Shown: piece after piece, positions 1 to 37,000 of the stretch
Position numbering within the stretch: the stretch's first letter is position 1
Layout: each line of letters starts with the position of its first letter
DNA from: Pseudobdellovibrio sp.
Lineage (GTDB): Bacteria; Bdellovibrionota; Bdellovibrionia; Bdellovibrionales; Bdellovibrionaceae
NCBI GenBank assembly: GCA_023701385.1
Contig: JAMPXC010000030.1
Span: forward strand, 1-37,000
DNA: 37,000 bases
Direction of reading: 5' to 3'
Translations under genes and position numbers: made by a program
The notes under the pieces: model-generated
What the model saw: the letters and a program-made list of their open reading frames with translations, nothing else
The model's database searches: none
Told to the model about the DNA's origin: nothing

Positions 1-1
1 C

Positions 2-106
2 AGCTGTGATAAGGCTAAAAAAGAACTTGGCTTTAGTCCGAGAGCGTCTGATATTGCCATCGAAAATAGTGTACGATGGATGAAGGACCACGGTTATTTG
101 GATTAG
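2..106 (+). CDS. C-terminal end of an NAD-dependent epimerase/dehydratase-like protein (partial)
   Basis: An open frame enters from the left edge and stops at TAG 104-106, giving the last 34 residues of a protein. The pattern KAKKELGFSPR followed by a helix ending in WMKDHGYLD resembles the C-terminus of extended short-chain dehydrogenases such as dihydroflavonol-4-reductase or HpnA-like sugar epimerases. In those proteins a 'KARRELGY.PR' segment precedes a final amphipathic helix. The NAD-binding N-terminus is outside the window, so substrate and exact family cannot be assigned. The next gene starts 23 bases downstream on the same strand and could be cotranscribed. The family call rests only on this short tail. 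Confidence 0.55.
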   Translation, partial: SCDKAKKELGFSPRASDIAIENSVRWMKDHGYLD

Positions 107-129
107 ATCAGATAGCCAACAAAAGCTAA

Positions 130-1020
130 ATGAGAATTATTTTTATATTATTTTTTTCACTGATTGGTGCAGCCAGCGGCTACGTTTTGGTTCACGTTCC
201 TTCAGAAGAAACCATTAAAGGTTGTTTTAAAACTTCAATGTATGGAGTTGATCTGTGCCCAACAGATAAAAAAACCTATGTTCCACTTAAAAATATTTCG
301 TCTAAATTACAACGCGCCATTATCTTAACTGAAGATTCAGCCTTTTATACCCATAAAGGTTTCGATGAAGAAGGCTTAACCCGCTGTTATGAAAAACTAA
401 AAGAAACACACAAGATCACGTGTGGTGGTTCGACGATTACTCAGCAATTAGCGAAAAATTTATTTTTATATAAAGATAAAACTTTTGTGCGCAAAGGCTT
501 AGAAGCTTTAATCACGGTTAAATTAGAAAAAACTCTGACTAAAAAAGAAATTTTAGAACGCTATTTAAACGTTGTTCAATTTGGTAAAGATATTTACGGC
601 GTTAAACAAGCAGCGCAGTTTTATTTTAAAAAACATCCATCTGAATTAGATGTCGTTGAATCAGCTTTCTTGGCGATGGTTTTACCCAACCCCGAAAAAT
701 ATTCGAAAAGTTATTACCGTAAAGACTTAACAAAATTCGCGCGTAAAAGAATTTCTGGCATTGTTCGCGATATGCACCGTTATAAAATGTTAACTGACGA
801 CGACTTTTTTATGGCCATGGGAAAATTAGAATACTTTCTAACAACCGGACATCAAGAAGTTGATTCTAGCCCTTCTGATTTAAGTTCAGATGAATTAAAT
901 GAAATGATTGATGAAGGTGCTGAATCTCCGGCGGTGGCCACAGACCTGCCTCCGGCTGAAACACCACTGCCAGATGCACCCGCGCAGGTTGAAGCCACAG
1001 AAAAATCGACTGAAAACTAA
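130..1020 (+). CDS. mtgA: Monofunctional biosynthetic peptidoglycan transglycosylase (GT51, MtgA-like)
   Basis: Polymerises lipid II into glycan strands at the outer face of the inner membrane. A single N-terminal hydrophobic segment (residues about 2-20) anchors a GT51 domain. The first catalytic Glu is E68 in TEDSAFYTHKGF, followed by GGSTITQQLAKN (about 99-110) and the second conserved block EKTLTKKEILERYLNVVQFG. There is no transpeptidase domain, so it is the monofunctional type. At 296 residues it is longer than the usual 230-250 because of an acidic, Pro/Ala-rich tail from about residue 245, probably disordered and periplasmic. No clear Shine-Dalgarno sequence precedes the ATG. It converges with the minus-strand permease gene, and the two stop regions overlap by 4 bases. 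A bifunctional GT51 enzyme (PBP1A) is encoded at 24836. Confidence 0.9.
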   Translation: MRIIFILFFSLIGAASGYVLVHVPSEETIKGCFKTSMYGVDLCPTDKKTYVPLKNISSKLQRAIILTEDSAFYTHKGFDEEGLTRCYEKLKETHKITCGGSTITQQLAKNLFLYKDKTFVRKGLEALITVKLEKTLTKKEILERYLNVVQFGKDIYGVKQAAQFYFKKHPSELDVVESAFLAMVLPNPEKYSKSYYRKDLTKFARKRISGIVRDMHRYKMLTDDDFFMAMGKLEYFLTTGHQEVDSSPSDLSSDELNEMIDEGAESPAVATDLPPAETPLPDAPAQVEATEKSTEN

Positions 1021-1757
1021 TTAACTAGTTTTTTCTTAAATAACCGAAGACCGATAAAGCTAAATAAGATCACATAAACGATTAAGACCGCGATATGTGC
1101 AATATCGATTAATCCTATTTCTTTATATAAAACAGTACGCACTAATTTCACCGCATGAGCTAATGGAAAAATATAGGCTGCTGTTTTTAAATAGTATGGA
1201 ATTTCATCTAAAGAAAAATATGTTCCGCTGATCATGGATAACGGAACAATAACGCCTGAAGTTGAAAACACGAAGCTATCGTAATTTTTGGCAATGGCGA
1301 TCATAATCATACCGAACGAAGCAAAAACTAAGCTGAGTAAAAAAAGCACTGGTGCAATCACAAAGAAATTAGCATTAAATAATCCAAACATCGACGAAAC
1401 TAAGAAGACGCCTAACACACCTAAAAAACCCTTAGTTGCAGCCCACAACATTTCACCAAAGAAAATCTGCGTTGTCGAAACCGGAGTTAACAGCATCGCT
1501 GCATACGTTTTTTGGTACGTAAGCTTTGTGTAGTTCGGATACGTTGATTCAAAATACGCCACCATCATGGCTGTCGTACATAAAAGACCGGCAAAATAAA
1601 ACTGTAAAAACGACATTCCCTCAATCGAAGCAATGTAATGACCAAAACCAAAACCGAAAGCCCCTAGGAACATTAATGGTTCAAGCGTTGTCCAAAAAAG
1701 AGAAACGATAAATGTTTTTCTAAAGAATAAAAAATTACGGAGCCAAACATTATACAT
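1017..1757 (-). CDS. ABC-2 type transporter permease
   Basis: Integral membrane subunit of an ABC exporter, 246 residues with about six predicted transmembrane helices. The first follows a short cytoplasmic start (YNVWLRNFLFFRKTF), as in ABC-2/NodJ-type permeases. The C-terminal PLAHAVKLVRTVLYKE resembles the 'P.....RA...G' motif of this family. It starts 3 bases after the stop of the ATPase gene upstream on the same strand, so the two form one transcription unit and surely one transporter. ABC-2 exporters of this size move polysaccharides, lipid-linked oligosaccharides or drugs. Nothing here identifies the cargo. Confidence 0.85.
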   Translation of the reverse strand: MYNVWLRNFLFFRKTFIVSLFWTTLEPLMFLGAFGFGFGHYIASIEGMSFLQFYFAGLLCTTAMMVAYFESTYPNYTKLTYQKTYAAMLLTPVSTTQIFFGEMLWAATKGFLGVLGVFLVSSMFGLFNANFFVIAPVLFLLSLVFASFGMIMIAIAKNYDSFVFSTSGVIVPLSMISGTYFSLDEIPYYLKTAAYIFPLAHAVKLVRTVLYKEIGLIDIAHIAVLIVYVILFSFIGLRLFKKKLVN

Positions 1758-1760
1758 CGT

Positions 1761-2681
1761 CTAGCTCTTTTCGCGGATTTGATATCCGGCCAATTTTAAG
1801 AAGACATCGTTTAGGTTTGCCGCGCGCACGTAATAATGCGTGTTTTGAATATGACTGATAAAACCTTGTTTTGATTCTGCTGTTTTAAAGAATATAAATA
1901 AATTCTCTTCGTACTCTTGATATCTTAACCCAGCCTGTTCAACTTTGTTGATCCAGTAGCCTTTTTCTTTTCCGACCTCTAGCTCGATCACTTCAAGGCC
2001 TACATGCCTTTCAATGAGTTCTTTGGCTGTGCCATGATCTAAAATCACGCCGTGATCGATCATAATAATACGATCACAAAGACGTTCAGCTTCTTCCATA
2101 TAGTGAGTCGTCAGTACAAGAGTTGTATTATTTGATTTTAAACGTTCAAAATAATTCCAGATCCATAAACGCGCTTGTGGGTCTAAACCTGTCGTGGGTT
2201 CATCCATAAGAATAAACTGCGGTTTATGAATCAGCGCGCGCGCAATCGCTAAACGGCGTTTCATTCCGCCACTTAAAGCTTCGACACGTTTGTGCTTAAA
2301 ATCAGAAAGCTTCATTTCGGCTAATAAGTGTTCGGCCTGCGCTTCGGCTAAATCCCGATCCATATTGTGGTAACGGCCAAATAGCAATAAATTTTCTAAA
2401 GCACTGAAATCTGTATCTAGGCAATCTTCTTGCGGAACTACGCCGATGCGTGAACGAATTTGAGCAATGTCATTTTTAGTATTTAAACCAAGAACTAAAA
2501 GTTCTCCGGCTGAAGGAACAACTTGGCCGTAAATCATTTTGATGGTTGTGGTTTTTCCTGCGCCATTGGGCCCAAGAATTCCCACGCATTCGCCAGGTTT
2601 TATTTCAAAAGAAATTCCGTTCACCACAGGAATGCCATCATAGGTCTTTTTTAAGTTAATCGCGTTGAGAGCTAAAGACAT
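1761..2681 (-). CDS. ABC transporter ATP-binding protein (ABC-2 exporter, NodI/CcmA-like)
   Basis: ATPase subunit of the exporter whose permease follows at 1757. Numbered from ATG 2681 (306 residues): Walker A GPNGAGKTT at about 36-44, signature LSGGMKRRL, Walker B FILMDEPTTGLDP, then the H-loop segment TTHYMEEAERLCDRI. A C-terminal domain of about 80 residues after the nucleotide-binding core is typical of DrrA/NodI-like subunits. The frame stays open upstream to 2780. That 33-residue extension is rich in Cys, Phe and Tyr, does not resemble the family, and overlaps a tRNA-like sequence. I therefore prefer ATG 2681 (MSLALNAINLKKTYDG), which places the ATPase fold at the N-terminus, although its Shine-Dalgarno is weak. 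Confidence 0.87.
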   Translation of the reverse strand: MSLALNAINLKKTYDGIPVVNGISFEIKPGECVGILGPNGAGKTTTIKMIYGQVVPSAGELLVLGLNTKNDIAQIRSRIGVVPQEDCLDTDFSALENLLLFGRYHNMDRDLAEAQAEHLLAEMKLSDFKHKRVEALSGGMKRRLAIARALIHKPQFILMDEPTTGLDPQARLWIWNYFERLKSNNTTLVLTTHYMEEAERLCDRIIMIDHGVILDHGTAKELIERHVGLEVIELEVGKEKGYWINKVEQAGLRYQEYEENLFIFFKTAESKQGFISHIQNTHYYVRAANLNDVFLKLAGYQIREKS

Positions 2682-2814
2682 GTAAAAATAGTAACAGCGG
2701 ATAAACCTAACAACAATTCCATGTTCGCCAAATACTTCCGGGGATTTAAAGTCCCTACCTTGGTCTTGATTACAAATCAAAATCTAGGAATTAACGTACA
2801 GAAAAACTAGATCG

Positions 2815-2925
2815 CTAAATACTTTTAATCATTACGATAACCACAAGGATCATCATAATTAATCTAACAATTTCTTTAGTAATACGAATAAGGCGCCGAT
2901 AATACAAATAGCGGTATTTGTTCAT
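2815..2925 (-). CDS. Small hydrophobic peptide, 36 residues, putative single-pass membrane protein
   Basis: ATG at 2925-2923 is preceded on the minus strand by a near-perfect Shine-Dalgarno, AAGGAGGT (about 2931-2938), one of the strongest in the window. The frame runs 36 codons to TAG 2817-2815. The N-terminal half is very basic and aromatic (MNKYRYLYYRRLIR). The C-terminal half is a continuous hydrophobic stretch (about residues 19-33, IVRLIMMILVVIVMI) that could form one transmembrane helix with the positive end inside. I recognise no family. Size, charge pattern and isolation resemble small regulatory membrane proteins or type I toxin peptides, but no antisense RNA was demonstrated. The strong ribosome-binding site is the main argument that it is translated. 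Confidence 0.55.
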   Translation of the reverse strand: MNKYRYLYYRRLIRITKEIVRLIMMILVVIVMIKSI

Positions 2926-2965
2926 CAGGCACCTCCTTTCCGAATGTCGAAAATTAGGTCCACTA

Positions 2966-2998
2966 AAAAGCTGTTAGGTCATCCACTTAGCAGCTTTT
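2966..2998 (-). terminator. Stem-loop with T-rich flank, possible second typA terminator or leader hairpin
   Basis: AAAAGCTG (2966-2973) pairs with CAGCTTTT (2991-2998) around a 17-base loop. Read on the minus strand the stem ends in CAGCTTTTT, giving a short U tract. It lies downstream of typA's own terminator and upstream of the small ORF at 2925. It could be a back-up terminator or a leader structure of the small ORF. The loop is larger than ideal for an intrinsic terminator. Confidence 0.4.
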
Positions 2999-3018
2999 GC
3001 ATTTTTGAAGCCTCAAAA

Positions 3019-3045
3019 TAAAAAACCCGGTTTTACACCGGGTTT
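3019..3045 (-). terminator. Rho-independent terminator of typA
   Basis: AAAACCCGGT (about 3022-3031) and ACCGGGTTTT (about 3036-3045) form a 10-bp stem with a 4-6-base loop, just beyond the typA stop at 3057. On the minus strand the hairpin is followed by a T-rich run, which orients it as the terminator of typA. Confidence 0.85.
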
Positions 3046-3056
3046 TCGCTTTTTAA

Positions 3057-4877
3057 CTAGTCTTTATTTTTAGGTGGTTTAGGGCGCTTGTGCGGATCTA
3101 ACTCACGGCAACGGATACGGATATTTTTCGGAGTTACTTCGATTAACTCAGAATCTTTGATCCATTCCATAGCTTGCTCTAACGACATTGGTTTAACTGG
3201 TACTAAGCGGATTGCTTCATCGGCACCAGAGGCACGAACGTTCGTTAATTTTTTCTCTTCGCAGATGTTAACGATCATATCGTTATCTTTAGCGTTCTCA
3301 CCAACGATCATACCTTCGTAAACGTCTTGAACCGGTTGTACGAACATACGACCACGTTCTTGTTTAAACCAGATAGCGTAAGCTGTTGTAACACCTTTAC
3401 GATCGGCGATCATCGCGCCATTTAGACGAGAGTTGATATCACCGCGGTAGTCATCCCAACCAGCGAAGTTTGTATTTAATAAACCAGTACCACGAGTATC
3501 AGTTAAGAACTCAGAACGGTAACCGATTAAACCACGAGAAGGAATACGGAATTCTAAACGTGTACGACCAGAACCTTTTTGAACCATGTTCGTCATAACA
3601 CCTTTTCTAATTCCTAACTTCTCAGTTACAGCACCTACGTAAGCATCTTCGATATCGATAACAGCGTCTTCCATTGGCTCAAGTTTTTTGCCGTTTTCTT
3701 CTTTGAAGACAACTTGTGGTTTAGAAACTAATAACTCGAAACCTTCACGGCGCATTTGTTCGATTAATACACCTAACTGTAACTCACCACGACCGATAAC
3801 TTTGAAAGCATCAGTAGCAGCAGTTTTTTCCATACGGATAGCAACGTTGTATAATAATTCTTTCTCTAAACGATCTAAGATCTTACGAGAAGTAACCTGT
3901 TTACCTTCCATACCAGCGAATGGACCATTATTTACAGAGAAGATCATTCCTACTGTAGGTTCATCAACTTTGATACGTGGTAATGGACGTGGATCAGTGG
4001 CAGAAGTGATAGTGTCACCGATCGTGAAATCTTCGATACCAGCAACGATAGCGATATCACCTGCACCGATTTCATTAACCGGAACTTGTGAATTGATGTG
4101 GTAAGAGAATAACGCAGAAACTTTAACTTTCTTTTGTCCGTTTTCTTGAACGCAAACGACTTCGTCACCAACTTTGATTGTACCAGAACGAACACGACCG
4201 ATCGCTAAACGACCTACGTACTCATTGTAACCGATGTTAGAAACCATAATTTGTAATGGTTGATCCATATCCGCTTTTGGTGGCGGAACTAAATTAACGA
4301 TAGCATCGTATAAACACTCTAATGAATTTGTTTTTACGTTTGGATCAAGAGTTGCCATACCTTCACGCGCGATAGCGTAAACAGTGTGGAAATCACATTG
4401 TTCTTCATTTGCATCTAAGTCGATGAATAGATCGAAGATTTCATTATGAACTTCTTGGATACGAGCATCTGGACGGTCGATCTTGTTGATAACAACCATC
4501 ACTTTTAAGTTTTGCTCTAATGCTTTTTTTAATACGAAACGAGTTTGTGGTAATGGACCTTCTGAAGCATCGCAAAGAATGATCGCGCCATCTACCATGT
4601 TAAGAACGCGTTCTACTTCTCCACCGAAGTCACTATGGCCCGGAGTATCTACGATATTAATTTTAATATCTTTGTAAGTGAACGACGCATTTTTTGCGGC
4701 GATAGTGATACCACGTTCTTTTTCAAGATCCATAGAATCCATAAGACGTTCTTCAACGGCTTGGTTGTCACGGAACATACCCGCTTGCTTAATCAAGTGA
4801 TCTACCAGAGTTGTTTTCCCGTGATCGACGTGCGCGATAATCGCGATATTTCTAATTTTCTTTGGATCTTGAATCAT
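3057..4877 (-). CDS. typA: Translational GTPase TypA/BipA
   Basis: Ribosome-associated GTPase related to EF-G, needed for 50S assembly and for growth under stress or cold in other bacteria. The 606 residues match the family length (E. coli about 607). G1 is AHVDHGKTT (15-23), the switch I region [10 protein letters not shown] follows, G3 is [12 protein letters not shown] (about 77-88) and G4 is NKID. The TypA-specific C-terminal half includes [19 protein letters not shown] and [13 protein letters not shown]-type segments. The ATG is preceded by AAGGA at a good distance. An intrinsic terminator follows at 3019-3045. It is separated by 52 bases from the dus gene upstream on the same strand, so it may share that transcript or have its own promoter. 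Confidence 0.97.
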
Positions 4878-4929
4878 TCGTTTTTCCTTACGTTGTTAAA
4901 ATGTAAAATCTAAAAAGTAAATTCAGACA

Positions 4930-6000
4930 CTAACCGTGCCCGCCCATAAGAAATTCCTCATGAGACGTGTCTTCCTGGTCAAAGTCTGAAATTGAACGAA
5001 AGAAGTCTAGCGCACAAGACAAGACTTCGTCATTATTCTTCAACTGAAAAATATCTTTTCTGAACTGGGCAGCTCCTGGATATCCTGTCGAAAACCAAGA
5101 AGCAAATTTTTTCAGCTGAATACCTAGAATATGCTCCGAACAGTGTGTCTGTAAAGCCACATGCAGGTCCTGAAATATGCCATGGTAGTTGCGTTTAAGG
5201 TCCGAACGCACTGGTTCGTTCTTCCACAAGCTTAAGGCATCAGCAAAAATAAGTGGATTTTTAAGAGCACCGCGACCAATAAGCACGCCATCGCAGCCTG
5301 TTTCTTTAAGCCGCTTAACAGCAGATTGTGGAGTTAGGATATCGCCGTTTCCTAATAAAGGAACTTTTGTTTTCGCTTTAAGATCCGCGATGAAATCCCA
5401 GTCAGCTAAACCAGAATAACCTTGGGCACGAGTACGGCCATGAATAGCTACCCAAGTGATTCCCGTATCATGGGCTAAATTACAAACATCAAGAGCATTT
5501 CTTTGAGTTTGATCCCAACCCGTTCTGATTTTGATCGTGACCGGAATTTTTACGGCTTTAACACAAGAACTTAAAACCTTTTCCATCGTCACAAGATCTT
5601 TCATCATTGCAGATCCTGCGCCTTTTTTTACAACTTTCGGAACCGGACAACCAAAATTTAAATCGACGAAATCAGCTCCCAGTGATTCTGCAACCTGCGC
5701 CCCTTTGGCTATCGTCTCTGCATCTTCGCCGAAAAGCTGAATTCCAATGGGACGTTGGCTTTCGTCGTAACTCATTAATTGCATTGTTCTTTCAGATTTG
5801 TATTCAATTCCCGTTGCAGAAACGAGTTCAGTCACAACCACACTGGCGTCGAGTTTGCGCATAAAACTACGGAACGCATGGTCAGTAATTCCAGCCATAG
5901 GAGCCAATACGAAGGGATTCTTCTTTAGGGCATCTAAAGGATGTACGCGTCTAGCGTCTAAACTATTAAGACTATTCAGATTTGTTGAAGTTGCTGACAT
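4930..6000 (-). CDS. dusB: tRNA-dihydrouridine synthase (DusB-like)
   Basis: FMN- and NADPH-dependent reduction of uridine to dihydrouridine in the tRNA D-loop. Visible family blocks are FVLAPMAGITDHAFR (30-44, FMN binding), GIQLFGED, the catalytic-cysteine segment NFGCPVPKVVKKGAGSAMM with C118, the Lys/His block TIKIRTGWD and AIHGRTRAQGYSG, and IGRGALKNPLIF. The protein has 356 residues against about 320 in E. coli DusB. The excess lies in a 27-residue N-terminal leader and a short acidic tail. The ATG at 6000 has no Shine-Dalgarno. A sigma70-type promoter 8 bases upstream predicts a leaderless message. The Dus subfamily (B versus others) is less certain than the enzyme class. Confidence 0.9.
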   Translation of the reverse strand: MSATSTNLNSLNSLDARRVHPLDALKKNPFVLAPMAGITDHAFRSFMRKLDASVVVTELVSATGIEYKSERTMQLMSYDESQRPIGIQLFGEDAETIAKGAQVAESLGADFVDLNFGCPVPKVVKKGAGSAMMKDLVTMEKVLSSCVKAVKIPVTIKIRTGWDQTQRNALDVCNLAHDTGITWVAIHGRTRAQGYSGLADWDFIADLKAKTKVPLLGNGDILTPQSAVKRLKETGCDGVLIGRGALKNPLIFADALSLWKNEPVRSDLKRNYHGIFQDLHVALQTHCSEHILGIQLKKFASWFSTGYPGAAQFRKDIFQLKNNDEVLSCALDFFRSISDFDQEDTSHEEFLMGGHG

Positions 6001-6008
6001 GCGATTTG

Positions 6009-6037
6009 GTTATGCCCGGGATCAAATTTGCGGTCAA
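6009..6037 (-). promoter_or_regulatory. Candidate sigma70 promoter for the dus gene, predicting a leaderless mRNA
   Basis: On the minus strand TTGACC (6037-6032) is separated by exactly 17 bases from CATAAC (6014-6009). Only 8 bases lie between the -10 box and the ATG at 6000, so transcription would begin at or within about two bases of the start codon. This fits the absence of a Shine-Dalgarno sequence. The -35 is strong and the -10 matches four of six positions. Confidence 0.4.
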
Positions 6038-6110
6038 GGATAAGCCCAAAAGGGCCTGCAAACTGATTTTTAACCGTGCATAAATAACAAGGGTGTTTTA
6101 GTCTTCATTC

Positions 6111-6599
6111 ATGAAAACTCTTGTTTTTACTCTGACTTTGTTTGTTATGCTCGCGGCTCACGCTGAAACCGTTAAACCAGCTTACTCTTCTCATTTTATT
6201 TTAACACGCATTCTTGAGTATAAAAATCTATCCTTTAAACCTGAAATTCCACTACCGACTGTTTTGTTTTCTAGCGAAGCAAACCTTAAAGAGTTTCAAG
6301 ACGATGTCGAACCTCAGTGGGGATTTAGACCTGACGTCATTACTAACGCTTACATCGCGCATCTCAATAAAATTTACCTCTACGATGATAAAGCTTATTA
6401 CGCTGAACATCAGCGCTGCATTGACGATTCTTTGGCGCATGAATTGGCCCATTATGTTCAGGTACAATACCGCAAATGGGATTTAAGTGACGAGAGCCTT
6501 GAATGGGATGCCATTGACACACAAAACTGGTTTCGTTCGCAACACTGTTCGCGCCATACCACAAAAACAAAAAAAAGTGTATCTTATTATCAACTATAA
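6111..6599 (+). CDS. Small secreted HExxH protein, putative zinc metallopeptidase
   Basis: A 162-residue protein with a Sec signal peptide (MKTLVFTLTLFVMLAAHA, cleavage after about residue 18). The mature part carries HELAH (H110, E111, H114) in SLAHELAHYVQVQY, the zincin motif. An acidic segment follows with E128, E131 and D133, one of which could be the third zinc ligand. Mature size is about 16 kDa, near that of minimal gluzincin-like domains of unknown function found in proteobacteria. I recognise no characterised family member. It is predicted to act in the periplasm or outside the cell, and substrate and activity are unknown. No convincing Shine-Dalgarno precedes the ATG. It is divergent from dus and 92 bases upstream of the SNF2 gene. 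Confidence 0.7.
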   Translation: MKTLVFTLTLFVMLAAHAETVKPAYSSHFILTRILEYKNLSFKPEIPLPTVLFSSEANLKEFQDDVEPQWGFRPDVITNAYIAHLNKIYLYDDKAYYAEHQRCIDDSLAHELAHYVQVQYRKWDLSDESLEWDAIDTQNWFRSQHCSRHTTKTKKSVSYYQL

Positions 6600-6624
6600 A
6601 AAGGTCAGTTTTTCTGCCAACAAA

Positions 6625-6653
6625 TTGCTAAGATTCGACATCCTTGTTAGTAT
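6625..6653 (+). promoter_or_regulatory. Candidate extended -10 sigma70 promoter for the SNF2-family gene
   Basis: TTGCTA (6625-6630), a 17-base spacer, then TAGTAT (6648-6653) preceded by TG at the extended -10 position (6645-6647 reads TGT). The predicted start lies near 6660, inside the left arm of the hairpin that overlaps the gene's Shine-Dalgarno. Confidence 0.4.
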
Positions 6654-6655
6654 AT

Positions 6656-6685
6656 CCAATTCCCCGATAAAAAATTCGGGATTGG
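6656..6685 (+). promoter_or_regulatory. Hairpin overlapping the Shine-Dalgarno of the SNF2-family gene
   Basis: CCAAT-T-CCC-C-GA (6656-6667) can pair with TC-GGG-ATTGG (6676-6685), giving ten pairs with two single-base bulges around a short A-rich loop. The right arm covers most of the Shine-Dalgarno TTGGAG (6682-6687) that serves the GTG start at 6692. The stem could limit ribosome access, which is inference from base pairing. Confidence 0.45.
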
Positions 6686-6691
6686 AGTCTC

Positions 6692-9600
6692 GTGAACGAT
6701 ATAGCGGCTATCAAAAAACCTTACTATCACTGGCTAGAGCGGGCCCAATTAGGCCAGCTTGATTTTGCTGTGATTCAGCTGCCGCAGTTTCTAAATGAGC
6801 AGTATATGGCAACTATTCAAGAGCAGATTTCTTCTCTTAATTTAGAGCTTTTTCCCCTTCCAAAAACACGCACTTACGAATCTTTCGATACCCGAAGCCA
6901 CAGCATGATTTCGGATTTATTACGGGGTAAAAACTACAGTTTTAATCGTAACACATACCAGGAATTAACTGATGTGGTTTCTGTTTATCTCAAAAATGAA
7001 ACACGTTTGTCGTTAGATCAAATCGGTAATTACGATTTAGGTGTAACGCTGGCGCGTGAGTTAAATCCAGTCTTGGTCGAAAAACAATTTAGCTTTCAAG
7101 CAGCTAAAGAACGGGTGCGTTTAAAAAATTTCATGAAGTTTTTGGGCCGCTTTGAAGCTCAACAAAACGAATATCTTATTGGCTTTGTGCTTCTTGAAAT
7201 GATTGATAATTTTTTTATTCTTCGCCAAAAATTTCCTGAATTTAAAGTTTATTTAGCCCTTGATATGGCCGGCATTAAATACGGTTTAGAAATTTCTGAG
7301 CTGCATGTGCAAAAGCCGATGTTTGGCGAATATTTTATTAAACCGATCGAAGAAAAAAATATTCCGTATTTAGGCGGGGCTGCTCTAACGCAAGACCGCG
7401 CTGCGGCTGACACACAAGATGAAATTCATCTTTATCCTTCAACAGTTAATGCTAAGACTGGATTATTCACAGCGGTGCCTCTTGAAAAAGCTGGCCGCAG
7501 TGATGATATTGCTTTTAGTTATCTAGGACCAGAGTACGAAAAATCCGGTGCTGACCGCATTTATAAAAACCATTCAAGTATCGCTTCGATTAAAAGTTTT
7601 TTAAAAGAACACAATATTCACTTTTCGTTTACGCAGAATCCAGTAACGATTAAACCGGAAAAATACGGCGTGAATCTTCAGCACTATATGGAACCCGGTT
7701 TTGAAAGTGTGTTTTATTCTTTATGGAGTGAGTTTACTTTTCAAAATGATGTGTACCGTGTTCATAATACGCAATTAACAACTGACTTATTATTGCAAAC
7801 AGCTTTACAAGGCATTTCGTATTTATCAGATGCTGAACGAAAAGATTTAGCAGCTCAACGTAAAGGTTTAAAACGCGATAACGATCTTCGCGTGTTAAAA
7901 CACCAAGGTGTGGCTTGTTTGATGATCCTTGAAACTTGCCGTCATGTTTTAAATCGCCCGTTAACGACAGGGCAATTTAACTTAACAGATGAGCAGTTTT
8001 TAGAAATTTTAGAAAATAATATTTTTGATTTATTTAAACGTTCTATTCTTGTGGATAAGTTTGGGGAGATTAACCCTTACGAGCGCAAATTAAGCGCTTT
8101 TCTATCTGACAAAGTTTATGCATTCTTCAAATTTGCTTTAAATGAAGTTTTAAAAATTGTACGTGTTCAAACACGTTATTTGGTTTTAAAAAATCAGATT
8201 ATCGAATTAACTGACTTTGATAAATTCACGGCCGAATCTTTATTAATTTGTCTTGAGCCATTAATGTTTGAATCCAAGGGCGACATCTTCACAAAATCTT
8301 CGACAAAGTTTTTAGAGCTGGTGGCTGATTCGTTAAAAGCAAGTGAGCCTTATGAACCGGTGTATACTGGTTTCAATCTGCAAGCTGAGCTTTCAAACCA
8401 GTATATTCGTAAAGTCAAAATTTCTGATGAAACATTGCCGTTAATGTATAACAAAATGTCTGACTTAGCCGCGCAAGGCTGGGATGTTTTTATTAATGCT
8501 AAATCTTTAGAGAAATTAAGTGAAGATGATTTTAAATCTGAAATCACTGTGAATAATTCAAAAACCGATTGGTTTGAATTATCTCCGAAACTATTTTTTA
8601 AAGGTGTTGAAGTTAATCTTGAAGATGTGAACTTTTCTGGAAAAGGCACGCAAACTTTAAGCGGCATTATGTTTTACAAAGGCCGTCCGTTTTTAATTGA
8701 TCCTAATGCTATTCCTAAATTTGCGGCTTTAGAAAAATTTTGGGAAAGAATTAAAAGCGACGCTTTAAACAAAGTTGCGCGTGGCGAAAAAGAATTTGTA
8801 CGCCTACCAAAATCGCAAATTCTAGAGTTACTGGCTTTAGCTGAATCTGGAACGAACATTGTTTCTGATCATCCTTACTGGAATGAAATTCACGATTTTT
8901 ATAAAAATCTGGGTAAAGCAGAAACACGCATTAAGTTATCAGACAATCTTCAAGGTATTTTAAAAGAACACCAACTTGTCGGCACACAATGGATTCACGA
9001 TCTTTATAAATTAAATCTTGGCGGAATTTTAGCTGATGACATGGGTCTTGGTAAGACACTTCAGGTATTAGCTTTCTTAGACGAACACCGTAAAAATAAC
9101 AAATCATGGTCTTTGGTAGTTGTACCGACATCGCTTTGTTTTAACTGGGAATCCGAAGCACGTAAGTTTACTCCAGATTTACAGGTTGAAATATTCAGTG
9201 GTTCTAAGAAAAAAGAATTATTAGAAAAAGACGGCCAAGAGCACAAAGTGATTATTGCCACTTATGGTCTATTAACTGAACATGAAGATTTCTTCTCGCA
9301 GGTTCTTTGGGATGTAATTATTTTTGATGAAGCTCAGAATTTAAAAAATCTTTCTTCAAAAAGAACTTCGTCATCACGTTTATTAAAAGCTAAATTCAAA
9401 TTAGCCCTTTCAGGTACACCACTTGAAAATAATTTTATGGATTTCTTCTCTTTGACAGATTTAGTTCTACCAGGATCAATGGGAAGTTATAAAATTTTTC
9501 AAGAGCAGTTTGGCCCTGGTAAAACAATTGATCCACAAGATGTGCAATTTTTAAAACTGAAAATGCGCCCGATTGTTTTACGCAGAACTAAAGATTCGGT

Positions 9601-10363
9601 GAATTTAAATCTTCCAAAAAAACTTGAAGAATCAATTCGTTTTGATTTCAGCGAAAAGCAAATCGAGATTTATAAAAAACTTGCGATTTCGCATAACGAT
9701 CAAGTGAATCAAATTATGTCTGAAAAAGGGCAAACGTCTTCGCAGCTTGCGATGTTAACGGCCCTTTTACGTTTACGCCAGGCGTGTTCAGATCCAAGTG
9801 GTATTCCGCAGGTGAAGTTCACCGAAAATCCACCGAAGATCGCGCATATCTTAGAATGTGTAAAAGAACATATTGAAGAAGGTAAGAGCGTTCTTATCTT
9901 TACGCAGTTTCTGGCTACGTTAGAAAAAATCTCTGGTTTATTTACGGCAAATAAAGTTCCTTTTTATACACTTCATGGCAGCGTTTCAAATAAAGCGCGG
10001 CGTGAAATTTTAGAAGCGTTTCAAAACTCAGAAACTCCGCAAGTGTTATTGATGACCTTAAAAACTGGCGGCGTGGGTTTAAATTTAACGAAAGCTTCAG
10101 TGGTTTATCATATCGAACCTTGGTGGAACCCGGCTGTTGAAAATCAAGCGACCGATCGTTCACACCGTTTGGGTCAGAAAAATGATGTTCAGGTTTACCG
10201 CTTATTAATGAAAGATTCGGTTGAAGAAAAAATCGAACTTCTTAAACTTAAGAAAAAATCTTACTTCGACGCTCTGTTTTCAGACTCTGAATCATTCGAG
10301 AAAATCATGAATGGCAGCGGTCAACTCAGCGCAGAAGACTTTAAATTCTTACTAGGGCTCTAA
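6692..10363 (+). CDS. SNF2/SWI2-family DEAQ-box ATPase, very large (1223 residues)
   Basis: A superfamily 2 DNA-dependent ATPase of the Snf2/RapA-like class, which translocates on duplex DNA to remodel protein-DNA complexes. The C-terminal engine (about 745-1220) is complete: motif I LADDMGLGKT (K788), motif II DEAQ (D879), motif III SGTPLENN (from S907), and motif VI DRSHRLGQ (about 1155-1162) with the GVGLNLT segment before it. The N-terminal 740 residues match nothing I can name; they are mixed alpha/beta with no visible zinc-finger or SWIM cysteines. The start is GTG 6692, supported by TTGGAG at proper spacing. A hairpin can mask that site. Codon use matches the neighbours. The gene stands alone, so its partner and role (repair, transcription recycling, defence) are undetermined. 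Confidence 0.88.
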   Translation: MNDIAAIKKPYYHWLERAQLGQLDFAVIQLPQFLNEQYMATIQEQISSLNLELFPLPKTRTYESFDTRSHSMISDLLRGKNYSFNRNTYQELTDVVSVYLKNETRLSLDQIGNYDLGVTLARELNPVLVEKQFSFQAAKERVRLKNFMKFLGRFEAQQNEYLIGFVLLEMIDNFFILRQKFPEFKVYLALDMAGIKYGLEISELHVQKPMFGEYFIKPIEEKNIPYLGGAALTQDRAAADTQDEIHLYPSTVNAKTGLFTAVPLEKAGRSDDIAFSYLGPEYEKSGADRIYKNHSSIASIKSFLKEHNIHFSFTQNPVTIKPEKYGVNLQHYMEPGFESVFYSLWSEFTFQNDVYRVHNTQLTTDLLLQTALQGISYLSDAERKDLAAQRKGLKRDNDLRVLKHQGVACLMILETCRHVLNRPLTTGQFNLTDEQFLEILENNIFDLFKRSILVDKFGEINPYERKLSAFLSDKVYAFFKFALNEVLKIVRVQTRYLVLKNQIIELTDFDKFTAESLLICLEPLMFESKGDIFTKSSTKFLELVADSLKASEPYEPVYTGFNLQAELSNQYIRKVKISDETLPLMYNKMSDLAAQGWDVFINAKSLEKLSEDDFKSEITVNNSKTDWFELSPKLFFKGVEVNLEDVNFSGKGTQTLSGIMFYKGRPFLIDPNAIPKFAALEKFWERIKSDALNKVARGEKEFVRLPKSQILELLALAESGTNIVSDHPYWNEIHDFYKNLGKAETRIKLSDNLQGILKEHQLVGTQWIHDLYKLNLGGILADDMGLGKTLQVLAFLDEHRKNNKSWSLVVVPTSLCFNWESEARKFTPDLQVEIFSGSKKKELLEKDGQEHKVIIATYGLLTEHEDFFSQVLWDVIIFDEAQNLKNLSSKRTSSSRLLKAKFKLALSGTPLENNFMDFFSLTDLVLPGSMGSYKIFQEQFGPGKTIDPQDVQFLKLKMRPIVLRRTKDSVNLNLPKKLEESIRFDFSEKQIEIYKKLAISHNDQVNQIMSEKGQTSSQLAMLTALLRLRQACSDPSGIPQVKFTENPPKIAHILECVKEHIEEGKSVLIFTQFLATLEKISGLFTANKVPFYTLHGSVSNKARREILEAFQNSETPQVLLMTLKTGGVGLNLTKASVVYHIEPWWNPAVENQATDRSHRLGQKNDVQVYRLLMKDSVEEKIELLKLKKKSYFDALFSDSESFEKIMNGSGQLSAEDFKFLLGL

Positions 10364-10371
10364 ACCCTAGT
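10351..10371 (+). repeat. Perfect 7-bp inverted repeat across the SNF2 stop codon
   Basis: ACTAGGG (10351-10357) and CCCTAGT (10365-10371) flank a 7-base loop that contains the TAA stop. No T run follows, so it is not a canonical terminator. It may act as a weak terminator or mRNA-stabilising stem. Confidence 0.45.
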
Positions 10372-10421
10372 CCATGGTCTAGTCTAATAAAGACATTTTC
10401 GTTGGCTATAAATAAAGAGAA

Positions 10422-10462
10422 AATGGTTTCAAAGACGAAACCCATTACCAGCTCAATCTGGT
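10422..10462. repeat. Two tandem hairpins between the SNF2 gene and the beta-barrel gene
   Basis: The first hairpin pairs AATGGTTTC (10422-10430) with GAAACC-c-ATT (10437-10446): nine pairs, one bulge, six-base loop. Immediately after it ACCAG (10447-10451) pairs with CTGGT (10458-10462). On the minus strand the first stem is followed by a T-rich stretch. No gene is visible in this 216-base gap. The structures could be a terminator region or a small RNA. Confidence 0.45.
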
Positions 10463-10579
10463 GTGGAATTTTATTCTGTAATTAATCAATTTTTGTTTTC
10501 AGACCTTTGTCTACATAAATAAAATTTTCTTGAGTCACTTAACGCAGCAATAGACACTTAACTCTATTTCGGGGGTTCA

Positions 10580-11515
10580 ATGAAGTATTTCGCAATCACT
10601 AATTTAATTTTCATCTTCTCTCTTTCAGTCTCAGCTAACGCCGGCCTCATGAAAATTGGTAGTATCACAGCCGTGCTTACGAGCCAAAAAACCGCTGAAA
10701 TCCAAATTGATTCTGGTGCTGGTGTTCAAACAATTGAAAATGTAATCATTGGAAACAAACAGAATAATTGTGATGTTAAAGTGACAAAACAAACTGCTAA
10801 AATTATTTTAGTAGATCTATCTTCTTGTTCAGATAACTCACATTATGCAATTAACTCTGAAGCCTACATCTATTCGGAAGACTACTCAGATAAAGAACCA
10901 ATTCAACAATCCGCTCCACCACAACAAGCCGAAGTGCCACCCACAACTGAGAAAAACGAATTTACAAATCTAGGAGCCGGATTTCGTCTTAATAATTCGC
11001 TAAAATTTGAAGACGTACAAGCTATCAGTGGCTCTACGGTAGAGGGAAGCGATGTAGAATACGAATCAGATTCTGCTGCTTTCTTTATTGATCTTAATCA
11101 CATTAACGCTCGACAAAACTCTTGGGGCTGGATGGGTGGACTATCGTATTGGAACGTCAAATGGGACAAAGTTAAAGCATTCGGCTCTACTATATCTAAC
11201 AATACAACCGAGTCTTCTATTTTAAACGGCTATGGAAGTTTAGTTTATCGATTCAACGATGGATTTTTACAATTTGGATTTAATCTTTCGTCAATCAGTA
11301 CGAAAAATTCACCTTTTCTTGAAGTCAGTAAGGGTTCACTTGGCGCTCAATTAGGAGGAGGCGTTTTCATTAATAAAAATTTAATGTTAGCGATTGAATC
11401 AAAAGTCATCACTTACAGTAGTGTGACTTATTGGCAAGGCAGCGATTCTTTAACTGCAAAAGAGCCTGGGTTTTATTCAGGCTTAAACTTAGGATTATAT
11501 TTTACATTTAATTAA
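10580..11515 (+). CDS. Secreted protein with C-terminal outer-membrane beta-barrel-like domain
   Basis: A 311-residue protein with a signal peptide (residues 1-21, ending SVSANA). Residues about 25-88 form a small beta-rich domain with two cysteines (in NNCDVKV and SSCSDNS) that could make a disulfide. A Pro/Gln-rich linker (about 113-128) leads to about 180 residues of alternating polar/hydrophobic strands with many Gly and aromatic residues, ending in GLYFTFN. This is the pattern of an eight-strand outer-membrane barrel with an aromatic C-terminal strand. No named family is recognised. GGGGG lies six bases before the ATG. It converges with the nitroreductase gene, overlapping by 4 bases. 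Confidence 0.65.
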   Translation: MKYFAITNLIFIFSLSVSANAGLMKIGSITAVLTSQKTAEIQIDSGAGVQTIENVIIGNKQNNCDVKVTKQTAKIILVDLSSCSDNSHYAINSEAYIYSEDYSDKEPIQQSAPPQQAEVPPTTEKNEFTNLGAGFRLNNSLKFEDVQAISGSTVEGSDVEYESDSAAFFIDLNHINARQNSWGWMGGLSYWNVKWDKVKAFGSTISNNTTESSILNGYGSLVYRFNDGFLQFGFNLSSISTKNSPFLEVSKGSLGAQLGGGVFINKNLMLAIESKVITYSSVTYWQGSDSLTAKEPGFYSGLNLGLYFTFN

Positions 11516-12114
11516 TCAATCCAAGTAATGCGATTTTCTAATTGGCGAGGCGCTTTCGGTGGATTGTGATCCGGGTAACCGATCACAATGCCGCAGAGAA
11601 GTTCTAGCTCGCCTTTTTTGTATTCAGGAAGTTCTGTGACTCCCAAAAATTTATCGACATCTTCTTTGATTTCAAGTGGCGCACCCATTGTGCAACAACC
11701 TAAGCCTTCAACTTGGCAAGCTAGATTAATATTTTGCACAGCCATATAAACGCTACCGATGCTTGTGTGATAACGTTCTTCATTATCGTTATGTGAATAG
11801 CAAAAAACTAAAACCGGCGCATCACCTAGAGTGAAGAAAAATCTTTCTGTAAAATCATACAAAGATGGCTTTAGGCGCTTTTGTAAAACGTCTTTAATAC
11901 TTAACCAAGATTTTTGTGAATACTTTAAATACTCGTCACGCTTCTGTCCCTGTACGACAAAGAAGCGCCAGTTCTGACGGTTTTTTCCAGAGGGTGCGTG
12001 AAAGGCCGCTTGTTGAAACATTCTTTCTAAAACTTCGCGGGGCACAGGGTCTTTTTTAAACTTGCGGATAGATTTACGACTTTGGACGAGTTCGTAGAAT
12101 TCTTGTGACGTCAT
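11512..12114 (-). CDS. Nitroreductase-family flavoprotein
   Basis: FMN-dependent NAD(P)H oxidoreductase fold, 200 residues, the usual length. The N-terminal FMN-phosphate segment SRKSIRKF (12-19) and the second conserved block HAPSGKNRQNWRF (about 39-51) are clear. AVQNINLACQVEGLGCCTMG is the family's cofactor helix region, and the C-terminal IVIGYPDHNPPKAPR is the typical closing motif. The substrate cannot be told from sequence; nitroaromatics, quinones and dehalogenation substrates all occur in the family. A strong Shine-Dalgarno (AAGGGGG) precedes the ATG. It is divergent from the membrane protein gene at 12151 with only 36 bases between starts, so the two promoters must overlap. Confidence 0.88.
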   Translation of the reverse strand: MTSQEFYELVQSRKSIRKFKKDPVPREVLERMFQQAAFHAPSGKNRQNWRFFVVQGQKRDEYLKYSQKSWLSIKDVLQKRLKPSLYDFTERFFFTLGDAPVLVFCYSHNDNEERYHTSIGSVYMAVQNINLACQVEGLGCCTMGAPLEIKEDVDKFLGVTELPEYKKGELELLCGIVIGYPDHNPPKAPRQLENRITWID

Positions 12115-12143
12115 TTGACCCCCTTAGGCTTATAGAACAAAAT
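12115..12143 (+). promoter_or_regulatory. Candidate sigma70 promoter predicting a leaderless mRNA for the 12151 gene
   Basis: TTGACC (12115-12120), a 17-base spacer, and CAAAAT (12138-12143), with 7 bases to the ATG at 12151. Transcription would start at the initiation codon, which agrees with the lack of a Shine-Dalgarno there. Confidence 0.35.
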
Positions 12144-12150
12144 AATAGCT

Positions 12151-12624
12151 ATGAATCAGCCCGTTGAAAATGAAAAATCAATATCAATTCCCCTATTAGT
12201 AGGAGCGTTGGTGATTTCTTTGGTTTTTGCGATTGGTTCATCAATGGGTTCCGTTCGTCGTATTTTTACCCCTTCTACTGAAGAACGTAAGATTTTAGCC
12301 AAAGCTTTCGCCCAATATCAGGAAAAGATGTTTGTGATCTTTAAGATCAAAACCAACACCGGTGTTGAAATCGAAATTTATCTGAAAGATCCAAATACCA
12401 ATAATCAGGTTTTTAAACAGCGTTTTCCGCTAAATGACGATGCTGAAGCTTATTTAATGGTGAATAACAATTCGATGAATTTAGGCCTAGTTGATATTAA
12501 CACTGACGGGCAAATGGATATTATCGCACCGACTGTCGATAAAAACGGAAACTCACGTTTAAATGTATTTCAGTTCAATCCTGAATTAGATTCTTTTGTA
12601 CCATACGTAGAAGCGGCACCTTAA
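12151..12624 (+). CDS. Membrane-anchored protein of unknown function with an FG-GAP-like motif
   Basis: A 157-residue protein with one transmembrane helix (about 13-30) and a periplasmic region of about 120 residues. Residues 115-124 (DINTDGQMDI) match the Ca-binding loop of FG-GAP/VCBS or dockerin-like repeats, where D-x-N-x-D-G-x-x-D coordinates calcium. Only one copy is present, so this is one blade or a single loop, not a propeller. No family is recognised. It converges with the operon end at 12632, and the two stops are 7 bases apart. Expression probably starts from the leaderless-type promoter listed separately. Confidence 0.6.
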   Translation: MNQPVENEKSISIPLLVGALVISLVFAIGSSMGSVRRIFTPSTEERKILAKAFAQYQEKMFVIFKIKTNTGVEIEIYLKDPNTNNQVFKQRFPLNDDAEAYLMVNNNSMNLGLVDINTDGQMDIIAPTVDKNGNSRLNVFQFNPELDSFVPYVEAAP

Positions 12625-12631
12625 CACCCGA

Positions 12632-13402
12632 TTATTTATTCTTTAAAACAAAATGATAGGTTCTCGTGCGACGAGATGGCTTTTCGTATAAATTGCCGGC
12701 TAGATATCCATTAGATAATTTATAGAATTGAAAATGGCGTTGCTGGTCAGGATTTTCAATCACCAAAGAATCGCGCCCTACAAGTTGAACTGCTAATTCA
12801 CTATAAAGATCATGTGTGGTCGGCGCAGTTCCGGATTTTGCTATTTGATATTTACCCACAGTTTTTAAATTGGCTTCGCTCGGCTTACGTAACTCGATTT
12901 TTAAAGTATAAATAATTTCATTACGATTATTCAGCACTGACCCTTCGTAAATCCCCCAAAATTTTGCAAAATCTTCTGCATCGGCAACGGCTGATATTTC
13001 ACCAAGTTTTCGCGGGCGAACACGCAGTTTTCTTAAAAGCTCAAAAACTTCTGTTGCAGATCTAGCCTCAGCCAATCTTTTTTCATTACCAATAATAGTT
13101 TGATCTACATTGTCTTTACGCTCGTCTTTGACTAGCTCACCGGAACCATCCGCGTCATCAGGAAGCGAACCTTCATCGCCAAGCACACTGTCTGTGGCGG
13201 CAAGGGCTGTAGTGGCTACAGATACTGGTGCTGAGGTGACAACTGATTGAAGTGGGCTTGAAACTGGCTGTGGTGGGGGACTGATCTCAACCTGCTCTGT
13301 TTGTTCTTCAGGTGCCGGTACTTCTTTGGGCGGCTCGGTACGTTTTAGAAATGCAAAATAAGCCAGCACCAAAATAAGTATAGCACCTAAAAATTTACCC
13401 AT
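12632..13402 (-). CDS. Membrane-anchored protein of unknown function, last gene of the ast-mltG operon
   Basis: 256 residues. A short N-terminal hydrophobic helix (about 4-18, FLGAILILVLAYFAF) is followed by a Pro/Glu/Ser/Ala-rich linker to about residue 90. A folded C-terminal domain of about 115 residues ends in beta-type segments (YKLSNGYLAGNLYEK, RTYHFVLKNK). The layout suggests a periplasmic domain tethered to the inner membrane by a flexible linker. No family is recognised. Its ATG overlaps the mltG stop (TAATG), implying translational coupling, so a role linked to the lytic transglycosylase or the envelope is a reasonable guess but is not shown. Confidence 0.65.
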   Translation of the reverse strand: MGKFLGAILILVLAYFAFLKRTEPPKEVPAPEEQTEQVEISPPPQPVSSPLQSVVTSAPVSVATTALAATDSVLGDEGSLPDDADGSGELVKDERKDNVDQTIIGNEKRLAEARSATEVFELLRKLRVRPRKLGEISAVADAEDFAKFWGIYEGSVLNNRNEIIYTLKIELRKPSEANLKTVGKYQIAKSGTAPTTHDLYSELAVQLVGRDSLVIENPDQQRHFQFYKLSNGYLAGNLYEKPSRRTRTYHFVLKNK

Positions 13403-14502
13403 TAATTTTTTGTCGTGGGTTTTTTACCATTTAAATCACGCCATGATTTTCCTTGGCGCGCTTTTGGATTAATCTGAAAAGTTTTAACTGCCGCATTGTG
13501 CGCTTCTAAGCTTTCAGAAAATTGATGAGTTCCATCATTATGACTTACGAAATACAAATACTTCGATGGCATTGGTTTTAAAGCCGCTTGCAAGGCTTCT
13601 TTACCCGGATTTGAAATCGGAGCCGGCGGAAGACCGTAAATCGTGTAAGTGTTGTATTTCGTCGGTGTTAATAGATCTGTGCGCGTAATATTCTTTGGCA
13701 TCTGTCCACGTGCTAAAGCCACTCCATATAAAACCGTAGGATCAGTTTGTAAGCGCATATTTTTATCTAAACGGTTATGAAACACCGAAGATACTAGCGG
13801 ACGTTCTTCTTTAGCACCCGTTTCTTTTTCAACGATACTTGCAAACGTTACTAACTGATTACGGTTCCATTTACGTTGCGGAAAAGTTTGGTTAAACGTC
13901 ATCAGTTCTGGCTGAATTTCAGCATACACCGATAAAAATCTTTTCACCATTTGTGTGATGATATCTTTTTGGGTATCAAACTTAGTTACTTTATATGTTT
14001 CAGGAAATAAATAACCTTCTAAAGAATCTAACGATTCACCTAAAAGGGCTTGAATAAATTCTTTATCACGAAACAATGTTAAGGCTTCTTGTTTTGTGCC
14101 GTAGTTATTTTTTTCTAAAAGATCGGCGATATCCCACATATTAAGGCCTTCAGCCACTGTGAAATTACGCGCGACGCTTTTACCCGAAGTCACAACCGCT
14201 AAAATTTCATCTGGAGTCATCGCCGCATTAAGCGCGTATTCGCCGCGCTTAAGCTTGGGACTCATACCACGGTAACGTGAATACCACTGAAATAACTTGG
14301 CATTTTTAATCAGTTTCGCATTTTCTAAATTCTGCGCCACCGTTGGCATCGACTGCCCCGGATTTACATCAAATAGAACTTCTGTTGTATCGCTGCTGTA
14401 ACCAGTTTTTAAAAACTGATAACCGAAAAACCCAACGGCAATACCCACAGCGACAATAAAAAACGTTGTTGCAGAAAGTGTCGTCTTCATTTTTTTATTC
14501 AA
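13402..14502 (-). CDS. mltG: Endolytic murein transglycosylase MltG (YceG-like)
   Basis: Inner-membrane lytic transglycosylase that cuts nascent glycan strands and sets their length. It has a transmembrane helix at about 13-33, a LysM-like region (FTVAEGLNMWDIADLLEKN), then the catalytic domain with FASIVEKETG (catalytic Glu E225), HNRLDKNMRLQTDPTVLYG and NTYTIYGLPPAPISNPG. Length 366 is normal. Two starts are possible. TTG 14502 is six bases after GGAG and overlaps the astD stop by 8 bases. ATG 14490 has no Shine-Dalgarno, so I keep TTG. The downstream gene starts at the overlapping TAATG. Having mltG in an amino-acid operon is unusual. Confidence 0.93.
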   Translation of the reverse strand: MNKKMKTTLSATTFFIVAVGIAVGFFGYQFLKTGYSSDTTEVLFDVNPGQSMPTVAQNLENAKLIKNAKLFQWYSRYRGMSPKLKRGEYALNAAMTPDEILAVVTSGKSVARNFTVAEGLNMWDIADLLEKNNYGTKQEALTLFRDKEFIQALLGESLDSLEGYLFPETYKVTKFDTQKDIITQMVKRFLSVYAEIQPELMTFNQTFPQRKWNRNQLVTFASIVEKETGAKEERPLVSSVFHNRLDKNMRLQTDPTVLYGVALARGQMPKNITRTDLLTPTKYNTYTIYGLPPAPISNPGKEALQAALKPMPSKYLYFVSHNDGTHQFSESLEAHNAAVKTFQINPKARQGKSWRDLNGKKPTTKN

Positions 14503-16000
14503 GAGTTACTCCAGGAAGTAACTTAGCCTTATCAAGTGATGTTGGATCTTCTAAACTTGCTAATGGCACAGTCGTGTACTGAACCGCAAAGTGAGCTGAT
14601 GGTCTGTCATTACCTGATTTACCCATACCACCAAACGGTAAGCGTGAGCTTGCGCCATTTGTTGTACGGTTCCAGTTTAATAAACCAACGCGCGCTTTTA
14701 AAATCGCTTCGTTATAAAGTTCTCTGTTTTTTGTAAATAGCGCCATTGCTAAACCGTAGCCTGTTGAATTCACCATTTCCATCGTGTTTTCAAAATCACT
14801 TGAACGGTAAATAGCTACATTCGGGCCGAAGATTTCTGTTTTTTGGTAAACCGAATTTTTATCAAACGATTTTACTAAATGGATTGATGGCGTTACGTAG
14901 TGACCTTTGTTTTCTAAATCCAAAGATTTACCACGCATTAAGTTTTCACAGTTTTCACGGTTCGCCATTTCTTGGAAACGGATATATTTTTCAACCGCAC
15001 CGCCATTAATCAATGGTCCCATAAATGGATTTTTTGACCAGTGGCCAATTGTTAATTTTTTAGCTGTTTTGTAAAAACGCTCTGTAAATTCGTCAGCAAT
15101 TTTATCATGTAAAATCACGCGTGAAGTTCCTGAACAACGTTGGCCTGTTGACATATAAGCACCTACGATTGTTTCATAGATCGCTTTATCCATGTCGGCA
15201 TCATCCCAAACCACAGTTGTATTTTTACCGCCCATTTCAAGCGCTAAGATTTTCCAGTAGTGGTTTAAAGTTTCTTGTTTGATCTTAAGACCAACTTCGT
15301 ATGAACCGGTAAATAAGATACCATCAATCGCTTCGTGAGCGACAAGTCGACGGCCTGTTTCAGCTTCACCGTGAATCATATTAAATACACCCGCCGGGAA
15401 TTGCGCTTTTTCAAAAATTTGCGCGTACAATTGGCCAACGTATGGTGTTTGTTCAGACGGTTTATAAACAATCGTGTTACCCGTCACTAAGCCTGGAATA
15501 ATGTGACCGTTGGGTAAATGCGCCGGAAAATTGAAAGGCCCGATCACCGCCATCACGCCGCGTGATTTAAAACGGATCACACCTTCAACTTGTGGAAGTG
15601 CATTTGGAATATGTTCTTCTTGAACCAGTTTTAAAGATTCATTCAATGTTACATCAATTTTTGCTGACAAAGCCTTAGCTTCAGATGTGGCATCCCATAA
15701 AGCTTTACCTGTATCACGGGCGATCGCTTCAGCCATTTCAGCTTCGTGAGCTACGAATAATTCTTTTAAACGTAAGCAGTATTTTTTTCTTTCATCTAAA
15801 GAAAGTTTCGCCCACGGTAGATAAGCTTTTTTTGCTGCCGTAATAGCTTGCTCAACATGATCTAAGCTATAGCTCACTGTCATGATTTCATCAGATAAAT
15901 CTCCCGGAGAAATATCTTTGAATTGGCCATCGGATTTTGATCCTTTAACAAATTGACCATTAATAAAATCACCTAAAAATGGAGTCGTTTTGTAGTTCAT
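14495..16000 (-). CDS. astD: N-succinylglutamate 5-semialdehyde dehydrogenase (AstD)
   Basis: NAD-dependent oxidation of succinylglutamate semialdehyde to succinylglutamate, fourth step of the arginine succinyltransferase (AST) pathway. It has the aldehyde dehydrogenase fold: PFNFPAHLPNGHI (N157), LEMGGKN with general base E255, and GQRCSGTSR with nucleophile C289. Also present are EIFGPNVAIYR and the closing NRTTNGASSRLPFGGMGKSGN, which is close to AstD proteins. Length 501 is near the family's 490. It starts 3 bases after the astA stop and overlaps mltG, so it is inside the operon. Neighbouring astA and a class III aminotransferase support this over a generic aldehyde dehydrogenase. Confidence 0.92.
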   Translation of the reverse strand: MNYKTTPFLGDFINGQFVKGSKSDGQFKDISPGDLSDEIMTVSYSLDHVEQAITAAKKAYLPWAKLSLDERKKYCLRLKELFVAHEAEMAEAIARDTGKALWDATSEAKALSAKIDVTLNESLKLVQEEHIPNALPQVEGVIRFKSRGVMAVIGPFNFPAHLPNGHIIPGLVTGNTIVYKPSEQTPYVGQLYAQIFEKAQFPAGVFNMIHGEAETGRRLVAHEAIDGILFTGSYEVGLKIKQETLNHYWKILALEMGGKNTTVVWDDADMDKAIYETIVGAYMSTGQRCSGTSRVILHDKIADEFTERFYKTAKKLTIGHWSKNPFMGPLINGGAVEKYIRFQEMANRENCENLMRGKSLDLENKGHYVTPSIHLVKSFDKNSVYQKTEIFGPNVAIYRSSDFENTMEMVNSTGYGLAMALFTKNRELYNEAILKARVGLLNWNRTTNGASSRLPFGGMGKSGNDRPSAHFAVQYTTVPLASLEDPTSLDKAKLLPGVTLE

Positions 16001-16003
16001 ATC

Positions 16004-17032
16004 TTAATCTTTCTTCTTGAAATCAAAAGGTGTTACAAACACCTCTTGGTCTAAATCTAATTTTAAGCGATCACGTGTTTTTGCAGGCACTGCCACATAG
16101 CCATCTTGAATATCGTACGCGGTTAACATACATTTGAAATCGTCACTGCCGATACCGACTAAGCCCATTTGTTTAAATGAAGCATCTTTGCCTTCAGACA
16201 CACGTAATTTTTTACCCATTTTAATTGGTAAAATCTTTTCTGTTTCACAGCCGTAGTGCGGACCACCATCAAAAGGATCAACTTCATCTAAATATTGAAA
16301 ACCGATGCTTTCTAATAAGTGTTGCGCAGGTTTTGTCGCTTCACCTACACGACCAAGCACTAAACGCGCTTTTGAATCTAATAATGATAAATAAATATCT
16401 TCTTCTGGAAATAACGATTCGATAAATTCTTTATTTGTTTGCGAAAGTGCATCCGCTTCTTGGTACGGAAGACCTGTAAAACGTCGGCCCAAAGCTTCCC
16501 AGAACTCAGAACGGCCTTCATCAGTTAACGGTGGAGTTAATTCGCATAACACACGGTTTTCAAAACGTTCAGGGTTTAAAGCCATGTACACAAAACGACT
16601 TAAAGAAATTTGTTTACCTAAACGTTCTGGACGTCTGCGATACGCTTTATCAACTAATAACCCCCCGATTTCTGTTGGGCCATCAGTGTCTAACTGAAAA
16701 CGTAACACCTGATGAATAAAACCGATTCCTAAATCTTGAGAAAAGTGATCGCGTTTTAAAATTTTAAAATAACAGTGCGGAACTTCTTCTGAACCGTGTT
16801 TGGCGATAATTAAAGAACTTCCGACAACCATTTGTTCTTCAACATCTTCAACTACAAAAATATATTCTGATTTGTGTTTTGGAAGGTCTCCGGCAAACGA
16901 AGCTTCGCTGCGTGCAATTTTTTCGGTAATGATTTTTCGATCACCCGGTAAATTTAACAAGTTAAACTGCTTCGCTAAATCTGTTAATTGCGTAATATCG
17001 TCTTTGCTAACTGCTCTTACAATAAAGCTCAT
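16004..17032 (-). CDS. astA: Arginine/ornithine N-succinyltransferase (AstA)
   Basis: Transfers succinyl from succinyl-CoA to the alpha-amino group of arginine or ornithine. Family features are the opening FIVRAVSKDDITQLTDLA, EVPHCYFKILKRDHF, TEIGGLLVDKAYRRRPERLG, RFVYMALNPERF, SLFPEEDIYLSLL and the C-terminal FDGGPHYGCETEKILPIK. The true start is ATG 17032. It overlaps the M20 stop as ATGA (17032-17029) and has AAAGG eight bases upstream, whereas the TTG two codons earlier is too close to that site. The resulting 342 residues match E. coli AstA (344). A single copy is present here, unlike the paired aruF/aruG of Pseudomonas. Confidence 0.93.
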   Translation of the reverse strand: MSFIVRAVSKDDITQLTDLAKQFNLLNLPGDRKIITEKIARSEASFAGDLPKHKSEYIFVVEDVEEQMVVGSSLIIAKHGSEEVPHCYFKILKRDHFSQDLGIGFIHQVLRFQLDTDGPTEIGGLLVDKAYRRRPERLGKQISLSRFVYMALNPERFENRVLCELTPPLTDEGRSEFWEALGRRFTGLPYQEADALSQTNKEFIESLFPEEDIYLSLLDSKARLVLGRVGEATKPAQHLLESIGFQYLDEVDPFDGGPHYGCETEKILPIKMGKKLRVSEGKDASFKQMGLVGIGSDDFKCMLTAYDIQDGYVAVPAKTRDRLKLDLDQEVFVTPFDFKKKD

Positions 17033-18411
17033 AAACAAAACCTTTCGATCATTTTTTGGTAAAATGACGTCATTAATTCTAAGTGTTTAATTTCTACGTG
17101 TTCATTGGGCGTATGAACATTATTTTCTCTTTTTCCGGCACCGATACAGATACACTCAATACCAATACGCGAAAAAAGGCTGGCTTCATTTGTTGAAGCT
17201 AAGCTTGTGCATTGGCTTGTTTGCCCTAATTTTTCTAATTCAGCCAAAGCCCCTTTAATCAAAACTGATTTTTCATCCGTACGAAACGGACGTTTATAAT
17301 CTTGCAGGCGAAATTCTGCACCAACTTGTTCGCAGGCACGAGAAATCATCTGCATCCATTTTTCGTACTCTTCTTGCTTAACGTTTGGAAGAATACGGCA
17401 AGAGCCCGAAACCAAAATGTGGTCTTCAAAAGTTCTGATGACCCCCACACTGATTGTCGAATGCTCTGGCGTAAATACTTTATCGACCACTGACTTCATT
17501 TCGTTTTGAACTTCGTTCATGGTGTTATATAAAAAATTAATTTTTCTGATCACTGGATCTTTAAATGAAGCGGCTACGTCTAATTCCACCATCGCTTGGT
17601 TGGGAATCATGTTTTGGCGTGTGCCCGCATCCATTTCTACGATCACCACGTTGTCTGGCATTTTTGATAAGTATTCAAAAAGCTTTAACGCTGCACTTTC
17701 ACCTAAGTGCGGAGTTGAAGAGTGAGCACTTTTTCCTGAGAAAATTTTTGTCTGCGTTGATGTGTGTTCCGACAACGCTTTGTTTTTTTTGTACTCAGTC
17801 TCTTCATTGCTAAATGGAATACGCATTTCGACTGTCGCGTAACCTTTAGCGGCATTCACAATATTTAAATCTGAAGGGTCACCGATTAAAGCATACTTCG
17901 CATTGATTTTATTTTTGCGAATCAGCTTTAAAGCCCCTTGCATTCCCGTTTCTTCGCCGAAAGTTCCAACCAATACCGGTTGAAGTGTGGTAAACTTTTT
18001 ATCTTTAAGCTGTGCCAAGGCCTGCAGCTTACATAAAAAATCTAACTTAACTTCGGCAGAACCTAATCCATAAATGCGGCCATCTTCAATAACCGCATCA
18101 AACGGATTAAAATTATTTTTCTTCCATAAAGAAAAGTTACCCGGATCTACCGTATCAAGATGCGCCTGTAATAAAAATTCACTGCGCCCGGCTTGAAACG
18201 GTTCCAAACGAACAATGATGTTCGCTTGAGTGATTCCGTTTTGCATTTCTTGCTGAACTTCAACATCAAACCCAAGATCGCGGGCCAATGTTGCCAAATA
18301 CTCTGCCGCTTCTAAAGCAGAAATCTGCGGAGAGCTGTCAATCGCTATAAGCTTTCGGCAGCTACCGATAAAATCAAAAGCTTCTCGTGCAGAGACTTGG
18401 GTTGCGAGCAA
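17029..18411 (-). CDS. M20-family metallohydrolase (deacetylase/desuccinylase-like)
   Basis: Two-zinc amidohydrolase of the ArgE/DapE/carboxypeptidase G2 superfamily. Numbered from TTG 18411 (about 460 residues): AHLDTVD (H84, D86), GLGSAEVK where E120 stands in the place of the usual bridging Asp, GEETG (E153/E154), GDPSD, and a C-terminal zinc-ligand region ENNVHTPNEH. A dimerisation domain with HSSTPH is inserted in the middle. The frame opens at 18441, but TTG 18411 follows AGAAGGA at the right spacing and removes a basic stretch foreign to the family. Its stop overlaps the astA start as ATGA. Position suggests removal of acyl groups from AST intermediates, possibly the last step normally done by AstE; this is inference. 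Confidence 0.85.
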   Translation of the reverse strand: MLATQVSAREAFDFIGSCRKLIAIDSSPQISALEAAEYLATLARDLGFDVEVQQEMQNGITQANIIVRLEPFQAGRSEFLLQAHLDTVDPGNFSLWKKNNFNPFDAVIEDGRIYGLGSAEVKLDFLCKLQALAQLKDKKFTTLQPVLVGTFGEETGMQGALKLIRKNKINAKYALIGDPSDLNIVNAAKGYATVEMRIPFSNEETEYKKNKALSEHTSTQTKIFSGKSAHSSTPHLGESAALKLFEYLSKMPDNVVIVEMDAGTRQNMIPNQAMVELDVAASFKDPVIRKINFLYNTMNEVQNEMKSVVDKVFTPEHSTISVGVIRTFEDHILVSGSCRILPNVKQEEYEKWMQMISRACEQVGAEFRLQDYKRPFRTDEKSVLIKGALAELEKLGQTSQCTSLASTNEASLFSRIGIECICIGAGKRENNVHTPNEHVEIKHLELMTSFYQKMIERFCL

Positions 18412-18412
18412 A

Positions 18413-19834
18413 CTAAAGTCCTTCTTGCACCGTTTTTTCAATCACTTCTAACGCTAAGGCAATATCTGAATCTTGGATAATTGCCGGCACTAAGAAGCGG
18501 ATGCGAACTGGATCTTTACCGCAAGTAAATGCGATGATTCCGTTTTTAAATAATTTTTTAACAAATAATTCAGCTTGTTCTTTTTTACCTTCAAACGGCG
18601 TAAACGCGATCATTAACCCCATACCACCAGCGTCTGTTAATAAACCTTTGCAAGTTGTTTCATTTAAACGGTTGATGCCGTGAATGAAATGATTGTGAAT
18701 TTGTTGAATGCGGCCGTTAGGTCCGATGTAACCTTCTTCAAGCATTTCTAACATTTCAAGACCAGCTGTCATCGAGCTCGTACCACCAGAGAATGTTCCT
18801 GCGATCAAACCTGGTTTTGGGTTGTACTCTTCAGTGTAAAGTGTGCAGCCTAATTGAACCGTTTTAGCTAACGTTACGATATCAACGTATTGGCCTAAGT
18901 TCATTGTTTCAAAAGCAAAAAATTCGCCCGTGCGTGCAAACGTTTGAACTTCATCTGCCCAAACAGCAATTTTTTGTTCATTACAAAATGCTAACATAGG
19001 TTCATAGAATTCACGTGGAGTTGGAACAAAGCCGCCTTCACCTAACATCGGTTCAAAAGAGAACGCAGCGATTTGTTTATCAAATTTAGCAGCGTGTTCT
19101 TTTAAAATGCGTAATGCATTTTCTGCTGATTTAGGATCTTTCTTATCGTAGTTCGGAATACGTAAGACTTCGTTGTATTCTGGAAGACCTTGTTTGTACG
19201 CCGGGTTGTCAGTGACTTCAGCCATCATTGTAGAACGACCAGCAAAAGCATTTTTCATTGCCACGATCATTTTAGCTGGAGAATTTTTTTGACGAGCCAT
19301 TTTTACAGCGTTTTCATTCGCCATAGTTCCGCAAGTTGAAAACCAAGCGTGTTTAAGACGAGATTTGCGACCAGCGATTTGAACTAACTTTTCAGTTAAC
19401 TTAATGTAGTCGTTATTTGGTTGCAGGTTACCTTGCATGATCACATCAGCTAAAGCACCGCGAACAGCCGCTTTCATCACACGTGGGTGCGCGTGACCCA
19501 TTAAGTGAATACCGATACCGTTGATTAAATCCATTTTCACAGAACCATCTTCAAGTTCTACGTATACACCTTGGCCTGCGCCTGTTCCGATGTAAGGGTG
19601 ATAAAGTGGACGACCGCGAAGCGCTGCGATGTGATCCATTTTGTTTTTGTTTTTTTCAATTAAAGTTGGTTGAGGAGGTTGAATCGTTTGAATGGCGCTA
19701 TTGATCACCATAACTTCATCGACAAGATCATTCACAAGACCTTCTACAACTGGATCGTGGTCAAGTTTTCTGCCGGTTAAAAGTTCGTCTGCATTTTGCA
19801 CTTTGGCGATAGCGCCTTTGATAGCTGATAACAT
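18413..19834 (-). CDS. Class III PLP aminotransferase (ornithine/succinylornithine/lysine-type)
   Basis: Transfers the terminal amino group of an omega-amino acid to 2-oxoglutarate. Fold type I features: FSTCGTMANENAVKMAR (166-182, phosphate cup), WADEVQTFARTGEFF with D294 contacting the pyridine nitrogen, and TLAKTVQLG with PLP lysine K324. At 473 residues it is longer than AstC (about 406) because of a 75-residue N-terminal helical extension. That extension plus the HPYIGTGAGQG block recalls lysine 6-/4-aminobutyrate-type enzymes, so I leave the symbol blank. In this operon the expected substrate is N2-succinylornithine. A Shine-Dalgarno (GAGGAAA) precedes the ATG. It is first in the operon and overlaps the M20 gene region. 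Confidence 0.88.
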   Translation of the reverse strand: MLSAIKGAIAKVQNADELLTGRKLDHDPVVEGLVNDLVDEVMVINSAIQTIQPPQPTLIEKNKNKMDHIAALRGRPLYHPYIGTGAGQGVYVELEDGSVKMDLINGIGIHLMGHAHPRVMKAAVRGALADVIMQGNLQPNNDYIKLTEKLVQIAGRKSRLKHAWFSTCGTMANENAVKMARQKNSPAKMIVAMKNAFAGRSTMMAEVTDNPAYKQGLPEYNEVLRIPNYDKKDPKSAENALRILKEHAAKFDKQIAAFSFEPMLGEGGFVPTPREFYEPMLAFCNEQKIAVWADEVQTFARTGEFFAFETMNLGQYVDIVTLAKTVQLGCTLYTEEYNPKPGLIAGTFSGGTSSMTAGLEMLEMLEEGYIGPNGRIQQIHNHFIHGINRLNETTCKGLLTDAGGMGLMIAFTPFEGKKEQAELFVKKLFKNGIIAFTCGKDPVRIRFLVPAIIQDSDIALALEVIEKTVQEGL

Positions 19835-19898
19835 GGTTTTTTCCTCGTATTTATAGAGAGTGTTTTTAAGTCCATAGAATACCTTGTTGCAACGAGCT

Positions 19899-19928
19899 AT
19901 GACAAGGAAAGCACTCCTCCATTAGACT
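19899..19928 (+). promoter_or_regulatory. Candidate sigma70 promoter predicting a leaderless mRNA for the 19936 gene
   Basis: ATGACA (19899-19904), 18-base spacer, TAGACT (19923-19928), then 7 bases to ATG 19936. The start codon would be at or next to the transcription start. The gene has no usable Shine-Dalgarno sequence. Confidence 0.4.
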
Positions 19929-19935
19929 TTCTGCT

Positions 19936-20709
19936 ATGCAGCCTACAGCCGATTTCCAACAAAACTTTCAAAATGCTTTATCTTTGCAGCAGCAGAAAAA
20001 ATATGACGAAGCGTTATCGGCTTATAAGTCACTTTTAGAGCAGAACCCCGACCTAAGCCGAGACCAAGTGGCTGATATTAGCTATAATGCCGCCCTTGCC
20101 GCGTTCGGAAAACAGGATTTTCTACAAAGCTATGTCTATACACAAAAAGCACTTTTACTAAGACCTCGTCATAGCCAGGCCACAGAATTAGCCGCCAAGG
20201 TGCAAACTCATTTTAAAGTTAAAGCAACCCCGCATGATATTTCGTTATTAGAAAATTTGAACAAAGCGGGCTTGGAAGCCGTACCTGTTGAGGCTTTGTG
20301 GGTTTGCGCCACTGTTTTCTTTGTGATCTTTTTACGAAGCATTTTTAATTTTTATTTAGCTCGTAAAAAAGAAATTTTAGAAAATTTAAAATTCAGCCGT
20401 TATTCGTTCAAAAATTATTTGTGGTTGGTTTTATTTTTAGTTTTTTCTGTTTTTGCCGGAATGAAAATTTGGGAAGAACAGACCCCAAAAGCTTTAATCA
20501 GAACTGAACAAGCGGTGTTAAAAACAGCGGCTGGTGAAAATCAAGCAGCCCTTTCTGACTTACCGGGTGGCAGCCTTGTGCACATTTTACGAGTGGCTAA
20601 AATCAACGATATTCTTTATTTTCAAATCAAATATCCGGGCGGAATTTCCGGCTGGGCAAAGAAAGACGATTTAGAGCTAATTTCCGCATCAAAAATGCCC
20701 AAAGACTAA
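19936..20709 (+). CDS. TPR and SH3-domain inner-membrane protein, BatE-like
   Basis: 257 residues. Residues about 8-95 form two to three tetratricopeptide-like helical pairs (KKYDEALSAYKSLLEQNPDL, DFLQSYVYTQKALLLRPRH). Transmembrane helices lie at about 120-141 and 160-178, and residues about 187-252 form a bacterial SH3-like domain (AGENQAALSDLPGGSLVHIL, ISGWAKKDDLELI). TPR, two membrane helices and SH3 is the layout of BatE of the Bat aerotolerance cluster. The other Bat genes (MoxR ATPase, VWA proteins) are not in this window, so the name is by architecture only. Translation is probably leaderless. Confidence 0.65.
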   Translation: MQPTADFQQNFQNALSLQQQKKYDEALSAYKSLLEQNPDLSRDQVADISYNAALAAFGKQDFLQSYVYTQKALLLRPRHSQATELAAKVQTHFKVKATPHDISLLENLNKAGLEAVPVEALWVCATVFFVIFLRSIFNFYLARKKEILENLKFSRYSFKNYLWLVLFLVFSVFAGMKIWEEQTPKALIRTEQAVLKTAAGENQAALSDLPGGSLVHILRVAKINDILYFQIKYPGGISGWAKKDDLELISASKMPKD

Positions 20710-20741
20710 CCAAAAACGCGTGCGTTAGTGTCTAATTTTTT
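20703..20741 (+). terminator. Probable intrinsic terminator after the BatE-like gene
   Basis: AGAC-TAAC (20703-20710) can pair with GTTA and GTCT (20724-20727, 20730-20733) with a two-base bulge, followed at once by AA and a run of seven T. The left arm overlaps the stop codon. The stem is imperfect but the T run is clear. Confidence 0.4.
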
Positions 20742-20786
20742 TGACTTCAAACCAGGCTTGGGTTGTTATGTTTTTTGAGGTCGACT

Positions 20787-21542
20787 GTGAATTCTATGAC
20801 AAGTGTTAACTCATTGAAATTATTTGTAGTTTCTTTAATGGCGTGGGGCTTTCTTTTTTCCTGTGCAACCCAAGAAAAAGATTTAAACACGGCTGAAGGA
20901 TTATTTGCTTACGCCAAAGAATTCGCAGATGCCGAACGCTACGAAGTGGCTTTAGCCAAATACGCCGATGTTCGTAATAAATTTCCGTACAGCAATTTAG
21001 CCACTGAAGCTGAATTAGCGATTGCTGATGTTCATTACCAACGTGAATCATACACAGAATCTGAAGTGGCTTATCAAAACTTCAGAGATCTTCACCCTAA
21101 ACATCCAAAGTCTGATTACGTTTTATACCGCATTGCTATGAGCTACTACATGCAATTACCTGAAACGATTGATCGCGATTTATCAGTTGGTAAAGACGCC
21201 ATTTATCACTTCATGGAATTAACTAAGCTGTATCCAAAATCAGAATTTGCAGCTGATAGCAAAGCAAAACGTGACGACGTATTTTCGCGTTTAGCGCAAA
21301 AAGAATTATACATCGCCGATTTCTACTTCAAAGACGAAAAATATTCTGCGGCTCTTCGCAGATACGAGTCAGCTTTATACAAATACCCTGGTCTTGGCTT
21401 TGATCCACGTGCGCATTTAGGTGCTGCAAAAAGTGCTGCAAAACTTTCTGATCAAAAAAAACAAGACTTACACGCTAAAGCTCTTACGACTAAATATCCA
21501 AACTCTGATGAAGCGCAAAAGTTAAAAAGTGAGGGGCTTTAA
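20787..21542 (+). CDS. bamD: Outer-membrane assembly lipoprotein BamD-like (TPR)
   Basis: Lipoprotein component of the BAM complex that inserts outer-membrane beta-barrels. Numbered from GTG 20787 (251 residues): a lipoprotein signal peptide with LFSC and acylated C26, then TPR-type helical repeats with the BamD pattern of residues before a conserved Tyr/Phe-Pro (NKFPYSNLATEAELAIADVH, LHPKHPKSDYVLYRIAMSYY, LYPKSEFAADSKAKRDDV). GTG 20787 is preceded by TGAGG at good spacing. The frame extends to a TTG at 20763 that lacks a ribosome-binding site. It is followed 2 bases later by a TPR gene, so these are cotranscribed. Length matches BamD (about 245). Confidence 0.88.
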   Translation: MNSMTSVNSLKLFVVSLMAWGFLFSCATQEKDLNTAEGLFAYAKEFADAERYEVALAKYADVRNKFPYSNLATEAELAIADVHYQRESYTESEVAYQNFRDLHPKHPKSDYVLYRIAMSYYMQLPETIDRDLSVGKDAIYHFMELTKLYPKSEFAADSKAKRDDVFSRLAQKELYIADFYFKDEKYSAALRRYESALYKYPGLGFDPRAHLGAAKSAAKLSDQKKQDLHAKALTTKYPNSDEAQKLKSEGL

Positions 21543-21544
21543 AC

Positions 21545-22270
21545 ATGAGATCTTTTTCTGGACAACTTCTTGATGAAGCTCGTGAAGCGTTTATCGACGG
21601 TAAATATCAACAAGCTGAACCGCTGTTGATGCAGCCGACGTTAATCAATTCGAACAATCCTGAAATTTATCAGATGTTAGCTACGATTTATTACAACCGT
21701 GGCCAATTCAATAAAGCGATTAAAACTTTCAAAAAAGCTTTAGAGATAGATCCAGCTTATTCAGATGCTGCCGTTGGTTTATCAATTATCTTAAACGACC
21801 TTGGTAAATACGACGAAGCTAAAAAAGTTTTTGAACAAGCCCAAGCTATTGTTGATAAGAAAAAATCTTTCCAACAAAGCTCAAACTTAGAAGAAAAAAT
21901 TGCGACTAAGCACATTGAAACAGCCGATCTGTACTTACAAATCCGCAGATTTGATGAAGCTTTAGAGCAATACATGAAGGCTTACCGTCTTTCTTCTAAA
22001 AAAGGTGATATCGCCTTACTTATCTCTGAATGTTACGTGCAAGCGGGACAAAAAGATAAAGCGATTAAAGAATTAAAAGCTGTGATTCAGTACGATAGCA
22101 AACTGATTAAACCTCGTCTTAAGCTTGGATTAATCTTATACAACTCGCATATGGTTGCCGAGGCTGTTGAACAGTGGGAAAATATTATTCGTTTAGAGCC
22201 AAAGAACACGGAAGCTTTACGTTACTTAAAAATGGCTCAAACAACTGGAATTACTAATTTAGATTTTTAA
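21545..22270 (+). CDS. Tetratricopeptide-repeat protein
   Basis: 241 residues built almost entirely of TPR units (about six). The clearest are PEIYQMLATIYYNRGQFNKA with KTFKKALEIDPAYSDA, then VGLSIILNDLGKYDEAKKVF, ADLYLQIRRFDEALEQYMKA and LLISECYVQAGQKDKAIKEL. There is no signal peptide or membrane helix, so it is probably a cytoplasmic scaffold. The Shine-Dalgarno GAGGGG overlaps the bamD end and the gap is 2 bases, implying coupling. Partner unknown; linkage to bamD and hpt is conservation-type context only. Confidence 0.85.
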   Translation: MRSFSGQLLDEAREAFIDGKYQQAEPLLMQPTLINSNNPEIYQMLATIYYNRGQFNKAIKTFKKALEIDPAYSDAAVGLSIILNDLGKYDEAKKVFEQAQAIVDKKKSFQQSSNLEEKIATKHIETADLYLQIRRFDEALEQYMKAYRLSSKKGDIALLISECYVQAGQKDKAIKELKAVIQYDSKLIKPRLKLGLILYNSHMVAEAVEQWENIIRLEPKNTEALRYLKMAQTTGITNLDF

Positions 22271-22296
22271 TTTATACTGCTTAAAAGGACTTAACT

Positions 22297-22815
22297 ATGA
22301 AACAGATCCGCGATGAAATGGCCGCATTCTTAAAACAAGAAGATATCCAAAAGTTAGTTGGTAAATTAGCTGCTCAGATCGAAAACGATTACGAAGGCCG
22401 CGAAATTATCTTTATCTGCCCTTTACGCGGTTCTATTCATTTAACTGCGGATTTAATGCGTAGAATTTCTTTACCTCAACAAGTTGATTTCGTTTTTGTT
22501 CGTTCAACTGAAAAAGGCGGAGCGATCAGCATGCAAAAAGATATTTCAATCAATATCACAGGAAAAGATGTGATTATCGTTGAAGAAATTATCGATACAG
22601 GCCGCACACTATCTTACTTAAAAGATCGTCTGTTAGCTTCAAAACCGGCTTCATTAAAAATCGTAACTTTATTAGATAAACCAGCACGCCGCGAATTACC
22701 TATTCGCGCCGATTACATCGGTAAAACGATTGAAGATCGTTACGTCGTTGGTTACGGCATGGATAGCGATGAAAAAGGCCGTAACTATTCTGAAATTTAC
22801 GTCTTAAAAAATTAG
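22297..22815 (+). CDS. hpt: Hypoxanthine (hypoxanthine-guanine) phosphoribosyltransferase
   Basis: Purine salvage: hypoxanthine or guanine plus PRPP gives IMP or GMP. 172 residues, normal for Hpt. The PRPP loop is DVIIVEEIIDTGRTL (91-105). The PPi-binding loop is in ICPLRGSIHLTADLMR (L43-R44-G45), and the flexible-loop region is RSTEKG. The base-binding C-terminal region is DRYVVGYGMDSDEKGRN with the conserved VGYG-D. AAAAGGAC precedes the ATG. It is third in a likely bamD-TPR-hpt transcript, 26 bases after the TPR stop. Confidence 0.93.
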   Translation: MKQIRDEMAAFLKQEDIQKLVGKLAAQIENDYEGREIIFICPLRGSIHLTADLMRRISLPQQVDFVFVRSTEKGGAISMQKDISINITGKDVIIVEEIIDTGRTLSYLKDRLLASKPASLKIVTLLDKPARRELPIRADYIGKTIEDRYVVGYGMDSDEKGRNYSEIYVLKN

Positions 22816-22830
22816 TCTTTTGATTTTGTG

Positions 22831-22853
22831 GTATTTGCGACTTACGCAAATAC
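22831..22853. terminator. Perfect 9-bp hairpin between hpt and the small minus-strand ORF
   Basis: GTATTTGCG (22831-22839) and CGCAAATAC (22845-22853) flank a 5-base loop containing the small ORF's stop codon. It lies between convergent genes and could end both transcripts, but neither side has a real T run, so termination efficiency is doubtful. Confidence 0.5.
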
Positions 22854-22919
22854 TGCATTCACGATAAAAAGTGTTAATACACACACCACGTACAATAGTA
22901 CGAAATTCTTTGGAATCAT
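22842..22919 (-). CDS. Small hydrophobic peptide, 25 residues, putative membrane peptide
   Basis: ATG at 22919-22917 is preceded on the minus strand by GAGGAGAT at normal spacing. The frame has 25 codons to TAA 22844-22842. The product begins MIPKNFVLLY and is otherwise almost wholly hydrophobic (about residues 6-25, with VCVLTLFIVNAVFA at the end), enough for one transmembrane helix or a signal-peptide-like segment. I recognise no family. The strong ribosome-binding site and the stem-loop placed exactly over its stop support a real gene. Short length leaves chance possible. Confidence 0.5.
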   Translation of the reverse strand: MIPKNFVLLYVVCVLTLFIVNAVFA

Positions 22920-22969
22920 CCTTGATCTCCTCAGTTAGCTTTGTCTTCCCGTAAACCAGAGTAACGTCA

Positions 22970-22978
22970 TGTTATACT
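22970..22978 (+). promoter_or_regulatory. Candidate extended -10 promoter, long leader of the coiled-coil gene
   Basis: TGT then TATACT (22973-22978) is a consensus-like extended -10 element; no clear -35 is present. It would start transcription near 22985 and leave a leader of about 178 bases before ATG 23163. Confidence 0.35.
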
Positions 22979-23104
22979 TTAGGCAAGTTAGCCCGTCTTA
23001 GGTCCAGCTGGCCGTAAACAAATAGTCTAGTCATCAGTCCAAATATATAGGCCTTAATACTCATAGGTATTCACAGTCTCAAAATGAAACGTCAAACTAG
23101 TAAC

Positions 23105-23131
23105 TTGAGTAACAAAAATGGTCTCTATATT
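23105..23131 (+). promoter_or_regulatory. Possible proximal promoter of the coiled-coil gene
   Basis: TTGAGT (23105-23110) and TATATT (23126-23131) with a short 15-base spacer. Transcription from here would give a leader of about 25 bases containing the Shine-Dalgarno AAAGGGGAG. Confidence 0.3.
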
Positions 23132-23162
23132 GCTGACTATTCTTCTAAAGGGGAGAAATCAA

Positions 23163-24764
23163 ATGAATACAAATTCAATCACTAAGTTTTTTACACTTGT
23201 TAGTATTTTTGTAGTCACTGGTTTTATGACCGCTAATACAGCTTCTGCTGTCGAATATAAAACACGTGAAGAATGCGTGGCCGGTAAGACAAGCGATAGA
23301 GAAGCAAAATGTGATAGCGAAACCGATCCAACGAAAAAAGATTCGTGCTTAAATACAGCTGCTCGCCAGGCTTCTAAAGATCCGCAATGTTTAGCTCTCC
23401 CTACTGAGTCTAAAGCCGGAGAAGGCGATCAAGACTGTGAAGAAGCTTTTAGAGAATACAAAAAAAATCTAGGTGATGCACAAAGTGCTTGTGAAGGCCT
23501 TGTTGGAAAATCCGGCGACACTAAAAAAAGCTGTTCAGATAAAATTAAAGAGTGCGACAGCATGGCTGCATCGACATCATCACAAACTGAACAACAAGAT
23601 GGTGGTATCAGCAGTACGCTTAACATCTTCCGTGCTGTTGTTGGCGGAGAAGAATCATTAGGCCTATCTGGCTCTAGCTGCTTAATCGATATCGATAGTA
23701 AAGAAGCACGCGATGCTGAAAAAGAATTTCGCGATCGCCGTAAAGAGTTAACAGAAGAAAAGAAAAAAATCGAAGACGAAGCTATTAAAGACAAAAAAGA
23801 GAATGATAAAGAAATCACGCGTATCACTAAAGAAATTCAAGAATTACAACGTGAGAACAAAAAACTTTTAGCTGAAGTTGACACTAAAATGCGTGAAAAA
23901 AGCTATGACACTCAAAAAGAATTAATTGCGGCTGGTGCCCGTTTAAAAGATTTAACAAAACAATCAAGCAAAACAAATGATAAAATCAGAGCTTTAAACT
24001 TTGCTTACGCTGATCGTATGTTAGATACATCAGCACAAAAACAAAACTTACGTTGTAAAGGCGCTTTAGATACAGCTAAAAGCTGTATGATTAAATCAGC
24101 TAAAGGGATCGCTGACCCCGCTTGTAAAGACTTTCCGTTTACAATCAAAAGCAAAGGTCCAAAAGCCACTGCTGAGTTAAAAGCACAATTACAAGTAGTT
24201 AGTGACGCTTGTTACGAAAAAGAAGAACGCGACAGAAAGAAATTACAATTCGACCAACAAGAACAGTTAACTACACTTCAACGTGACTTAACTGGCATTC
24301 AAGAACAAATTGAGCAAGAAGGTAAAACTCAACAAACAAACTCTGAAAACTCACAAAAAATCCAGCAGGAAGCTGAACGCGAGAAACAAGAAGCTCAAGC
24401 GAACTTAGCTGAACAAACGGCTACTTTACAGGGTGAAATGTCTCAGTTTGCGCAAGATCTTCAGCTTAAGTCACAAAAAGCTCAAGAACGCTTACAAAAA
24501 TTAGCTCAAGACATACAAACTCTTGAGTTAGAAGAAAAAACAGGTAAACGTTCAAAAACTAAGTTAGCTTCTAGAGCTGTTCGCGCTACAAATGCCGACC
24601 TAGCTGAAGTAAAAGCTATGTGCGAATGTAAAGACGATCTTTCTGGATCTACTTCAGGTTCTAAAAAACGTGAATCGGTTTGTAAAAAAACTAAAGATAC
24701 AATCCCAAGCGGTGGCGAAGAGAGAAAGAAACGCAGCACAGGTAAATCTGGCAGTACTTTCTAA
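23163..24764 (+). CDS. Secreted Cys-containing coiled-coil protein of unknown function
   Basis: 533 residues. Signal peptide about 1-30 (hydrophobic FFTLVSIFVVTGFM, cleavage after ASA). The mature N-terminus to about residue 170 holds many cysteines in short spacings (EECVAGK, AKCDSE, DSCLN, PQCLA, QDCEEAF, SACEGL, KSCSDKIKEC), which suggests disulfides. Two long heptad regions follow (about 175-260 and 350-465) rich in Lys, Glu and Gln, split by a second Cys-bearing segment. The C-terminus is basic with a final Cys cluster (MCECKDD, SVCKKTK). ATG 23163 is chosen over an upstream frame extension because AAAGGGGAG precedes it and the signal peptide starts there. No family recognised. It is immediately upstream of PBP1A, with 71 bases between. 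Confidence 0.7.
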   Translation: MNTNSITKFFTLVSIFVVTGFMTANTASAVEYKTREECVAGKTSDREAKCDSETDPTKKDSCLNTAARQASKDPQCLALPTESKAGEGDQDCEEAFREYKKNLGDAQSACEGLVGKSGDTKKSCSDKIKECDSMAASTSSQTEQQDGGISSTLNIFRAVVGGEESLGLSGSSCLIDIDSKEARDAEKEFRDRRKELTEEKKKIEDEAIKDKKENDKEITRITKEIQELQRENKKLLAEVDTKMREKSYDTQKELIAAGARLKDLTKQSSKTNDKIRALNFAYADRMLDTSAQKQNLRCKGALDTAKSCMIKSAKGIADPACKDFPFTIKSKGPKATAELKAQLQVVSDACYEKEERDRKKLQFDQQEQLTTLQRDLTGIQEQIEQEGKTQQTNSENSQKIQQEAEREKQEAQANLAEQTATLQGEMSQFAQDLQLKSQKAQERLQKLAQDIQTLELEEKTGKRSKTKLASRAVRATNADLAEVKAMCECKDDLSGSTSGSKKRESVCKKTKDTIPSGGEERKKRSTGKSGSTF

Positions 24765-24835
24765 TATTAAGTTACACGCGACCTACATCTAGTTAGGATT
24801 ACCCAGAAGAACATTTTTTTGATAGGCTAAAACCT

Positions 24836-27475
24836 ATGTTAAAAAAAGTACTTCTGGGTGTTTTTGCTCTTATCTTTCTATCAATCTCTGGCGCATTTTT
24901 TCTTTATAAATCAGTTAAAGCGTCACTTCCTGAAGTTATCAAACTTGAAGATTACAAACCGCTACTGGTGTCACAAGTTTTTGACCGCAACGGAAAAAAA
25001 ATCGGTGAATTCTCGCGCGAACGTCGCGTGCTTATCCCCTACAAAGATATTCCTGAGTTAGTGATTAAATCTTTTATCGCTGCTGAAGACGATACCTTCT
25101 TTGAACATAAAGGAATTAACCTTCAAGCCTTAACACGTGCCTTTATCGCCAATATGCGTGCCGGAAGAAACGTACAAGGTGGATCAACGATTACCCAACA
25201 AGTTGCTAAGACCTTGATTTTACAAGCAAGTGAGAAAACTTATACTCGTAAACTGCGTGACATGTTGCTAGCCATTCAGATGGAAGAAAACCTTTCTAAG
25301 GGCGACATTCTTTATCTTTACTTAAATCAAATTTATTTCGGTCAAAGTGCTTACGGGATCGAAATGGCGGCACAAACTTACTTCAGAAAGCCTGCAAAAA
25401 ATTTAACGATTCCAGAAGCAGCTATGCTTGCAGGTCTTCCGAAAGCTCCTTCAGATTATTCTCCGGTTAAAAATCCGATTCGTGCGAAAGAACGTCAAAG
25501 ATACGTCATCAACCGTTTGCATGAAATTGGCTACATCACTAAAGAACAAGCCCAAGAATATATTAAAACGCCAGTTAAAGTTTACTTAAAAGAAGAGTAC
25601 GAAATTTTAGCTCCGTTTTATTTAGAAACTTTGCGCCAGCTATTGGTGCAACAGCTAGGGGAAGATGTAATTTTAAATCAAGGTGTGAAAGTTCTTACTG
25701 GTCTTGATTTAACAAAACAGATCGCAGCTAACGAAGCTGTTGTTAAAGGTTTAAAAGAACTTGATAAACGCCAGGGCTTTCGCGGCCCACTTAAAGTTCT
25801 AGAAGAAGAATCTGAATACGCGGCCTTTTTAGAAAAACAAAAAAAATCTATCATCATGGAATCAAATCCAGAACGTACGATCTTAGAAGATGGTACTTTT
25901 GCTGAAGTTGATATTATTAAAAAAGGTAAAATCATCACTAAAAAAGTAAATGAGAAAGCGGTGGTTTCAAATCTTCCAAGTTATTTAGAAGTTGGTAAAG
26001 ACTACGAAGCCATTGTTTCAAATGTGAATGATGCCGAAGCTTATGTTGAAATTTTACTTCCAGAAGCTAAAGGAATCATTGAACTTGAAAGCATGACATG
26101 GGCCCGTAAGGTTAACCTTGATGTAAAACCTGAAGGTAATGAAATTAAAAAGCCGTCATCAGCTCTTAAAAAAGGTGATGTCATTTTAGTGAAAATTTTA
26201 GGTGATAAATTTCAATGGCGTAAAACTCGCGGCAAAAATATTCCGAAAGTGGATATTTCAAAATATCTGGCTGTTGAACTTGATCAAGAACCGCTTGTTG
26301 AAGGTTCACTTCTTTCAATTGACCAGCAAACTCAAGATGTACTGGCTATGGTGGGTGGCTACAGTTTCGTTAGAAATGAATATAACCGCGCACTTCAAGC
26401 AGCCCGTCAAACGGGTTCTTCATTTAAAGCTTTAGTTTATGCGGCCGCTTTAGAAAAAGGTTACAACGCTTCTACTAAAATTATTGATGCTCCGTTAGTT
26501 TACAAACAAGCTAGCGGCGAAGAAGGCCAAGGTGATGAAAAAATCTGGAAGCCTTCAAATCACGGTAAAGAATTTAGCGGCGAAATCACAATGCGCAATG
26601 CCCTTGTTAAATCGCTGAATATTCCGAGTGTTAAAATTGTTGAAGATATCGGCGTTGATTTTGCGACTGACTTTGCACAACGCTTAGGAATTTTTTCAAA
26701 ACTTAATCCAGATTACACGTTAGTCTTAGGTTCAAGTTCAGTAACGTTATACGAAATGACCAAAGCATTTTCTGAATTTGGCCGTTTAGGTAAACGTACT
26801 CGTCCGATGATTGTAAAAAAAGTGATTGATACAAAAGGTAAAGTTCTTTTAGAAAATCTATCTTTAGATGCCCGTTTTACAAATGAAATGGCACAGATCG
26901 AGGAAAAATTCGCACAAAAAAGAAAAGAATTTGAAGCTCAGGATAAAGACGCTGAAAACACCTCGCCATCTCCATTTTTCTTTGAAGATCCAGATCAGTT
27001 AATCCGCCCAGAAGTAGCTGCCACCATCACTCACATGTTGCGTGGTGCGGTTGAAGACGCTTACGGAACCGGCGGACGCGCTGCTCAATTAGGACGCGAA
27101 GTAGCAGGTAAAACTGGTACGACAAATGGTTATGTGGATGGTTGGTTTATCGCTTATTCACCGCAAATTGCCACAGGCGTTTGGGTTGGATTTGATAAAG
27201 AACAAACAATCGGTCGTGGAGAAGTGGGCGGAAAAGCAGCGCTTCCTATTTGGCTCGATTATATGAAGGCTGCGCATACGGGTTTACCCCCTATGTCATT
27301 TCCAATCCCTGATGGTGTTAAAATCGTGAAAGTCGATGCTGAAAGTGGTAAGTTAGCTAACTCGGCCAGCAGCAGAACGATCATGCAAGCCTATATTGAA
27401 GGGACTGAACCAACCGCTGCTGAGAGCCGAAGCGAAGAGACTACGGATTATTTAAAAAGGGATATGGAGGAGTAG
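24836..27475 (+). CDS. mrcA: Class A penicillin-binding protein 1A (bifunctional transglycosylase/transpeptidase)
   Basis: Builds and cross-links peptidoglycan. After a transmembrane helix (about 5-25) comes the GT51 domain with FIAAEDDTFFEHKGI (catalytic Glu in EDD), GGSTITQQVAKTL and NLSKGDILYLYLNQIYFGQ. A long OB-like/linker region (about 310-490) follows as in PBP1A of Gram-negatives. The transpeptidase has TGSSFK with nucleophile S528 and K531, SLN in ALVKSLNIPSV, and KTGT (759-762) followed by NGYVDGWF. At 879 residues the length is normal for the family. The ATG sits in a 5-bp hairpin (ATAGG 24822-24826 with CCTAT 24833-24837) and lacks a Shine-Dalgarno. uvrA starts 46 bases downstream. 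Confidence 0.95.
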   Translation: MLKKVLLGVFALIFLSISGAFFLYKSVKASLPEVIKLEDYKPLLVSQVFDRNGKKIGEFSRERRVLIPYKDIPELVIKSFIAAEDDTFFEHKGINLQALTRAFIANMRAGRNVQGGSTITQQVAKTLILQASEKTYTRKLRDMLLAIQMEENLSKGDILYLYLNQIYFGQSAYGIEMAAQTYFRKPAKNLTIPEAAMLAGLPKAPSDYSPVKNPIRAKERQRYVINRLHEIGYITKEQAQEYIKTPVKVYLKEEYEILAPFYLETLRQLLVQQLGEDVILNQGVKVLTGLDLTKQIAANEAVVKGLKELDKRQGFRGPLKVLEEESEYAAFLEKQKKSIIMESNPERTILEDGTFAEVDIIKKGKIITKKVNEKAVVSNLPSYLEVGKDYEAIVSNVNDAEAYVEILLPEAKGIIELESMTWARKVNLDVKPEGNEIKKPSSALKKGDVILVKILGDKFQWRKTRGKNIPKVDISKYLAVELDQEPLVEGSLLSIDQQTQDVLAMVGGYSFVRNEYNRALQAARQTGSSFKALVYAAALEKGYNASTKIIDAPLVYKQASGEEGQGDEKIWKPSNHGKEFSGEITMRNALVKSLNIPSVKIVEDIGVDFATDFAQRLGIFSKLNPDYTLVLGSSSVTLYEMTKAFSEFGRLGKRTRPMIVKKVIDTKGKVLLENLSLDARFTNEMAQIEEKFAQKRKEFEAQDKDAENTSPSPFFFEDPDQLIRPEVAATITHMLRGAVEDAYGTGGRAAQLGREVAGKTGTTNGYVDGWFIAYSPQIATGVWVGFDKEQTIGRGEVGGKAALPIWLDYMKAAHTGLPPMSFPIPDGVKIVKVDAESGKLANSASSRTIMQAYIEGTEPTAAESRSEETTDYLKRDMEE

Positions 27476-27489
27476 CCCTTTAGAAAAAA

Positions 27490-27508
27490 GGTCAGCTGGA
27501 AGCTGATC
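27490..27508 (+). repeat. Intercistronic hairpin between PBP1A gene and uvrA
   Basis: GGTCAGCT (27490-27497) pairs with AGCTGATC (27501-27508) around a GGA triloop, eight pairs including one G-T. It lies in the uvrA leader just before the Shine-Dalgarno AGAGG. No T run follows, so readthrough into uvrA is expected; it may be a processing or stability element. Confidence 0.5.
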
Positions 27509-27521
27509 AAAAGAGGCTTGA

Positions 27522-30362
27522 ATGAAACATATCCATATTTGGGGTATCAAACAAAACAACTTAAAAAATATTGAAGTTGAAATTCCACTAGGCCAGATGA
27601 CTGTGATTTGCGGTCCGTCTGGCTCTGGAAAAAGTTCTTTAGCTTTTGAAACATTATTCGCCGAAGGACAGCGTCGTTTTATCGAGAGCATGTCCAACTA
27701 TGCCCGTCAGTTTTTAAATAAAGCACCAAAACCAGATATCGAAGGCATTAATAATATTCCGCCGGCGATTTCGATCGAACAAAAAAATACCGTTAAGTCT
27801 TCACGTTCAACTGTGGGTACAACCACAGAGCTGATTGATTATTTACGTTTATTTTTTGAAAAAATCGGAACGCCGTACTGCCCGACTCACAATGTACCTG
27901 CGACCAAGTTGTCTACAACTGAAGCTTCGGATTTAGTTTTAGAAAAATTTAAAGATAAGCGTGGCTATATCTTAGTTGAAATTCCTAAAGGCCAACGTGT
28001 TCTTGAAGGCAAAAAACTTCACTCATTATTACTTCAAGATGGTTATTTACGGATCACGACTTTAACTGAAAAAAAGGGTAAGAAAAAATCTGACCCTATC
28101 ACGTACGAAGTCGGCGAAATGGTTGATATCGGTGAACCTAAAAATATCAAAAAAGGAATTCCTGCCGATACATTCTATTTAGTGATTGATCGTATGGCTT
28201 TTAACGACGAAGAAAAAGGCCGCCTAACAGATTCGATCACCCAAGCCTACGATGTCAGTCTTAAATACATCACAGGTACTTTAATTCGCCGTGCTTTAGT
28301 TGTTACCACTGACGGAGACTATTTAAAACTTTCTGAAGAACCTGCGTGTCCGGTGTGTGGCTATACACCGCCACCGATGTCTTCAAAATTATTTTCGTTT
28401 AATTCACCAATCGGCGCATGTCCGACTTGTAAAGGTTTCGGTAACGTTCTTGAGTTAGATGAAGCGAAAGTTATTCCTAATCCTGAATTATCAATTGCTG
28501 AAGGTGCGCTAAATCCATTTACGATGCCTTCAGCAGAACAAGATAAAAAATCTTTATTCGCATTCTGTAAGAAATATAAAATTGATATGCGCACACCGTG
28601 GAAAGATCTTTCGCAGGAGCACCGTGATTTAGTTTGGAAAGGCAATAAAGATTTTTTCGGCGTTGTCGGATTATTTGAATACCTTGATCAGATTAAATAC
28701 AAAATGCACGTGCGCGTGTTTATTTCACGCTACCGTTCAGGCCGTCAGTGCCCTGATTGCCATGGATCACGTTTACGCAAAGAAGTGCACCATATTTTAG
28801 TTAACGGAAAATCCATCACTGATTTAAGTGCCTTTACGATTGAAGAACTTTGCAAATACTTTGAAAACGTTAAATTAACAAAACACCAAGAAGAAGTGGC
28901 TGGCGAAGTTTTAAAACAACTGCGTTCGCGTTTAAACTTCTTAGTACGCGTTGGTGTGAACTACTTAACTGTAGACCGTGAAACCAGAACTTTATCTGGT
29001 GGTGAATACCAACGTTTAATTTTAGCGAACCAACTGGGTATGGGTTTATCGCAAACATTATATGTTCTTGATGAGCCGACTGTAGGCCTTCACCCGCGTG
29101 ATAATGATCGTTTAATTTCTATTCTTAAAGATTTAAGAGATTTAGGTAATACACTTGTGGTTGTTGAACATGATCATGATGTTATTAAAAACGCTGAAAA
29201 CATTATTGAAATGGGCCCAGGCTCTGGTTACTTAGGTGGCCAGGTTGTTTATTCGGGTGATACAGAAAGTTTTTATAAAGCTCCCCAGTCAAATACCGCG
29301 AGCTATTTAAAACCTGGTAAAGAAAAAACTTTACGCACAGTTCGCCCTGTTGAAATCACAAACTACAAATACAAATTAGAACTTAAAGGTTGTAGCGGTC
29401 ATAATTTAAAAAATGTGGACGTGAATATTCCTTTAAACCGTTTAGTTGCAGTCACTGGGGTAAGTGGTTCAGGTAAATCAACTTTAGTGACTAAAACGCT
29501 TTACCCCGCTTTAGCGCGTAAACTTGAGTTAGAATTTATTCCAGCGCAGCCTTTTGCAAAAATTGAAGGTTGGGAAACAATCAAGAATGTTTTATTAATC
29601 GACCAATCACCTATTGGAAAATCAGCGCGCAGTTCTCCGATCACCTACTTAAAAGCTTTTGATTCTATTCGTAACGTAATGGCTGCAACTCCTGAATCGG
29701 TGTCTCGCGGTTACACACCAGGAACCTTTAGCTTAAACGTTGATGGCGGAAGATGCCCGGCATGCCGTGGTACTGGTTTTGAAGAAATCGATATGCAATT
29801 CATGGATAACGTGATTATTCCATGTGATGTCTGCGATGGTAAAAAATATCGTCCGGAAATTTTAGAAGTAACCTTTCAGGGTAAAAACGTTCATGAAATT
29901 TTATCGATGACGGTACAAGAAGCGATGAACTTCTTTGTCGCTCATCCGCATATTCGTAAACCTCTATCAGTACTTAAAGAAGTGGGTCTTGACTACCTAA
30001 CGCTGGGTCAGCCTGCAAACTCTTTATCTGGCGGTGAATCACAACGTTTAAAAATTGCGAAAGAATTATCGCAAGTTTCACAAAAATCGACTTTATACAT
30101 CTTAGATGAACCAACAACTGGACTGCATTTTAAAGAGATTGATCTTCTAATGAAGGTCTTACACAAGCTCATTGAAGCTGGTGGCTCTGTGGTTGTCGTT
30201 GAACACAACTTAGATGTGATCAAATCAGCTGACTACATTATTGATATGGGTCCAGACGCCGGTAAAATGGGTGGCCAAATCGTTGTGGCTGGCACTCCTG
30301 AAGATGTGATGGCTAGCAAGAAAAGTTTAACTGGCCAATATCTTAAAGATTATTTACGCTAG
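27522..30362 (+). CDS. uvrA: Excinuclease ABC subunit A (UvrA)
   Basis: Damage-recognition ATPase of nucleotide excision repair, acting as a dimer with UvrB. 946 residues, typical length. Walker A sites are GPSGSGKSS (about 31-39) and GVSGSGKST (from 646). Zinc modules are visible as CPVCGYTPPP with GACPTCKGFG, CPDCHGSRL, and CPACRGTGFEEI with PCDVCDGKKY. ABC signatures are LSGGEYQR (about 490) and LSGGESQR (about 834), each followed by YVLDEPTVGLHPRD or YILDEPTTGLHFKE. All key residues are intact. AGAGG precedes the ATG. It is 7 bases upstream of the exporter gene, suggesting one transcript. I saw no Bdellovibrio-type LexA site (TTAC-N3-GTAA) in its leader. Confidence 0.97.
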   Translation: MKHIHIWGIKQNNLKNIEVEIPLGQMTVICGPSGSGKSSLAFETLFAEGQRRFIESMSNYARQFLNKAPKPDIEGINNIPPAISIEQKNTVKSSRSTVGTTTELIDYLRLFFEKIGTPYCPTHNVPATKLSTTEASDLVLEKFKDKRGYILVEIPKGQRVLEGKKLHSLLLQDGYLRITTLTEKKGKKKSDPITYEVGEMVDIGEPKNIKKGIPADTFYLVIDRMAFNDEEKGRLTDSITQAYDVSLKYITGTLIRRALVVTTDGDYLKLSEEPACPVCGYTPPPMSSKLFSFNSPIGACPTCKGFGNVLELDEAKVIPNPELSIAEGALNPFTMPSAEQDKKSLFAFCKKYKIDMRTPWKDLSQEHRDLVWKGNKDFFGVVGLFEYLDQIKYKMHVRVFISRYRSGRQCPDCHGSRLRKEVHHILVNGKSITDLSAFTIEELCKYFENVKLTKHQEEVAGEVLKQLRSRLNFLVRVGVNYLTVDRETRTLSGGEYQRLILANQLGMGLSQTLYVLDEPTVGLHPRDNDRLISILKDLRDLGNTLVVVEHDHDVIKNAENIIEMGPGSGYLGGQVVYSGDTESFYKAPQSNTASYLKPGKEKTLRTVRPVEITNYKYKLELKGCSGHNLKNVDVNIPLNRLVAVTGVSGSGKSTLVTKTLYPALARKLELEFIPAQPFAKIEGWETIKNVLLIDQSPIGKSARSSPITYLKAFDSIRNVMAATPESVSRGYTPGTFSLNVDGGRCPACRGTGFEEIDMQFMDNVIIPCDVCDGKKYRPEILEVTFQGKNVHEILSMTVQEAMNFFVAHPHIRKPLSVLKEVGLDYLTLGQPANSLSGGESQRLKIAKELSQVSQKSTLYILDEPTTGLHFKEIDLLMKVLHKLIEAGGSVVVVEHNLDVIKSADYIIDMGPDAGKMGGQIVVAGTPEDVMASKKSLTGQYLKDYLR

Positions 30363-30369
30363 GAATGAG

Positions 30370-32094
30370 ATGCAATCCGATATCCGTTACGTTTGGACAA
30401 AGCTTACAAAATATAAATCAACGTTGGTCATTATTGGCCTTACTGGTTTGATCTATTCAGCTTCAAAAGCTTTTATTTCTCACTACGTAAAAAAACTGAT
30501 GGATTCGGCTACAATGCCGCAAAACCTTGAAACGCTGATTGGTTTAGGTATTGGTTTAGCTTTTGTCATTTCGATTTCACGCTACTTCCATATTTTCTTA
30601 ATGAATATGGTCAGTGAAAAAGTAACTCAAGATATTCGCCAGCAATTACAGCATAAATTTTTAAAATTAAATTTAAAATTTCACAATACGTACGCTTCTG
30701 GTTCTGGTGGTTTATTAAGCCGTACTTTTAACGATGTAAAAATCGTGCAAGATGGTTTACGCCTGTTTGCTGATATCTTTACAGCGCCTTTAATGTTCGT
30801 GGCAGTGATCTTTAACTTATTTTACTTTGATACAACATTAGCTTTTTCAATTTTATTTATTACACCGGTGATTCTATACGCTTTACGCCAGTTATCTAAA
30901 ACGATTAAAAAGTATTCGGTTTTTGGTGTTGAACAGTTAGAGAAAATCACAGGCACAATTAAAGAATCTCTTGATGGTGTAAGAACGATTCAAGCATTTA
31001 ACTTAGAAAACTTCTTTACAAAGCGTCTAGTAAAACAAGGTGATCATTTTATTGAAATGCGTCGTAAAGTTCATGGCCGCGTAGAGCTTATTGGTCCGAT
31101 TAATGAATTCGTAGCAACTTTAATTTTAGTGGCCATTGTATATTACTTCTCTTCACGTATTGCTGCCGGTAAATCATCATTTGGCGTACTGATGGCTTAC
31201 TTAACAACAATCATGCAAGCCAATGAACCTATTAAAAAGTTTCAAGAAGCGATTGTGCGTATTCAAGAAAGCCGCGTTTGTGCGGATCGTATTGAAAAAA
31301 TGCTAAATGAAGATAGCGAAGTTCCTGAGTCTGGAAAAAATCTGGCATTTCCTAAAGACTGGGACATGATTGAATACAAAAATATTCAGTTTGCCTACGA
31401 TTCAACGCCATTAATTCAAAACTTCAATTTACAAATTAAAAAAGGCCAGACAGTGGCTTTTGTGGGCGAAAGTGGAAGTGGTAAAACGACTTTAGCTAAC
31501 TTACTAGCCCGCTTTTATGATGCACAGTCTGGTGAAATCACTGTGGGTGGCGTAGATACAAAAGATATTTCTCTACATGATTTGCGTAAAAATATCGGTT
31601 TAGTGTCACAAGAGGTTTTCTTATTCTCTGATACCATTGAGACAAATATTATCGCTGGCACCGAAACTGGTGGGCATCATGTTCACGAAAAAGTTGTTGC
31701 TTCTGCACGAGCTGCTCACGCTTTAACGTTTATCGAAAAAAATCCAGATAAGTTTAATACCTTAGTGGGCGAACGTGGTGGTAATTTCTCGGGCGGAGAA
31801 AAACAACGTTTAGCTATTGCTCGTGCTTTATATAAAGATGCTCCGATTTTAATTTTAGATGAAGCAACCAGCGCCCTTGATTCAGTCAGTGAAGAACAAG
31901 TGCAGCGCGGGCTTGATGAATTAATGCAAGGACGCACGACTTTAGTGATCGCACATCGTCTATCAACTATACAAAACGCTGACTTAATCTTAGTCATGAA
32001 GCGCGGTCAGATTGTCGAAAAAGGTGTACACAAAGAGCTCTTAGAAAAAAATGGCGAGTACGCCAGATTGTACTATACGCAAAATAGAGCATAA
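30370..32094 (+). CDS. msbA: ABC exporter, MsbA-like (fused membrane and ATPase domains)
   Basis: Half-transporter of the lipid A/multidrug exporter type, working as a homodimer in the inner membrane. Residues about 15-310 hold six transmembrane helices with the EKVTQDIRQQLQHKFLKLNLKFH coupling region. The nucleotide-binding domain has Walker A GESGSGKTT (from G366), Q-loop VSQEVFLFSDTIETNI, signature FSGGEKQR (about 475), Walker B PILILDEATSALD and H-loop VIAHRLSTI. Length 574 fits MsbA (about 582). MsbA versus a general lipid or drug exporter cannot be settled by reading. The ATG follows the uvrA stop by 7 bases with TAGGA before it. Convention for lipid A flippase is plausible but unproved. 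Confidence 0.85.
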   Translation: MQSDIRYVWTKLTKYKSTLVIIGLTGLIYSASKAFISHYVKKLMDSATMPQNLETLIGLGIGLAFVISISRYFHIFLMNMVSEKVTQDIRQQLQHKFLKLNLKFHNTYASGSGGLLSRTFNDVKIVQDGLRLFADIFTAPLMFVAVIFNLFYFDTTLAFSILFITPVILYALRQLSKTIKKYSVFGVEQLEKITGTIKESLDGVRTIQAFNLENFFTKRLVKQGDHFIEMRRKVHGRVELIGPINEFVATLILVAIVYYFSSRIAAGKSSFGVLMAYLTTIMQANEPIKKFQEAIVRIQESRVCADRIEKMLNEDSEVPESGKNLAFPKDWDMIEYKNIQFAYDSTPLIQNFNLQIKKGQTVAFVGESGSGKTTLANLLARFYDAQSGEITVGGVDTKDISLHDLRKNIGLVSQEVFLFSDTIETNIIAGTETGGHHVHEKVVASARAAHALTFIEKNPDKFNTLVGERGGNFSGGEKQRLAIARALYKDAPILILDEATSALDSVSEEQVQRGLDELMQGRTTLVIAHRLSTIQNADLILVMKRGQIVEKGVHKELLEKNGEYARLYYTQNRA

Positions 32095-32106
32095 CCAAAT
32101 CAAAAA

Positions 32107-32126
32107 GCTAGACCTAGGTCCTAGCC
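32107..32126. repeat. CTAG-rich palindrome upstream of the sigma54 activator gene
   Basis: A perfect 10-base palindrome GACCTAGGTC (32111-32120) is flanked by GCTA (32107-32110) and CTAGC (32121-32125), so the whole 19-20 bases is nearly self-complementary. It is 13 bases after the exporter stop. No T run follows. It may be a protein-binding site or a transcript-end stem. Confidence 0.45.
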
Positions 32127-32160
32127 CGTCAAAAGTTTAAACAAAAAGTCCAAGCCGCTA

Positions 32161-32182
32161 TCAAGTCTGTCTAGAAACTTGA
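32161..32182. promoter_or_regulatory. Inverted repeat TCAAGT-N10-ACTTGA, candidate operator
   Basis: Six-base arms (32161-32166 and 32177-32182) separated by ten bases, about one helical turn between half-site centres plus six, located 41 bases before the activator ATG. The spacer contains GTCTAG. This is the geometry of a dimeric regulator site; autoregulation by the adjacent activator is possible but unproved. Confidence 0.4.
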
Positions 32183-32222
32183 CGATAAAAGATTATACAA
32201 AAAAGACAACAAGAGGTGTCGT

Positions 32223-33776
32223 ATGATTAATTGGAATGAGTTTGAACATATTCACGTGATCAAAAAATTAAAACACGTTCTCCAAGCATGGTGGAATGTT
32301 GATACAGTTTTTACTGATGAACGCGGACAAATCAAAGGTTTAGATGAAAAATTAACTTTTGCAAATCCTGCAGTTAATTATTTAATTCATAAAGATGCCA
32401 CCCAAGCAAGCCTTGCTGATTTAGTATCACAATCAATTAATGACTTACGCCAATCAAACAATGCTTTTGCTTTCAAAAAATGGGATGCAGCAGGTTTTGA
32501 TGTTTGCGTATTTCCAATCGTGATCGAAAACGATTTCGTAGGTACTGTTGTAGCAATGGGTTTCTTCAAAGAAGAAAATACAGCTCACAGAATTTCTGAA
32601 ATTCGCGATCGTTTAGCAGCTTACGGTTGTTCTGCTGAATTAATTGAAAAATCATTATCTAAATTCCAATACCTTGACGAAGTTAACCGTACTCACTTCA
32701 CTGAACTAGTTGAGTTAGTAGCGCAAGAGATCGTTACACTTCACGTTGAGATCGCTTCACGCGAATCAAAAATCAGCCAATTAAACTCTGAATTAGGTAA
32801 CCGTTTTAAATACGACAACATGATCGGTAAATCTAAACCGATGCAATCGTTATACGCTTTACTTGATAAAATTAAATTTGCTGATTCAACAGTAATGATT
32901 CAGGGTGAAAACGGTACTGGTAAAGAGTTAATTGCTAAATCAATTCACTACAACTCTAACCGTAAAGGTAACAGCTTTGTTATTCAAAACTGTTCAGCGT
33001 TCAATGACAACTTATTAGAATCAGAATTATTCGGTCACGTAAAAGGATCGTTCACTGGCGCTTTAAAAGACAAAAAAGGTCTTTTTGAAATCGCCGATAA
33101 AGGAACATTCTTCTTAGACGAGATCGGTGATACTTCACCACAAATGCAAGTAAAGCTTCTTCGCGTGTTGCAAGAAGGAACTTTTACTCCGGTAGGTTCT
33201 ACGGAGATGAAAAAAGTTGATGTGCGTATCGTTGCCGCTACGAACAGAAACTTACGTGAAATGGTTGAACAAGGCACATTCCGTGAAGACTTGTACTACC
33301 GTTTAAATGTTATCAATATTCGTGTTCCGCCATTACGTGAGCGTAAAGAAGATATTCCAGTATTAGTGGATTTTTTCTTAGGTAAAGTTGCTGAACAATC
33401 TGCTAAACCTAAAAAACAATTAATGGGTCGTGCCGTTGAAAAACTATATGACTACGCTTGGCCAGGTAACGTGCGTGAGCTACAAAATGAAATCGAAAGA
33501 TTATGCGTTTTAGCTGGCGACGAAGGCAAAGTTGGTCATGAAATTTTATCTCCGAAAATCTTAGAAATCGGCGAAAAAGCCAAAGTTCAAGGTTCTCGTT
33601 TACAAGGTAAACTAAAAGATGCTTTAGAAGATCTAGAGCGCGAAATGATCAAAGAAGGCTTACGCCGCACTGGTTGGAATAAGTCTAAATTAGCTAAAGA
33701 GCTTGGTATTTCACGTGCCGGTCTTATCATGAAAGTTGAAAAATACGGTCTTGATAAACGTAAAATTGCTCGCTAG
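32223..33776 (+). CDS. Sigma54-dependent transcriptional activator with N-terminal PocR-like sensory domain
   Basis: Bacterial enhancer-binding protein that hydrolyses ATP to open sigma54 promoters. 517 residues. Residues about 1-175 look like a PocR/GAF-type ligand-sensing module (no phospho-acceptor receiver), then a short coiled coil (IASRESKISQLNSEL). The AAA+ core has Walker A GENGTGKE (from residue 228), sigma54-contact loop GSFTGA (275-280, the known Ser variant of GAFTGA), Walker B FFLDEIGD (about 296-303), sensor I AATNRNLREM and arginine-finger region FREDLYYRLNV. A Fis-type helix-turn-helix closes the protein (about 470-512, NKSKLAKELGISRAGLI). The Shine-Dalgarno is AAGAGGTG. A clear terminator follows at 33827, so it is probably monocistronic. 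Confidence 0.92.
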   Translation: MINWNEFEHIHVIKKLKHVLQAWWNVDTVFTDERGQIKGLDEKLTFANPAVNYLIHKDATQASLADLVSQSINDLRQSNNAFAFKKWDAAGFDVCVFPIVIENDFVGTVVAMGFFKEENTAHRISEIRDRLAAYGCSAELIEKSLSKFQYLDEVNRTHFTELVELVAQEIVTLHVEIASRESKISQLNSELGNRFKYDNMIGKSKPMQSLYALLDKIKFADSTVMIQGENGTGKELIAKSIHYNSNRKGNSFVIQNCSAFNDNLLESELFGHVKGSFTGALKDKKGLFEIADKGTFFLDEIGDTSPQMQVKLLRVLQEGTFTPVGSTEMKKVDVRIVAATNRNLREMVEQGTFREDLYYRLNVINIRVPPLRERKEDIPVLVDFFLGKVAEQSAKPKKQLMGRAVEKLYDYAWPGNVRELQNEIERLCVLAGDEGKVGHEILSPKILEIGEKAKVQGSRLQGKLKDALEDLEREMIKEGLRRTGWNKSKLAKELGISRAGLIMKVEKYGLDKRKIAR

Positions 33777-33788
33777 CCTTCGGCTAGA
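33774..33788 (+). repeat. Short hairpin at the activator stop codon
   Basis: CTAGCC and GGCTAG flank the triloop TTC, a perfect 6-bp stem that includes the TAG stop. No U tract follows. The strong terminator lies 40 bases downstream. Confidence 0.5.
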
Positions 33789-33826
33789 CGCGCGTTAGTC
33801 CTCTCTACACATAGAGAAATAAATTC

Positions 33827-33858
33827 AACCTGAGGCTTAAAAACCTCAGGTTTTTTTT
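33827..33858 (+). terminator. Rho-independent terminator of the sigma54 activator gene
   Basis: AACCTGAGG (33827-33835) and CCTCAGGTT (33844-33852) form a 9-bp stem with an 8-base loop, followed by a run of T to 33858. It isolates the activator gene from the downstream salvage genes. Confidence 0.92.
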
Positions 33859-33979
33859 CGTCTAAAGTTTTGTCACATCCTTTTTTCACTGCCCTTTTCT
33901 CCTCTGAAAACAGGCATTTACCCCTAGAGTGAAGACTCTCTATCAACGCAGTAGTCAGCATGCCAAACAGAACAATTTT

Positions 33980-33996
33980 CGGCACAAGACTTGTAT
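33980..33996 (+). promoter_or_regulatory. Candidate sigma54 (-24/-12) promoter upstream of the degenerate AAA+/amgK/murU genes
   Basis: The stretch reads CGGCACAAGACTTGTA. It keeps the invariant GG of the -24 element (33981-33982), CAC after it, and the TTG of the -12 element, with exactly ten bases between GG and the -12 dinucleotide. That dinucleotide is GT (33993-33994) instead of GC. Predicted start is about 34006, before the GGGGG ribosome-binding site. It lies 200 bases downstream of an enhancer-binding-protein gene. The same bases also form an ACAAG-A-CTTGT inverted repeat, so an operator is an alternative reading. Confidence 0.4.
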
Positions 33997-34028
33997 AGTT
34001 CCTATAACAGAACGCTATGGGGGTTTAT

Positions 34029-34868
34029 ATGATGAAGGACGTTGTTGAAAATGCAGTTTGGGCAAAAACACAAGCTTTAATCCAAGATAAATATGGAAAA
34101 AGAATTGCGTTTAAAACTATCGATTTAACGAATTCAGCTATGCCATCTTTTTTAGAAGGTGATGATCTGATCGTGCCGCTAAATACTAAACCCGTTTACT
34201 TAGGTGAAGTGATCGTTAACCGTGGTTCTTTATTATCAACGCAACAACGTGAAGAAGTGATTGATTTAATCCGCTTCTTAGTTGAACCACATGTTTACAA
34301 TAAACATTTAAAATTAAAAGAAGAAATCGAAGCTTACAAGCGCCAAATGGCCGCTGAAGCTGTAGAAAACGAAGATTCAAATGTTCTTTCTTTATTTAAT
34401 GATGAAGACACTGAAGAGCTTTCTTTAGTTAAATTAATTAATTCTGTGATTCATTTACGTTCAGCTAATGCCATGACTCGTAAAAAAGTGGCTTTAAAAA
34501 TCCATGATATGGCTGAACAAAATCTATTTGTTTCTTTCAGCGATATCGCCCGCCAAATGCATTCTGTTGAAGAATTTAAATCTTTTGATAAAACGACTGT
34601 GTTCGTTGAAGATATCAGCCAATTGAACGACCAAGAGTTAGGGTTACTTAACGCTGCTTGTGCTCTTAAAGTAGAAGGTCTAGTTTTTATTATCGGCAGC
34701 AACTTAGCTGATAAACAAATCGATGCGTTAAGTATGTCTCGCGAATTAAAAGCTGATATGAACGCGATTTTATTCGATATCGACCGTTTACCATTTGCGC
34801 AACAAACGAGTACTGACGTTTTAGAACTTCTGTTCTTTTCTAGTAGTAACTCGAACATACAAAACTAA
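34029..34868 (+). CDS. GAF-like plus degenerate AAA+ protein, probable inactive relative of sigma54 activators
   Basis: 279 residues from ATG 34029; the frame opens at ATG 34017, but GGGGG (34019-34023) serves 34029 or 34032. Residues about 25-90 look GAF-like (LIVPLNTKPVYLGEVIVNRG, then an amphipathic helix), followed by an acidic linker. From about 130 the order of blocks follows a sigma54-activator AAA+ core. TRKKVALKIHDMAEQ lies where GTGKELIAKSIH would be, TTVFVEDISQLNDQELGLL where GTFFLDEIGD...KLLRVL would be, and LVFIIGSNLADKQIDALS with AILFDIDRLPFAQ where VRIVAATNRNL...VPPLRER would be. Walker A glycines and the GAFTGA loop are missing, and there is no helix-turn-helix. It should not hydrolyse ATP or contact sigma54. 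A regulatory partner of the upstream activator is inference. Confidence 0.65.
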   Translation: MMKDVVENAVWAKTQALIQDKYGKRIAFKTIDLTNSAMPSFLEGDDLIVPLNTKPVYLGEVIVNRGSLLSTQQREEVIDLIRFLVEPHVYNKHLKLKEEIEAYKRQMAAEAVENEDSNVLSLFNDEDTEELSLVKLINSVIHLRSANAMTRKKVALKIHDMAEQNLFVSFSDIARQMHSVEEFKSFDKTTVFVEDISQLNDQELGLLNAACALKVEGLVFIIGSNLADKQIDALSMSRELKADMNAILFDIDRLPFAQQTSTDVLELLFFSSSNSNIQN

Positions 34869-34903
34869 TTGATCGATATTGCGGATCATGCCAGCATTAA
34901 GGG

Positions 34904-35914
34904 ATGACCGCACAAATCGATCAGTTTCTAAAAGACTATTTTAAAAACTCTTTATACAAAGTTTACCAACTTGCGGGCGATGCTTCAGCCCGTAAGTATT
35001 ATCGTGTTATCTACGAACAAGACACTTACGTGTTAATGTCTTGGGAACCTTTCGATCCAGATAAATACCCCTTCATCAGTGTTCTTCGCCATTTTGAAGC
35101 TGCTGGCGTTAATGTTCCTAAAATTAAAAAAATCGGTGCCGAAGTTGGAATGCTTCTTTTAGAAGACTTAGGTGATTTAACTTTAGAAAGAAAATTCTGG
35201 GAATCAGCTAATCAAGAACTTTCATGGGATTTCTACCAAAAGTCTTTAGACGAAATTATTAAAATTCACACGACCGCGACAAAACTTGATAAACCGACAA
35301 TTGCCAAAGAAATCATGTTCGACACGGCTAAATTCTTATGGGAATTAAATTATGCCCGCGAACATCTCATTGAAGGTGTTTTAAAGTTTCAATTAAAAGA
35401 TAAAGTAGCTGCTGAGCTTCAAAAAACTTTTACTGATATCGCTGAACGTTTACATAGCGAACCTAAAGTTATCTGCCACCGCGATTATCACTCACGCAAT
35501 TTGATGATCAAGCTTGATCAAGTTTATGTGATTGATTTTCAGGATGCCCGCTTAGGACCAATTCAGTACGACTTAGTTAGCTTACTTAAAGATTCATACG
35601 TTGATATTAACGACGAATACGCAGAGAAAATGTTAAACTACTATTTCGACAACACTTCGTTCATGCAAGATCGCAATATGTCACGTGAGCAGTTTAACGT
35701 GATTTACGAATTACAATCGGTACAACGTTGTTTTAAAGCTTGCGGTAGCTTTGCAAGCTTTATGAACGCCCGTCAGGATCGCCGTTATTTAAAATACTTA
35801 AATGGCACTTTAAAACGCGTGATGAAATCACTTTCACAGTTTCCTGAGTATAAAGTTTTACTTGATGTCTTAATTGATGCCGGAGCGTTTGATAAAAACT
35901 ATGAGCGACTCTAA
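34904..35914 (+). CDS. amgK: MurNAc/GlcNAc anomeric kinase AmgK-like (aminoglycoside phosphotransferase fold)
   Basis: Phosphorylates the anomeric hydroxyl of N-acetylmuramate (and GlcNAc) in the MurNAc salvage route that bypasses de novo UDP-MurNAc synthesis. 336 residues, as in AmgK. It has the APH fold: GDASARKYYRV (nucleotide loop region), MLLLEDLGDLTLE, catalytic HRDYHSRNLM (H192, D194, N199) and metal-binding DFQDARLGPIQYDLVSLL (D211). AmgK family members share the DFQDA.YGP..YDL.SLL.D.Y pattern. The adjacent murU-like gene overlaps its 3' end, the same pairing as in Pseudomonas. The ATG has AAGGG directly adjacent, which is poorly spaced. It follows the degenerate AAA+ gene by 35 bases. 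Confidence 0.88.
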   Translation: MTAQIDQFLKDYFKNSLYKVYQLAGDASARKYYRVIYEQDTYVLMSWEPFDPDKYPFISVLRHFEAAGVNVPKIKKIGAEVGMLLLEDLGDLTLERKFWESANQELSWDFYQKSLDEIIKIHTTATKLDKPTIAKEIMFDTAKFLWELNYAREHLIEGVLKFQLKDKVAAELQKTFTDIAERLHSEPKVICHRDYHSRNLMIKLDQVYVIDFQDARLGPIQYDLVSLLKDSYVDINDEYAEKMLNYYFDNTSFMQDRNMSREQFNVIYELQSVQRCFKACGSFASFMNARQDRRYLKYLNGTLKRVMKSLSQFPEYKVLLDVLIDAGAFDKNYERL

Positions 35915-36713
35915 GGTTAATGTTCTTTTATTTGCCGCAGGTCTTGGAACCCGCTTAAGACCTGCCACTCTGGAAAATCCAAAACCTGTGATTCCCCTAT
36001 TTGGTATTCCGATGGGTTACTATTTGCTTCCGTATATTATTGAAATGCCTGTGGAAAAGTTTGTGGTAAACACATTTTACTTACCTGAAAAAATTCATGA
36101 ATGTTATGATCGCCTACGCCACGGTATCAAATTTTCTGATGAAAAGGATTTTATCAAAGGCAGTGGCGGTGGTTTAAAACAAGCCGAGCCTATTCTAGGA
36201 AACAAACTTCCGATTTTAGCTGGCAATGCTGACGAAGTCTTTTTCACAAGCGATTCACAGTTTTTAAAGCGTGCTTTAGAAAAGCATAATTCAGAAAACG
36301 CATTAGCCACTCTTATAGTAATGAATCACCCCGAAGCCGGCAAAAAATTCGGCGGTATCTGGACAGAATCACATAGTAGCACAAAAGTTATTTCGATCGG
36401 CAAAGAAACGCCGAATGAACAAGCGCGCCCTTGGCATTTTATTGGGCTTCAGATTTTATCACCTGAAGTTTTTTCGATGATTGAAACGGGAAAAGAATTA
36501 AATATTTTCTACGATGTATTAATTAATAAATTACCTTCACATAAAGTTCAGATTTTTCCGGTTGAAATGGACTGGTATGAACTGGGTAATTTAAATGATT
36601 ATCAAGAGGCTAAAAAAGAAATCGCCGCGCAAAAAGAATCAAATCCGGTTTATAAAAAACATTTCACTAAGCTGAATGCGTTACCGCAATCAAAGCTCAG
36701 TGATTTGGCCTAA
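35901..36713 (+). CDS. murU: MurNAc-1-phosphate uridylyltransferase MurU-like (nucleotidyltransferase)
   Basis: Transfers UMP to MurNAc-1-phosphate, giving UDP-MurNAc directly. The nucleotidyltransferase signature VLLFAAGLGTRLRP (8-21) with NPKPVIP is followed by GSGGGLKQAEPIL, the sugar/metal region NADEVFFTSD (normally GD.), FGGIW, WHFIGLQILSPEVF and DWYELGNLNDYQEAKK. 270 residues from ATG 35901 against about 223 in Pseudomonas MurU; a C-terminal extension accounts for part. The frame opens 27 bases earlier at TTG, but ATG 35901 places the Rossmann strand at the N-terminus and overlaps the amgK stop by 14 bases. It converges with anmK, overlapping 24 bases. Pairing with amgK supports MurU over a generic sugar uridylyltransferase. 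Confidence 0.85.
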   Translation: MSDSKVNVLLFAAGLGTRLRPATLENPKPVIPLFGIPMGYYLLPYIIEMPVEKFVVNTFYLPEKIHECYDRLRHGIKFSDEKDFIKGSGGGLKQAEPILGNKLPILAGNADEVFFTSDSQFLKRALEKHNSENALATLIVMNHPEAGKKFGGIWTESHSSTKVISIGKETPNEQARPWHFIGLQILSPEVFSMIETGKELNIFYDVLINKLPSHKVQIFPVEMDWYELGNLNDYQEAKKEIAAQKESNPVYKKHFTKLNALPQSKLSDLA

Positions 36714-37000
36714 GATTACTTTTTTCTTAGCGTTTGTGGCTTTTGGTAAGTTAGCTGGAATTTTCCAAACACAGCACGCTGCTAAAAGCGCAAAAGCTGC
36801 GCCTTCAATACTTTGAGTCGGCCAACCGTGGTCTTCAACTGTGCTGATTTTAATACTTTCTAATTCTTCATCAATACGCTTAATTAAGAACTTATTTTTA
36901 GCTCCACCACCACAGAACACAACTTCATGCGGCTGTGGTTTACAAAACTGAATGTAAGACTTAGCAATTGATTGCACTGTAAATTCAGTCAACGTAGCTA
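36690..37000 (-). CDS. anmK: Anhydro-N-acetylmuramic acid kinase AnmK-like, C-terminal part (partial)
   Basis: The frame is open from the right edge of the window (no start codon seen) to the stop at 36690, about 103 residues. The pattern is that of the AnmK C-terminus: HEVVFCGGGAKNKFLIKRI (nucleotide-binding GGGA.N..L), WPTQSIEGAAFALLA (equivalent of 'D..EA.AFA.LA') and a final PANLPKATNAKKKVILGQI, matching GNLPSVTGA...VLG.I. AnmK cleaves and phosphorylates 1,6-anhydro-MurNAc from recycled muropeptides, giving MurNAc-6-phosphate. It converges on murU with 24 bases of overlap. The catalytic Asp of the N-terminal half is outside the window. Confidence 0.82.
   Translation of the reverse strand, partial: ATLTEFTVQSIAKSYIQFCKPQPHEVVFCGGGAKNKFLIKRIDEELESIKISTVEDHGWPTQSIEGAAFALLAACCVWKIPANLPKATNAKKKVILGQITEL

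Follow-up and report, generated by a model that had tools for sequence, protein, structure and literature searches.

We found that a gene of Pseudobdellovibrio sp., located at 34029..34868 (+) in the stretch of 37,000 nucleotides analysed here (the window), encodes a catalytically dead relative of the sigma54 activators. From the motif that precedes it and the genes that follow it, we conclude that this gene, here called X, is the first of a putative sigma54-dependent operon, X-amgK-murU, predicted to serve amino sugar salvage from peptidoglycan. In our preferred reading, to which we give a probability of about 0.4, the 279-residue product modulates, in an operon-specific and GAF-gated manner and probably as feedback, the sigma54 activator by which its own peptidoglycan-recycling operon is driven. 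Such a protein would probably tune its operon rather than switch genes on itself.

The block order of X, a GAF-like domain and then an AAA+ core, had been claimed by a sequence-only reading of this DNA and was borne out by structure prediction. The start codon was placed at the ATG at 34029, with a GGGGG run upstream at suitable spacing; an in-frame ATG at 34017 is an alternative. The full-length AF2 model had a pLDDT of 86, and so had a separate AF2 model of residues 1–118. The solved structures closest to the latter had VIA Z values of 6.7–8.9, which are moderate, yet nearly every row of the comparison was a GAF domain. The N-terminal domain is thus modelled as a GAF-type fold, and its helix at residues 71–115 resembles, in the prediction, the signalling helix downstream of GAF domains. 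Residues 1–115 (34029..34373), comprising domain and long helix, are the sole part retained in the shortest relatives of X. Residues 132–258 (34422..34802) form an AAA+ core that has no P-loop, GAFTGA loop or lid. When the AF2 model of this region was compared with solved structures, AAA+ cores were obtained, with MuB, FleQ, VpsR, DmpR, RuvB and FlrC at the top at Z ~10. Sigma54 activators (FleQ, VpsR, DmpR, FlrC and NtrC1; VpsR with structures 7v2b and 7v2v) were among the best matches at Z ~9–10, in line with the earlier view of the region from about residue 130.

The X protein of the window had no Pfam matches, and PF14532 (Sigma54_activ_2) was matched by 35/60 members of the X family, with a best E of 9.4e-8. 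The Pfam families to which most of the 60 members had matches included no GAF family. Neither Pfam nor NCBIfam holds a model for X as a separate family, the recurrent match being to the general PF14532 only. Several activators of the same genome matched the X profile, the best at 1.4e-7 in this small set, and a PDB sequence search with the profile returned a DnaA-related protein only, at E 0.1. In hhalign, the X profile aligned with the narrow family profile of the neighbouring activator alone at 4% probability. Because the alignment behind that narrow profile was shallow (Neff 1.8), we judged the homology of X by Pfam and by fold comparison, and both place the core in the sigma54-activator AAA+ type.

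The catalytic parts of this core are gone throughout the family. At the aligned Walker A position GK was found in 0/60 members, and GxxxxGK occurred anywhere in 0/60; where an activator has its Walker A lysine, most members have N, R or I. The GAFTGA loop, searched for as GxFTG, was likewise seen in 0/60. Walker B reads hhhE(D/N) rather than hhhDE, that is, D is changed to E and E to D or N, while neither the sensor-I Asn nor the R-finger region is conserved, both being variable. Counted from the Walker A lysine site up to the leading acid of Walker B, X has 43 residues where the neighbouring activator has 65; the difference of 22 agrees with the shortening of about 20 residues noticed earlier. 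Neither lid nor HTH follows residue ~258, and the window protein stops just past the core. X therefore lacks the P-loop, GAFTGA loop, lid and HTH of a functional activator. The conserved residues of the family (K/R153, A155, H159, L199, D252, R253 and P255) lie outside the catalytic sites.

One relative has kept more of the ancestral architecture. A 414-residue member in another genome (L097, 4326-5570 (+) in G090) has the core, a lid (6e-8) and a Fis-type HTH (2e-6) and no P-loop; among the relatives scanned it was the only one with lid and HTH_8. This protein is possibly a DNA-binding dead activator, and its contig also carries an orthologue of the neighbouring activator ~6 kb upstream. Because L097 keeps lid and HTH without a P-loop, X is best seen as descended from a complete activator. 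Profile matches, fold and this intermediate together support the view, first put forward from the sequence alone, that X is a catalytically dead activator relative. A recent copying of X from the neighbouring activator was considered and dropped, since several other activators of the genome fit the X profile better.

That neighbour, at 32223..33776 (+) and here called EBP, is an intact sigma54 activator, as had been supposed. It consists of an N-terminal sensory region, an AAA+ core with the motifs GENGTGKE and GSFTGA, a lid and a Fis-type HTH, and in Pfam it matched Sigma54_activat (1.1e-69), the lid and HTH_8. The GSFTGA loop is its one deviation; among 20 orthologues this form was found in 18, GAFTGA in 1 and no match in 1. 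With a threshold of E<=1e-150, 124/141 genomes of the order have an orthologue. Compared with Bdellovibrio sp. qaytius (CP025734), the closest named relative, the EBP is 97% identical overall and 95% identical in its N-terminus, and its synonymous divergence of 0.52 lies below the 0.9–2.0 of neighbouring genes. The genome contains 13 other activator-like matches. Separate short activator relatives of 281–287 residues also exist elsewhere (L106, 4079-4924 (-); L107, 3890-4753 (+); and L108). L106 and L107 have an intact P-loop and no visible GAFTGA, and in L107 Pfam also identifies a lid and a Fis HTH.

Between the two genes we found a terminator and a promoter motif which, like the downstream operon, go beyond what had been noticed before. 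An intrinsic terminator at 33827..33858 (+), a stem-loop followed by a T run with a fold z-score of -4.28, marks the operon boundary between EBP and X. A -24/-12 sigma54-type promoter motif, GGCAC-N5-TTGTA, lies at 33981..33995 (+), 33 bases 5' of the X start codon; it is the single match in the window, where 0.05 were expected. The looser form GGYAY-N5-TTG occurred upstream of X in 36/49 loci, against a shuffle expectation of 0.35 (for the GGCAY form), and, with the sense strand searched, in 0/151 control regions upstream of the ABC, EBP, amgK and murU genes. Since this loose motif is not rare per se (6 matches in the window versus 3.1 expected), the weight of the evidence rests on its conserved position. 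In many members, the window included, the -12 element is TTGT, not TTGC. RpoN is encoded in the genome.

Downstream of X lie genes for an AmgK-like sugar kinase of the MurNAc/GlcNAc 1-kinase family (34904..35914 (+); NF045759 AmgK, E 1.9e-38) and a MurU-like nucleotidyltransferase (35901..36713 (+); NF045761 MurU, E 6.1e-21). These best NCBIfam matches are under the equivalog cut-offs (132 of 550 bits for AmgK and 75 of 250 bits for MurU), and we therefore name the products AmgK-like and MurU-like. The order EBP-X-amgK-murU is common to most families of the order, and wherever the three are linked X is always flanked by EBP and amgK; the conserved EBP-X pair anticipated by the earlier reading is thus real across an order. 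A conserved enhancer (UAS) between EBP and the promoter was not found, the motif search returning terminator-like sequence only. Because of this, and because of the 13 other activator-like matches, the EBP remains the putative driver of the operon.

X occurs once in its own genome. Within the family it was detected in 61/66 genomes at E<=0.01, two of these matches (G050, G030) being marginal, and within the order the 60-member profile found it in 118/141 genomes, which local search raised by 2 to 120. Beyond the order there were weak matches only, several of them in open reading frames as long as full activators. Compared with Bdellovibrio sp. qaytius, X is 82–83% identical, and its dN/dS is 0.13 versus 0.03–0.08 for neighbouring genes. 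X is therefore under purifying selection. It is very improbable that X is a functionless gene in decay: it is the fastest-changing of the compared genes (82% identity where the EBP has 97%), but most genomes of the order carry it as an open frame, its dN/dS has the value just given, its promoter is conserved and residues such as P255, H159 and K/R153 are maintained. An annotation accident or a pseudogene was rejected for the same open frame and dN/dS.

Loss has proceeded to different degrees among the relatives. The P-loop is missing in all members checked, the HTH in nearly all and the AAA+ core in some, and the GAF part is present in all forms. Four outgroup genomes (G138, G139, G140 and G272) carry in the same slot a GAF-only X of 134–143 residues (loci L102, L103, L131 and L134), so the AAA+ remnant is not required everywhere. 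The promoter motif precedes the GAF-only forms as well (L102, L131 and L134).

In order to relate X to its neighbours, we scored their co-occurrence in 141 genomes. X and the amgK orthologue were both present in 118 genomes, X alone in 2 (G096, G126), amgK alone in 0 and neither in 21 (Fisher 5e-23); here, 11 genomes with a distant kinase only were scored as without amgK orthologue, at a cut of ~E 1e-70 that was chosen after viewing the list. For X and EBP, both were present in 114 genomes, X alone in 6, EBP alone in 10 and neither in 11. The more complete genomes gave the same picture. Two genomes have two amgK-like copies each (G088:C198 and G088:C227; G135:C75 and G135:C76), and in G135 an X match lies beside each copy. 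In most families of the order the EBP adjoins X, with exceptions on different contigs (G001, G030, G073, G097, G106, G109, G127), and X remains beside amgK in genomes that carry the EBP at another site. These observations tie X to the amgK operon rather than to all EBP roles. Ten genomes, several of them small, keep the EBP and have neither X nor the amgK orthologue (G031, G041, G078, G092, G095, G113, G120, G123, G124, G125); if they are complete, the EBP has other targets there.

Linked genes vanish jointly, and co-occurrence is therefore no proof of function; it fits equally an accessory role for the enzymes. The main rival to our reading is that X acts at the enzyme level, as an accessory or regulatory subunit of AmgK/MurU in metabolic control; it would then touch no sigma54 activator, and its activator ancestry would be historical. 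The almost unbroken co-occurrence with the amgK orthologue, the position by amgK when the EBP relocates and the shrinkage to the GAF half in some genomes all speak for it. However, the fold is that of a sigma54 transcription regulator and a sigma54-type promoter precedes the operon; moreover, we know of no X-like subunit described for AmgK and MurU of Pseudomonas. On balance we regard the enzyme-level role as doubtful.

The earlier reading had suggested that X caps or poisons the hexamer of the neighbouring activator, as a dead subunit that enters the EBP ring and tunes or blocks it. An AAA+ core fold with neither P-loop nor GAFTGA fits this in part, and hetero-oligomeric activators such as HrpR/HrpS and FleQ/FleT are known (PMC4145663, PMC9542535, PMC7277832), but X has no lid and no conserved R-finger, its AAA+ part is missing from the four GAF-only loci, X tracks amgK over the EBP, and the EBP is kept without X in the ten genomes named above. 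Poisoning would possibly be limited to species with the AAA+ core and cannot be general, and we consider it unlikely as the role of X. The other half of the earlier functional guess, a ligand sensor that modulates the activator, appears the better one.

The partner itself may also be a different one. X could be a GAF-based sensor or adaptor on another activator or on an unrelated protein, with the adjoining EBP a historical neighbour. Consistent with this, several genomes have the EBP away from X and the promoter motif of X kept (L045, L090, L099, L121, L143), the EBP persists where X is absent, and the X profile fits the neighbour no better than it fits other EBPs of this genome. Against it stands the long-kept linkage, with the EBP beside X in most families, and we hold another partner to be improbable.

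Our preferred reading, the operon-specific modulator, would involve the following steps. X would have arisen from an ancestral sigma54 activator that ceased to bind ATP and DNA, gave up its contact with sigma54 and shed its lid; the GAF-type sensor would have been retained, and so would the AAA+ core in most species. The GAF domain may bind a small molecule of the pathway, and X would then modulate an intact activator, probably the EBP at 32223, at its own operon, most likely by negative feedback. Contact would be made by the dead AAA+ core or by the GAF domain and helix, docking onto the activator ring. Judging from known pathways, induction of the operon would in this way follow how much cell-wall material is on offer, which in predators would be fragments of the prey's wall. 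More tentatively, and with some doubt, we extend this to a class found across the order: dead activator relatives that would serve as operon-encoded, ligand-gated feedback regulators, the fold having turned into that of a co-activator or anti-activator which, bound to the active ring, matches cell-wall sugar salvage (in predators, from prey) to supply. If true, the X family shows an AAA+ activator converted to a regulator, with intermediates in living species: full length with HTH, truncated core, and GAF half alone. It would also offer a testable first handle on the control of cell-wall sugar salvage in predatory bacteria.

No paper in the open-access literature was recognised as describing X. 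To our knowledge, neither sigma54 control nor a GAF-AAA+ regulator has been described for the AmgK/MurU pathway of Pseudomonas, and the titles and abstracts found mention neither. The likeness to that pathway, which serves peptidoglycan recycling (PMC5371407, PMC5371409), lies in the AmgK-like and MurU-like genes downstream of X. The proposed topology of X has a precedent in FleQ and FleT of Rhodobacter sphaeroides, where FleQ and sigma54 drive an operon that includes fleT, and FleT then pairs with FleQ (PMC7277832); X, too, would be an activator relative encoded in an operon on which an activator acts with sigma54. FleT, however, is described as a sigma54 activator in its own right, acting together with FleQ on genes of the flagellum, whereas X, which has a GAF domain and neither P-loop nor GAFTGA, is encoded among recycling enzymes, and its pairing is putative. 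Similarly, in Azotobacter vinelandii VnfA1 interacts with the products of vnfZ-vnfA3, a sigma54 operon that it drives (PMC9542535). There, too, a sigma54-driven operon encodes a bEBP paralogue together with another regulator, but VnfA3 is a DNA-binding co-activator and X has no DNA-binding domain.

Activator relatives without GAFTGA are known in VpsR and TyrR, which keep their DNA-binding domain and act at promoters. They share with X a family AAA+ core without sigma54 contact, and X differs in having neither HTH nor lid. Most of the proteins known to control sigma54 activators are unrelated to the activator fold, and PspA and HrpV are not known to be AAA+ relatives. PspA acts in trans on the PspF ring (PMC3791423) and HrpV in trans on HrpS (PMC4145663), so that in each case a separate protein controls a sigma54 activator, as X may do. 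X shows the genetic linkage of a trans-acting bEBP regulator of the PspA, HrpV or FleN type. In contrast to PspA and HrpV, X is derived from the activator fold itself, and through a putative contact with its activator it would extend the range of trans-acting bEBP regulators.
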